From Candidatus Avidehalobacter gallistercoris (GTDB taxonomy: Bacteria > Bacillota > Dehalobacteriia > UBA4068 > UBA4997): DNA of 51,414 nucleotides. Below the pieces are notes generated by a model. The model ran no database searches, was not told where the DNA came from, and was given only the letters and a program-made list of their open reading frames with translations. The DNA lies in assembly GCA_018715045.1 (NCBI GenBank), contig DVMH01000005.1, positions 1 through 51,414 of the forward strand, given 5' to 3'. The translations under genes and the position numbers were made by a program. Positions 1 through 51,414 of this stretch are shown here, in pieces. Numbering within the stretch: position 1 is the first letter of the stretch; the number at the start of each line of letters is the position of its first letter.

Positions 1-228
1 GTTACGCCTGACGGCCTGCTGCTGCCGGAGGCGGACAGTCTGCAAATACCTGCGGCAGTGAGGGAGGTTTATTGTTTCAGGGAGAGTTCGGGCAGCTTCT
101 GTTATCCGGTCTGCCCACGTTGTCATATTACGATGGAGCGTGAATACCAAAATTATTGTGACCGCTGCGGTCAACGTCTTGATTGGAGTAATTACCCGTA
201 TATACAGGCTCGTGTGCAAAAAGGTTAA
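1..228 (+). CDS. C-terminal part of a zinc-ribbon protein (5' end outside window)
   Basis: Frame 1 is open from the first base to the TAA at 226-228, giving 75 residues. The tail contains CPRC, about 12 residues, then CDRC followed by GQRLDW. This Cys-x2-Cys/Cys-x2-Cys spacing is that of a small treble-clef or zinc-ribbon fold. Such tails with a GQRLDW-like ending are common on small accessory proteins of phages and integrative elements, but I cannot name the protein. No in-frame start is visible, so the N-terminus lies before the window. Confidence 0.55.
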   Translation, partial: VTPDGLLLPEADSLQIPAAVREVYCFRESSGSFCYPVCPRCHITMEREYQNYCDRCGQRLDWSNYPYIQARVQKG

Positions 229-324
229 GTTCTGGTATTTGTAATTGGACGCGTTAAGGTATTGAAGTAAACATACCAACATAACAAAATAATCCCGTCT
301 TTTGGCTGGGTTTTGTTTACACGA

Positions 325-356
325 TTTTACACGATTTTTATAAAAATCGTGTAAAA
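325..356. repeat. 32-bp perfect palindrome with an adjacent phased direct repeat
   Basis: The left arm TTTTACACGATTTTTA is the exact reverse complement of the right arm. The unit TTTACACGATTTT also occurs at 316-328, overlapping the palindrome copy at 326-338 with a 10-bp period, so three half-sites lie on one helical face. This is the look of a protein-binding operator or recombination site. There is no T-run after the palindrome, so a terminator is unlikely. Confidence 0.6.
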
Positions 357-378
357 GGATGGTGCTTGCAAAAGTAAA

Positions 379-425
379 CAGAACAGTCATAAAGCTACTG
401 TTCAAGCGGCTTTATGGCTGTTCTG
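379..425. repeat. Long hairpin, 17-bp stem with 13-nt loop
   Basis: CAGAACAGTCATAAAGC (379-395) pairs with GCTTTATGGCTGTTCTG (409-425), with one G-U pair and no mismatch. It could be the first stem of a small RNA ending at the terminator at 488-520, or an end structure of a vanished mobile element. Nothing else fixes its role. Confidence 0.45.
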
Positions 426-487
426 CGCCTGCTGAAAAAAGCGTAAATGGGGCAAATTCAAGTCACATTGCCAGCTCCAATATAAAG

Positions 488-520
488 CCGCGTTCCTTAC
501 CGAGGGCGCGGTTTTTTTTT
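488..520 (+). terminator. Rho-independent terminator upstream of ruvC
   Basis: CCGCG and CGCGG flank a 14-nt loop and are followed by nine T residues. No protein gene precedes it closely on this strand, so it may end a small RNA that starts after the palindrome at 325-356. Confidence 0.65.
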
Positions 521-650
521 GTTCAGTTTACTGTATCTAGTGGCGAAAACAGGGTAAAAATTAAGATTTTCCGCATATCTGGCAGGGATAAAGAGGCACA
601 CGGCGAATTCATTTAATTTAGAATTTTGTCGCAGAGGAGGCGGCGATGAT

Positions 651-1160
651 TTGCGTATATTGGGCATAGACCCCGGTACTGGTATTACCGGCTGGGGCGT
701 TATCGACAAGAATTACAATCAGTTGACGGTGGTCGACTATGGCTGTATACGTACTCCCTCTCATCAGCTGAACCAAAAGCGTCTATGCGAAATTTATGAC
801 GGTATGCAGATTTTGTTAAGCGAATACCAGCCGGATGAAATGGCCATAGAGGAGCTTTTCTATAATCGCAACGTTACTACCGTTATCAGCGTGGGGCAGG
901 CGCGTGGTGTGCTGGTGCTGGCCGCAGCCCAGAGGGGCGTTCCTGTTTACGAATACACGCCGCTGCAAATCAAGCAAGCAGTGACGGGTTACGGTCGGGC
1001 TGATAAAAAGCAGGTGCAATATATGATCCAAAACCTGCTGAATCTGGCTGCTATTCCCCGACCTGACGACGCAGCCGACGCGCTGGCCGTGGCCTGTTGC
1101 CATAGCAACTGGCAGCAGGTCAACCATTGGCAGAAAAACACTGAAGAGAACCTGGTATGA
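651..1160 (+). CDS. ruvC: RuvC, Holliday-junction resolvase
   Basis: RuvC is the endonuclease that cuts Holliday junctions in the RuvABC complex during recombinational repair. The 169-residue length is normal for the family. The RNase H-like fold is marked by GIDPGTG with catalytic Asp7, by AIEELFYNRN (Glu67/68), and by the acidic end motif PDDAADA (Asp140 and Asp143). The start is TTG at 651, 10 bases after AGGAGG (635-640); the ATG at 646 is in another frame. It is followed 21 bases later by ruvA and then ruvB, the usual operon. Confidence 0.97.
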   Translation: MRILGIDPGTGITGWGVIDKNYNQLTVVDYGCIRTPSHQLNQKRLCEIYDGMQILLSEYQPDEMAIEELFYNRNVTTVISVGQARGVLVLAAAQRGVPVYEYTPLQIKQAVTGYGRADKKQVQYMIQNLLNLAAIPRPDDAADALAVACCHSNWQQVNHWQKNTEENLV

Positions 1161-1181
1161 TTATAAATAATTGGAGGATCT

Positions 1182-1808
1182 ATGATTGCCTACATTCAAG
1201 GCGAGGTGCTGGATACGGCGGAGGACAGTTTGGTACTGCTTGCTGGAGGTATCGGCTATCGTGTGTATGCACCGGTGAAACTATTTGCCGCGCCGCCTGT
1301 GCCTGGCGACGAGATAGCGCTTCACACCTATTTGCAAATAAACACTCAGCCTCGGGCAGAGGCGCTGGCGCTGTTCGGATTTCCCGGTAAGCAGGAGCTG
1401 GCACTGTTTGAGTTGCTGCTGGGCGTAAGCTCGATTGGGGCAAAAACGGCGTTGGCCGCGCTGAACAGCCTTGGTTATGACGGAATTGTAGGGGCCGTAC
1501 AGACGGGCAATTCCCAAACGCTGACCGCTATCCCCGGAGTAGGTAAAAAATCGGCGGAGCGTATACTGCTGGAGCTTAAGGATAAAATCATGAAGCTGGA
1601 ACCATCTTATCTTGTATCGGATGCACCTCCTGCCACAAACGATCTTGCTGCCAATCTCCGCCGTACGGCGGCTCTGGCATTGACGCAGCTTGGTTATACC
1701 CAGGCAGAGGCGCAGAAGCTTGTGGATAAGGCAGCACAGGGGCTGCCGGATGACACGGCACTGGAGGATATGATCACGGCGGCGCTGCAACTGGCCGCAC
1801 GCGGTTAA
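1182..1808 (+). CDS. ruvA: RuvA, Holliday-junction DNA-binding subunit
   Basis: RuvA tetramers bind the four-way junction and load RuvB for branch migration. The 208-residue protein starts MIAYIQGEV, the normal OB-fold N-terminus. It has helix-hairpin-helix segments at about residues 70-135 ([10 protein letters not shown] and [12 protein letters not shown]) and a C-terminal domain III with which RuvA touches RuvB. An ATTGGAGG ribosome binding site (1170-1177) precedes the ATG. It sits between ruvC and ruvB. Confidence 0.97.
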
Positions 1809-1821
1809 GGAGGAAGAAAGA

Positions 1822-2922
1822 TTGGAAAAGGAAATCGGCAGAAACGTGTTTTCCAACAGGGAGAGCCAGCCGCAAAGCCGGGAGGATTTTGAAGCACGGC
1901 GCGTCATCTCCGCCCATTCCAACATTGAGGACGCGGCGTCGGAGCCCAACTTCCGTCCGCAGAGCTTTGCTGATTATATCGGCCAGAAGCGGGTTAAAGA
2001 GAACATGGAAGTGTTTATCAAGGCTGCCAAAGCGAGGGGTGAGGCGCTTGATCATATTCTGCTTTACGGTCCGCCTGGCCTTGGCAAAACCACGCTGGCC
2101 TGTATCATCGCTAACGAGCTGGGAGTATCCCTGAAAGTGACATCAGGACCTGCCATTGAGCACGCGGGTGATTTGGCGTCAATTCTAACCAGCCTGGCGC
2201 CGAACGACGTGCTGTTTATTGACGAGATACACCGCCTGAACCGTGCGGTGGAAGAGGTGCTCTATCCTGCTATGGAGGACTTTCATATTGATATTATGAT
2301 GGGCAAGGGCCCCGGTGCGCAGACGATACACTTGCCGTTAGCGCCGTTTACATTAGTTGGGGCGACGACGCGCGTTGGTATGTTGACCGCGCCGCTGCGT
2401 GACCGCTTTGGCGTAATTAGCCGCTTGGAATATTACACACCGGAGGAGCTTTTTCGGATACTGAAGCGCAGTGCCCTTCTGCTGAATATTGAAATAACCG
2501 GCGAAGGGGCAGCAGAAATTGCCGGACGTTCCCGCGGTACGCCGCGTATTGCCAACCGGCTGTTGCGGCGAGTACGTGATTTTGCCTGTGTGAAAGGAAA
2601 CGGCGTTATCGATCTGGATATGGCCAAATATGCGCTGGAGTTGCTGGATATCGATCAAAAGGGACTTGACAAAACTGACCAAAAGGTGCTGTCCGCCCTG
2701 ATCGAGACATTTGGCGGAGGGCCTGTCGGGCTGGACACTATTGCAGCCACCATCAGCGAATCGGTGGACACAATTTTTGACGTCTGTGAACCTTACCTGT
2801 TGCAGCTTGGCTTTTTGAATCGCACTCCGCGCGGGCGCATGGCTACAGCGGAGGCCTACCGATATCTCGGCATCGACCCGCCCCAAGGCAAATCGTTTGA
2901 AGGCAATTTGTTTAACGCATAA
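1822..2922 (+). CDS. ruvB: RuvB, branch-migration ATPase
   Basis: RuvB is the AAA+ hexameric motor that drives Holliday-junction branch migration with RuvA. The 366-residue protein has Walker A GPPGLGKT (83-90), Walker B LFIDEIH (131-137), the sensor segment [18 protein letters not shown] and a C-terminal winged helix. The start is TTG at 1822 after AAGGAGGAAG. It is 13 bases downstream of ruvA, so the two are co-transcribed. The N-terminus is about 30 residues longer than in the shortest homologues. Confidence 0.97.
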
Positions 2923-2939
2923 TTAAATGAGGTGATAAT

Positions 2940-3554
2940 ATGAAGCTGCTGCTGCATTGCTGCTGCGCGCCGTGTAGCGTTATGCCGCTTCGGCTGCTGC
3001 GGGAGGAGGGCATAGAGCCTGCTACGTTCTTTTATAACCCCAATATCCACCCTTATCGGGAGTATAAAAAACGCCGCAACACATTTCGCGAGTATATGGA
3101 AAGCCAGCACGTTTCTTTTGCTATGCTGGATGATTATAATATGGAAGATTTTTTAGCGGGCGTGGCCGCTCACCCGGAAGCTCGCTGCGGTTTTTGCTAT
3201 CAGATACGGCTGCGCGAGGCAGCCAAATTTGCGTCGGAACACGGCTTTGATACACTTTCCACCAGCCTTCTGGTAAGCCCCTATCAGAAGCATGATCTAA
3301 TTAGAATAGAGGGTGAAAAGGCGGCGGCAGAATTTGGTCTCGACTTTTATTATCGTGATTTTCGGCCTTATTTTCAGCAAGGGCAGGAGATCGCCAGGGC
3401 AGAGGGGCTGTATTTGCAGGGCTATTGCGGCTGTGTTTACAGCGAAAAAGACCGTTATTTTAGACCCAAGGCACAGCCTTTGATACTGGACAATAAATGG
3501 CAGAAGCGCGAAAACCAGTGCGCCAAGAATCACAATACAACGAAGGCGGAATGA
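2940..3554 (+). CDS. queH: QueH, epoxyqueuosine reductase (DUF208 family)
   Basis: QueH performs the last step of queuosine synthesis, reducing epoxyqueuosine in tRNA to queuosine; it is the iron-sulfur alternative to QueG. The 204-residue protein starts with the family hallmark HCCCAPC (Cys7-8-9 and Cys12). It also has RCGFC (Cys83, Cys86) and GYCGC towards the end, the cysteines expected to hold the Fe-S cluster and second metal site. Its position just upstream of queA and tgt supports the assignment. The ribosome binding site is GAGGTG before the ATG. Confidence 0.93.
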   Translation: MKLLLHCCCAPCSVMPLRLLREEGIEPATFFYNPNIHPYREYKKRRNTFREYMESQHVSFAMLDDYNMEDFLAGVAAHPEARCGFCYQIRLREAAKFASEHGFDTLSTSLLVSPYQKHDLIRIEGEKAAAEFGLDFYYRDFRPYFQQGQEIARAEGLYLQGYCGCVYSEKDRYFRPKAQPLILDNKWQKRENQCAKNHNTTKAE

Positions 3555-3555
3555 T

Positions 3556-4980
3556 ATGCTGGCACTTTTCACCCGTAACAAAACGGCATTTTGGCAGGCG
3601 GCACTGCTTTTAGCAGCGGCGTTGTCTTTGCTGTGCCTTTGCCCCAAAGAGGCGCAGGCGGCCACCATTCGCGTTTGCCTGCAAACAGCCGCGACAGACA
3701 GTGAGTTTACTGTGCAGGACGGTTTCTATGAAGTGCGTGGCGGCAATCTTGCGGTGGAGACTCTCTGCGAGGCGGAGGCAGGAGACGTTATCCGTGTGAT
3801 CAAGGAAACATCTGGATTTACCGTGTATTTGAACGGCAATAAACTGGGGCGTTCTGCTAATAATGTTTCGCTGCTGGCCGAGAACGACTCGGATTGTTCG
3901 CTGGAATTTGACGGCAAGGAGTACCGCGGCAGCTTTTCCGTGCTGACCAACGGCTATGTGCTGAATGTTCTGGATCTGGAATACTATCTTTACGGCGTGG
4001 TGGGCGAGGAAATTGGCTATAACGCGCCAGAGGAGGCGCTAAAAACGCAGGCCATAGTTGCTCGCTCCTATGCGGCCTATTACATGGGCGGCACGTATTA
4101 TGACGTGATGGCTACCAACTCCAGCCAGGTTTACGGCGGTATGACGGTGGAAAAAGCGCACGATAGCACGGCAGTGCGCCGCGCGGTGGACGACACGGCG
4201 AATCAAGTAATGTATTATGACGGCGATTTGGTGGAGGCCGTGTTTTCCAGCAGTGCTGGCGGCTATACCGAGAATAATGAGAATGTTTGGGGCGGTAACC
4301 CAATACCGTATCTGCGCGGCGTGGAATCGCAATACGATAAGGATTACAGCAACTATACCTGGCAGGTTACGTATACGCCAGCCCAGCTTAAAAGCCTGGC
4401 CGAAACATATATGCAGCGTATTAAACAAACCGGCAGCTTCGGTAATTTTGTGCGGTTGGATGTTTCATATCAGGCGGCGGACGGCGGCAAGACTGTATCT
4501 GGCCGTGTCACCAGTGCCACGCTTATTGGCACCAATGGCAGCGTTACTGCCAAAAATGATGCAGTGCGCACCATGCTTGGCTTAAAAAGCACACTGTTTC
4601 AAGTGACGTCAGGGGCGTCGGCAGAAATTGCCGATCCAATTAAAGACGTTTATGTTCTTGCTGCTAACGGTGATTTGGAAAAGCGCCGGGTAGAAGATAT
4701 TTACGCTATCGGCGCAGGAGATGTGATAGAACAGCTGAGCGATTTGACCGAGGCTTATATGCGTAGTGCCTCTGGCCTTATCTCGTTTGACAGCGGAACG
4801 TCCAGCATTGTATCCGGCGAGGGCGTGACCATCACAGGCGGCGGTTGGGGACATGGCGTGGGCTTAAGTCAGTTTGGCGCTATCGGTATGGCTGCAGACG
4901 GCTATTCCGCTGAGGAGATACTTAAACATTACTATGGCGGAGAGAACCCGCGCAAGCTGGAAATAGACGACTTGGATTAG
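3556..4980 (+). CDS. Secreted SpoIID/LytB-domain protein
   Basis: This is a secreted cell-wall protein of the SpoIID/LytB family; SpoIID is a lytic transglycosylase that cleaves denuded peptidoglycan during spore engulfment. The 474-residue protein has a signal peptide (about 1-36, hydrophobic ALLLAAALSLLCL then AQA-A). The SpoIID domain includes ALKTQAIVARSYA, YGGMTVEKA, AVFSSSAGGYTE and the final GGGWGHGVGLSQFG. Copies next to ruvB-queA are common in Clostridia and Negativicutes, including non-sporulating ones, so it need not be the sporulation enzyme itself. It starts directly after the queH stop. Confidence 0.9.
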   Translation: MLALFTRNKTAFWQAALLLAAALSLLCLCPKEAQAATIRVCLQTAATDSEFTVQDGFYEVRGGNLAVETLCEAEAGDVIRVIKETSGFTVYLNGNKLGRSANNVSLLAENDSDCSLEFDGKEYRGSFSVLTNGYVLNVLDLEYYLYGVVGEEIGYNAPEEALKTQAIVARSYAAYYMGGTYYDVMATNSSQVYGGMTVEKAHDSTAVRRAVDDTANQVMYYDGDLVEAVFSSSAGGYTENNENVWGGNPIPYLRGVESQYDKDYSNYTWQVTYTPAQLKSLAETYMQRIKQTGSFGNFVRLDVSYQAADGGKTVSGRVTSATLIGTNGSVTAKNDAVRTMLGLKSTLFQVTSGASAEIADPIKDVYVLAANGDLEKRRVEDIYAIGAGDVIEQLSDLTEAYMRSASGLISFDSGTSSIVSGEGVTITGGGWGHGVGLSQFGAIGMAADGYSAEEILKHYYGGENPRKLEIDDLD

Positions 4981-4991
4981 AGGTTATATCA

Positions 4992-7129
<2,138 letters not shown>

Positions 7130-7235
7130 GCAGGAATATGCGTCTGCTCGGCGAATATGAATAAAGTTATTGTGCCGTAATTGGTAAGATTGCCATATCT
7201 GGCGCAAAATATGAAAAAGATGAGGTGTCTGGTTA

Positions 7236-7577
7236 ATGGGAAGTGAAACAATGTATACTATCGGCTATATTTTGCTGATGCTGGCTTTATTCTATTTTCT
7301 GCTGATAAAACCACAGCAGAAGATGCAGAAAAAGCGCGCTAATATGCTGGACAGTCTTCGCGTGGACGATAAAGTGGTCACCGTAGGCGGTATTGTTGGC
7401 ATTATTACCGAAATCATGGAAGACAGCGTTTGGCTGGAAGTATCCGAGGACGTGGAGATCGAACTGAAGAAATCTGGCATAGCGGCGCTGGCAAAGGATA
7501 ACGACGCGACTGCTACGTCTCGGCTGGATGAAGCACAAGCCGAAGACGGGGCCGAAGATGACCTCGGCATTAAGTGA
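7236..7577 (+). CDS. yajC: YajC, Sec translocase accessory subunit
   Basis: YajC is a small membrane protein that associates with SecDF at the SecYEG channel. The 113-residue protein has one N-terminal membrane helix (about residues 6-24), then KPQQKMQKKR and the YajC signature around VDDKVVTVGGIVGIITEI. The tail is acidic. A GAGGTG site (7222-7227) precedes the ATG at 7236 at normal spacing; a second ATG at 7251 is possible. It is followed by secD and secF. Confidence 0.94.
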   Translation: MGSETMYTIGYILLMLALFYFLLIKPQQKMQKKRANMLDSLRVDDKVVTVGGIVGIITEIMEDSVWLEVSEDVEIELKKSGIAALAKDNDATATSRLDEAQAEDGAEDDLGIK

Positions 7578-7646
7578 AAATTTCGCCTTGGACTTTGCAG
7601 TCTTGGGCGGTAACATTTTTTGCTATTGTAAGGAGGCTTTTTTCAG

Positions 7647-8891
7647 ATGAAAAAGGGAGGTATTTGGCTCACTCTGTTTATAGTGGTATTGGCGGCTGCT
7701 GTCGCTGGATCACTGGGCTATCTCCGGGATAACATCAATCTTGGGCTGGATTTGCAGGGCGGCGCTGAAGTAGTTTTACAGGCTTTGCCGGAGGATGGCG
7801 AGACGGTTTCATCTGACGACATGGAGGCGCTTAAAGAAATCATGCGCAACCGTGTTGATAATATCGGCGTTTCCGAGCCTATCATTCAGTTGGAAGGAGA
7901 CGACCGTATTATCGTACAGTTGGCAGGAGTGGACAACCCTGACGATGCGATCGAAATTCTTGGTCGCACCGCCAAATTAGAATTTGTTGATCCGCACGGC
8001 AATGTGATTTTGACCGGCGCTGATTTATCCGATGCTAAAGGTGTACGCAATCAGGGCGCAACCGATCCAAGGGAAGAAAACGTTATATCGCTGCAATTTA
8101 ACGACGAGGGCACCAAGGCATTTGCCGATGCCACCAGTAAGTATCTGGGGCAGAAGATTGCTATTTATCTGGACGATGAACTGCTGATTGATGCCACAGT
8201 GCAAAATGTAATCTCCAACGGTCAGGCGCAGATTTCCGGCGGCTATACGCTGGAACAGGCTGTGGCTGAGGCTGCCGTACTGAAAGGTGGCGCTCTGCCG
8301 GTGGATGTTGACATCATGAGCAAGCGCACCGTTGGGCCATCTCTTGGCGCAGATTCTCTACAAAAGAGCATGTATGCCGGTTTAATCGGTATGGCATTGC
8401 TGCTGCTGTTCATTATCGTTTATTACCGTCTGCCCGGCGTGGTGGCGGCGCTTTCGTTGATCGTTTACACGCTGATACTGCTCTGGCTAATGTGCTGGCT
8501 GCACATAACTCTGACACTGCCTGGTATTGCGGGTGTTCTGCTTAGTATTGGCATGGCGGTGGACGCAAATATTATTATTTACGAAAGACTGCGTGAGGAA
8601 CTGGCCACTGATAAATCTCTGGCTGCCTCTATCACATCAGCTTTCCGCCGCGCTTTGTGGACGATTTTGGACTCTAACATTACCACGCTTTTGGCCACAG
8701 TTGTGCTATTTCAGTTCGGCACAGGTTCGGTGCAGGGTTTTGCTGTAACGCTGGCCGTTGGTATTGTCGTCAGTATGTTCTCGGCGCTGTTTATCACACG
8801 CTATTTGCTGCAGTGGTGCGCGGCTGTTCCTGCGTTTGCTGCTCACCCCGCGTTGTTTGGCGCCAAGAAGGGGGGCGTTGACCGTGGCTAA
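7647..8891 (+). CDS. secD: SecD, protein translocase subunit
   Basis: SecD with SecF pulls exported proteins across the membrane using the proton or sodium gradient. The 414-residue protein has an N-terminal membrane helix, the motif LGLDLQGGAEVVL, a periplasmic P1 region that is short compared with Enterobacteria, and five C-terminal helices with the conserved GMAVDANIIIYERLREE. It starts with ATG after AAGGAGG. Its last bases overlap the secF start (GTGGCTAA), a sign of translational coupling. Confidence 0.96.
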   Translation: MKKGGIWLTLFIVVLAAAVAGSLGYLRDNINLGLDLQGGAEVVLQALPEDGETVSSDDMEALKEIMRNRVDNIGVSEPIIQLEGDDRIIVQLAGVDNPDDAIEILGRTAKLEFVDPHGNVILTGADLSDAKGVRNQGATDPREENVISLQFNDEGTKAFADATSKYLGQKIAIYLDDELLIDATVQNVISNGQAQISGGYTLEQAVAEAAVLKGGALPVDVDIMSKRTVGPSLGADSLQKSMYAGLIGMALLLLFIIVYYRLPGVVAALSLIVYTLILLWLMCWLHITLTLPGIAGVLLSIGMAVDANIIIYERLREELATDKSLAASITSAFRRALWTILDSNITTLLATVVLFQFGTGSVQGFAVTLAVGIVVSMFSALFITRYLLQWCAAVPAFAAHPALFGAKKGGVDRG

Positions 8892-9804
8892 GACTAATTT
8901 TGACTTCCTGGGTAAGCGCAAAATCTGGTATACCATTTCTCTTGTAATTATCATAGCCGGTCTGGGCTCGCTTATCTTCCGCGGGTTGAATCTTGGCATT
9001 GACTTTACTGGCGGCAACATTTTGCAGCTGCAATTTGAGCAATCTGTGACAGCTGAGGATCTGCGCGCCAAGGTTTCTGAGTATGTTGAAGCGACACCGA
9101 CCATTCAGGAGAGCGACGCCAACACTTTTCTTATTCGCACCGAGGATATAGAGGAGGAGACCAGCAACGCGCTTCTAAACGATATCGAGAATAATCTTTC
9201 TCCGTTTGAAATTTTGCGCAACGAGCGTATCGGCCCGGTTATCGGTCAGGAGCTTATCACCAACGCCTGGTTGGCACTGGTACTGGCGCTGATTTTGATG
9301 CTGGTTTATATCACCATTCGCTTCCGCTTCAACTTTGCGATTTCAGCTATCCTGCCGTTGATGCACGACGCGCTGGTTATGATTGGCCTGTTTTCTATTC
9401 TGCAATTTGAGGTAGATAGCACATTTGTAGCAGCTATCCTCACCATTCTTGGTTATTCGATCAACAGCACCATCGTTATCTTCGACCGTGTTCGTGAAAA
9501 CCGTGAACTACGCCCCAAGCAGAATTTCAACGATCTGATAAACGACAGTATTAACCAGACATTGGGGCGGTCTATTAACACATCGGTAGCTGTGCTACTG
9601 TTAGTTCTCTGTCTGCTGCTGTTCGGCGGCGACACTACTCGCGCGTTCTCGATGGCGTTGGTTATTGGTATTCTTTCAGGCGCGTATTCTTCCGTATTCA
9701 TTGCCGGCTCCATTTTGGTTGATGTTACGCGGCTGCGCGGCAATGAAAATGATATTAAGCCTGCCAAAAAGAACAAGAAAAACGACGCCAAAATTGTTGT
9801 TTAA
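8884..9804 (+). CDS. secF: SecF, protein translocase subunit
   Basis: SecF is the partner of SecD. The GTG at 8884, overlapping the secD stop by 8 bases and preceded by AAGGGGGG, gives VAKTNFDFLGKRKIWY, the normal SecF N-terminus, and 306 residues. The longer upstream frame only shadows secD. Motifs are LGIDFTGGNILQL and, in the fourth helix region, LGYSINSTIVIFDRVREN. Six membrane helices are expected. It is the last gene of the yajC-secDF unit. Confidence 0.96.
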   Translation: MAKTNFDFLGKRKIWYTISLVIIIAGLGSLIFRGLNLGIDFTGGNILQLQFEQSVTAEDLRAKVSEYVEATPTIQESDANTFLIRTEDIEEETSNALLNDIENNLSPFEILRNERIGPVIGQELITNAWLALVLALILMLVYITIRFRFNFAISAILPLMHDALVMIGLFSILQFEVDSTFVAAILTILGYSINSTIVIFDRVRENRELRPKQNFNDLINDSINQTLGRSINTSVAVLLLVLCLLLFGGDTTRAFSMALVIGILSGAYSSVFIAGSILVDVTRLRGNENDIKPAKKNKKNDAKIVV

Positions 9805-9838
9805 ACTGGCGTGACAATTTGATATTTCTTATCTGCTG

Positions 9839-9869
9839 GAGCTTTTGCCGCCAAACCCGGTGAAAGCTC
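9839..9869. other. Hairpin between secF and recJ
   Basis: GAGCTTTTGCCG and CGGTGAAAGCTC form a 12-bp stem with a 7-nt loop (two G-U pairs). No T-run follows, so it is not a standard terminator. It may protect the secF 3' end or lie in the recJ leader. Confidence 0.3.
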
Positions 9870-9891
9870 TAGCCGTATATTAGATAGGGGT

Positions 9892-11712
9892 TTGACACTT
9901 TTGCTTACTGTGAACGAAAAAAAATGGATGCTGCGCGGGTGCCGGGTTAGCGCAGAGGAGGTAACGGCAGCAGCCAAAAGGCTGGGCATTTCCATGTCAG
10001 CAGCGCGTCTTTTGGCGGTGCGTGGACTGGTTGAACATACGGAAGTTCAGGATTATTTCACATCTTCGCTGGAAGCGCTGCATGCGCCGGAGCTGCTGAA
10101 AGATATGGATAATGCCTGTCGGATATTGCTTGCCGCCGTGCAAAGCGGCGACGAAATTGCAGTGTTCGGCGATTATGATGCGGACGGTATCACCAGCACC
10201 AGCATCATGTCGCTGGTCTTGAAGCGTCTCTCCGCCTGCGCACGTTATTACATACCTAGCCGGAACAGCGAAGGTTATGGTCTGAACAACCAGGCGGTGC
10301 GGAAACTGGCGGCGGACGGCGTCAAAATTTTGCTGACATTAGATAACGGTATTGCCGCTTTTGATCAGGTTCGTCTGGCCAAGAAGCTGGGGCTTACCGT
10401 CATCATTGCCGACCATCACGAGGTGCCGTTTGATATTCTGGCCGAGGGTAGCGTCTATAAGGTGCCGCCTGCCGATGCGGTCATTAATCCCAAGCAACGA
10501 GACTGCCCGTACCCTTTCAAGTCGATCTGCGCCGGTATGCTGGCATATAAAATGGCTGAGCGCCTCTATCAGTTGGCTGGGCTTAATTTTGCTTCTGACC
10601 AGTTGGAATATCTGGTTTTCGCCGCTATCGCCACAGTCTGCGATATCATGGATTTGACAGACGAAAACCGCGAACTGGTAAAATATGCGCTGGCGCATAT
10701 GGCGGAAACGCCGAACTTGGGGCTGCGAGCGCTGCTTGAAGTCAACGGCTTGGAGCCAAGCCACCTGAACACATCGCACATAGGCTTTACGCTGGGGCCG
10801 TGCATCAACGCCAGCGGTAGACTGGAAAACGCAGCCCTGGCGGTGGAGCTTTTTCTCGCAGAGGATTATGAACACGCGCTGGAAATAGCGCGCCACCTGT
10901 GCGAGCTGAACGTCCGCCGCAAAAATCTCTCCAGCGAGGGAGTAACGAAGATACGCGCAGAAATTGAGGCTAAAGGTTACGCCGAAAGCAAGGTTATTGT
11001 GGTACATGAGCCGGAGTTGACCGAGAGCGTGGCCGGTATCGTGGCCGGGCGTATTAAGGAAATTTACAACCGCCCCACATTCGTGCTGGCCGGGGATAAG
11101 GATCAGGTTAAAGGTTCCGGCCGTTCGGTTGAGGGTTTTAATATGTTTAAAGCATTGGTGGAATGTGCTGATCTGCTGGATATGTTCGGGGGGCATTTTA
11201 TGGCCACTGGGCTGACGATCCAACGCGGCAGGATCGATGAACTGCGCCGCCGTCTCAACGAGAACTGCCATATGGAAACCGCCGATATGCTTCCTGTTAC
11301 CTACATTGATTTAGTGATGCCGGTGGAGAGAGCGCTGGCGTCTATGGGATTTGCGCAGTTTATTGCGGATATGGCGCCGTTTGGTCACGGCAATCCCGCG
11401 CCGCTGTTCGGCGACCGTGATTTGACCGTGCGCCGTATCCAACTGCTGGGTAAGGATAGGCAGATCATTCGCTTTTATTTTGCCAACCGGCAGGGGCAAG
11501 GTTTAGTGAGCGCCATTTCTTTCCGCTGTCTGGACGAGTTCCGCGAGCTGGTGCTGGGAGTGGGCGGCGAGGACATGTGGCAGCGGCTATTAAAAGGCCA
11601 GCCGACCAACCTCTCACTGGACATAGTCTACACGATCGAAATCAACGAATTTCAAGGTAGCAAAAGCGTGCAGCTGCAAATCAAAGACCTGCGCCTGCAC
11701 AAACGGCGCTGA
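9892..11712 (+). CDS. recJ: RecJ, single-stranded-DNA exonuclease
   Basis: RecJ degrades single-stranded DNA 5' to 3' in recombination and mismatch repair. The 606-residue protein is a DHH-family phosphoesterase: FGDYDADGIT (motif I) and ADHHE (DHH motif) bind metal, and the DHHA1 domain has KGSGRSVEGFNM and GGHFMATGLTI. The C-terminal OB-like domain is intact. The start is TTG at 9892 with a modest TAGGGG site; a shorter start near the internal ATG at 9925 cannot be excluded. Confidence 0.94.
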   Translation: MTLLLTVNEKKWMLRGCRVSAEEVTAAAKRLGISMSAARLLAVRGLVEHTEVQDYFTSSLEALHAPELLKDMDNACRILLAAVQSGDEIAVFGDYDADGITSTSIMSLVLKRLSACARYYIPSRNSEGYGLNNQAVRKLAADGVKILLTLDNGIAAFDQVRLAKKLGLTVIIADHHEVPFDILAEGSVYKVPPADAVINPKQRDCPYPFKSICAGMLAYKMAERLYQLAGLNFASDQLEYLVFAAIATVCDIMDLTDENRELVKYALAHMAETPNLGLRALLEVNGLEPSHLNTSHIGFTLGPCINASGRLENAALAVELFLAEDYEHALEIARHLCELNVRRKNLSSEGVTKIRAEIEAKGYAESKVIVVHEPELTESVAGIVAGRIKEIYNRPTFVLAGDKDQVKGSGRSVEGFNMFKALVECADLLDMFGGHFMATGLTIQRGRIDELRRRLNENCHMETADMLPVTYIDLVMPVERALASMGFAQFIADMAPFGHGNPAPLFGDRDLTVRRIQLLGKDRQIIRFYFANRQGQGLVSAISFRCLDEFRELVLGVGGEDMWQRLLKGQPTNLSLDIVYTIEINEFQGSKSVQLQIKDLRLHKRR

Positions 11713-11744
11713 CTTTTATAGTGATTTTAATATGGAGTTTTAAT

Positions 11745-13067
11745 ATGAAGTTTTATATCAAGACGTTCGGCTGCCAGATGAACGAGCACGATTCCGAAAT
11801 TATTGCCGGGGTGCTGCAGCAGGCGGGTTACCGGCCTTGTGATGAACTTGACGCAGCGGATATTATCGTCGTTAATACCTGCTGCATTCGAGAAAGCGCT
11901 GAAAATAAGATTTGGGGTTATATTGGCAACCTGAAAAATATCAAATATAAAAGGCCCGGCGTAATCATTGCCATGCTGGGCTGTATGACGCAGCAGACCA
12001 CTATCAGCGCAGCACTGAAGCGTTACGGCAGCCATATCGATATAGTGCTGGGCACCTATCAGCAGCATCGCCTGCCGGAATACATTACGCGGGCGATGAT
12101 CGGCAACGGGCAAATCGTTGATATTTCGGAGGATAACCGCGACTTTCCGGACGAGCTGCCCTGTGTGCGCACGAGTGGCGTCACCGCACAGGTTAATATA
12201 AGCTATGGCTGCAACAATTTCTGTTCCTACTGCATTGTGCCGTATGTGCGAGGCAGAGAGCGCAGCCGCAGTTTGAATGCCATTCTGTCTGAAATCCGCG
12301 AAGCAGCGGCGGCAGGCAGCAAAGAAATTATGCTGCTGGGACAAAATGTCAATTCCTATGGCAAGGATTTGGGCGAAGCAGGGCAAAATGATGCGCCGGA
12401 TTTTGCCACCGTTCTTAAGGCTGCCTGTGCCGTACCTGGTATCAAGCGAGTGCGCTATATGAGTTCTCACCCGCGTGATTTTTCGAACGCGCTGGTGGAT
12501 GAGATAAGTAAACTTCCGCAGGTGCGTTCCTATTACCACTTGCCGCTGCAATCGGGCTGTGATAAAACGCTTAAGGCGATGAACCGGGGCTATGATACTG
12601 CGCGCTATGCTGCGATAATTGACCATATTCGCGAGCAAACGCCCGAAGCAGCCGTCACCACCGATATTATCGTGGGTTTCCCTGGCGAGACGGAAGATGA
12701 TTTTCAAGCTACGCTGGATTTCATAGCGCGTTGCCGCTTTGACGCTGCCTATACGTTTTTATATTCGCCGCGCTCCGGCACTCCGGCGGCCAAAATGGCG
12801 GATCAGGTACCGCTACAGGTCAAAAAAGAGCGTTTACAGCGTTTGACCGCTCTGCAAAACCAAATCAGTCTGGAGAAAAATCAGACGTATATCGGCCAGA
12901 TAGTACATGTGCTGGTGGAGGGCCCAAGCAAGAACAACCCTGAATACCTCACCGGACGGACTGAAAGTAACAAAATCGTTATTCTGCGTGGCGGAATGGA
13001 ACTTGTCAATCAAATTGTGGCAGTGAAAATTACCGGGGCTAAAACATGGCACCTTGAGGCATTATAA
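11745..13067 (+). CDS. miaB: MiaB, tRNA methylthiotransferase
   Basis: MiaB is the radical-SAM enzyme that adds the methylthio group to i6A37 of tRNA. The domains run in family order: N-terminal domain with GCQMNEHDSE and TCCIRE cysteines for one 4Fe-4S cluster, radical-SAM core with CNNFCSYC, and a C-terminal TRAM domain (about 375-440). The start at 11745 has GGAG seven bases upstream; the frame is open back to 11721. Length is 440 residues, normal for MiaB. Confidence 0.96.
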   Translation: MKFYIKTFGCQMNEHDSEIIAGVLQQAGYRPCDELDAADIIVVNTCCIRESAENKIWGYIGNLKNIKYKRPGVIIAMLGCMTQQTTISAALKRYGSHIDIVLGTYQQHRLPEYITRAMIGNGQIVDISEDNRDFPDELPCVRTSGVTAQVNISYGCNNFCSYCIVPYVRGRERSRSLNAILSEIREAAAAGSKEIMLLGQNVNSYGKDLGEAGQNDAPDFATVLKAACAVPGIKRVRYMSSHPRDFSNALVDEISKLPQVRSYYHLPLQSGCDKTLKAMNRGYDTARYAAIIDHIREQTPEAAVTTDIIVGFPGETEDDFQATLDFIARCRFDAAYTFLYSPRSGTPAAKMADQVPLQVKKERLQRLTALQNQISLEKNQTYIGQIVHVLVEGPSKNNPEYLTGRTESNKIVILRGGMELVNQIVAVKITGAKTWHLEAL

Positions 13068-13154
13068 TATTAGTTGATTTTGCCGTAATTTACCGCTGTA
13101 AAGCTGCAATTTTGCGGCGTGTTTCAGCGTAATTTTTAAGCGGGAGGAATGGAC

Positions 13155-14030
13155 ATGATGCACACTGGGCCGCGCTTTGGCGCAGGCGGCAACAGCGACG
13201 GCTTCTACGCTGCGGGTAACAAAAGCTCACTTGCGGCCTGCGAGTATCTCTACGGTTTGGGGCTTAACGCCTATGAATACGAATGTACGCATGGCGTACG
13301 GATTAGCAATGCTTTCTGCACTTCGATGCGTAAAAACGCCGCGCTGTTTGATTGCAGTCTTTCGATCCACGCGCCGTATTATATCAATCTGGCAAGCCTT
13401 GAGAACACTATTCGGGAAAAATCGGTACAGCACCTGCTGAAAGCGCTACGAGCCGCTGATCAAATGGGCGCTGCCAGCGTCGTTTTTCATCCAGGCGCCA
13501 TCGGCGAGCAGACCAGAGAACAGGCGACAGAGCGGGCGGCAGAACTTCTGGAAGAAATTGTGCGCCTGGCTGATAAAGAGGGGCTGCTGCAATTTACCAC
13601 GCTTCGGCCGGAGACAATGGGCAAGTCCGGTCAGCTTGGCACTTTGGGCGAGGTGCTGCGGCTTTGCGAAGTGGCGGAAAGCGTGCGTCCTACGGTGGAC
13701 TTTGCCCATATTCATGCCTTAACCGGCGGCGGTATTCAGGAGCGATGTGATTATGAACGGTTGCTTGGCAAAATTGATCGCAGGTTGGGTGAGCAGGCTT
13801 TGGACAGGCTGCATATTCACTTTTCGCCAATCGAATACACTAATGCGGGCGAAAAGCGCCACCGCAACTTATCTGATAAGGAATTTGGTCCTGATTTTGA
13901 ACCATTGGCCGCTATTTTGGCGGAGCAGGGCTGGCATTCCACTATTATCTGCGAGAGCGCCGGCGAACAGGATCTGGACGCGGCGGTATATGCAAAAATG
14001 TATCAAATAGCTTGCTGTGATAAAAGTTAA
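13155..14030 (+). CDS. Endonuclease IV-like TIM-barrel protein
   Basis: The protein belongs to the AP-endonuclease-2/endonuclease IV family, which cleaves abasic DNA with three zinc ions. The 291-residue sequence places likely metal ligands in order: HAPY, VVFHPG, RPETMGKSGQLGT, VDFAHIHA, HIHFSP and IICES. The region that normally carries Asp-x-His before the last ligands reads KRHRN here, so one ligand looks changed. The start at 13155 is seven bases after GGGAGG; the ATG at 13149 is too close. A sugar-isomerase-like role is possible but less likely given the conserved repair-enzyme motifs. Confidence 0.75.
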   Translation: MMHTGPRFGAGGNSDGFYAAGNKSSLAACEYLYGLGLNAYEYECTHGVRISNAFCTSMRKNAALFDCSLSIHAPYYINLASLENTIREKSVQHLLKALRAADQMGAASVVFHPGAIGEQTREQATERAAELLEEIVRLADKEGLLQFTTLRPETMGKSGQLGTLGEVLRLCEVAESVRPTVDFAHIHALTGGGIQERCDYERLLGKIDRRLGEQALDRLHIHFSPIEYTNAGEKRHRNLSDKEFGPDFEPLAAILAEQGWHSTIICESAGEQDLDAAVYAKMYQIACCDKS

Positions 14031-14043
14031 TCGCAATTAGCTA

Positions 14044-14072
14044 TTTACAGTTGGGATTTAATACGATATAAT
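14044..14072 (+). promoter_or_regulatory. Promoter of the sdhCAB operon
   Basis: TTTACA (14044-14049), a 17-base spacer and TATAAT (14067-14072) match a housekeeping sigma promoter. The sdhC start is about 50 bases downstream. Confidence 0.75.
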
Positions 14073-14121
14073 ATAATTGTTTGTTATTATGAGGTTTTTT
14101 GTAGAGAAAGGGGATAATACG

Positions 14122-14730
14122 TTGTCAAAATTCAGCTTTTTTATCCGAAGATTCCATTCCTTAATCGCGCTGATACCAATCGGACTGTTCATGTGCTTTC
14201 ATTTTCTGCTGAACAGCGCCGCTTTCCTCGGCAGCGACGCGTACCTTACGATGGTACATTTTATGAAGGGGTTTCCGTTTGTACAGGTGTTGGAGCTGGT
14301 GCTGATCGCCATCCCTATCATTTTCCACGGCATTTACGGTATTTACATAGTATATCTGGCCAAAAATAATGTGCTGCAATACAAATATTACCGTAATCTG
14401 GCGTTCTATCTGCAAAGAATAACTTCTTTGATCGTGCTGGCGTTCATCATCTGGCACGTCTACACACTGCGCTTTGCTCCGGTTTCCGCCGAAGGAACCT
14501 ATGCTGCGCTGCTTTCCATGCTGCAAAATCCGCTGACATTTGTGCTTTATGTTATCGGCGTGGTAGCTTCTGTTTACCACTTCACAAACGGTCTGTTCAC
14601 GTTCTGCATCACCTGGGGTATCTGCGTGGGCGACCGTGCGCAGAAGATTTTTGCTATCTGCACCATACTGCTGTTTGTGGTTATGTCGCTGTGGGCAGTG
14701 GGTATTCTGCTGTCTCTGGCCGTGGCCTGA
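14122..14730 (+). CDS. sdhC: Succinate dehydrogenase/fumarate reductase cytochrome b subunit
   Basis: This is the single membrane anchor (type B, di-haem) that passes electrons between the SdhAB dimer and menaquinone. Five hydrophobic helices are visible, with histidines in RRFHSL, MCFHFLL, IIFHGIYG, IIWHVY and VYHFTNGL as candidate haem ligands. The start TTG at 14122 follows AAAGGGG and gives 202 residues, the size of the Bacillus subtilis subunit. An upstream ATG at 14077 would overlap the promoter region and is rejected. It heads sdhC-sdhA-sdhB. Confidence 0.93.
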   Translation: MSKFSFFIRRFHSLIALIPIGLFMCFHFLLNSAAFLGSDAYLTMVHFMKGFPFVQVLELVLIAIPIIFHGIYGIYIVYLAKNNVLQYKYYRNLAFYLQRITSLIVLAFIIWHVYTLRFAPVSAEGTYAALLSMLQNPLTFVLYVIGVVASVYHFTNGLFTFCITWGICVGDRAQKIFAICTILLFVVMSLWAVGILLSLAVA

Positions 14731-14753
14731 TTTAATAAGGGGGTAGCTGTATA

Positions 14754-16487
14754 ATGGAGAAAACCAAAGTGGTAGTAGTGGGCGGCGGCCTGGCCGGCCT
14801 GATGTCTACCTTAAAGATAACTGAAAAGCAAATTCCCGTCGATTTGATTTCGCTGGTGCCAGTTAAACGTTCGCACTCTGTATGCGCGCAGGGTGGCGTT
14901 AATGCAGCTCTGGACACCAAAGGCCAGCATGACAGCGTCGATCAACATTTTTACGATACCATTTACGGCGGCGATTTTCTGGCCAACCAAACGCCTGTTA
15001 AGGGCATGGTGGAAAATGCGCCTGGCCTTATCTATGCGATGGATCGCATGGGTGTAATGTTCACTCGCACCAGCGAGGGTCTGCTGGATCTGCGCCGTTT
15101 CGGTGGCGTTAAAAACAACCGCACAGCTTTCGCCGGAGCCACCACCGGCCAGCAGTTGCTTTACACGCTTGACGAACAGGTGCGTCGCCAGGAAGTTCTC
15201 GGTATGGTTAACAAATACGAAAACTGGGAAATGATCGACTTGCTGATTGACGATAATGGTGTCTGCAAAGGCGTTGTAGCGCAGAATCTGGCGACTATGG
15301 AAATTAAAGATTTTGTGGCCGACGCAGTGGTCATTGCCACCGGAGGCGCTGGTATGATCTATGGGCGCTCCACTAATTCTATCATCAATACCGGTGCGGC
15401 GGCCGCTATTCTTTATAAGCACGGCGTGCCTTATGCCAATGGCGAGTTTGTGCAGATCCACCCAACGGCCATGCCGGGTGACGATAAATTGCGCCTGATG
15501 TCAGAATCAGCGCGCGGCGACGGAGCGCGTGTCTGGACATATAAGGACGGTAAGCCGTGGTATTTTCTGGAGGAAAAATACCCGGCCTACGGCAATCTGG
15601 TGCCGCGTGACATTGCGGCGCGTGAGATTTACGACGTTTGCGTGAACATGGGGCTTGGTGTGGACGGCAAAAACATGGTTTATCTTGATTTGAGCCACTT
15701 GCCTGCCGATTATCTTGACAAACGCCTGAAAGGTATCATGGATATTTACCAGACATTCTACGGCGATGATCCCCGAAAAGTGCCAATGAAGATTTTCCCC
15801 GCCGTGCATTATTTCATGGGCGGTATTCACGTTGACTGGGAGCATCAAACTAATATCCCTGGTCTGTTTGCTGCAGGCGAGTGTGATTACATGTATCATG
15901 GCGCCAACCGCCTGGGTGCGAACTCGCTGCTTTCCGCCATGTACAGCGGCACGGTGGCCGGCCCTGCTGTGGTAAAATATGTCAGCGGTCTTAAGGCTAC
16001 TGCCGCCGAAACTATTGGTAATATTGCCGAGCTGACAGTAAAGAAGCAGCAGGCCGAGCATGAAAAACTGACCAAAATGACGGGTAGGGAGAACCCCTAT
16101 AAGCTGCATGACGAGATGAGCGATATCATGTATCGTAACGCCACGATTGTTCGTATCAACAAAAACCTGGAAGAAACCGATGTGAAATTACAGGAGTTCC
16201 AGGAACGCTGGAACGATATCAACATCACCGATTTTGGCGGCTATTCCAACCAGACGGTGATGTATGTGCGGGAGCTGCGCGGTATGATGGATTTGGCGCG
16301 TGTTATCGTAGGCGGTGCGTTGCGCCGCAACGAGAGCCGCGGTTCGCATTATAAGCCGGAATTCCCCAAACGTGATGATGAAAACTTTCTGAAGACAACC
16401 CTGGCTACTTATAAAAACGGCAACCCGGAATTTAGTTGGGAAGACGTTGACATTCAATGGATAAAACCGGTGGAAAGAAAATATTGA
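14754..16487 (+). CDS. sdhA: Succinate dehydrogenase/fumarate reductase flavoprotein
   Basis: This is the catalytic FAD subunit interconverting succinate and fumarate. The 577-residue protein starts with the Rossmann motif VVVVGGGLAGL. It has HSVCAQGG (covalent FAD histidine region), QIHPTAMPG, SARGDGARVW and the active-site segment HYFMGGIHVDWE, and the FAD-binding GANRLGANSLLSAMYSG. The direction in the cell cannot be read from sequence; with a two-haem anchor either succinate oxidation or fumarate respiration is possible. AAGGGGG precedes the ATG. Confidence 0.96.
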   Translation: MEKTKVVVVGGGLAGLMSTLKITEKQIPVDLISLVPVKRSHSVCAQGGVNAALDTKGQHDSVDQHFYDTIYGGDFLANQTPVKGMVENAPGLIYAMDRMGVMFTRTSEGLLDLRRFGGVKNNRTAFAGATTGQQLLYTLDEQVRRQEVLGMVNKYENWEMIDLLIDDNGVCKGVVAQNLATMEIKDFVADAVVIATGGAGMIYGRSTNSIINTGAAAAILYKHGVPYANGEFVQIHPTAMPGDDKLRLMSESARGDGARVWTYKDGKPWYFLEEKYPAYGNLVPRDIAAREIYDVCVNMGLGVDGKNMVYLDLSHLPADYLDKRLKGIMDIYQTFYGDDPRKVPMKIFPAVHYFMGGIHVDWEHQTNIPGLFAAGECDYMYHGANRLGANSLLSAMYSGTVAGPAVVKYVSGLKATAAETIGNIAELTVKKQQAEHEKLTKMTGRENPYKLHDEMSDIMYRNATIVRINKNLEETDVKLQEFQERWNDINITDFGGYSNQTVMYVRELRGMMDLARVIVGGALRRNESRGSHYKPEFPKRDDENFLKTTLATYKNGNPEFSWEDVDIQWIKPVERKY

Positions 16488-16500
16488 GGAGGGGAAAGAC

Positions 16501-17277
16501 ATGGTTGATTTGAAAGACGTTAAATATATCAAGTTGAAAATCAAACGCCGCGACGACCCCAACTCGCCGTCTTACTGGCAGGATTTTCAAATCCCATATC
16601 GACCGAACATGAACATCGTTTCGGTACTGATGGAGATTCGCAAAAACCCGGTGACCGCTGATGGCCAGACGGTGAACCCAGTGGTTTGGGAGTGTAACTG
16701 TCTGGAAGAAGTTTGCGGCGCCTGCTCAATGTTAATCAACGGTGTGCCGCGTCAGGCCTGTGCCGCTCTGACCGATAAGCTGATTGAAAAATATGGCGAC
16801 CGGCCGATACAACTGGAGCCGCTGACTAAATTTCCCGTTATCCGCGATCTGATGGTGGATCGTTCCAAGATGTTTGAAAATTTGAAGCGCGTCCATGCAT
16901 GGGTGAAAGTAGACGGCTCTTGGGCGATTGGCAGAGGTCCGCGCCTTTCCGAAAAAGACCAGCGTATTGCATATGAGATAGCTCACTGCATGACTTGCGG
17001 CTGCTGTCTGGAGGCTTGCCCGAACTATAACCAGAAGTCCGATTTCGTCGGCCCCAACGCCATCGCGCAGGTGCGCATGTTTAACCTGCATGCTATCGGT
17101 CGTATGCAGGCGGACGAACGGCTGGAAGCGCTGACCGCCAAGGGCGGTATTCAGGATTGCGGCAACTCGCAGAACTGTAAGCGCGTTTGCCCCAAACATA
17201 TCAATCTGACGGCGCACATCGCGGCAATGAACCGCCAGGCTAATGCCTACGCAATCAAAAATTTTCTCGACAAATAA
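16501..17277 (+). CDS. sdhB: Succinate dehydrogenase/fumarate reductase iron-sulfur subunit
   Basis: This subunit wires the flavin to the haems. The 258-residue protein has the 2Fe-2S ligands in CNCLEEVCGACSM and the next Cys in RQACAAL, then a 4Fe-4S motif CMTCGCCLEACP and a 3Fe-4S-type motif CGNSQNCKRVCP. It starts 13 bases after sdhA with GAGGAGGGG and ends the operon at a clear terminator. Confidence 0.96.
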   Translation: MVDLKDVKYIKLKIKRRDDPNSPSYWQDFQIPYRPNMNIVSVLMEIRKNPVTADGQTVNPVVWECNCLEEVCGACSMLINGVPRQACAALTDKLIEKYGDRPIQLEPLTKFPVIRDLMVDRSKMFENLKRVHAWVKVDGSWAIGRGPRLSEKDQRIAYEIAHCMTCGCCLEACPNYNQKSDFVGPNAIAQVRMFNLHAIGRMQADERLEALTAKGGIQDCGNSQNCKRVCPKHINLTAHIAAMNRQANAYAIKNFLDK

Positions 17278-17290
17278 TCGAATCAAAACC

Positions 17291-17322
17291 ATACCCGGAG
17301 CTAATGCTCTGGGTATTTTTTT
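17291..17322 (+). terminator. Terminator of the sdhCAB operon
   Basis: ATACCCGGAG and CTCTGGGTAT form a 10-bp stem (one G-U) around a 5-nt loop, followed by a T-run. Confidence 0.9.
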
Positions 17323-17341
17323 GCTTTTTTGCACAAAGCTA

Positions 17342-17370
17342 TTGACAGAACCGTTAATATCGTATATAGT
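17342..17370 (+). promoter_or_regulatory. Promoter of the GntR-family gene, with likely operator
   Basis: TTGACA (17342-17347), 17 bases, TATAGT (17365-17370). The -10 overlaps ATAGTGTATA (17366-17375), a 10-mer that recurs at 17791-17800 before the next gene, so it is a candidate binding site for the regulator encoded here. Confidence 0.7.
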
Positions 17371-17410
17371 GTATATATGCAATATGTACAGATTGTTTTC
17401 TTGAGGTGTC

Positions 17411-17788
17411 ATGTTGGATATTATAATTTCTAACGCGGTTGATCAGCCAATTTACGAGCAGATTTTCAACCAGATGAAGCAACAGATCATTGGCGGCAAG
17501 CTCTCCGAGGGTGATATACTGCCTTCTATCCGGACGCTGGCCAAGGATTTGAAAATCAGCGTTATCACCACCAAGCGAGCCTACGACGAGCTGGAAAAAG
17601 AGGGCTTTATCTACACCGTAGCTGGCAAGGGATGCTTTGTGGCGGAGAAAAATCTTGAGCTGGTGCGGGAGGGCAACCTTAGTGAATTAGAAGATCTGCT
17701 GCGCCGGGTGGATGCGCTGGCAGTTGGCTTAAATATCAGCGACAGTGAGCTGATGGAAATGCTGCATCTGCTGCGCAGTGAAAACTAA
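17411..17788 (+). CDS. GntR-family regulator, YtrA subfamily
   Basis: This is a 125-residue transcription regulator. The N-terminal winged helix (about 10-78) shows the GntR pattern: QPIYEQIFNQMKQQI, LPSIRTLAKDLKIS, the recognition helix with TTKRAYDELEKEG and the wing VAGKGCFV. The C-terminal 45 residues are only a short helical dimer arm, which defines the YtrA subfamily. Such regulators usually repress an adjacent ABC exporter operon, and one lies downstream (18955-20456). Confidence 0.92.
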   Translation: MLDIIISNAVDQPIYEQIFNQMKQQIIGGKLSEGDILPSIRTLAKDLKISVITTKRAYDELEKEGFIYTVAGKGCFVAEKNLELVREGNLSELEDLLRRVDALAVGLNISDSELMEMLHLLRSEN

Positions 17789-17808
17789 ACATAGTGTATA
17801 GTTTAATT

Positions 17809-17837
17809 TTGACAATTTTGGTTCACAATGTTATGTG
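17809..17837 (+). promoter_or_regulatory. Promoter before the glycosyltransferase-ABC genes
   Basis: TTGACA (17809-17814), 17 bases, TATGTG (17832-17837). It is preceded at 17791-17800 by ATAGTGTATA, the same 10-mer found over the regulator's own -10 box. Confidence 0.5.
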
Positions 17838-17853
17838 ACAGGAGTTGTATGCG

Positions 17854-18927
17854 ATGTATAAAACTAAATATGTGGCTTTGATACCGGCCTACGAGCCGGG
17901 CGAAAGCCTGCTGGAACTACTGCCCAAACTCAGGGCGGCTGGTTTTGAATGTGTTGTGGTGGACGACGGCAGCGGCTCCGCTTACCGAGATATTTTTGAC
18001 CGGGCGCGGGAATATGCAACGGTTCTATCATACGAACCGAATCTCGGCAAAGGACACGCCTTAAAGTATGGTCTGGCTTATATTGCAGCTAACTTCCAAG
18101 ATGAATTTGTGATAGCCACCTTGGATAGCGACGGTCAGCATCGGGCGCTGGACGCATTACACTGTTGCCGCAGGGTTGAGGAAAATCCGGAAGCCTTAGT
18201 GCTGGGCAGCCGGGTACAAAGTGCGGCCTCACCGCTACGGAGCCGCTTCGGCAATTATATGACGCAAAAACTGTTCTGGACAACCACTGGGCGCGCCGTG
18301 CGGGATACTCAGACAGGGCTTCGCGCTTTTTCCTCCCGTCTGTTGCCGTGGCTTTTGGACATTGCCGGCGAGCGTTATGAATATGAAATGAATGTACTGC
18401 TGGCTGCTGCCCGCGCCAAAATGCCGCTTATCGAGGTTGACATTGCCACCATTTATATCAACGGCAATGCCGGCTCGCACTTTGCAGTGATTAGGGATTC
18501 CTGGCGCGTCTATAAGGAATTGCTGAAATTCTCCAGCGTGTCGCTGGCAAGTTTTTGTCTTGATTACACGTTGTATGCTCTGTTCACTTGGCTGGGCGAG
18601 ATGTGGCATTTGGCATTGGCGCTGGCTGCCGCTAATATTATGGCGCGATTCTTAAGCTGCACTTTTAATTTTGTGATGAATCGTGTTTTTGTCTTCCATG
18701 ATAAAGGCAGTTTTTGGCGGGCGGCAGGGCAATATTATCTGTTGGCCGGGATCATTTTGGCAGGCAATACGCTGCTGTTAAGTTTGTTGGTAGATGTGCT
18801 TTTGATGAACCATTATCTGGCCAAGTTGCTGACGGAAATTTCATTCTTCACTACCAGTTGGCTGGTGCAGAAAAAGATAATTTTCACTAAACCACAGACG
18901 GCTGAATACGAGACAAAGCTGGTTTAG
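17854..18927 (+). CDS. Family 2 glycosyltransferase fused to a GtrA-like membrane domain
   Basis: The first ~230 residues are a GT-A glycosyltransferase of the dolichol-phosphate-mannose-synthase type: ALIPAYEPG, VVVDDGSGS, NLGKGHALKYG, the metal motif LDSDGQH and the DTQTGLRAF segment. The last ~120 residues form four membrane helices of the GtrA family, seen in flippases and sugar-decorating systems of wall polymers. It therefore probably makes or moves a lipid-linked sugar. The ATG at 17854 is nine bases after GGAG; the TTG at 17845 is the alternative. It lies between the regulator and the ABC genes. Confidence 0.88.
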   Translation: MYKTKYVALIPAYEPGESLLELLPKLRAAGFECVVVDDGSGSAYRDIFDRAREYATVLSYEPNLGKGHALKYGLAYIAANFQDEFVIATLDSDGQHRALDALHCCRRVEENPEALVLGSRVQSAASPLRSRFGNYMTQKLFWTTTGRAVRDTQTGLRAFSSRLLPWLLDIAGERYEYEMNVLLAAARAKMPLIEVDIATIYINGNAGSHFAVIRDSWRVYKELLKFSSVSLASFCLDYTLYALFTWLGEMWHLALALAAANIMARFLSCTFNFVMNRVFVFHDKGSFWRAAGQYYLLAGIILAGNTLLLSLLVDVLLMNHYLAKLLTEISFFTTSWLVQKKIIFTKPQTAEYETKLV

Positions 18928-18954
18928 GATAACATTTGCAGAGGGGATAGCATA

Positions 18955-19821
18955 ATGAATGGAATAACCGCAAATGCCATTAAAGTGGAGCATCTGACCA
19001 AAAATTACGGTAATTTTACCTTGCGCGACGTTAATTTATGTCTTCCGACCGGTAGTATTATGGGGTTGGTGGGAGAAAATGGCGCAGGCAAGACGACGCT
19101 TTTCAAACTGATAATGAACGTGCTGGAACGCGATGAGGGCGAAATATGCGTGTTGGGGCATGATAATCTGAGTCCGCAATTCGGCGAACTCAAAAACGAC
19201 ATCGGCGTAGTGCTAAGCGGAGCAGGGCTGCCAGAATACCTGACGCCCACTCAGGTGAACGGTGTGCTAAGGCAGACATTCCGTGGGTGGAACGAATCGT
19301 ATTTTTACCAGCTTTTAGCTGATTTTAAGCTGCCGGAGAGCAAAACTATTAAAAAGTTTTCCACCGGCATGAAGATGAAGCTGGCAATTGCAACTGCGCT
19401 GTCACACAACCCGCGTCTGCTGCTGTTAGATGAACCGACCAGCGGTCTTGATCCTATGGTGCGAGAGGATATCCTGGCGGTGTTCAATGATTTCACGCGC
19501 AATCCGGCGCACTCGATACTTATATCCTCACATATTGTGAGCGACTTGGAGAAGATCTGCGATTACATAGCGTTTCTGCACGAGGGTCGCTTGATGTTCT
19601 GCGAGGAGAAAGACCGGCTGCTGGAAGATTATGCGCTGATCAAAATGCCGTCGGCAGAGTTTGCTGCGGTGCCGCCAGGAGCAGTGGTATCGCTGAGGCG
19701 CGAGGCGTACGGCATCGAAGCCCTGGTCAAGAAGCATGAAATCCATCCGTCCTTCGCGACAGAGCATACGACGCTTGAGGATATTATTCTGTTTTTGTCG
19801 AAAGGAGGCGGCACACAATGA
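18955..19821 (+). CDS. ABC transporter ATP-binding protein
   Basis: This is an ATPase of an ABC-2 type exporter. The 288-residue protein has Walker A GENGAGKTT (about 42-50), a signature KKFSTGMKMKLAIA, Walker B LLLLDEPTSGLDP and the switch His in SSHIVSDLEK. The C-terminal ~75 residues are the family's extra regulatory region. It starts after GAGGGG, and its stop overlaps the permease start by 4 bases, so the two are translated together. The YtrA-type regulator upstream is the usual partner of such exporters. Confidence 0.93.
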   Translation: MNGITANAIKVEHLTKNYGNFTLRDVNLCLPTGSIMGLVGENGAGKTTLFKLIMNVLERDEGEICVLGHDNLSPQFGELKNDIGVVLSGAGLPEYLTPTQVNGVLRQTFRGWNESYFYQLLADFKLPESKTIKKFSTGMKMKLAIATALSHNPRLLLLDEPTSGLDPMVREDILAVFNDFTRNPAHSILISSHIVSDLEKICDYIAFLHEGRLMFCEEKDRLLEDYALIKMPSAEFAAVPPGAVVSLRREAYGIEALVKKHEIHPSFATEHTTLEDIILFLSKGGGTQ

Positions 19822-20456
19822 AAGGTATGAAAGGCCTGCTGCTTAAGGATTTATATTTCATGCAGCGGCATATGCGGGTATACTTGCTGCTGATGCTGGT
19901 TTTTGTGCTTCTGCCGGGGCAACTGCCTCTGCTGGCAGTTATCTATTCAGTTATGTTGCCTATCACTGTGCTGGCATATGACGATAATGTCAAATGGCCG
20001 GAACTGGCTGCTATGCTGCCGTTTTCCACGCGGGTTTTGGTTTTCAGTAAATATCTGCTGGGTTATATATTTTCCGGTTGCTTTGTGCTGCTGGCCATAT
20101 TGGCGCGGGTGGCATATAAGTTTTGCTGGCCACTGGTAACAAGCGGGCCAGTGGATAATGATTTTGCGTTGTCCAGTGATTTTATCAGCTTTATGCTGCT
20201 GATTTGGCTGGCCAGTCTTGTGCTGCTGTCGCTTAACCTGCCATTGATGTTCTGCTTAGGTGCGGAGAAAGGTCGGCTGGCCTTTATACTAACGATGGGC
20301 TTATTTTTTGGCATAGCGATACCGCTTTCGTCGTTGTCAGTGCCGATATCGTCGGATGTAATGTTTCCAGGAATGTTGCTGCTGGCCGCGTCGATCAATG
20401 CAGCCTCCTATGCCTTATCTGTCAAGCTGTATGACAAGCGTTTGCGAACGGCTTAA
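19818..20456 (+). CDS. ABC-2 type permease
   Basis: This 212-residue protein has six hydrophobic segments and begins MKGMKGLLLKDLYFMQRHM, typical of the small ABC-2 membrane subunits encoded beside YtrA-controlled ATPases. The start ATG overlaps the ATPase stop (ACAATGA) and follows AAAGGAGG. The substrate cannot be told from sequence; drug, lantibiotic or wall-stress export is usual for the group. Confidence 0.85.
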   Translation: MKGMKGLLLKDLYFMQRHMRVYLLLMLVFVLLPGQLPLLAVIYSVMLPITVLAYDDNVKWPELAAMLPFSTRVLVFSKYLLGYIFSGCFVLLAILARVAYKFCWPLVTSGPVDNDFALSSDFISFMLLIWLASLVLLSLNLPLMFCLGAEKGRLAFILTMGLFFGIAIPLSSLSVPISSDVMFPGMLLLAASINAASYALSVKLYDKRLRTA

Positions 20457-20474
20457 AATATTACGCCGAAACTC

Positions 20475-20503
20475 TTTACAAATAGACCGGAAAATGCTAT
20501 AAT
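20475..20503 (+). promoter_or_regulatory. tRNA-Gly promoter
   Basis: TTTACA (20475-20480), 17 bases, TATAAT (20498-20503), ending 13 bases before the tRNA. Confidence 0.8.
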
Positions 20504-20516
20504 GAGTTTCGGTTTT

Positions 20517-20590
20517 GCGGGTGTAGTTTAATGGCAAAACAAGAGCTTCCCAAGCTTTCGACGAGGGTTCGATTCCCTTCACCCGCTCCA
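20517..20590 (+). tRNA. tRNA-Gly (anticodon CCC)
   Basis: The acceptor arms GCGGGTG and CACCCGC pair fully, with discriminator T and an encoded CCA. The anticodon arm AGAGC-TTCCCAA-GCTTT puts CCC at positions 34-36. The T arm GAGGG-TTCGATT-CCCTT is normal. It is a single tRNA with its own promoter and terminator and reads GGG codons. Confidence 0.95.
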
Positions 20591-20598
20591 TCAACATA

Positions 20599-20630
20599 TA
20601 ATTCACCTGCAAAGGTGGATTATTTTTTTT
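20599..20630 (+). terminator. Terminator after tRNA-Gly
   Basis: TAATTCACC and GGTGGATTA (one G-U) flank a 6-nt loop and are followed by eight T residues. Confidence 0.88.
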
Positions 20631-20732
20631 GCTAAACTTGTTATATATTTTGTCAGCGATTGGCAGTTAATTATCAGAGGTAAAAAGTATTTGCTGACAC
20701 AGCGCTCATCTGACTGAGTATGTACAATGAAA

Positions 20733-20768
20733 CTCAAAAGGGGCAGCCAGGCGGCTGTCCCTTTTGAG
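20733..20768 (-). terminator. Hairpin ending the amt transcript
   Basis: A 16-bp stem (CTCAAAAGGGGCAGCC with GGCTGTCCCTTTTGAG) around a 4-nt loop lies 50 bases past the ammonium-channel stop. On the minus strand it is followed by TTTCATT, a weak T-run. Confidence 0.65.
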
Positions 20769-20817
20769 CTGAGATAAGTATAAGAGAATGAAAGAGATAA
20801 ACTCGAAAGATTCTAAA

Positions 20818-22524
20818 TTATTTTTCGATTTCCGGGTATTGCAATGCGTCATAACCGGTTTTGCCGGTGCGTACCTGAATAACGTCTTTCACATCGTAAA
20901 CAAAAATCTTGCCATCGCCATAAGCTCCGGTATAAAGAACCCTCTTGGCCGCTTCTACAATAGCCTCTACTGGAACTTTCGCCACCACGACCTCCACTTT
21001 TACCTTAGGCACCAGCTTGGTTTCCAGCGGTACGCCTCGATAGTATTCTGTGGCGCCTTTTTGCAGACCGCAGCCCATCACATCAGTCACCGTCATTCCT
21101 GTCACGCCGACTTCGGAGAGGGCGTTTTTCAGTAACTCGAACTTAGTGCGGCGGGTGATGATGACCACCTTGGACATTTCGCCATATTCATTCGAAGCTG
21201 AAACAATATGCGTTACTGGAACGGCAGGAACAGGGGCAGGCTCAGTATCCTCGTAAATTGCGTGCGCTACCGGGATAAAATCAGCATAAGAACTGGTCAG
21301 ACCGTGTTCCTTGATGTCAAGGCCGGCAATTTCTTCTTCTGCACTAACGCGCAGACCGACAGTCTTTTTGATCGCCATGAACACCACCAGCATGGTCACC
21401 ACAACCCAGGCGATAACCGAAGCCACACCGATAGTCTGTGTCACCAGCGTGTCAGCGCCACCGCCATAGAACAGGCCACGCGGCATCACTTCTACACTGC
21501 CGTAATCATAATATGCGAACAGACCGACCATTATTGTTCCAAACGCGCCGCAGATTCCGTGCACACCAATCGCGCCTACAGGGTCGTCAATTTTGAGCAC
21601 CTTGTCAATAAACTCAATGCCGAACACAACGGCAAACCCTGCCACCAGACCGATAACAGCAGCGCCAACCGTAGTTACGGTATCGCAGCCCGCGGTGATC
21701 GCCACCAGCCCGGCCAGCGCGCCGTTCAATGTCATCGAAACGTCAGGCTTCTTGTAGCGCAGCCATGTTATCAGCATAACCACCGTAGCCGCCACTGCCG
21801 TCGACATATTGGTGGTGACAAAAACGCGGGCCGCTACCTCGGCTGAACTGCCGGAAAGGGCAGTGGTGGAGCCTCCGTTGAAGCCAAACCATGCAAACCA
21901 CAGAATAAACACACCAAGCGCACCCAGCGTCAGGCTGTGGCCGGGAATAGCGTGTACCTTGCCGTCGGCGGAATATTTGCCGATGCGCGGCCCCAGAATA
22001 CACGCACCTACCAGCGCCGCCGTGCCGCCCACCATATGTACGGCGCAGGAGCCAGCAAAGTCATGGAAGCCCATTTCTGCCAGCCAGCCGCCGCCCCAGA
22101 TCCAATGACCGGACACCGGATAAACAAACGCAGAAATTATCAGCGAATACAAACAATAGGAAACGAATTTAGTTCGTTCGGCCATGGCGCCTGAAACGAT
22201 GGTGGCCGCCGTGGCGCAGAACACCGTCTGAAATATCATCTGCGTCCAGTTATAACCATCTCCCACCATGCCGTCGTTGAACATCTCTATACCGCCGAAA
22301 AGCAGGCTGGACGTGCCAAACATGATACCAAAACCAATCAGCCAATATACGATAGTACCCAAACAAAAGTCCATCAGGTTCTTCATAATAATGTTGCCGG
22401 CGTTTTTAGCTCGGGTGAAGCCGGTCTCAACCATCGCGAACCCGGCCTGCATGAAGAACACTAGTGCCGCGGCTAGTAGCGTCCAGCCGATGTCTAAAGA
22501 TGAAGCCAATTCATTGATATCCAT
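20818..22524 (-). CDS. amt: Ammonium channel fused to a PII signal protein
   Basis: Residues 1 to about 420 are an Amt/MEP channel: 11 helices, with AGFAMVETGFTRAKNAGNIIMKN, the FxGSCAVHMVGG region and DDPVGAIGVHGICG. After a proline-rich linker, residues ~455-568 form a complete PII (GlnB/GlnK) domain: KFELLKNALSEVGVTGMT, GCGLQKGATEYYRG, LVPKVKVEVV and TGAYGDGKIFV (ATP/2-oxoglutarate sites). Free GlnK normally plugs Amt; here gate and channel are one chain. The T-loop keeps the Tyr of EYYRG, but the residue matching uridylylated Tyr51 is Leu in RGVPL, so uridylylation is unlikely. GGGAGG precedes the ATG; glnN is upstream. Confidence 0.93.
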   Translation of the reverse strand: MDINELASSLDIGWTLLAAALVFFMQAGFAMVETGFTRAKNAGNIIMKNLMDFCLGTIVYWLIGFGIMFGTSSLLFGGIEMFNDGMVGDGYNWTQMIFQTVFCATAATIVSGAMAERTKFVSYCLYSLIISAFVYPVSGHWIWGGGWLAEMGFHDFAGSCAVHMVGGTAALVGACILGPRIGKYSADGKVHAIPGHSLTLGALGVFILWFAWFGFNGGSTTALSGSSAEVAARVFVTTNMSTAVAATVVMLITWLRYKKPDVSMTLNGALAGLVAITAGCDTVTTVGAAVIGLVAGFAVVFGIEFIDKVLKIDDPVGAIGVHGICGAFGTIMVGLFAYYDYGSVEVMPRGLFYGGGADTLVTQTIGVASVIAWVVVTMLVVFMAIKKTVGLRVSAEEEIAGLDIKEHGLTSSYADFIPVAHAIYEDTEPAPVPAVPVTHIVSASNEYGEMSKVVIITRRTKFELLKNALSEVGVTGMTVTDVMGCGLQKGATEYYRGVPLETKLVPKVKVEVVVAKVPVEAIVEAAKRVLYTGAYGDGKIFVYDVKDVIQVRTGKTGYDALQYPEIEK

Positions 22525-22560
22525 TTACAATTCCTCCCGTTGTTTTTCTCTGCAAACAGT

Positions 22561-22598
22561 AAGGGCGCGTAACTCTCAAATGAGAATCACACGCCCTT
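22561..22598 (-). promoter_or_regulatory. Leader hairpin before amt
   Basis: On the minus strand AAGGGCGTGT pairs with ACGCGCCCTT (one G-U), and an inner CTC/GAG stem caps it. It sits between glnN and amt, about 40 bases before the amt start, without a T-run. It resembles the hairpin before glnN at 24783-24822, so the two may bind the same regulator or act as processing sites. Confidence 0.5.
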
Positions 22599-22644
22599 GT
22601 GTACAGATCAAATTTTTATATATAAATTTAATGCTTAAAACGGT

Positions 22645-24732
22645 TTAATAGAACAGCAGCTCGCCGTAAGTGGGGAAGGGCCAGTATTTACCTGCCGTCA
22701 GCACTTCCAATCCGTCCGCTGTCTGGCGAAGCGCGTCCATCTTAGGCAACACCACATCGTGATAATAATGCGCAATGGCCTCGGTGTCACCTACCACCGA
22801 CGTTTTATCCACGGCCTCGCTCAAATCGTCAATACAATCAGAAAGCTTGTCGTTCAGCGCGGAGAGCTTATTAAGCAGCTTTTCCTCCGCCTTGGCCGAA
22901 ACTCCCAAGTCTTTTTTCAGTTTTAAAGTCTTGGCCAATTCCTTGGAGTAGGTGAGTACAGCCGGAGCAATCTCCGTCCGCGCCATATCCAGCATGGTCA
23001 ACACTTCGATGTGCAGAACCTTGTAATACTCCTCCAGCAGGCTTTCCTGCCGTGCTTCCATTTCTTTCAGATTGTAAACGCCCTGACGCTCAAACATTTC
23101 CACATTCTTTTTGTCGGTGTAATGCGGCAGCGCATCGGCAGTGGATTTCAGGTTCAAAAGACCGCGCTTTTCGGCCTCCGCGACCCATTCGTCGGAGTAG
23201 TTGTTGCCGTTAAAGACAATGCGTTCGTGCGCTTTTAACTCATCTTTCAACAGTGTGTTCAAGGCAGCGTTGAATTCATTGGCCTCGACTTTTTCCAGCT
23301 TATCGGCAAATAGCCCCAGCGTATCTGCCACAATGGAGTTCAAAATGATATTGGTGCACGAGAGCGAGAAACCGGAACCCAGCATACGGAACTCAAATTT
23401 ATTGCCGGTGAACGCAAAAGGCGAGGTGCGGTTGCGGTCTGTGCTGTCCTTAGGGAGATCCGGCAGAACCGAAACACCGGAATTCAGCACGTCATCAGCG
23501 AATTTCTTGCAATTCTGATCGTTCTTCAGCGAGTCAATAACGGCCTGCAGCTCGTCTCCCAAGAACATTGAAACAATAGCGGGCGGAGCTTCGTTGGCGC
23601 CCAAGCGGTGATCATTGCCGGCGCTGGCTACGGATATACGCAGCAGATCCTGATAATCGTCCACGGCCTTGATAACGGCAGTAAGAAAAGTCAAAAACTG
23701 CATATTCTCACGCGGGGTTTTGCCAGGTTCCAGCAGGTTTTCGCCTAAATCTGTTGCCAGCGACCAGTTATTGTGTTTGCCGGAACCATTCACGCCGTCA
23801 AACGGCTTCTCATGCAGCAGGCAGGCCAGCCCGTGACGCGAGGCAACTTTTTTCATCATCTCCATAACCAGCTGGTTATTGTCAGTAGCAATGTTGGTGG
23901 AGGTGTATATCGTCGCCAGCTCATGCTGGGCTGGAGCAACTTCATTATGCCGTGTTTTGGCAAGTATGCCCAGTTTCCAAAGCTCCTCGTCCAGATCTTG
24001 CATATATTCCATAACGCGGGTGCGAATAGCGCCGAAATAATGATCTTCCAGCTCCTGACCCTTGGGGGGCATAGCGCCAAACAGGGTGCGCCCGGTAAAG
24101 CGCAGGTCTTTGCGCTGTTTGAACATCTCGCCGTCCACCAGGAAATATTCCTGTTCCGGCCCTACGGTAGTGGTGACGTGCTGTGCTTCAGTGTTGCCAA
24201 ACAGGCGAAGTATCCGTAACGCCTGCTTGTTAATGGCCTCCATTGAACGAAGCAGCGGAATCTTCTTATCCAGAATTTCGCCGCCGTAAGAACAAAAAGC
24301 GGTGGGGATACACAGCGTGTTATTCTTAATAAAAGCGTAAGAGGTGGGATCCCAGGCGGTGTAGCCGCGCGCCTCAAACGTGGAACGAAGTCCTCCAGAA
24401 GGGAAAGAAGAAGCGTCCGGCTCACCTTGAATCAAATTCTTGCCGGAAAATTCCATGATCACATTGCCGCCCTCAGTAGGCTCTATGAAGCTGTCATGCT
24501 TTTCAGCGGTAACGCCGGTTAAAGGCTGGAACCAATGCGTGTAATGGGTGACGCCTTTCTGGATTGCCCAATCTTTCATTGCTGTTGCCACCGATTCTGC
24601 CAGCGATGGATCAAGCGGATTGCCGGATTCGATCGTTTTTTTAAGCGCCTTGTAAACCGCCTTGGGCAGCCTCTCTTTCATCACGTTTTCATTAAAAACG
24701 TTGCTGCCGAATACCTCTGGAACGTTTGTCAT
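22645..24732 (-). CDS. glnN: Glutamine synthetase type III
   Basis: This large (695-residue) glutamine synthetase makes glutamine from glutamate, ammonium and ATP. It carries the GSIII features: [18 protein letters not shown] at the N-terminus, [39 protein letters not shown], the nucleotide segment [16 protein letters not shown], and the long C-terminal helical region. A strong promoter lies upstream on the minus strand. Together with the Amt-PII gene behind it and the type I enzyme at 30209, it gives this genome two unrelated-size glutamine synthetases. Confidence 0.96.
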
Positions 24733-24781
24733 AACTGCACCTCCAAAAAATCTCTTTCAGTCAAAAGTTTTGTCTTAATAA

Positions 24782-24822
24782 CAGCGAAGGCGCCGCGGGA
24801 TTTACCCACAGCGCCTTTGCTG
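24782..24822 (-). promoter_or_regulatory. Leader hairpin of glnN
   Basis: On the minus strand CAGCAAAGGCGC pairs with GCGCCTTCGCTG (one G-U) and an inner GTGGG/CCCGC stem closes a 5-nt loop, so nearly 40 bases fold into one rod. It starts a few bases after the expected transcription start. No T-run follows, so it may be bound by a protein or stabilise the mRNA. Confidence 0.55.
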
Positions 24823-24833
24823 ATTACTTTGCT

Positions 24834-24862
24834 ATTATATGCCCGGGAAAGCGGAATGTCAA
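24834..24862 (-). promoter_or_regulatory. Promoter of glnN
   Basis: On the minus strand TTGACA (24862-24857), a 17-base spacer and TATAAT (24839-24834) form a near-consensus promoter. Confidence 0.85.
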
Positions 24863-24984
24863 CCCCTTTTTTGCAAATTTTCACAAAAATTTTCACAGCT
24901 GGCTTAAGGCGGCAAAATATTGAATTAGAAACATTTGTCTTTAGCAGAAAAACAAATTTGTACTGTATACAATGCAGATTTTTA

Positions 24985-25013
24985 TTGACTGGCGCTTAGA
25001 ATTATTATAAAAT
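24985..25013 (+). promoter_or_regulatory. Promoter of the split glutamate synthase operon
   Basis: TTGACT (24985-24990), 17 bases, TAAAAT (25008-25013), about 85 bases before the first gene. Confidence 0.6.
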
Positions 25014-25100
25014 AAAGCTTATCTTTATTTTTGTATTCGACGGTAAAGACATGCCATCGACATTAATAACAAAGATTTTAAGTTTAAGGGAGTGGACGCT

Positions 25101-26192
25101 ATGCAGAAAGAGGGGCAAATCAGGATACCCTCCGGGTGCGCTATTTCGTCGATATTTTCCAGAAGCGGCAAACGTATTGACGGCAGCCGGATCGTTAAAT
25201 CCATTAAAATGATGCATGACCGAAGCAACGGTTTGGGCGGCGGCTTTGCGGGCTATGGTATTTATCCGGAATATAAAAACGCCTATGCCTTTCATGTATT
25301 TTATGACAACATTGAGGCCAAAAACCAGTGCGAAGATTTCCTGGATCACCATTTTGATATTATCAATTTATCCAAAATTCCGATCCGTAAGAATCCCAAC
25401 ATCACCAACGAGCCGCTGATCTGGCGCTATTTTGTTAATCCGCTGCCCACCAAGCTGGCTGATAGCCAGCTGGACGAGCAGGAATATGTTGTGCAGTCCG
25501 TCGTTCATGTTAATGACCGCATGGAAGGCGCCTACATCTTCAGCTGCGGCAAGAATATGGGTGTATTCAAGGCCTGTGGCTTCCCGGAGGATGTTGGTGA
25601 TTTTTACCGGCTGGAAGAATATGAGGGCTATTCCTGGACGGCGCATGGCCGGTATCCTACCAACACGCCTGGATGGTGGGGCGGCGCGCATCCCTTTGCC
25701 CTGCTGGATAAGACTATTGTGCATAACGGCGAGATTTCTTCATATGACGCGAACCGCCGCTATATCGAAATGTATGGCTACCGCTGTAACCTGATGACCG
25801 ATACAGAGGTTATCACTTATATAGTAGATTTTCTGGTGCGCAAGCAGGGATTGAGTCTAACGGAAATGTCCAACGTCATTGCCGCGCCGTTCTGGTCGAC
25901 AATAAGCCGCAAGGAACCAGAGGAGCGCGAGCGTCTGAGTTACCTGAGAAACGCTTTTGCCAGTCTGCTGATAACAGGACCGTTTTCCATTCTGCTGGGC
26001 TTTGAGGGAGGTCTGCTTGCACTGAACGACCGCTTGAAGCTGCGCTCGATGGTTGTAGGTGAAAAAGACGACATGGTGTATATCGCCAGCGAAGAATCTG
26101 CTATTCGTGTTATTGAGCCGAATGTAGAGCGTATCTGGTCGCCCCGCGGAGGCGAGCCCGTTATTGTGACTTTAGATCACCTGCATAAATAA
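25101..26192 (+). CDS. Glutamate synthase, glutamine amidotransferase subunit
   Basis: This is a class II glutamine amidotransferase releasing ammonia from glutamine. The ATG at 25101 (eight bases after GGGAG) gives 363 residues. The probable catalytic Cys is residue 13 (SGCAISSIF), behind a short propeptide. Family motifs are WTAHGRYPTNTPG, HNGEISSYDANRRY and DTEVITY. It corresponds to the N-terminal domain of ordinary large-subunit glutamate synthase. The four following genes supply the other domains, as in archaeal and Thermotoga-type split enzymes. Confidence 0.9.
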   Translation: MQKEGQIRIPSGCAISSIFSRSGKRIDGSRIVKSIKMMHDRSNGLGGGFAGYGIYPEYKNAYAFHVFYDNIEAKNQCEDFLDHHFDIINLSKIPIRKNPNITNEPLIWRYFVNPLPTKLADSQLDEQEYVVQSVVHVNDRMEGAYIFSCGKNMGVFKACGFPEDVGDFYRLEEYEGYSWTAHGRYPTNTPGWWGGAHPFALLDKTIVHNGEISSYDANRRYIEMYGYRCNLMTDTEVITYIVDFLVRKQGLSLTEMSNVIAAPFWSTISRKEPEERERLSYLRNAFASLLITGPFSILLGFEGGLLALNDRLKLRSMVVGEKDDMVYIASEESAIRVIEPNVERIWSPRGGEPVIVTLDHLHK

Positions 26193-26228
26193 GCGAAGAA
26201 AATTTACAAAATAAAGGGAGTATGTGTT

Positions 26229-27734
26229 ATGGCTGTGGATTATTTCTACCCGGAATACGAAATCGTGCGCGACCCCAACCGCTGCATTTCATGCCGTGTC
26301 TGTGAGAGGCAATGCGCTAATAAAGTCCATTCCTATGACGAGGCCAGCGGTAAAATGTTCTGTGATGACGCCAAATGCGTCAACTGCCACCGCTGCGTCG
26401 CGCTATGTCCCACACGGGCGCTGAAAATCGTGCCAAGCGGCGACACGTTCAAAAGCAACACTAACTGGACAGATAATTATATGAAAGAAATTTACCGTCA
26501 GGCAAATTCCGGCGGCGTGCTGCTTTCCTCGATGGGGAACCCGGATAACTTTCCTGTTTATTGGGATAAAATTCTGATCAACGCATCGCAGGTGACAAAC
26601 CCCTCGATCGATCCTTTGCGCGAACCTATGGAGACCAGAACTTTCCTCGGCAAAAAGCCAACCCATGTGGATCGTGACAGCAATGGGCGTCTGATACCGA
26701 ACCTTGAGCCGCAGATGGAGCTTTCTCTGCCGATTCTGTTCGGCGGTATGTCCTACGGCGCTATCAGCTACAACGCGCATGAGTGTCTGGCGCGGGCGGC
26801 GGAGACTATCGGCACATTCTATAACACCGGTGAGGGCGGTCTGCACAAAGATATCTACAAATATGGCAAAAACACCATTGTACAGGTGGCCTCTGGCCGT
26901 TTCGGCGTCCACAAAGATTACCTGAACGCGGGAGCGGCCATTGAAATCAAAATTGGCCAGGGTGCGAAACCTGGTATCGGCGGGCATCTGCCAGGGCTTA
27001 AAATCGTTGGCGATATCTCCCAGACGCGCATGATACCAATTGGCAGCGACGCTATCAGTCCCGCGCCGCACCACGATATTTATTCTATCGAAGATCTGCA
27101 TCAGCTGGTTTATTCGTTGAAAGAAGCGACCAATTATGAAAAGCCGGTTATTGTGAAGATCGCCGCAGTACATAACGTGGCAGCCATTGCCAGCGGCGTA
27201 GCCAGAAGTGGGGCAGATATCATCGCAATTGACGGTTTCCGCGGCGGCACCGGAGCCGCGCCCACCCGTATCCGCGACAATGTGGGTATTCCAATCGAGC
27301 TGGCATTGGCCGCAGTTGATCAGCGCCTGCGCGAAGAGGGTATACGTGGTAATATCTCCATCATCTGCGGCGGCAGTATCCGCAACAGTGCTGACGTGGT
27401 TAAAGCTATCGCTCTCGGTGCGGATGCTGTTTATATTGCAACAGCGGCTCTCCTGGCGCTGGGCTGTCACCTATGCCGCAGTTGCCACACCGGCAACTGT
27501 AACTGGGGTATAGCCACCCAAAAGCCGGAATTAGTCAAGCGCCTGAACACAGACGTGGGTACCGAGCGTCTGATCAATATGCTGACCGCCTGGGGACATG
27601 AGATAACCGAAATGATGGGCGGCATGGGTATCAATTCTATCGAGGCGCTGCGCGGCAACCGTTTGATGCTGCGCGGTATCGGACTGACCGACCGCGAGTT
27701 GAGCATTCTCGGTATCAAGCATGCCGGCGAGTAA
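26229..27734 (+). CDS. Glutamate synthase FMN subunit with N-terminal ferredoxin domain
   Basis: This is the synthase domain that reduces 2-oxoglutarate plus ammonia to glutamate on FMN. The 501-residue protein opens with two 4Fe-4S motifs (CISCRVCERQC and CVNCHRCVALCP). The FMN barrel carries FGGMSYGAISYNAH, GEGGLHKDIYKYG, GQGAKPGIGGHLPG, ISPAPHHDIYSIEDL and DGFRGGTGAAP. Close to the end, CHLCRSCHTGNC fits the 3Fe-4S site of glutamate synthases. It follows the amidotransferase gene by 36 bases. Confidence 0.94.
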   Translation: MAVDYFYPEYEIVRDPNRCISCRVCERQCANKVHSYDEASGKMFCDDAKCVNCHRCVALCPTRALKIVPSGDTFKSNTNWTDNYMKEIYRQANSGGVLLSSMGNPDNFPVYWDKILINASQVTNPSIDPLREPMETRTFLGKKPTHVDRDSNGRLIPNLEPQMELSLPILFGGMSYGAISYNAHECLARAAETIGTFYNTGEGGLHKDIYKYGKNTIVQVASGRFGVHKDYLNAGAAIEIKIGQGAKPGIGGHLPGLKIVGDISQTRMIPIGSDAISPAPHHDIYSIEDLHQLVYSLKEATNYEKPVIVKIAAVHNVAAIASGVARSGADIIAIDGFRGGTGAAPTRIRDNVGIPIELALAAVDQRLREEGIRGNISIICGGSIRNSADVVKAIALGADAVYIATAALLALGCHLCRSCHTGNCNWGIATQKPELVKRLNTDVGTERLINMLTAWGHEITEMMGGMGINSIEALRGNRLMLRGIGLTDRELSILGIKHAGE

Positions 27735-27747
27735 GGAGGAGGTAGCC

Positions 27748-28173
27748 ATGAAACGAGTTTATGTGCAGGAACAATGGTGCCTGGCCTGCCATTTATGCGA
27801 ATATGCCTGCGCCTTTGTCAATTCCGGTCAAAAGGATATGAGCAAAGCATTAAAGGGTGTGAAAATCAACCCGTGTATCAGAATCGAGGAGCGCGGCAAT
27901 ATCAGCTTTGCGGTGAACTGCCGTCATTGTGAGGAACCGCTCTGTCTGAAAAGCTGCATATCCGGCGCTATCTCGGTTAAAGATGGCGTGGTTCATATTG
28001 ACCAGGAAAAGTGCGTCGGCTGCTATACCTGTGTGCTGGCCTGCCCTTATGGCGCCATCATGCCGGCGAACAGCGGCAAGGTAATGCAGAAGTGCGAGCT
28101 TGAAATGGAGGGCGGCGAGCCTGCTTGCGTGGCAGCCTGTCCCAACCGGGCTATCGTGTTTGAAGAGAGGTGA
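27748..28173 (+). CDS. 4Fe-4S ferredoxin-type electron carrier of glutamate synthase
   Basis: This 141-residue protein has four cysteine clusters of the HycB/DMSO-reductase-B type: CLACHLCEYAC, CRHCEEPLCLKSC, CVGCYTCVLACP and a final CEL...CVAACP. It should pass electrons between the oxidoreductase (next gene) and the FMN subunit. The ATG at 27748 follows GGAGGAGG; the in-frame ATG at 27721 lies inside the previous gene. Confidence 0.9.
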   Translation: MKRVYVQEQWCLACHLCEYACAFVNSGQKDMSKALKGVKINPCIRIEERGNISFAVNCRHCEEPLCLKSCISGAISVKDGVVHIDQEKCVGCYTCVLACPYGAIMPANSGKVMQKCELEMEGGEPACVAACPNRAIVFEER

Positions 28174-28178
28174 TGGCG

Positions 28179-29417
28179 ATGAAATACGTTATTATCGGCA
28201 ACTCAGCCGGGGCTATCGGCTGTATTGAGGGTATTCGCCGTTATGACAAGGCAGGACATATCGTGCTTATCGCAGACGAGCCTTATCACACCTATTCACG
28301 ACCATTAATATCATATCTGCTGCTGGGTGAAACCGACGAGCAGCGTATGAAATACCGCCCTGATGACTTCTATCAGCAAAATGGTGTAGAGACGATACTT
28401 GGCGTGGCCGTCACCAAAATCGATGCAGCGGACAAAAAATTAACTCTGGATAACGGACAAACCGTTAAATATGACAAATTGCTGACCGCTACTGGCAGTA
28501 TTCCATTCGTGCCGTCTACCAAGGGTATGGAAAAGGTGCAAAACGCGTTCACTTTTATGACGCTGGACGACGCCAAAGCTCTGGACAAAGTGCTGACGCC
28601 TGCTTCCCGCGTGTTGGTAGTGGGCGCGGGTCTGATTGGCCTGAAATGTGCGGAGGGTATTCTCCATAAAGTGCAGAGCGTAACGGTAGTTGATCTGGCC
28701 GAACATGTGCTGAGTAGTATTCTGAACGAAAAGGGCGCTGCTATTATGCAGGCTTATCTGGCCGAAAAAGGCGTTAATTTCATTATGGGCGACTGCGTGG
28801 CCGAGTTTGGCAAAAATACCGCCAAGCTTAAAAACTCCGGTCAAAAGCTGGAGTTTGACGCGCTTGTTATGGCCGTGGGCGTGCTTCCCAATACTGAGCT
28901 TTTGACGAATGCAGGGGCGGCGGTTGACCGCGGTGTGCTGGTTGATGAACACTGTCAAACGACACTTCCCGACGTTTACGCCGCTGGTGATTGTACCCAG
29001 GGTTACGATCTGGCCGCAGCTAAGAAGCGTATTCTGGCACTGTTACCCAACGCATATTTGCAGGGAGAATGTGCCGGTGCGAACATGGCAGGAACGGAGA
29101 AAGTTTTCAACACAGGACTTGCCATGAACTCAATTGGCTTCTGGGGCAAGCACGTGATGACGGCGGGCGTTTACGAAGGCGAAGCGCTGGAGGAGACGGA
29201 CGGCGTAAATTACAAATGCCTGTTTATTAAGAATAACCGTCTGGTCGGATTTATCATTATCGGCGACGTGGCGCGGGCGGGTATCTATACCGCGCTGATT
29301 CGCAATCAGAAGCCACTGGACGAAGTGGATTTTGATCTAATCAGGGAGCATCCGCAGCTGATGGCATTCAGCCGCTGCGATCGCGCCAAAATGCTGGCCG
29401 GAGCAAAGGAGGAATAA
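28179..29417 (+). CDS. NAD(P)/FAD-dependent oxidoreductase of glutamate synthase
   Basis: A 413-residue pyridine-nucleotide-disulfide-type reductase. It starts MKYVIIGNSAGAIG (FAD Rossmann), has RVLVVGAGLIGLKCAEG (NAD(P) Rossmann) and YAAGDCTQG (second FAD motif). In this operon it replaces the small GltD subunit and feeds electrons to the ferredoxin subunits. The ATG at 28179 is eight bases after AGAGG; earlier in-frame codons overlap the previous stop. Confidence 0.88.
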   Translation: MKYVIIGNSAGAIGCIEGIRRYDKAGHIVLIADEPYHTYSRPLISYLLLGETDEQRMKYRPDDFYQQNGVETILGVAVTKIDAADKKLTLDNGQTVKYDKLLTATGSIPFVPSTKGMEKVQNAFTFMTLDDAKALDKVLTPASRVLVVGAGLIGLKCAEGILHKVQSVTVVDLAEHVLSSILNEKGAAIMQAYLAEKGVNFIMGDCVAEFGKNTAKLKNSGQKLEFDALVMAVGVLPNTELLTNAGAAVDRGVLVDEHCQTTLPDVYAAGDCTQGYDLAAAKKRILALLPNAYLQGECAGANMAGTEKVFNTGLAMNSIGFWGKHVMTAGVYEGEALEETDGVNYKCLFIKNNRLVGFIIIGDVARAGIYTALIRNQKPLDEVDFDLIREHPQLMAFSRCDRAKMLAGAKEE

Positions 29418-29419
29418 GC

Positions 29420-30142
29420 ATGAATATTGACGCCAAAGCAATGCACTTTAAGGATCTTAACGCCCAAATCAGAGATTGTGCTGACCGTCAGGTGGTTATC
29501 GACAACTGTCTCGGTCAGCGCTATATCGGCACTGGGCTGAACCATAAGGACATCATCATCAACGGACTTCCCGGCAACGCGCTCGGCGCTTATCTGGACG
29601 GCTCCCAAATCATTGTGAACGGCAGTACGCAGGAGGCCACAGGAGACACCATGAACGACGGGAAGATCATCATTTACGGCAACGCAGGCGATGCGACGGG
29701 TTACGCCATGCGCGGCGGTAAAATTTTCGTGCGCGGCAATTCCGGCTACCGCACGGGTATTCATATGAAAGAATATCAGGACAAGGTACCCGTAATCGTA
29801 ATTGGCGGCAGAGTAGGCAGTTTCCTTGGCGAATACCAGGCGGGCGGCGTTATCATCGTGCTTGGTATCGGGCAGGCAGGCGAGCTTCCGGTGGGTTATT
29901 TTACCGGCACTGGCATGCATGGCGGCAAAATATTTCTCCGCTCCGACAATGAGCCGCAGGGGTTGCCGCCGCAGGTCATCTGCCGTGTGGCCAACACGGA
30001 GGATAAAGATGCGATTATGGGCTATGTCAGCGAATTCTGCGCCAATTTCGGCGGCGATCCAGAGGAGCTTTTAAACCAGAAATTCTATTTGCTGATGCCA
30101 AACACCGCCAACCCTTATAAGCAATTATACGTCAATAATTAA
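29420..30142 (+). CDS. Glutamate synthase GXGXG subunit
   Basis: A 240-residue right-handed beta-helix subunit equal to the C-terminal domain of large-subunit glutamate synthase. The repeated turns read LPGNALGAYLDG, EATGDTMNDG, DATGYAMRGG, NSGYRTGIHM and RVGSFLGEYQAGG. It plays a structural part in holding the FMN and amidotransferase domains and the ammonia channel. It begins two bases after the oxidoreductase stop and completes the five-gene split enzyme. Confidence 0.92.
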   Translation: MNIDAKAMHFKDLNAQIRDCADRQVVIDNCLGQRYIGTGLNHKDIIINGLPGNALGAYLDGSQIIVNGSTQEATGDTMNDGKIIIYGNAGDATGYAMRGGKIFVRGNSGYRTGIHMKEYQDKVPVIVIGGRVGSFLGEYQAGGVIIVLGIGQAGELPVGYFTGTGMHGGKIFLRSDNEPQGLPPQVICRVANTEDKDAIMGYVSEFCANFGGDPEELLNQKFYLLMPNTANPYKQLYVNN

Positions 30143-30208
30143 AATTGCAATCAACCGTATATCATGTTAAAATAGCGGTATAATTTCAATTTTTTGGGAG
30201 GTGCTTCC

Positions 30209-31516
30209 ATGCTGCGCTCAGTTGAAGAAGCTCTGCAATTCGTTGAAGAAAACGACGTTAAATTTATCCGGCTGACTTTCTGCGATATTTTTGGCGTTCA
30301 GAAAAATATATCCATCATGCCCAACGAGCTGCCGCACGCTTTCCGCGACGGCATACCGTTTGAGGCTTCGGCTGTGCGGGGCTTTATGAGCAATGAATCC
30401 TCGGAGCTGCTGCTGTTCCCTGACCCGAACACGCTGGCTTTTCTGCCCTGGCGGCCATCGACCGGCCGTGTGGTGCGAGTGTTCTGTAACATTTGCTATC
30501 CTGATGGCAAGCCATTCTTAGGCGACGGACGCTTTATGCTGAATCAGGCGGTAAAACGCTTGCGGGCGGCTAATCTGGACTGCCGACTGGGAACAGAATG
30601 TGAATTTTATCTACTGGAGCTGAATGAAGACGGCAGCATTTCGCGCCGCGCAAACGACCACGCCGGCTATCTTGATGTGACGCCTTTGGATAAAGGCGAG
30701 GACGTGCGCCGCCAGATCTGCCTCTACCTTGAGGAAATGGGCATACAGCCGCAAACGTCGCACCACGAACGTGGGCCGGGGCAGAACGAAATTGACTTTC
30801 GCCCCAGTGACCCGATGACAGCGGCTGACGACTTTTTGAGTTTCAAAAATGTAGTAAAAACGGTAGCCAGTTATAACGGCCTTTTTGCCTCAATGCTGCC
30901 AAAGCCGTTCGCTGAGCAGTACGGCTGTGGTCTGCACATGCATTTCTTCTTATATAAAGGCGGTGAAAACATCTTCGGCGCCAATAGCGCAGAGCAGGGT
31001 ACAGCGCGGCATTTTATTGCCGGGATTTTGAACCGTATCAGCGAGGTAACGCTGTTTCTGAACTCTCTGACTAATTCCTATGCCCGCTTCGGCAGCTTTG
31101 AAGCCCCAGCCTACATCAGCTGGTCGGACACCAGCCGCTTTCAGTTAGTCAGTTTCCCGGTTTCCGCCGCTAAGTCGGTGCATATGGAACTACGCTCTCC
31201 TGATTCCTGCCTGAATCCTTATCTGGCGTTTGCGTTACTGCTGAACGCAGGACTGGAGGGAGTAGAGCAAAATTTGCCTCTCTGCGAACCATTGCAGGGA
31301 GATGAAATGACGCTACATGCTGACCATTTTGCCCGCTTACCGCGTAATCTGGGCGAGGCGATCGCCGCAGCGGAGGACAGCGATTTTGTGCGCTCCGTTA
31401 TCACTGAAGATATCCTGAAGCTTTTCATTAGCGCCAAACGCGAAGAATGGGAATATTATTGCGCGGCTGAGGATAAATCACAGGCAGAGGAACAGCTTTA
31501 TCTCGGTGTATATTAA
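30209..31516 (+). CDS. glnA: Glutamine synthetase type I
   Basis: A 435-residue type I glutamine synthetase. Motifs: FCDIFGVQKN, GTECEFYLL, HHERGPGQNEIDF (metal site), HMHFFLYKG (ATP) and ELRSPDSCLNPYLAFALLL. The adenylylation segment of the enteric type is not evident, so it looks like the GSI-alpha branch of Gram-positives, often feedback-controlled. The ATG at 30209 follows GGGAGG; the upstream TTG at 30194 is rejected. It lies between the split glutamate synthase and the ANTAR regulator. Confidence 0.93.
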   Translation: MLRSVEEALQFVEENDVKFIRLTFCDIFGVQKNISIMPNELPHAFRDGIPFEASAVRGFMSNESSELLLFPDPNTLAFLPWRPSTGRVVRVFCNICYPDGKPFLGDGRFMLNQAVKRLRAANLDCRLGTECEFYLLELNEDGSISRRANDHAGYLDVTPLDKGEDVRRQICLYLEEMGIQPQTSHHERGPGQNEIDFRPSDPMTAADDFLSFKNVVKTVASYNGLFASMLPKPFAEQYGCGLHMHFFLYKGGENIFGANSAEQGTARHFIAGILNRISEVTLFLNSLTNSYARFGSFEAPAYISWSDTSRFQLVSFPVSAAKSVHMELRSPDSCLNPYLAFALLLNAGLEGVEQNLPLCEPLQGDEMTLHADHFARLPRNLGEAIAAAEDSDFVRSVITEDILKLFISAKREEWEYYCAAEDKSQAEEQLYLGVY

Positions 31517-31540
31517 GCGGCAAAAGCCCAAAAGGGGGTG

Positions 31541-32119
31541 GTGCAGCTGGACTCTTGTTTAATCGTTTCTTCCGCCAAGGGGCAGCACTCTTTGGCGCAG
31601 CTTTTATCCCAACATTTTGCCGCCGCCAAGCTGACGGCGGCCGCCAGCGGCAACGAAGCCCGACGGATACTGCTCAACCAGGATTTTGAACTTATTATCA
31701 TCAACGCGCCACTACCGGATGAAACCGGGCAGGATCTGGCCATGACGGCGGCGCACCAATCATCGGCCAGCGTACTGCTTTTAATACGCGGCGACGCGAT
31801 GAACACCGTGCAGCCGAATCTTTCCGATTTCGGCGTTATCGTGCTGGAAAAACCGCTGAATCGCCTGACGTTTGAACAGGCGCTATCCCTGGTTCAGGTG
31901 ACTAATCAACGCCTGGACACGCTGCGGGCGGAGAACCGTCGGCTGGAACGCAAGTTGGAGGAGTTGCGGCTCGTTTCACGTGCCAAATGTCTGATGATCG
32001 AGCGCCAGGGCTTATCCGAGGCAGAGGCGCACGCTTGTATCGAGCGAATGGCAATGGACAGGCGTGACACCAAGCGGAGCATAGCGGAAGAAATTATAAG
32101 GCAATACCAGGAAACCTAA
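31541..32119 (+). CDS. ANTAR-domain antiterminator with degenerate receiver
   Basis: The last ~60 residues (about 130-190) are an ANTAR RNA-binding domain: a coiled coil (LDTLRAENRRLERKLEELR), then KCLMIERQGLSEAEAHACIERMAMDRRDTKRSIAEEII. The first ~120 residues fold like a receiver, but the acidic pair is replaced by Ser-Ser (LIVSSAKG) and the phospho-Asp position reads Asn (IIINAPLPDETG), with the switch Lys kept in LEKPLN. So it is probably not switched by phosphorylation. ANTAR proteins next to glnA in Clostridia act by antitermination in nitrogen-gene leaders. The start is uncertain: GTG 31541 or nearby. Confidence 0.88.
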   Translation: MQLDSCLIVSSAKGQHSLAQLLSQHFAAAKLTAAASGNEARRILLNQDFELIIINAPLPDETGQDLAMTAAHQSSASVLLLIRGDAMNTVQPNLSDFGVIVLEKPLNRLTFEQALSLVQVTNQRLDTLRAENRRLERKLEELRLVSRAKCLMIERQGLSEAEAHACIERMAMDRRDTKRSIAEEIIRQYQET

Positions 32120-32120
32120 G

Positions 32121-32157
32121 GCAGCATTACCATCTCGACTGATAGTGCTGCTTTTTT
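32121..32157 (+). terminator. Terminator of the glt-glnA-ANTAR operon
   Basis: GCAGCATTA and TAGTGCTGC (one G-U) form a stem around a 13-nt loop and are followed by six T residues. Confidence 0.88.
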
Positions 32158-32159
32158 AG

Positions 32160-32188
32160 TTGATTTTCCGCCCGGTTTCCGCTATAAT
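32160..32188 (+). promoter_or_regulatory. Promoter of the aldehyde dehydrogenase gene
   Basis: TTGATT (32160-32165), 17 bases, TATAAT (32183-32188). Confidence 0.7.
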
Positions 32189-32223
32189 ACTTATTAACTC
32201 TTGGTTATTTTTGGAGGCATGAT

Positions 32224-33627
32224 ATGGCTAAAACCGCTTATGGTGATTTGCTAACCGCCCAGAGAGCGTATTTCCTGGCCGGGCATACTACCCACGATAT
32301 CAACGGTAAAATATTCCGCACCAACGCACTGGCAGACTTGAAAGATGCACTGAAAAAGTATGAGCCCCAGCTGGTAGAAGCACTTTATATGGATTTGGGG
32401 AAATCTGAATATGAAGCATACACTACCGAAATAATTCCAGTGCAGCAGGAGCTGGAAGAGGCTTTCAGACATGGCGGCGGCTGGCTTAAGAGCAAAAAAC
32501 TGCTGCCTAACAAGTTGACGATGCACGGCGCCGGCCGTGTGCAGTATGACCCCAAGGGTTGCGTGCTGATCATCTCCCCATGGAATTATCCGGTGCAACT
32601 GACGCTGGTACCTCTGATTGCCGCCATTTTGGCGGGTAACGTCTGCGTGGTGAAACCATCGGAATTAGCGCCAAAAACTGCGACAGTTCTGGCTGAGATG
32701 ATCAATGCCACCTTTGCGGAAAATTATATTCACGTGGTAACAGGCGGGCCGGATGTGGCCAAATTATTGACTGCTGAGCCGTTCGATCATATCTTTTTCA
32801 CTGGCAGCCCCGCCGTAGGCAAGCAGATTATGCATGCGGCAGCGGAACATCTGGCTTCCGTCACGTTGGAGCTGGGCGGCAAATGCCCTTGCATTGTCAC
32901 TGAGCACGCCAATATTTACCGTGCCGCCAAAGCCATCGCCTGGGGTAAAACCCTGAATGCCGGGCAAACCTGCGTTGCTCCCGATTATGTGCTGGTGGCC
33001 GAGGCACAGAAAGAAGCCTTTATGTCGTCGCTGGTGTTTGCTATTCGTGAGATGTACGGCGAAAACCCCATTCAGTCGGACGATTGGGGGCGCATTGTAA
33101 ACCGGCAGCATTTTGATCGCTTAAACGCTTATATTGAGCCGCACAGAAACACAACGCGCCTGTTTTTTGGCGGACAGACGAATGAACAGCAGCTGAAGAT
33201 CGCGCCCACCATCTTAACCAATGTGGAACTTAACGACCCGGTCATGCAGGAGGAGATTTTCGGTCCCATTATCACAGTGCTCACATTTGATAAGGTGAGC
33301 AATGCCGTCCGTTTTATTAATTCACGCCCCACGCCACTTGCGGCTTATCTGTTTAACGAAGGCGGTGAAGTTAACACGATGGTTTCACGCAAGCTACGTT
33401 GCGGCGGTATGTGTATCAACGACACCATGACCCATATGCTGCATCCGGGGCTGCCTTTCGGCGGGGTGGGCATGAGTGGCGTCGGCCGCTATCACGGTGA
33501 AGCAGGTTTTAAAGAATTTTCCAACCAGCGCGCCATCTTTCGTGCCGTCAGCCAGCCCAACCAGCTGCGCTATCCGCCTTACAGCGACGCTAAGTTACTA
33601 AAACTAAAGCAGATGTTTAAACTGTAA
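32224..33627 (+). CDS. Aldehyde dehydrogenase, class 3 type
   Basis: An NAD(P)-dependent aldehyde dehydrogenase of 467 residues, the short class 3 length (fatty or aromatic aldehydes). Motifs: ISPWNYPVQL, KPSELAPKTA, FTGSPAVGK, catalytic Glu in TLELGGKCP, catalytic Cys in NAGQTCVAPDY, and EEIFGPIITVL. The C-terminal ~30 residues (after FSNQRAIF) resemble the membrane-near tail of this class. It stands alone between its own promoter and terminator. The exact substrate is not visible. Confidence 0.92.
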   Translation: MAKTAYGDLLTAQRAYFLAGHTTHDINGKIFRTNALADLKDALKKYEPQLVEALYMDLGKSEYEAYTTEIIPVQQELEEAFRHGGGWLKSKKLLPNKLTMHGAGRVQYDPKGCVLIISPWNYPVQLTLVPLIAAILAGNVCVVKPSELAPKTATVLAEMINATFAENYIHVVTGGPDVAKLLTAEPFDHIFFTGSPAVGKQIMHAAAEHLASVTLELGGKCPCIVTEHANIYRAAKAIAWGKTLNAGQTCVAPDYVLVAEAQKEAFMSSLVFAIREMYGENPIQSDDWGRIVNRQHFDRLNAYIEPHRNTTRLFFGGQTNEQQLKIAPTILTNVELNDPVMQEEIFGPIITVLTFDKVSNAVRFINSRPTPLAAYLFNEGGEVNTMVSRKLRCGGMCINDTMTHMLHPGLPFGGVGMSGVGRYHGEAGFKEFSNQRAIFRAVSQPNQLRYPPYSDAKLLKLKQMFKL

Positions 33628-33654
33628 CTAAAATTATAAACTTTGGCTCATACT

Positions 33655-33687
33655 AAACCCCGCGCGGCGAAACCGCCGGGGTTTTTT
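33655..33687 (+). terminator. Terminator of the aldehyde dehydrogenase gene
   Basis: AAACCCCG and CGGGGTTT form the outer stem, with GCGG/CCGC inside, then six T residues. Confidence 0.9.
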
Positions 33688-33724
33688 GCCTTACAAAATC
33701 TAGTGTAAAAGGAGGTAATGGCAA

Positions 33725-34141
33725 ATGCAGGAAACAGAAAATACTTATTGGCAGCTGGCTGAGAGCCGTGGATTCTCATTGCTGCTGCTGGGCCTGTTCG
33801 GCGCGTTGGGTTATGGTTTGCTGGAAATCTTCTGGCGCGGCTACACGCATTGGTCAATGATGTTGGCCGGTGCGCTCTGCATTTTTGCCATAGATTATCT
33901 GGATAGAAACGCGGGCGGCCTTGGCGATTGGAGCAAAGCATTGCTGGGCGGGCTAATTATCACCACGGTAGAGCTGAATTTTGGTATAGTGTTTAACTTT
34001 TGGGTCAAAGAGGCTGTGTGGGATTATTCAGCGCTGCCGTTCAACTTCCTGGGTCAAATCTGCCTGTATTACGCGTTGCTGTGGGTAGTCATTGCCCGCC
34101 TGCTGCTGCAATTAGTGAGGTGGCTCAGGCGTGGCTTATAA
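33725..34141 (+). CDS. Small membrane protein of the CmpB (putative ABC permease) family
   Basis: A 138-residue protein with four hydrophobic segments and the motifs GYGLLEIFWRGYTHWSM, GGLIITTVELNFGIVFN, VWDYS and PFNFLGQICLYYALLW. These match the putative ABC-transporter CmpB family (PF06541), common in Gram-positive anaerobes but of unknown job; no ATPase lies beside it. AAAGGAGG lies 13-20 bases before the ATG. A single-gene transcript is likely. Confidence 0.75.
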   Translation: MQETENTYWQLAESRGFSLLLLGLFGALGYGLLEIFWRGYTHWSMMLAGALCIFAIDYLDRNAGGLGDWSKALLGGLIITTVELNFGIVFNFWVKEAVWDYSALPFNFLGQICLYYALLWVVIARLLLQLVRWLRRGL

Positions 34142-34168
34142 AAAAACGCCAATGTTAAGCAAAAACAC

Positions 34169-34197
34169 TTGACAGCCATTGGCATATGTAGTATAAT
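34169..34197 (+). promoter_or_regulatory. Consensus promoter of the ylxM-ffh operon
   Basis: TTGACA (34169-34174), 17 bases, TATAAT (34192-34197), a perfect match. An inverted repeat GCCAATG (34148-34154) / CATTGGC (34177-34183) straddles the -35 box. Confidence 0.88.
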
Positions 34198-34210
34198 GAA
34201 CAAGCTAGAC

Positions 34211-34232
34211 CGTCAAGTATTTTTACTTGATG
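34211..34232 (+). promoter_or_regulatory. Leader hairpin before ylxM
   Basis: CGTCAAGTA and TACTTGATG pair over nine bases around a TTTT loop, starting about 13 bases after the -10 box and 20 bases before the ATG. Possibly a 5'-end stabiliser. Confidence 0.45.
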
Positions 34233-34251
34233 ACCGGAACGGAGTTTAACC

Positions 34252-34599
34252 ATGCACAAGCCTGAAAAGCTGAAGGAATTAGGTAAAAAGCTGCTGCTGT
34301 TTGACGTATACGGTGGCTTGCTGACCGAAAAACAGCAGCAGGCTCTGGCGCTGACATATAACGATGACTATTCGCTAGGCGAAATTGCGGCGTTGCTGCA
34401 TATCAGCCGGCAGGCGGTGTTCGATTCTATCCGCCGCAGCGAGGAATTGCTGCAAAGTTACGAGGTCAAGCTCGGATTGATTGCACGTAACCGCCGCGAG
34501 CAGCAGCTGATTGAACGACTGAAGCTGGCAGAGCAAAATGCCGATTGGCTGGAGGTTGCCGCAGTGCGACAAGCTCTGTCACAAGAATTATATGACTAA
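34252..34599 (+). CDS. ylxM: YlxM, SRP-associated helix-turn-helix protein
   Basis: A 115-residue protein of the YlxM/p13 family, encoded before ffh in most Firmicutes and linked to signal recognition particle function. The region TEKQQQALALTYNDDYSLGEIAALLHISRQAVFDSIRRSEELLQ is a sigma-70 region 4-like helix-turn-helix. The start ATG is led by GGAACGGAG. It lies 25 bases before ffh. Confidence 0.92.
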   Translation: MHKPEKLKELGKKLLLFDVYGGLLTEKQQQALALTYNDDYSLGEIAALLHISRQAVFDSIRRSEELLQSYEVKLGLIARNRREQQLIERLKLAEQNADWLEVAAVRQALSQELYD

Positions 34600-34624
34600 A
34601 TAAAATGATGGAGGGGGTGAGACG

Positions 34625-36034
34625 GTGGCAGTTTTCAGCAGTCTGGCCGATAAATTGCAGGAAACATTCAAAAAGCTGACCGGTAAAGGCAAACTGACCG
34701 AGGCTGATATCAACGAGGCTATGCGCACAGTGCGAATGGCGCTCTTAGAGGCAGACGTCAGCTATAAAGTCGTTAAAGACTTCGTTGCAAAAGTGAAGGA
34801 GCGCTCGTTGGGCGCCGACATCCTGGAAAGCCTGACTCCCGGACAGCAGGTCATCAAAATCGTGCAGGAAGAACTGACGGCGCTGATGGGTTCAGAAAAC
34901 GCCGCTGTCAACATGGCTGCCAAACCTCCTACCATCATCATGATGGCAGGTTTACAGGGCTCTGGCAAAACCACATCGGTAGCCAAAATTGCTAATATAT
35001 ATAAAAATAAACACAAGCGTCCGTTGCTGGTGGCTGCGGATATTTACCGTCCGGCTGCTATCAAACAGTTGCAGGTGCTGGGGGAGCAAACGGATATTCC
35101 CGTATTTTCGCTGGGTGACAAGATAAGCCCGGTGGAAATCGCGCGGCAGGCCGTGATGCACGCCAAAGAAAACGGCAACGATATGGTTTTGATTGATACC
35201 GCCGGCCGTCTGCATATCGACGAAGCTTTGATGCAGGAATTAAAAGATATCAAAGCTGCCGTTGAGCCGAATGAGATACTGCTGGTGGTAGACGCTATGG
35301 CCGGCCAGGATGCGATCAAGGTGGCTGAGACATTCAACGCTGAACTGGAGATCGACGGCTTAGTGCTTACCAAGATGGACGGCGATACCAGAGGCGGCGC
35401 GGCGCTTTCCGCTAAGGCTGTCACCGGCAAGCCGATTAAATTCGTTGGCATGGGCGAAAAGCTGGACGCGATGGAGCCGTTCTATCCCGACCGCATGGCT
35501 TCCCGCATTTTGGGTATGGGCGATGTTCTGACGCTGATTGAAAAAGCCCAGGCCAACATTGATGACCAGCGCGCCAAAGAGCTGGAAGAAAAAATGAAAA
35601 ACGCCACCTACACGCTGGATGATTTTCTCGACCAAATGGCCGAGGTGCGCAAAATGGGCGATATGAAAGAAATGCTCAGTCTTATACCTGGTCTGGGCAA
35701 AAAGCTTAAGGACGTGGAGATTGACGAGCGAGAGATCCGTAAGGTAGAATCAATCGTCCTTTCCATGACCGCAGCGGAAAGGCAGAACCCCAGCATCATC
35801 AATGCCTCGCGCAAGCAGCGCATTGCTAAGGGCAGCGGCGTTCAGGTAATGCAGGTAAATCGCCTGTTAAAGCAGTTTGACGAGATGAAGAAGATGATGA
35901 AAAAGCTCTCGGATAACGGCATGATGAAAGGCAATCGCGTGCACAAGCCTCGCAACAAAAAGGGCAAAAGCAAAGGCGGCGGCAAAAAACGACCCAGCAT
36001 GAACAGTATGTTCAGTAAATTCTTCGGGCAGTAA
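34625..36034 (+). CDS. ffh: Ffh, signal recognition particle GTPase
   Basis: Ffh binds signal peptides with the 4.5S/6S SRP RNA and targets ribosomes to FtsY and SecYEG. The 469-residue GTG-start protein has the N domain, the G domain (GLQGSGKTT, DTAGRLHID, TKMDGDTRGGAAL) and the methionine-rich M domain (from about 330) with IAKGSGVQVMQVNRLLKQF, ending in a basic tail. The site GAGGGGGTGAGA precedes the GTG. Confidence 0.97.
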   Translation: MAVFSSLADKLQETFKKLTGKGKLTEADINEAMRTVRMALLEADVSYKVVKDFVAKVKERSLGADILESLTPGQQVIKIVQEELTALMGSENAAVNMAAKPPTIIMMAGLQGSGKTTSVAKIANIYKNKHKRPLLVAADIYRPAAIKQLQVLGEQTDIPVFSLGDKISPVEIARQAVMHAKENGNDMVLIDTAGRLHIDEALMQELKDIKAAVEPNEILLVVDAMAGQDAIKVAETFNAELEIDGLVLTKMDGDTRGGAALSAKAVTGKPIKFVGMGEKLDAMEPFYPDRMASRILGMGDVLTLIEKAQANIDDQRAKELEEKMKNATYTLDDFLDQMAEVRKMGDMKEMLSLIPGLGKKLKDVEIDEREIRKVESIVLSMTAAERQNPSIINASRKQRIAKGSGVQVMQVNRLLKQFDEMKKMMKKLSDNGMMKGNRVHKPRNKKGKSKGGGKKRPSMNSMFSKFFGQ

Positions 36035-36103
36035 AAATAGTATTACATTTTCATTTTTTAATGATATTTATATATAGTTTTCCTATCAGGAGGTGAATGT
36101 TTA

Positions 36104-36361
36104 ATGTCTACCAAAATTCGTCTGCGCCGCATGGGCGCGAAGAAAGCTCCTTTCTATCGCGTGGTGGTAGCTGATTCCCGCAGTCCGCGTGACGGCCGCT
36201 TCATCGAGGAGATCGGTTATTACAATCCCATTGTTGAGCCTGCTGAGCTGAAAATCGACGAGGAAAAGGCGCTGAAGTGGCTGGCCACCGGCGCTGAGCC
36301 CTCTGAAACCGTCAAGCAGCTGCTGAAGACCACTGGCATTTGGGCCAAGCGCACAAAATAA
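36104..36361 (+). CDS. rpsP: Ribosomal protein bS16
   Basis: An 85-residue small-subunit protein needed for 30S assembly. It begins [42 protein letters not shown], the S16 signature region, and follows AGGAGGTG. It sits in the conserved ffh-rpsP-khpA-rimM-trmD order. Confidence 0.97.
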
Positions 36362-36390
36362 GCACGCAAATCAGGAGGGGGTAAAATGCT

Positions 36391-36621
36391 ATGAAAGAAT
36401 TGATTGAACACATAGCCAAATCTCTCGTGACTCAACCTGACCAAGTTAAGGTTGTGGAAACTGTGAAAGATAACCATACTGTTAATCTGGAGCTTCACAC
36501 TGCCAAAGAAGACATGGGCAAGGTTATCGGTAAGCAGGGGCGCATTGCCAAGGCCATGCGTACCGTGCTGAAGGCCGCTGCCACTACTGAGGGCAAAAAG
36601 GCCAATCTGGATATTGTCTAG
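36391..36621 (+). CDS. khpA: KhpA, KH-domain RNA-binding protein
   Basis: A 76-residue single KH domain (YlqC/KhpA). The GxxG loop is in GKVIGKQGRIAKAMRTVLKA. With KhpB it binds many RNAs and affects cell division in Gram-positives. The start ATG at 36391 follows AGGAGGGGG; the ATG at 36386 hits a stop at once. It lies between rpsP and rimM as usual. Confidence 0.95.
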   Translation: MKELIEHIAKSLVTQPDQVKVVETVKDNHTVNLELHTAKEDMGKVIGKQGRIAKAMRTVLKAAATTEGKKANLDIV

Positions 36622-36640
36622 AGTTTACCGCAAAACAATC

Positions 36641-36675
36641 CGCAGGAGGGTCGGTCAACGGCTCTCCTGCGCTTT
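36641..36675 (+). terminator. Hairpin between khpA and rimM, weak terminator
   Basis: CGCAGGAG and CTCCTGCG pair around a 15-nt loop, then CTTTT. With only four T residues it may attenuate transcription into rimM-trmD rather than stop it. Confidence 0.5.
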
Positions 36676-36690
36676 TATAAGGAGAACACA

Positions 36691-37209
36691 ATGAAAGAGG
36701 AGCAAATGATTAGTGTGGGCGAAATCACCGGCGCGCACGGTATCAAAGGCCAAGTTAAAGTGGAGGCATTGACCGATTTTCCAGCGACCCGCTTTTCTCC
36801 CGGCGCGGAGCTATACGTGCAAAAATTGGGTCGGACGGCGAAAGTCATCTCCGCTAGCGTGCATAAGGGGCTGTATCTGCTTTTGCTCTCCGGCATAGAT
36901 GACCGCGACCAGGCGCAAACTTTGCTGCATACCTATTTGCAGGTGCCACAAAGCAGTCTTGCAGAACTGCCGCCTGGCGAATATTACCATTTTCAGCTGA
37001 TTGGACTTGCCGTCTATCAAGCCGGCGAATTGCTGGGCAAGCTTACCGAGGTCATGCAGACCGGCGCAAACGATGTTTACGTTATCAAAGCGCCTCAAGG
37101 CCAAAGACCTGCGGAAATACTGATACCTGCTCTCAAAAGCTGCATATTGAACGTAGACCTGGCCTCTGGCCGTATGGACGTAAAGCTGCCGGAGGGGCTG
37201 TTGGATTGA
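36691..37209 (+). CDS. rimM: RimM, 16S rRNA processing factor
   Basis: RimM binds ribosomal protein uS19 and helps mature the 30S head. The 172-residue protein has the N-terminal RimM domain (VGEITGAHGIKGQVKVEALTDFP) and a C-terminal PRC-barrel (PPGEYYHFQLIGLAVY, DVYVIKAP). It starts after AAGGAG, and its TGA overlaps the trmD start. Confidence 0.95.
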   Translation: MKEEQMISVGEITGAHGIKGQVKVEALTDFPATRFSPGAELYVQKLGRTAKVISASVHKGLYLLLLSGIDDRDQAQTLLHTYLQVPQSSLAELPPGEYYHFQLIGLAVYQAGELLGKLTEVMQTGANDVYVIKAPQGQRPAEILIPALKSCILNVDLASGRMDVKLPEGLLD

Positions 37210-38522
37210 TGCATATCGACATTTTGACGCTGTTCCCCGATATGTTTGCACCGCTTCGTGAGAGTATTGTAGGTCGGGCAGTACGTAACGGTATCTGCGA
37301 GCTGAACGTGAAAAATATTCGCGATTACACTGGCCCTAAGCACGGATTAACCGACGACAAGCTCTACGGCGGCGGTGTGGGCATGGTGATGAAGCCGGAA
37401 CCGTTGTTTGAAGCAATAGCAGACCTGAAAAAAAAACCCAACGCCCGTATTATTATTACCAGTCCAGCGGGGCGTGTGTTTGACCAGCAAGCGGCAGAGG
37501 AATTATCCCATAGCGAGCAGCTGATTTTTATCTGCGGCCATTATGAGGGCATTGATCAGCGAGTAGAAGATGCGTTGGCTACTGACGTTTTTTCTATTGG
37601 TGATTTTGTATTGACGGGCGGAGAACTTCCGGCCATGGTGATGGCGGATTCGATTATCCGCCTGCTTCCTGGCGCTTTGGGGCATGATAAATCAAGCGAG
37701 GAGGAGAGCTTCTCGGAAGGGCTGTTGGAATATCCTCAGTACACCCGCCCGCCGGAATTTAATGGCATGACAGTGCCGGAAGTTTTGCAGGGCGGAAATC
37801 ATGAAGCAATCCGCCGCTGGCGACGGGAGCAAAGCCTTGCGCGCACTTATGAGCGTCGCCCGGAGCTTTTAAGCAATGCAGTGCTGACGACGGAAGATAT
37901 GCGTCAGCTGGCAGCGCTCAAGGCTGAAAGCAGGGGAGAAAGCAAGGTTTGGCTGGCACTGGTGCATTACCCGGTGTACAACAAAAAGAATACAATCATC
38001 AACACTTCTACAACCAATCTGGATATTCACGATATAGCGAGGGCGGTGGCAACGTTTGGTTTGTCCGGCTATTATATTGTGCAGCCAGCGCCTGCCCAAC
38101 GTGAGCTTATCGGTACGCTGCTGAAACATTGGCAGTATGGCTTTGGCGCGCATTACAACCCAGACCGTCATGAAGCTCTGGGCAAAATAGGTTTGGTTGA
38201 AAGCATTGCGGCAGCAAAGACGGAAATTGCTAAAATTACCGGACAACCGCCCAAAATCATCGCTACTTCTGCCAAAGCCAGCCCTGATATGCGCGGCTAT
38301 GCAGAGCTTAGACAGGAGATATGGCAGAGCAATACGCCGTATTTGCTGATGTTTGGCACCGGTTGGGGGCTGACGGACGAAACGATAGCTGAAGCCGACT
38401 GCGTTCTGCGCCCCGTATACGGCGCAGGCTCATATAACCACCTGTCCGTCAGAAGTGCGGTCTCTATAATCTTAGACCGTTTGTTTGGCGAGGGCGGCGC
38501 TAAGTTTGCTCAGAAATTTTGA
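37209..38522 (+). CDS. trmD: TrmD fused to a second SPOUT-type RNA methyltransferase domain
   Basis: Residues 1-240 are TrmD, which makes m1G37 in tRNA: MHIDILTLFPDMF, CGHYEGIDQRVED, SIGDFVLTGGELPAMVMADS and a C-terminal helical domain ending around LSNAVLTTEDMRQL. From about 250 onwards (VWLALVHYPVYNKKNTIINTSTTNLDIHDIAR and LMFGTGWGLTDE, YNHLSVRSAVSIILDRL) the protein is a SAM-dependent RNA methyltransferase of the Methyltrn_RNA_4 type (PF09936), normally a separate neighbour gene. Here no stop divides them. The start is ATG 37209 (TTG 37206 possible). Confidence 0.93.
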   Translation: MHIDILTLFPDMFAPLRESIVGRAVRNGICELNVKNIRDYTGPKHGLTDDKLYGGGVGMVMKPEPLFEAIADLKKKPNARIIITSPAGRVFDQQAAEELSHSEQLIFICGHYEGIDQRVEDALATDVFSIGDFVLTGGELPAMVMADSIIRLLPGALGHDKSSEEESFSEGLLEYPQYTRPPEFNGMTVPEVLQGGNHEAIRRWRREQSLARTYERRPELLSNAVLTTEDMRQLAALKAESRGESKVWLALVHYPVYNKKNTIINTSTTNLDIHDIARAVATFGLSGYYIVQPAPAQRELIGTLLKHWQYGFGAHYNPDRHEALGKIGLVESIAAAKTEIAKITGQPPKIIATSAKASPDMRGYAELRQEIWQSNTPYLLMFGTGWGLTDETIAEADCVLRPVYGAGSYNHLSVRSAVSIILDRLFGEGGAKFAQKF

Positions 38523-38539
38523 TAGATAAGCGCATAAGA

Positions 38540-38576
38540 AAAACAAGCCGGAGCGCTCACTATTCCGACTTGTTTT
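38540..38576. terminator. Bidirectional terminator between trmD and the LysM gene
   Basis: AAAACAAG (38540-38547) and CTTGTTTT (38569-38576) form the outer stem with CGGA/TCCG inside. The A-tract on one side and T-tract on the other suit the two convergent genes. Confidence 0.75.
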
Positions 38577-38605
38577 CCGTATGTGTGCCTGAGCTTTCAG
38601 ACACT

Positions 38606-39124
38606 TCAGCTAAGCTTGCTGCCGCAGGTGGGGCAGAAGCGCGAACCGCACTCATTGAGGCTGTTCATATTCAGGCCCGTGCGGGCGCGCGGTACAAATA
38701 TTTTGTCGCCGGGGTAGATCATATCCGGATTCTGGATCTGCGGGTTAACCTGCAAAAGCTCTTTCATGCTGATGTCGAAGCATTTTGCCAGCTGATAAAT
38801 ATTGTCGTTCTGTTTTACGACGTAAATCAACGGACGGGGCAGTCTGCGCAGCTCGCTGCATATCTCGCTGCGGCTGGTTTCGTCCATATCCGGCAACCCG
38901 ATGTTCGGTTCTACCTCAACTTGAGGAATCCCGGCAAAGCCGGTGTTCTGGGGCTGCTGCTGCTCGCGCGCACAGCCCTCCGGCAGTATCACGCGGTCTC
39001 CGACTGTGATGTTGTTGGGATTGCTGATCTGGGGGTTAGCGGCCAGCACCTCCTGCAAGCTGCACCCGTGATTCTGGGCGATTGACCAAAGACTATCGCC
39101 TGGCTGGATTATGTGGTAATTCAT
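38606..39124 (-). CDS. Protein with two LysM domains and a cysteine-rich tail
   Basis: A 172-residue protein with two LysM repeats (residues 1-48, YHIIQPGDSLWSIAQNHGC...; and ~95-142, YVVKQNDNIYQLAKCF...). LysM binds the glycan of peptidoglycan. A linker rich in Pro/Glu separates them. The last 20 residues (ECGSRFCPTCGSKLS) look like half a zinc ribbon. There is no signal peptide, so it may act inside the forespore or coat or be released another way; LysM proteins of this build occur in spore formers. Confidence 0.82.
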   Translation of the reverse strand: MNYHIIQPGDSLWSIAQNHGCSLQEVLAANPQISNPNNITVGDRVILPEGCAREQQQPQNTGFAGIPQVEVEPNIGLPDMDETSRSEICSELRRLPRPLIYVVKQNDNIYQLAKCFDISMKELLQVNPQIQNPDMIYPGDKIFVPRARTGLNMNSLNECGSRFCPTCGSKLS

Positions 39125-39251
39125 GGTTTGCCTCCTTTTACCTCTTGCTTGGTATATAGTAGTTTATCGGGTAGAGTGTGGAAGTGTTACTGTCATTCTT
39201 CCCAAAATCACCAATTCAGTCAATAAATTTTGTTGCTGTAGCTATTTTTAT

Positions 39252-39280
39252 TTGCAAAAAAATGTGATATATTGTATAAT
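39252..39280 (+). promoter_or_regulatory. Promoter of ylbF-fur genes
   Basis: TTGCAA (39252-39257), 17 bases, TATAAT (39275-39280), about 85 bases before the YlbF gene. Confidence 0.6.
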
Positions 39281-39363
39281 GTCTTGTGTATGGCAGCCCG
39301 CAATGGCATAAGATTCGAATTTAGGCTAAGCCATTATATGATAGTTGCTAAGAGGTTAAAAAT

Positions 39364-39789
39364 ATGGTTAAAAATGAAGGCATATATCAGACTGCCAGTA
39401 AGCTTGCGGAGCAGATCAAGGCATCGCCGGAATACGCCCGCTATATAACTGCTAAAGAGCGCCTGCTGCATGACCCGATCAATCGTAAACTGCTGCGAGA
39501 CCTGCGCAACAAGCAGTTCGATTTGGAAGACAGTCTGGAAACCGGCGAAGAATATACAAAGCAGGAAGAATTCTTGAACGACTTGATGATGTCGGTAGCG
39601 TTAAACCCCGTTGTCAACGATTTCTTGAACGCAGAATATAACTTCGGCCGCATTATCGAGCAGCTTAGTGAAATTTTTGAACAGATTTTCCCTGAGGACG
39701 ATATCTTCGAGGAGGAAGAAGCGGCAGCCACTGTAAGCGATGCGCTGCATGACTCGGCTGGACGCGAGGATACTACTTACATAAACTGA
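39364..39789 (+). CDS. YlbF/YmcA-family protein
   Basis: A 141-residue helical protein of the YlbF family (DUF964). In Bacillus the YlbF-YmcA-YaaT complex controls RNase Y and hence biofilm, competence and sporulation. The core runs from ASKLAEQIKASPEYARYITAKERLLHDP to about residue 112 (LSEIFEQIF), followed by an acidic tail. It lies nine bases upstream of a Fur-family gene and is co-transcribed with it. Confidence 0.85.
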   Translation: MVKNEGIYQTASKLAEQIKASPEYARYITAKERLLHDPINRKLLRDLRNKQFDLEDSLETGEEYTKQEEFLNDLMMSVALNPVVNDFLNAEYNFGRIIEQLSEIFEQIFPEDDIFEEEEAAATVSDALHDSAGREDTTYIN

Positions 39790-39798
39790 GGAAGCAGT

Positions 39799-40239
39799 AT
39801 GGAGAAATTGAACGCCAAACCGCTGGCCGACTTAAAGCCAAGCTCGGTGCAGCGCATGACCAGACAGCGCCAGGCCATCATAAGAGTGCTGGCCTCCACC
39901 AAGGAACACCCGACAGCGGAGGAAATACATGCGCAAGTTCGTGATGAGCTGCCTGATATCAGTATCGGCACTATATACCGCAATCTGCAAATGTTGCTGG
40001 CCGATGGGCTGGTGCAGGAAATATCACTGGGACGCTCCGGCGCCCGGTTTGATGCTAATCAGCAGCCGCACAGCCACTTCTTCTGCCGGAAGTGCGGCCG
40101 GGTTTATGATGTGCCGGCCTATGGAACGCCCCCAACGCCGGAGATAACGCGGCAGATACCGGGAAGACTTGATAGTCAGCGCACGGATTTTTTCGGCGTG
40201 TGCAGCGCTTGCCTGAAGCAGGCAAAACATAATGCTTGA
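39799..40239 (+). CDS. Fur-family metal or peroxide regulator
   Basis: A 146-residue Fur-family repressor. The winged helix includes RQRQAIIRVLASTKEHPTAEEIHAQV and ISIGTIYRNLQMLLADGLVQE. The metal domain has HSHFFCRKCG and CSAC, the two CxxC pairs of a structural zinc. The regulatory residues resemble PerR or Fur but cannot be told apart with confidence. It is preceded by the YlbF gene and followed by the TPR protein gene. Confidence 0.9.
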   Translation: MEKLNAKPLADLKPSSVQRMTRQRQAIIRVLASTKEHPTAEEIHAQVRDELPDISIGTIYRNLQMLLADGLVQEISLGRSGARFDANQQPHSHFFCRKCGRVYDVPAYGTPPTPEITRQIPGRLDSQRTDFFGVCSACLKQAKHNA

Positions 40240-40276
40240 ACTAAATAAATTTAATTTATCTGGAGGAAATTACAAT

Positions 40277-41299
40277 ATGTCGATTATGGGAATGCGTGAA
40301 TGGTTCCGCAAAAACAGAGTGCTCATGCTGGTTGTTTTCATACTGCTTCTGGCAGGTCTTTTGATTTCATACGGACACTTCGGCGGCAATACTACTTACA
40401 CCGCAGCTGATTATGAAAAGATGGTGGCCGATGCCAGAGAAGCTTATGCGGCAAACTCCAGCGACCCTGCTACTGTACAGGCTCTGGCCAGTATTTTGGC
40501 CGATTATGCCGCGTTTTTGAATGATGATAAGGCCGATCAAGAAACAGTGAAAGCTGTTGATGACGAGGCTCTGAAATATTACAACGAGTATTATGGATTG
40601 ATGGTTCTTGACGCCACCGAATCTTATCAGGCGGAACAGAATTATGCCAATGCTTATATGGTGGCTTCCTATTTGCAGCAGCGAGCGCAGGTACAGAGCA
40701 TGATGGACGGAATGGACGGTAAGGCTATCTCTGATCAAGCCAACCAATGGATGGTTACCGCCATGACCCATCGCATTGACGAACTGAACGCTGATCTGGC
40801 CGAAAATTCCACCGACCACACAATCATCGCCGATCTAGCCGATGCGACGGCGGCTTTGGCCTATTATCAGCATGAGTTGGATGCGGAAGTCGACATCGAC
40901 GCGGCTTATTTGGAAGCTATAGACCTTTGTGAGCAGGCCATTGAAAACTGCGGCAACGACGTTGAACCTGCCGTTAAGGCCAGCTATTATCAGAAAGCCG
41001 CCAACTATGCTGAAAACACAGGCAACAATGTGCTGGCAGAAGAATATTATCGCATGTCGCTTGAAACCGCACCGGCAGATTATGACGCCAACGTAGCGCT
41101 GGCCGCTTTTCTGCTGGGTGATAACCGCTACGATGAGACCATTGAGCTGCTGACGGCCTACCGCGAAACTTTATCCGATGACGACGCTAACGCCGCTAAC
41201 ATTGACAGCAGTATCGAATATGTTGAAGCGTTGAAAGAAGCCGCTGAAAACCCCGATACTGATACGGAAGACGATAATAACAGCGGTGACGCCAACTAA
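40277..41299 (+). CDS. Membrane-anchored TPR protein
   Basis: A 340-residue protein with one membrane helix near the N-terminus (about 14-33, VLMLVVFILLLAGLLISYG) and an outward acidic domain with TPR-like helical repeats (ANYAENTGNNVLAEEYYRMSLETAPADYDANVALAAFLLGDNRYDETIELL). The tail is Asp/Glu/Asn rich. It probably acts as a scaffold at the membrane; the partner is unknown. The ATG at 40277 follows GGAGG, while the frame is open back to 40232. Confidence 0.75.
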   Translation: MSIMGMREWFRKNRVLMLVVFILLLAGLLISYGHFGGNTTYTAADYEKMVADAREAYAANSSDPATVQALASILADYAAFLNDDKADQETVKAVDDEALKYYNEYYGLMVLDATESYQAEQNYANAYMVASYLQQRAQVQSMMDGMDGKAISDQANQWMVTAMTHRIDELNADLAENSTDHTIIADLADATAALAYYQHELDAEVDIDAAYLEAIDLCEQAIENCGNDVEPAVKASYYQKAANYAENTGNNVLAEEYYRMSLETAPADYDANVALAAFLLGDNRYDETIELLTAYRETLSDDDANAANIDSSIEYVEALKEAAENPDTDTEDDNNSGDAN

Positions 41300-41814
41300 A
41301 AGTTTCAGCTAAAATATCAGAGTGCGTTGCGTCATTGTATGCTTCGCACTCTTTTCTTACCGCCAATACTCACTATCATTTGCAACCTGCCGGACGAGCT
41401 GGACTTGGTATAACGCGATTTTAACGCCAAATTGCTGCCGGATCTCACAAGAAACTGCCAAATTGGCATTTGTCTGCTGCTGAATTGATACAATGTACGC
41501 TTAAAACCTGCACTTATGGCTGAACACACTGTAAACCTGTTCTCTGGATGCAGCATTTAAGCCTTGATTTTCCTGCGATGACAGCATACGTCAGGGATTA
41601 TTATGTTAAAATAGCAGCTTTCTTTACTATCGCATGGCTGGCAATGTAAGGCAACTCTGTCCTATCTGGAGCCAAGGACGGCTGGATATTTGAACGTACG
41701 GCCAAGTAATGCCAAAAGCAATTGAAAGTCAATGCCGTTGCGTAATGCACACTTGAGCATAAAGATGGTGAAAAAGCGTCCAGGTAAACTCTTAATCATA
41801 ATCTAGGCAAATCT
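41300..41814. other. 515-bp gap: terminator, then probably decayed sequence
   Basis: Apart from the terminator at 41319-41355 nothing is supported. Short frames on both strands are cut by stops and lack ribosome binding sites; a 74-codon minus-strand frame (41332-41556) resembles nothing I know. The stretch 41580-41800 has coding-like composition with many stops, which suggests an old pseudogene. Confidence 0.35.
41319..41355 (+). terminator. Terminator after the TPR protein gene
   Basis: AGAGTGCG and CGCACTCT pair over eight bases around an 18-nt loop, then TTTTC. Confidence 0.75.
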
Positions 41815-42924
41815 ATGATGAACAAACTGCTGCAATTTTTAAAAAACGATATTGTGTTGGCCTTATCCTGCCTGCTGGCCTTGGTTTCTGTTTGCGTTGT
41901 ACCGCCGAACCAAGCTTATTTGGGTTACATAGATTTCCGCACATTGGCTCTGCTATTCTCCTTGATGGCAATTATGGCAGGACTAAACCGGCTGGGCATA
42001 TTTAAATTGCTGGCAGCCTGGCTGCTAGGGCGGGTACAGACGGTGCGCGGCCTGCTGCTGACATTTATTCTGCTTTGTTATTTCAGCTCCATGATAATCA
42101 CCAATGATGTGGCCTTGCTGACATTTGTGCCGTTCACCATCGTTACACTGAAGCTGGCGGGCGAGAGCAAAAGGCTTATCTATACCGTGACGCTGGAAAC
42201 GGCGGCGGCCAATCTTGGAAGTATGCTGACGCCCATAGGCAACCCCCAAAACCTATATCTCTTTTCTTCATATGATATGAGCGTGGATGATTTCTTTTTA
42301 ACCATCGACCCATATGCTACGCTTTCGCTGGTATTGCTGCTGCTGGCAGCACTGCTTGCACCCAACACACCGCTGACGGTTAAGCAGGAGAAGCTGCCAA
42401 GGCCTAAGGAAAGGTGGCTGCTTTTTTTATATGGCGGGCTGTTCGCGTTGGCTCTGTGCTGTATTTTTCGCTTGCTGCCCCCTTATGTACTGCTGCCAAT
42501 AGTGCTTATATCATTGCTGTTGGTTGATCGCGCGACTCTTAAAGGAGTTGATTATGCACTTCTTTTAACATTTAGCTTTTTGTTCATTTTCATAGGCAAT
42601 CTTGGACAACTGCCCGATATTGCGGAATTCTTGCGACGCACAGTGACTGGCCATGAAGTGACAATGGCAGTGCTGGCCAGTCAGGTGTTTTCCAATGTTC
42701 CAGCGGCTATATTGCTCTCTGGCTTTACGGATAATGCTTCAGCACTGCTGGTAGGCGTAAATCTGGGCGGCCTCGGTACGCTGATTGCCTCGATGGCCAG
42801 TCTGATATCGCTCAAGTTTATTCAAAAAGAAGATGTGAACATAGGAAGCTATATTGCGGTATTTACCGCCGTAAACCTGGCTCTGCTGGCGGCTAACCTG
42901 GGCTTACATAGCCTTATTAATTAA
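41815..42924 (+). CDS. Anion permease of the SLC13/ArsB-NhaD (IT) superfamily
   Basis: A 369-residue integral membrane protein with about ten helices in two similar halves. SSMIITNDVALLTFVPFTI and, in the second half, SNVPAAILLSGFTD are the helix-breaking motifs of the ion-transporter superfamily (CitMHS/ArsB/SLC13). NLGSMLTPIGNPQN is typical. Substrate could be a dicarboxylate, sulfate or arsenite; no ars or citrate genes are adjacent. The ribosome binding site is weak; start ATG at 41815 or 41818. Confidence 0.82.
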   Translation: MMNKLLQFLKNDIVLALSCLLALVSVCVVPPNQAYLGYIDFRTLALLFSLMAIMAGLNRLGIFKLLAAWLLGRVQTVRGLLLTFILLCYFSSMIITNDVALLTFVPFTIVTLKLAGESKRLIYTVTLETAAANLGSMLTPIGNPQNLYLFSSYDMSVDDFFLTIDPYATLSLVLLLLAALLAPNTPLTVKQEKLPRPKERWLLFLYGGLFALALCCIFRLLPPYVLLPIVLISLLLVDRATLKGVDYALLLTFSFLFIFIGNLGQLPDIAEFLRRTVTGHEVTMAVLASQVFSNVPAAILLSGFTDNASALLVGVNLGGLGTLIASMASLISLKFIQKEDVNIGSYIAVFTAVNLALLAANLGLHSLIN

Positions 42925-42972
42925 CCCCCGGAGGCCAATGCTTAACAATCTAAAGGATATAAATCCCAAACA

Positions 42973-43009
42973 CCGAGAATTAAAGAGATGTGCTTCTCGG
43001 CTATTTTTT
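42973..43009 (+). terminator. Terminator after the permease gene
   Basis: CCGAGAA and TTCTCGG form a stem around a 14-nt loop, followed by CTATTTTTT. Confidence 0.75.
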
Positions 43010-43113
43010 ATTCAATTATGCTCTGAAAATCTCTATTTGAGCAGCTCGGCTGTCAGTATATACAGGTAGAAGCAAGACGAAGCAAAGAATATCGGGCTTA
43101 CTGCATAAAACAA

Positions 43114-43155
43114 AAGAGATGATGCAGTTCCTCTTAAGGAACTGCATCACCTCTT
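43114..43155 (-). terminator. Terminator of the cotJC gene
   Basis: TGATGCAGTTCC and GGAACTGCATCA pair perfectly, with an outer AAGAG/CTCTT stem. On the minus strand the hairpin is followed by TTTTGTTTTAT. It lies about 60 bases past the cotJC stop, so the truncated gene kept its native terminator. Confidence 0.85.
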
Positions 43156-43214
43156 ACATAAAATACTTCCCTTAGACATACCATATAACTGTCGAGATAT
43201 TTATAATATTGTGC

Positions 43215-43643
43215 CTATTTTGTCGGGAATTCTGGGTTAAAGGCATAGAAGTTTTTGCAGTTCAGACGGTCTTTGGTGCGCTCCAGCGCCTCGCCAAACC
43301 GTTGAAAATGCACGATTTCCCGCGCTCGCAGGAATTTGATCGGCTCAATGATATCGGGGTCGTCAACCAGCTTAAGAATATTATCGTAAGTGGTGCGTGC
43401 TTTCTGCTCTGCCGCCATATCTTCATGCAGGTCAGTGATAATATCACCCTTGGACTGGAAGTAGGATGCCGTAAAGGGTACACCGGCCGCTGCTACCGGG
43501 TAAATGCCGCTGGTATGGTCAACAAAGTAGTCGGCAAAGCCCTGTTCCTTAATCTGGTCAATAGTCAAGCCCTGCGTCAGCTGGAAAACCATTGCGCTGA
43601 TCATTTCCATATGCGCCAATTCTTCCGTACATGAATGATACAC
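43215..43643 (-). CDS. cotJC: Manganese catalase/CotJC, 3' part only (split by the mobile element)
   Basis: The 142 residues match CotJC-type manganese catalases from the first metal-ligand helix TEELAHMEM to the end: GVPFTASYFQSKGDIITDLHEDMAAEQKART and REIVHFQRFGEAL are the second ligand helices. The family is about 190 residues and normally has ~65 residues before TEELAH, with the first metal Glu; these are absent. Instead, the frame runs into the end of the serine recombinase gene, whose TAG overlaps the GTG by one base. So the 5' part was cut off by integration; it should lie at the far end of the element, beyond 51414. Confidence 0.85.
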   Translation of the reverse strand: MYHSCTEELAHMEMISAMVFQLTQGLTIDQIKEQGFADYFVDHTSGIYPVAAAGVPFTASYFQSKGDIITDLHEDMAAEQKARTTYDNILKLVDDPDIIEPIKFLRAREIVHFQRFGEALERTKDRLNCKNFYAFNPEFPTK

Positions 43644-45178
43644 TATACTTGTCTCGGCAACCGCGGTTGAATAGTTAGCTTCATGTCATCGGTGTGAACT
43701 TTGCGCGTCTGGCGGGTTGTTTTGCTGTATTCCGAGCGGGTCAGCACGGATTTGAGCAGGCTGTTTTTTTCCTCAACGGAGGAGTGGGGGTATAACTGCA
43801 AAACACGCTCTATTCGGGGGATAATCATTTGCTGGGCTTCTGCTATTGCTGCCTGCTGGTCGATTTCCTCCTGAACTTTGGAAATCTGCTGGCAAAGGTC
43901 GTCTTGCTGGCGACCCACATCGGCGCGGCGCTGTAAAAACTCCTCTGTGCTGTAAACGCCTTGCTCCAATAACTGATAAATGCGGGCGGATTGCTTTTCG
44001 AGCTGCTGCTGCTCCTTTTGCAGGTTGGCAAGAGTTTTCTCCAGTGGTACGGCCATAGGCAGCGGCTGTTGCTTGGCAATTTGGATTTTGTATCTTTTCA
44101 GCCAATTCCGCAGCACTCTTTGCAGTTCGTCTTCCACACGATGTTGGCTGCTGCCTACGGTGGGGCAGCCGGGTGTAAAGCACATCAGCATATCTGGCTT
44201 GCCGGGGCGGCGTGTCATTGGCTTGCCGCAATGGGCGCAAAACACCACGCCAGCCAGCGGGTTTTGTAATTTTCTATCAGCGCGAGCGCGTGGCGCTTTG
44301 TGCGCGTCAAGCTCCTGCTGCACCAAGTCAAACTGTTCTTGCGTGATAATCGCGGGGTGTATGCCCGGCGCCAAAATAATATTCTCACTAGCGGCGCGTG
44401 GGCGAGACCGCTTAATAATGCCGTTTTCTGCGGTTTTGCAAACTGCCCGTGCTCCCCAGCGAATCCACCCAGCATAAACCGGATTGGTGAGAATCTCGCG
44501 AACTACCGCATCAATCCATGGCTTGCCGGTGATGGTCGGCACCTTTAACTCATTCAAACGGTGGGCAATTTTGGTAGCGCCCAGTCCCTCTTTTGTGAAA
44601 AGATTGTATATCAGCTGAACATTGGGTGCGTTTTCGTCCGGCTCCAGCGTCCAGCCCTTTTGCCCGGTGAGTTTTATCCGGCGATAACCATACGGCGGGC
44701 GATTGCCAACATATTTGCCCTCTTGGCTGGAAGCTATGCGGCCACGCTGCTGCCGCTGGTTAATCATTTTGTATTCTCGTCGGCTCATAAACAGGCCAAA
44801 TTCAAAATATTCCTCGTCAAACTCGTTTGCAGGGTCGTATATTTTGGTTGGCGTTATAATTTTAGTACCGGAATATTTAAAGGCCTGCGCTACCAGACCT
44901 TGGTCGATGGTATCACCACGGGCAAGGCGGGTGATCTCCACCACCAGAACGCCTTGCCATGCTCCGGCTTCCACCTCGGCCAGTAACTTTTGCATTTGCG
45001 GGCGGCTGGCTATGGTTTCGCCGCTGACGACCTCGCGATAAATCTTGGTCAGATTGATGTTGAGACGCGCCGCCAGATGAATCAATTCCGCCTCGTGTCT
45101 GGCTAGAGTTTCGCCAGCTCCGTGAGCTTCGGCTTCTGCATCGGCTCGTGATTTTCTCAAATATGCACAATATGCAAT
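43643..45178 (-). CDS. Large serine recombinase (element integrase)
   Basis: This serine recombinase integrates and excises the element. The catalytic domain starts AYCAYLRKSRADAEAE (nucleophile Ser in RKSRAD), with VVSGETIASRPQMQKLL and VVEITRLARGD. A recombinase domain follows (PPYGYRR...), then a zinc ribbon (CAHCGKPM...CFTPGC) and a coiled coil. The open frame reaches back to 45256, but that part crosses a terminator-like hairpin and AAGGAGGGGG (45185-45194). Nine bases after this site is ATT at 45178, in frame, giving IAYCAYLRKSR. No ATG, GTG or TTG fits, so an ATT start is likely. Confidence 0.92.
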   Translation of the reverse strand: MAYCAYLRKSRADAEAEAHGAGETLARHEAELIHLAARLNINLTKIYREVVSGETIASRPQMQKLLAEVEAGAWQGVLVVEITRLARGDTIDQGLVAQAFKYSGTKIITPTKIYDPANEFDEEYFEFGLFMSRREYKMINQRQQRGRIASSQEGKYVGNRPPYGYRRIKLTGQKGWTLEPDENAPNVQLIYNLFTKEGLGATKIAHRLNELKVPTITGKPWIDAVVREILTNPVYAGWIRWGARAVCKTAENGIIKRSRPRAASENIILAPGIHPAIITQEQFDLVQQELDAHKAPRARADRKLQNPLAGVVFCAHCGKPMTRRPGKPDMLMCFTPGCPTVGSSQHRVEDELQRVLRNWLKRYKIQIAKQQPLPMAVPLEKTLANLQKEQQQLEKQSARIYQLLEQGVYSTEEFLQRRADVGRQQDDLCQQISKVQEEIDQQAAIAEAQQMIIPRIERVLQLYPHSSVEEKNSLLKSVLTRSEYSKTTRQTRKVHTDDMKLTIQPRLPRQV

Positions 45179-45202
45179 AGCGCACCCCCTCCTTAAAATT
45201 AT

Positions 45203-45228
45203 CTCCGCCCCGCAGCAGCAGGGCGGAG
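45203..45228 (-). terminator. Hairpin between the exonuclease-partner gene and the recombinase
   Basis: CTCCGCCC and GGGCGGAG flank a 10-nt loop; on the minus strand ATAATTTT follows. It comes 20 bases after the stop of the 45249-45788 gene and just before the recombinase ribosome binding site. Confidence 0.55.
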
Positions 45229-45248
45229 TATTTTGTTTGTCAATATAA

Positions 45249-45788
45249 TTAGTCAATATTCCGGTTTTTGCCGTAAAAAATCCGTCCAGCCTGTAAATTT
45301 TTGAAGTATGCGCAGTTAATGGATATTGCTAAGTCGTTAACAATACATTGCCTTGCATCAGAACATTGTATATACTTTGAGCAACAACCAAATATTTCAC
45401 TGCTGTAATACTTTTTGGCATAGTTATATAATGCGGTCACAACACAATCTAAGTTGCAGTCCAGATTAAAATAATGCGTTTGATACATATCTTCGCCGAC
45501 GATGCAAGGTGGCAACTGTTGTTCGGTTAGCCCGGCTTTTTTTAGCTCATCGTTTGCAACTTTTAAATAGGGGTTTCTGTCATTGCCGCGTCCGCGCAAC
45601 GTTATATAACAAGCAATATATCCAAACATAGATATAGACGCGCCGCTGGTTATTTCAGTAATACTAAGCAAACTGTCATTTTTGCCAAAATCCAAGTGAA
45701 ACTTATGTATAAATTCGTGTGCTATTTTGGCAAAGTCAAAATTTTCTTGCATCTGTGGTCTTGACTCTGCTGTTTTTTTTGTTGTCAT
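45249..45788 (-). CDS. Unrecognised protein: module shared with the neighbouring exonuclease, plus Cys-rich tail
   Basis: A 179-residue protein without a family name I know. Residues ~15-130 align by eye with the last ~115 residues of the exonuclease at 46994-48403: both have an LDFG motif, a MFG motif, RGR followed by P and a hydrophobic stretch, and a final A-Y-x-x-AKK. After AKK this protein adds EIFGCCSKYIQCSDARQC...NCAY...GRIFYGKNRN, with five or six cysteines fit to hold zinc or an Fe-S cluster. Its ATG overlaps the stop of the upstream exonuclease by four bases, so the pair is translated together. Confidence 0.7.
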   Translation of the reverse strand: MTTKKTAESRPQMQENFDFAKIAHEFIHKFHLDFGKNDSLLSITEITSGASISMFGYIACYITLRGRGNDRNPYLKVANDELKKAGLTEQQLPPCIVGEDMYQTHYFNLDCNLDCVVTALYNYAKKYYSSEIFGCCSKYIQCSDARQCIVNDLAISINCAYFKNLQAGRIFYGKNRNID

Positions 45789-46861
45789 ATACTAGCCCTC
45801 CCAATCCAGCTTTTTTGGATGGCTTCTTGTAATTCTGTGTGGTTATCATGTATCAATACCCAAAAATCATATTCTGATATGATTTTGATATTCCCACCTG
45901 CGGACTGTAAGGCTTCGGCCTTTAGTATCTTGTTACTTTTTTTGGATTGCGGTTTGCAAGAGTTGATACTGCCAATAATCAAATAATCTGTTTTGCCTGA
46001 TACATTGGCAAGGGGTATTCCACCAAAAAGCTTTATCTTCTCCAGTATATCTTGGCGGGTGGTAGAGTTAAAATCACCAGAAAGAACAAAACGTTTATTT
46101 TCAAAATTAGGCAACGGATAAGCCGCCGGTGTTTTACGTATTTTATCCCAATCCAAATGGTAATGCTGGGTTTTGTCCTGGATGCTGATTTTCTTTGCTT
46201 TTTTATAAAGCCGGGTGCGAGAGGCATCATCAACCAGAGAATCATTTATATCATAATCATCACCCGTTACATTATAGCATTGTTGGTTGTTACATTTGAC
46301 AATACCAGTGCGCAAATCAAATGTTTGAAAAAACTGTTCGGCAGTAGGTATGTTGAATAAATCCAGTATTTTATAAAATATTTTTAATGTGGCGAGCGCG
46401 TCTGAAGCTGCGTTATGATGTTCTAATTCAATATCAAACACCTTTGCCAGAAAATTTAATCTATAGCATTGTTTACCATTTTTGTCTTGTAAATTAGGCA
46501 ATATATTTTTTAATAGACTATAGGTGCAATAATAGTAAAATTGAAAACATGGCAAAGATTGTTGACCCAAAGAGCAACAAAAGACATCAACATCAAAGTT
46601 AGCGTTGTGTACTAGCACCAATGAGTTATTAAGCTTTGGCACTAGCTGCGGTAATAATTCTGCAAAAGTTGGAGCGTCGCTAACATCATCAGAGGTTATG
46701 CCGTGAATATTTATATTTTTACTGTCAAATTCGCATGGAACAGGGCGAATTAAATATTGCTCCGAACAAAAGTCGTTATCAGTTTTTTCGGCTATACCCA
46801 AAGCGCAGGCGCTGCTGCGACTATGGTTAGCCGTTTCAAAATCAATAGCAATCACTTTCAT
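45785..46861 (-). CDS. DnaQ-like 3'-5' exonuclease with BRCT domain
   Basis: A 358-residue protein. Residues 1-165 are a DEDDh exonuclease: ExoI AIDFETA (Asp6, Glu8), ExoII HNANFDVDVF and ExoIII HHNAASDA. The C-terminal ~95 residues are a BRCT domain (NFENKRFVLSGDF, LFGGIPLANVSGKTDYLIIG, IISEYDFW), as in bacterial ligase and exonuclease fusions that bind DNA ends. The middle 80 residues are unassigned. Its stop overlaps the next gene. It may trim or proofread DNA for the element. Confidence 0.88.
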   Translation of the reverse strand: MKVIAIDFETANHSRSSACALGIAEKTDNDFCSEQYLIRPVPCEFDSKNINIHGITSDDVSDAPTFAELLPQLVPKLNNSLVLVHNANFDVDVFCCSLGQQSLPCFQFYYYCTYSLLKNILPNLQDKNGKQCYRLNFLAKVFDIELEHHNAASDALATLKIFYKILDLFNIPTAEQFFQTFDLRTGIVKCNNQQCYNVTGDDYDINDSLVDDASRTRLYKKAKKISIQDKTQHYHLDWDKIRKTPAAYPLPNFENKRFVLSGDFNSTTRQDILEKIKLFGGIPLANVSGKTDYLIIGSINSCKPQSKKSNKILKAEALQSAGGNIKIISEYDFWVLIHDNHTELQEAIQKSWIGRASI

Positions 46862-46881
46862 AATTAAAACACCCTTTGTAA

Positions 46882-47014
46882 TTATCTTGCCAGTAGTGAA
46901 GAATTTGAATGCATAGATAAAGAAATAATACCGGCAAGTAGCGTATCATAAAATACATTTTCCGAAAGTATTTCTAAATCTTGTCCGGCTAGTTTATATG
47001 CTTCGGCCTTTTTT
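46882..47014 (-). pseudogene. Remnant of a third exonuclease-BRCT gene
   Basis: On the minus strand, one base out of frame with the end of the gene at 46994-48403, the sequence reads KKAEAYKLAGQDLEILSENVFYD and continues to LLAR and a stop. This is the end of a BRCT domain nearly identical at DNA level to codons inside that same gene (direct repeat 46923-47015 vs 47401-47493), then diverging. It has no start and looks like a tail left by recombination between paralogues. Confidence 0.65.
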
Positions 47015-47015
47015 A
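46923..47015. repeat. 93-bp direct repeat, copy 1
   Basis: It matches copy 2 at 47401-47493 (offset 478) with about seven differences, the middle ~50 bases being identical. Copy 1 spans the end of the exonuclease gene and the remnant below it. Confidence 0.85.
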
Positions 47016-48403
47016 GCGACGCTGTATATTGCCAGTATCAAATTCTCGAGTTTATCACTCATAATAAAATAATATGTGCGGTTTTTGTCTTTGCCGATAT
47101 CCCATATGGGAAGCCTTGAGATGTCTAGTCCAGTCTGTTCCAGTGTATTATATGTAATTGCCAGCACGGGTTTTTTTGTATTTCTTCCTCGCCAAATTGC
47201 ATGGCCGATGCGAGAGCCAAACATTAATATCGGAACCTTGCCCGATTGTAACTGCCGAATATCCAGATTAGCGTTGTCCACACCAAAATCTAAATCAAAT
47301 TGTGAAATAAATTCTTTTGTAAGTGTAAACAAATCCTTTGATTGTGATACCTTTTTTGTAATGCGTGCAGCTTTGGCAACAGACGAATTTGCAGAGAGGA
47401 AAATAATATCGTCAGGTAGCATATCATAAAATACATTTTCCGAAAGTATTTCTAAATCTTGTCCGGCTAGTTTATATGCTTCAGCTTTTTTTAATTTGTT
47501 GCTTTTCCCGTCTTTTACATTTTTTGCGTAATCTAAGTTTCCCATAATTAAGCAGTTGGTTTCCTTGGTAACACTGTTTTGGCATATGCCGCCAAGATTT
47601 GTAACAAGTTGGGCGGCAAAGATCCGCGTCATTTTTTCAAGTTTGCCGGTAAACACACAATGGCGACCGTACAAAGGGTTGTCAGGATTTTTAACATCAA
47701 TGTTTGGGTTAATGTTACGCAAATCACATTTATAATAATATTTGCTTCGTTTTTTGGATTTTAACTTAGAAACATCTATATTTTTTTGCTTGGCGTAGTT
47801 TAGCAAATACAAATAACAATCCGCCGTAGCTTTGCAATCTGCCAAAGCCCTGTGCGCTCCATTAACATTGATGCCATACAGCTTTACCAAATCCGCCAGC
47901 CGATGGTGGCGCTGTTCCGGGTACAACCAGCGAGAGAGCCGCATACTATCTACAAAATCATTTGAGAACGCAGGCAAACACAATATTTCAGCGTTGTCAT
48001 ATATAAAATTTACATCAAAATTAGCGTTATGACCCAAAAGCAGGCTGTCGCCTACGAAAGATAAAAACTGAGGCAAAGCACCGTCTATTCTAGGTGCGTC
48101 GGTCAGCATATCGTTGGATATACCTGTAAGCTCCGTAATAAAGCTTGGTATATCATAACCGGGGTTAACCAGCGTAGTAAATTCTGCTACAGGATTGTAA
48201 TCGTCATATCTTATAGCGCCAAGCTCAATTATGTCGTCGAAATTTGGGTCTAATCCTGTGGTTTCAATGTCAATAACAACAAAATCGCCACGGTCAACCA
48301 AAAGACTCTTGCCTTTGTTTTCTCGTTTTGGTTTTTGTCGTTCTTTTATTACAAATTCGTCATCTTCATAATCAACGTTAATATCAAATAGCTGTTTTTC
48401 CAT
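46994..48403 (-). CDS. DnaQ-like exonuclease-BRCT protein with fused C-terminal module (3' end recombined)
   Basis: A 469-residue protein. Residues ~35-205 are a DEDDh exonuclease: FVVIDIETTGL, LLLGHNANFDVNF and GAHRALADCKATAD. A BRCT domain follows (~245-325, GRHCVFTGKLEKM, TNLGGICQNSVTKETNCLIMG). The last ~115 residues are the module found separately in the gene at 45249-45788. It ends abruptly at SVAKKGRSI, just where the Cys-rich tail begins in the relative, because the frame enters an out-of-frame BRCT-tail repeat. So the present stop is the product of a rearrangement. Confidence 0.87.
   Translation of the reverse strand: MEKQLFDINVDYEDDEFVIKERQKPKRENKGKSLLVDRGDFVVIDIETTGLDPNFDDIIELGAIRYDDYNPVAEFTTLVNPGYDIPSFITELTGISNDMLTDAPRIDGALPQFLSFVGDSLLLGHNANFDVNFIYDNAEILCLPAFSNDFVDSMRLSRWLYPEQRHHRLADLVKLYGINVNGAHRALADCKATADCYLYLLNYAKQKNIDVSKLKSKKRSKYYYKCDLRNINPNIDVKNPDNPLYGRHCVFTGKLEKMTRIFAAQLVTNLGGICQNSVTKETNCLIMGNLDYAKNVKDGKSNKLKKAEAYKLAGQDLEILSENVFYDMLPDDIIFLSANSSVAKAARITKKVSQSKDLFTLTKEFISQFDLDFGVDNANLDIRQLQSGKVPILMFGSRIGHAIWRGRNTKKPVLAITYNTLEQTGLDISRLPIWDIGKDKNRTYYFIMSDKLENLILAIYSVAKKGRSI
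47401..47493. repeat. 93-bp direct repeat, copy 2
   Basis: This copy lies inside the exonuclease gene and encodes the end of its BRCT domain. The pair explains how the gene's 3' end was replaced. Confidence 0.85.
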
Positions 48404-48549
48404 GGCTGATTACATCCCTTTACTTTTAAACTCAACAAAAATTACATTGCCGACTGCTTTTCTTTTGACTTGTCCGCTGTTTCATCCGCCTGCTGGCAGC
48501 CGCACATAGCACAATGATAATTATATCTAACTTAGCTTTCAATTCAAAT

Positions 48550-49221
48550 TTACTCATCCTCTATACAATCTTTGCAGGGGAGTAATTTGTAGAATGCTAT
48601 ATCTTCTTGCGTAACCGGCGCATACTCCCGATTTTTTAGATGCGAACAGCTGATTATGTGATAACGGTTGCCGCTGGGAGTTCGGTAGTATTGCACATCG
48701 GTATTTGCAATAACGGTTGTTGATACATTATCAGGCACTGCTTCTGGCGGCTGTGACGGGGTGGCGTTCTGCGTGCTGATAGCGCCAAGCATAAGAACCA
48801 GCAACAGGATAACGCCGATTATAAACTGCTTGCTGTATTGCCGCCAAAAGATGACCAGCCTAACCAAGCCTGACAGCATATTAGCTTCGCGCTCTGCTGC
48901 GCGGCTATAATCTGCTGTAATACCGCGCAAATGGTGCTCTAATGCTATGTGGCATATTTCATGCAGCAGGGCAGATGCAGCTTGCGAAATTGTCATATTG
49001 GCAAAATCTACAAAGACAATATGCAGATCGCCACGGCAATAAACAAACAATTGGTGTTTTGCAGCTATCTCTGTACGTTTCAGAAGGCGAAATGCTTCAT
49101 CGTCGAAATGTTTTATCTCCCAGCCCGCCTTGGTAAGATATTGCTCTAAATTCTTCAGCCGGACGCTGTTGTTTAAATCTGTGCCGAGTTTCTGTGCAGT
49201 GCGTAAAATGCTTTGTACCAT
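48550..49221 (-). CDS. ImmA/IrrE-type metallopeptidase with membrane helix and zinc-ribbon-like tail
   Basis: A 223-residue protein. The N-terminal half has the zinc protease motif HEICH (ALLHEICHIALEHH) followed by a Glu in AAEREANML, as in ImmA, which cuts phage repressors to trigger excision. Unusually a membrane helix follows (~130-147, FIIGVILLLVLMLGAIS), then a linker and a C-terminal motif TPSGNRYHIISCSHLKN...PCKDC that resembles the small Cys/His domain on many secreted Gram-positive proteins. It is encoded just below the repressor at 49284-49838, its likely target. Confidence 0.82.
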   Translation of the reverse strand: MVQSILRTAQKLGTDLNNSVRLKNLEQYLTKAGWEIKHFDDEAFRLLKRTEIAAKHQLFVYCRGDLHIVFVDFANMTISQAASALLHEICHIALEHHLRGITADYSRAAEREANMLSGLVRLVIFWRQYSKQFIIGVILLLVLMLGAISTQNATPSQPPEAVPDNVSTTVIANTDVQYYRTPSGNRYHIISCSHLKNREYAPVTQEDIAFYKLLPCKDCIEDE

Positions 49222-49283
49222 TGCGTAACCACCCCAAATAAATATTTTTATCTAGGGTGTTCGACAAAATATTACAAAATCAT

Positions 49284-49838
49284 TTAATCTAGGTTATCAA
49301 AATCAATGGTATCTTTTTCCAGCAGTTTTTTGGCCGCCTCCACTTCTTCATCAGTGGGGTATACAACAGGGGTTGGATTGTCCTTGCCTTTATACGCTAT
49401 CAGCCGTGCCGCTCTCTGTTCTCTTGCTTCTATCTCGGCCAACCGGCGGTGTGCTTCATTGATGTCTGGTAAATCATTAACAGCTGGCGGTTGCTGCATA
49501 GCCAGTAAGGTATCTATTAGGCTATCTATCGCGCTTTTGCCTTCAGGGGTAAGAGTGCGATATTTTTTTATATGGAGTTTTTCTTCTGCTAGCAAGAATA
49601 TGTCTGTGTTTGTTGCCGTGGCGCTGGTATCATCTTTTTGCAATGCAAGATAAAAGTAATCTAATGATACACCAAGGTGCTTAGCAACTTTATATAGGTC
49701 TGAAATGTTAACACTCATACTATCGCGTCTAATTATACTATACAAAGTAGATGTCGAAACCCCAGTAGCCAGAGAAACTTCGTTAACATTGCTGCCCTTT
49801 TCGTATATTAATTTTTTTAATACTGCACCAATGCCCAT
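49284..49838 (-). CDS. XRE-family repressor
   Basis: A 184-residue phage-type repressor. The helix-turn-helix is residues ~6-62 (NVNEVSLATGVSTSTLYSIIRRD, ISDLYKVAKHLGVSLDYF). The rest is helical and charged, with an acidic C-terminus, and lacks the Ser-Lys peptidase of LexA-type repressors, so a separate protease (ImmA-like gene downstream) would be needed to remove it. It is divergent from the Cro-like gene at 49991. Confidence 0.88.
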   Translation of the reverse strand: MGIGAVLKKLIYEKGSNVNEVSLATGVSTSTLYSIIRRDSMSVNISDLYKVAKHLGVSLDYFYLALQKDDTSATATNTDIFLLAEEKLHIKKYRTLTPEGKSAIDSLIDTLLAMQQPPAVNDLPDINEAHRRLAEIEAREQRAARLIAYKGKDNPTPVVYPTDEEVEAAKKLLEKDTIDFDNLD

Positions 49839-49875
49839 AAATTCACCTCCATCTAAGAGTTAATATATATGGTAA

Positions 49876-49887
49876 ACAAATGTTTGT
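49876..49887. promoter_or_regulatory. Possible operator half-dyad near the repressor gene
   Basis: AAACA and TGTTT flank two bases about 40 bases upstream of the repressor start. It may be a second, weaker binding site in the divergent control region. Confidence 0.3.
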
Positions 49888-49898
49888 CAACAAAAATT

Positions 49899-49974
49899 TG
49901 TGCAAATGCAAAAAAAAGCTTGACATATTATGCAATCGCGCATATAATGATGATAGAAATTATGCATTTGCACA
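49899..49974. promoter_or_regulatory. Inverted-repeat operator around the early promoter
   Basis: TGTGCAAATGCA (49899-49910) and its exact reverse complement TGCATTTGCACA (49963-49974) lie 52 bases apart on either side of the rightward promoter, a layout that suits looping or double occupancy by the repressor or the Cro-like protein. Confidence 0.65.
49920..49948 (+). promoter_or_regulatory. Rightward early promoter of the element
   Basis: TTGACA (49920-49925), 17 bases, TATAAT (49943-49948): a consensus promoter driving the Cro-like gene and the small genes after it. Confidence 0.85.
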
Positions 49975-49990
49975 GATTGGAGGTATGTTT

Positions 49991-50194
49991 ATGGCTAAGG
50001 GTATTAAGTCAGCAATGGAAGCAAAGCGAATAGGTATAGATGTTATCGCTGCCGTATTGGGAATACATCGTAACTCGGCCTCCAATAAGGTAAACGGTGT
50101 TACCCAGTTCACCGTTGAAGAGGCCTTTAAGCTTAAGGCGGAGTTGTTCCCTGAGTACGATAGCGATTATCTTTATACAGATTTGCCGAATTGA
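49991..50194 (+). CDS. Small Cro-like DNA-binding protein
   Basis: The ATG at 49991, seven bases after GGAGG, gives 67 residues; the frame is open to 49880 but that part covers the promoter. MAKGIKSAMEAKRIGIDVIAAVLGIHRNSASNKVNGVTQFTVEEAFKL has the shape of a lambda-repressor-like helix-turn-helix. Being divergent from the repressor, it is the likely Cro counterpart. Confidence 0.75.
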   Translation: MAKGIKSAMEAKRIGIDVIAAVLGIHRNSASNKVNGVTQFTVEEAFKLKAELFPEYDSDYLYTDLPN

Positions 50195-50208
50195 AAGGAG
50201 ATGAGAGA

Positions 50209-50376
50209 ATGAAACGCGGAAGATGGAAAATGAAAACCGTATGGGCATACTTAGATGGAAAGAAGCTTGTCGATGTGGTTCAAGCAGCGTTGGACAACAA
50301 TATGACGACTGACGACATGAAAAATTTGCTCATAAGGGAAAATCCGGGTCACGAGGTGACATTCAAAGTTCAGTGA
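50209..50376 (+). CDS. Small hypothetical protein
   Basis: ATG at 50209 eight bases after AAAGGAG gives 55 residues (MKRGRWKMKTVWAYLDGKKL...). The fold looks alpha-beta; no family recognised. It is part of the early gene string of the element. Confidence 0.5.
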   Translation: MKRGRWKMKTVWAYLDGKKLVDVVQAALDNNMTTDDMKNLLIRENPGHEVTFKVQ

Positions 50377-50392
50377 GAGGAGATGAAGCGAA

Positions 50393-50569
50393 ATGCGGAC
50401 AGTTCGCATTGACCCGAGTAAAGTGCCGGCCGCAGACTGGGAAATAGCCTGCCGTGTGCTGCAAAACAGCATACGCCTTGCGCTGGCAGACCCGGAAAAG
50501 CGGGCGGATTATGAGAGATGGAAACGGGAGCAGGAGCAGGAGCAGGAGAAAACAAAGGAGGGGCAATGA
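50393..50569 (+). CDS. Small hypothetical protein with charged repeat tail
   Basis: ATG at 50393, after GAGAGGAG, gives 58 residues (MRTVRIDPSKVPAADWEIACRVL...). It ends in a run of Glu-Gln pairs and lysines. No family recognised. Its TGA overlaps the next ATG (CAATGA). Confidence 0.5.
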   Translation: MRTVRIDPSKVPAADWEIACRVLQNSIRLALADPEKRADYERWKREQEQEQEKTKEGQ

Positions 50570-50631
50570 ATACAGAGATAACGAAACATCCGCTTTGGCA
50601 GCGAGATGTGAAAACGCTCAAACGACGATAG
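50566..50631 (+). CDS. Possible 21-codon ORF
   Basis: The ATG overlaps the previous stop and follows AAAGGAGGGG, an excellent ribosome binding site; the product would be MNTEITKHPLWQRDVKTLKRR. It may be a real micro-protein or a leader that couples translation to the next gene. Confidence 0.3.
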   Translation: MNTEITKHPLWQRDVKTLKRR

Positions 50632-50664
50632 AGCAATTTGAAAAGGTGGTAGGAGGCGATCAAG

Positions 50665-50877
50665 ATGCCAGAAACAGCAGGCGAGAGCGTAAAGGTTTTC
50701 TATTTATGCGACGGCAGAAGGCCGGAATGTACTGGAAAATGCTATCTGCATAGCGAGAGCGATTTGCCTTGCAAGCACACAAGCGACATAAACTACGCCA
50801 GAAACTTTAGCAAATATGTCGATTGCGACGACAAGCGCATCGTTTATCAGGAAATTGACGCAAGCAACAGGGCATAA
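50665..50877 (+). CDS. Small cysteine-containing phage-type protein
   Basis: A 70-residue protein with VFYLCDGRRPECTGKCYLH and LPCKHTSDINYARNF. Proteins with this 'C-x5-ECTGKC...CKHT.DI.YA..F' pattern are frequent among early genes of Clostridial prophages. Four to five cysteines may bind zinc. Function unknown. Confidence 0.6.
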   Translation: MPETAGESVKVFYLCDGRRPECTGKCYLHSESDLPCKHTSDINYARNFSKYVDCDDKRIVYQEIDASNRA

Positions 50878-50882
50878 AAAAC

Positions 50883-50914
50883 GCGCCCCGTCTGGCGGCA
50901 ACCGGACGAAGCGC
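50883..50914 (-). terminator. Hairpin with T-run on the minus strand
   Basis: GCGC..CGTCTGG and CCGGACG..GCGC pair around a 6-nt loop. On the minus strand TTTTTT follows, on the plus strand it does not. It sits after the gene at 50665-50877 and may be bidirectional. Confidence 0.5.
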
Positions 50915-51025
50915 AAATGCGAATAAAAACAACAGTATTATAGCACATTCGGTTCGCCGCGTCAAGTGGACGGGCTAGACCGCATAGGATTTAAGGCCAA
51001 CATAATCTGACAGGAGGAGCGACAT

Positions 51026-51289
51026 ATGGGAAAATGTGAGGGTTGTCCATACAAAACCTGCATTGGGCCGATAAATTGCAATGACCCTTGCCGTGGCCAG
51101 GTCGTCGAAAGGTATTTTCTGCCCAGCGGTACGGAGGTTGTCATTATGGATGGAGCGTATCGCAATAAAACGCCCGAGCAGCTAAAAATGGTTTGGCAGG
51201 GAGTGGTAGATGCGCACATGGCTGTGGCTAATAGGATTGCGCGAGATGAACAGAGAAAGCAGAACGCTTTAAACGCTAGCGGAGAGTAA
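51026..51289 (+). CDS. Small protein with N-terminal cysteine cluster
   Basis: An 87-residue protein starting MGKCEGCPYKTCIGPINCNDPC, five to six cysteines within 22 residues, then an alpha-helical tail. Possible zinc- or Fe-S-binding protein of the element; no family recognised. AGGAGG precedes the ATG by nine bases. Confidence 0.55.
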   Translation: MGKCEGCPYKTCIGPINCNDPCRGQVVERYFLPSGTEVVIMDGAYRNKTPEQLKMVWQGVVDAHMAVANRIARDEQRKQNALNASGE

Positions 51290-51291
51290 AG

Positions 51292-51316
51292 AGAGCCGCC
51301 GTGCTGGCGGCTCTTT
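51292..51316 (+). terminator. Terminator-like hairpin
   Basis: AGAGCCGCC and GGCGGCTCT pair over nine bases around a 5-nt loop, followed by TT only. Confidence 0.55.
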
Positions 51317-51356
51317 GCCGCAGTGGTGGACAAGCTGATTAAGGGAGGACGAGTAT

Positions 51357-51414
51357 ATGACGACAAAAAACTGGCGGCTGGCATTGGCCGCGCTGACGCT
51401 GCTTATTCTGTGGA
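51357..51414 (+). CDS. Start of a membrane or secreted protein (cut by window end)
   Basis: AAGGGAGG precedes the ATG. The 19 visible residues (MTTKNWRLALAALTLLILW) are a positively charged start plus a hydrophobic stretch, as in a signal peptide or anchor. The rest is outside the window. Confidence 0.5.
   Translation, partial: MTTKNWRLALAALTLLILW

Follow-up and report, generated by a model that had tools for sequence, protein, structure and literature searches.

The manganese-catalase gene cotJC is split by a serine-integrase element and cut at a second site in Candidatus Avidehalobacter gallistercoris

The 51,414-nucleotide stretch of DNA analysed here (the window) is the whole of contig C38 in a 1.45-Mb, 38-contig draft assembly. 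It contains the 3' part of cotJC, the manganese-catalase gene of the spore coat, next to a large serine integrase, and the 5' part of the gene lies on another contig of the same genome, where it ends at a second attachment site. We suggest, with a probability of about 0.7, that cotJC is split in this genome by two elements of the skin type and is rejoined by their excision. The window element would be a prophage-like intervening element put into codon ~63 by its own large serine integrase, and a second element would occupy codon ~32 of the same gene. The relevant features of the window are as follows.

39799-42924, plus strand: host DNA flanking cotJC on its 3' side, with genes for a Fur-like regulator, a TPR-like protein and a transporter (named by eye from their sequences), collinear with contig C13 of genus-mate G001
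43114-43155, minus strand: intrinsic terminator of cotJC with a stem of 19 pairs and, after it, a T-rich tail (z = -8.4)
43215-43628, minus strand: cotJC 3' exon, residues 63 (the T of TEELAH) to the end, from Pfam Mn_catalase and identity to genus-mates
43600-43650, minus strand: element/cotJC junction (attachment site A), with homology to intact cotJC from ~43628 and the same junction position in G001 and G003
43643-45178, minus strand: large serine integrase of the site-A clade (Pfam Resolvase, Recombinase and Zn_ribbon_recom; phrog_95 integrase; tree)
45203-45228, minus strand: terminator-like hairpin directly 5' of the integrase Shine-Dalgarno sequence (z = -2.9)
45249-51414, no strand assigned: remaining assembled element (two exonuclease-BRCT proteins, HTH repressor, small open reading frames), the contig ending inside the element

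The catalase open reading frame (43215-43643, minus strand) matches Mn_catalase with E=1.7e-30 but covers only profile positions 63-197 of 284, and the exon is 84-88% identical to the intact or rejoined cotJC of genus-mates. Intact genus-mates carry 62 residues upstream of TEELAH which the window frame lacks, close to the ~65 missing N-terminal codons estimated in an earlier, sequence-only reading of this DNA. That reading also took TEELAH to be the first metal helix; the conserved part indeed starts there, but by homology the motif supplies the second and third ligands, the first (E35) belonging to the missing part. As it had further noticed, the terminator of the gene is intact, and the frame shares one base, TAGTG, with the recombinase frame (43643-45256, also on the minus strand). 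Since its GTG has no Shine-Dalgarno sequence discernible by eye, we regard the frame as a 3' exon and not as the start of a gene. Host DNA collinear with the cotJC 3' flank of G001 lies below 43215, and the exact crossover at site A is not fixed because the other junction of the window element is unassembled.

The adjoining integrase contains all three domains of large serine integrases and is 65% and 58% identical to the site-A integrases of G001 and G003, respectively, which bears out the earlier proposal that an integrase-carrying element splits the gene. Its mechanically called frame has 537 codons from a TTG at 45256. In an alignment with relatives (window 45170-45180), however, an ATT stands where G001 and G003 have ATG, and this ATT near 45178, behind AAGGAGG, is probably the true start; it possibly weakens translation of the integrase. 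In G001 a hairpin (L034 13875-13945) pairs the integrase Shine-Dalgarno sequence (CTCCTGTA/TACAGGAG) and could possibly serve translational control of the integrase; the terminator-like hairpin of the window sits at the corresponding place. The ~7.8 kb of the window element that are assembled contain no phage structural genes. Between 45249 and 48403 there are two adjacent exonuclease-BRCT proteins plus a third open reading frame (45249-45788) which by eye resembles the C-terminal part of the larger of the two, as would result from the splitting of a duplicated gene. Positions 1-229, at the left edge of the window, look like the end of a second, related element, and 183 bases of it (47-229) are 98% identical to the element sequence that terminates contig C22.

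It is this contig that carries the 5' piece of cotJC (C22:26072-26173; residues 1-34 aligned), directly behind cotJB with cotJA upstream, and the genes upstream of the piece match the cotJ regions of G007, G001 and G002. The homology to cotJC ends after ...QYGG and is followed by GGTGGTCTAAATGCCAATAA, which resembles the site-C junction of G005, GGCGGTCTAAACCTCAATAA. A 5' half had been predicted to exist and to end in a DIGTEE-like segment; the half is present in the same genome, but it stops at codon ~32 rather than ~62, at a second attachment site, and does not have the predicted ending. With the 5' piece ending at codon ~32 and the 3' exon starting at ~63, cotJC is thus cut at two sites in this genome, and a single excision would not restore it. 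Searches of the assembly returned no cotJC copies beyond these two pieces, no ~30-codon middle exon (residues ~33-62; protein and DNA searches) and no site-C integrase at E<=1e-30. The far end of the window element, beyond which the 5' half had been expected, is likewise absent from the assembly, the contig stopping at 51414, while C22 runs ~345 bases into its element and ends in the 98% repeat of window 47-229, which is likely the reason for the assembly break.

Relatives show what the undisturbed and the rejoined gene look like. Among nine genomes of the genus, all of them draft, multi-contig assemblies, cotJC is intact in three (G002, G007 and G008), split in five and without a match in G006. 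The splits are at C and A in G000, at A in G001, at A and B in G003, at B in G004 and at C in G005. Intact genus-mates, a comparison proposed in the earlier reading, have no element in cotJC. The anticipated order of 5' half, element and 3' half in the same orientation, with a short core repeat, is found at the site of the window in G001 and G003, where the parts lie 32.4 kb and 3.3 kb apart, respectively, with a site-A integrase beside the 3' part; in G005 they are 40 kb apart. Excision in silico at the shared cores yields a cotJC of ~200 codons in G001, G003 (two excisions), G004 and G005. The claim that excision rebuilds the gene is supported in silico by G001 and G003 at the same site, but one event would not suffice in the window genome. 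The prophage at site A of G001 includes terminase, portal and tape measure genes, and in the G003 element the only recognised genes encode the integrase, an HTH protein and a histidine-kinase-like ATPase. For site A of G003 the reconstructed attP, TGTACCAAC-GA-GTTGGTACA, is a near-perfect dyad (0/500 shuffles); the same test was marginal for G005 site C and, with the half-length used, not significant for G001 site A and the site-B elements. In G003 a GerA germination gene adjoins cotJ. In 10 of 10 genomes of the family sigK is uninterrupted and above the NCBIfam cut-off, and these genomes have further sporulation-sigma-like matches, one pair being adjacent as sigE and sigG are.

The evidence on whether such a gene is kept in use while split comes from another family. 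Three species (G012, G015 and G017) share a collinear element of 4.4-4.7 kb at site A, the site of the window, with ~73-77% nucleotide identity in the main aligned blocks, and on these alignments the element is most likely older than the divergence of the three species. In the comparison of G012 with G017 the 3' exon differs by 47 synonymous and 0 nonsynonymous changes and the 5' exon by 26 synonymous and 2 nonsynonymous changes, and excision in silico restores the reading frame in both; the 3' exon of G015 departs near its end, possibly through a frameshift or an assembly error. These counts argue strongly that cotJC has been under purifying selection while split. The element (L205 5160-9878 in G012; L206 and L207) encodes the integrase and two collagen-like proteins, one of them weakly matching the BclA C-terminus at a score under the curated cut-off, and no phage structural genes were recognised in it. 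In all three species a sigma-K-type promoter, CACCTTGGGGACAAAC(C/T)TTTCATATAATA, lies upstream of the collagen genes, and a sigma-E-like promoter stands before the integrase and a small open reading frame ahead of it (68 aa), a candidate directionality factor. Taken together, the comparative evidence for rejoining during sporulation in this group is strong.

For the window genome we propose that, as long as both elements are present, cotJC would yield only fragments, each lacking part of the metal site. Precise excision by the integrases, aided by a directionality factor, would remove both elements, most likely in the sporulating mother cell, and restore the cotJABC operon; the middle exon would lie between the elements. 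We infer the developmental trigger because another element inserted at this site has conserved sigma-E- and sigma-K-like promoters. A search of the elements of the window, G001 and G003 themselves gave no sporulation-type promoters beyond chance; the single sigma-K-like match of the window element lies inside a gene (0.36 expected). The want of a standout promoter counts against our proposal, as do the unassembled middle exon and far end of the element and the ATT start of the integrase. Loss of cotJC could also be tolerated, since B. subtilis cotJC mutants are mentioned, by way of a citation in PMC12122855, as having no apparent defect.

Could the elements then be ordinary temperate phages which use a dispensable conserved gene as their target, excise only on induction and leave cotJC off in lysogens? 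The large elements of G001 and G005, the former with structural genes, would fit this, as would the missing sporulation promoter in the window element. Moreover, G008 is intact though close to the split G004 (dS 0.19), from which we conclude that integration is dynamic. However, phages of this kind would not readily explain an element that is shared vertically by G012, G015 and G017 and has no recognised phage structural genes, the strong purifying selection on its flanking exons while split, or its conserved sporulation-type promoters. We therefore consider this alternative unlikely, though the most probable of the alternatives.

Less likely still is that cotJC of the window genome has already lost its function because the middle exon was deleted by recombination, either within the elements or between the two. 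The exon is missing from an assembly that is 95% complete and the start codon of the integrase is altered. Then again, both contigs end inside elements, where assemblies break, C22 doing so in the 98% repeat of window 47-229, and exons 1 and 3 show no interruption and a dN much lower than dS. In the genus comparisons, though, low dN/dS could date from before the insertion, selection while split being tested only by the G012 group. That the pieces are translated separately and act as a split protein would agree with purifying selection on split exons, but it is very improbable: the 3' exons have no obvious start signals, the 5' exons run into element-derived tails, the metal ligands are distributed among the pieces, and a middle exon of 30-38 codons is implausible on its own. 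A misassembly or binning artefact, conceivable as all genus genomes seen are multi-contig drafts, is hardly credible given the same sites and architecture in independent genomes and IMG/VR records and the synteny on both flanks.

The two-element split which we favour for the window genome belongs to a wider pattern. Across relatives cotJC is cut at three fixed sites, C at codon ~30, A at codon ~63 and B at codon ~136, and in some relatives it is in three pieces. Mapped by homology with solved manganese catalases, all three sites would lie at the motifs of E35, E65/H68 and E136, which we take to be the known metal ligands of this family. In the tree the integrases fall into four clades, by target site and with a separate clade for the G012 type; support is 1.0 for the site-A clade and low (0.45) for the site-C clade as a whole. 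At the level of the order, the cut is at A in G012, G015 and G017 and at C in G013 and G014, and the middle exon alone was detected in G028; in G036, which belongs to a different family of the class, the gene is cut at A and its parts lie 22 kb apart; G039, with two partial cotJC matches on short contigs, was left out of the counts. In IMG/VR, 46 contigs carry cotJC pieces that end mostly at the same three places, their proportions meaning little because the peptide patterns used favour contigs with residues 1-8 or 59-65. One virus contig, L187 (1-10746), has in order a site-C integrase, exon 29-65, an element of ~9 kb with a site-A integrase, exon 61-136 and a site-B-like junction, an arrangement which implies a cotJC in four pieces with all three sites occupied. 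L160 and L166 hold cotJC pieces (34-170 and 23-124, respectively) beside integrases of other types, and these pieces may end at additional attachment sites. The earlier reading recognised a genuine split gene and the right kind of explanation; what goes beyond it is the second cut within this genome, the pattern of three sites across relatives and the long-standing split with sporulation-type promoters in another family.

Intervening elements in sporulation genes are known as skin (sigK), vfbin (spoVFB), vrin (spoVR), SPbeta (spsM), gin (gerE) and yin (yabG); those of the skin type have a serine recombinase, gene halves in the same orientation and a short core repeat, restore the frame by excision, and occur in phage-sized and reduced versions (PMC4191935, PMC5595907, PMC10747680). 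The window element resembles them in its position inside the coding sequence of a sporulation gene and in the large serine recombinase at its edge, and the elements of G001, G003 and G005 in their same-orientation parts with a shared core. Different from these named elements, however, the target is cotJC, with three fixed sites, four integrase clades and several elements at once, and one reduced element carries collagen/BclA-like genes. The interruption elements of heterocysts in nifD/nifH, of which Rivularia nifD has four (PMC4874684), likewise interrupt a developmental gene and can be several per gene, but they concern cyanobacterial nitrogen-fixation genes and the heterocyst rather than the mother cell. 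The C. difficile prophage phi027 is also found at a CotJC-like gene but is described as adjacent to it and not as splitting it (PMC11222575, PMC12122855). In the open-licence literature we found no description of cotJC splitting as an outcome of integration, the named targets being sigK, spoVFB, spoVR, spsM, gerE and yabG.

Few sporulation genes are known to be put back together through DNA excision; our work adds to them what appears to be an unreported target and predicts the exact cotJC junctions. It also matters for annotation, since fragments currently labelled as truncated catalases are probably separate exons of a single gene. With an intact gene, a full prophage and a reduced element, cotJC provides in a single gene a comparative series for how a phage insertion becomes a developmental switch. 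We think it somewhat better than an even bet that serine integrases of at least four clades have repeatedly targeted cotJC at three metal-ligand motifs, that in some spore formers the gene is kept in three or four pieces and needs several precise excisions in the mother cell, and that some of the elements are now vertically inherited development cassettes with BclA-like spore-surface genes. Our findings also suggest that gene reassembly occurs more often in uncultured gut spore formers than the few known cases imply.
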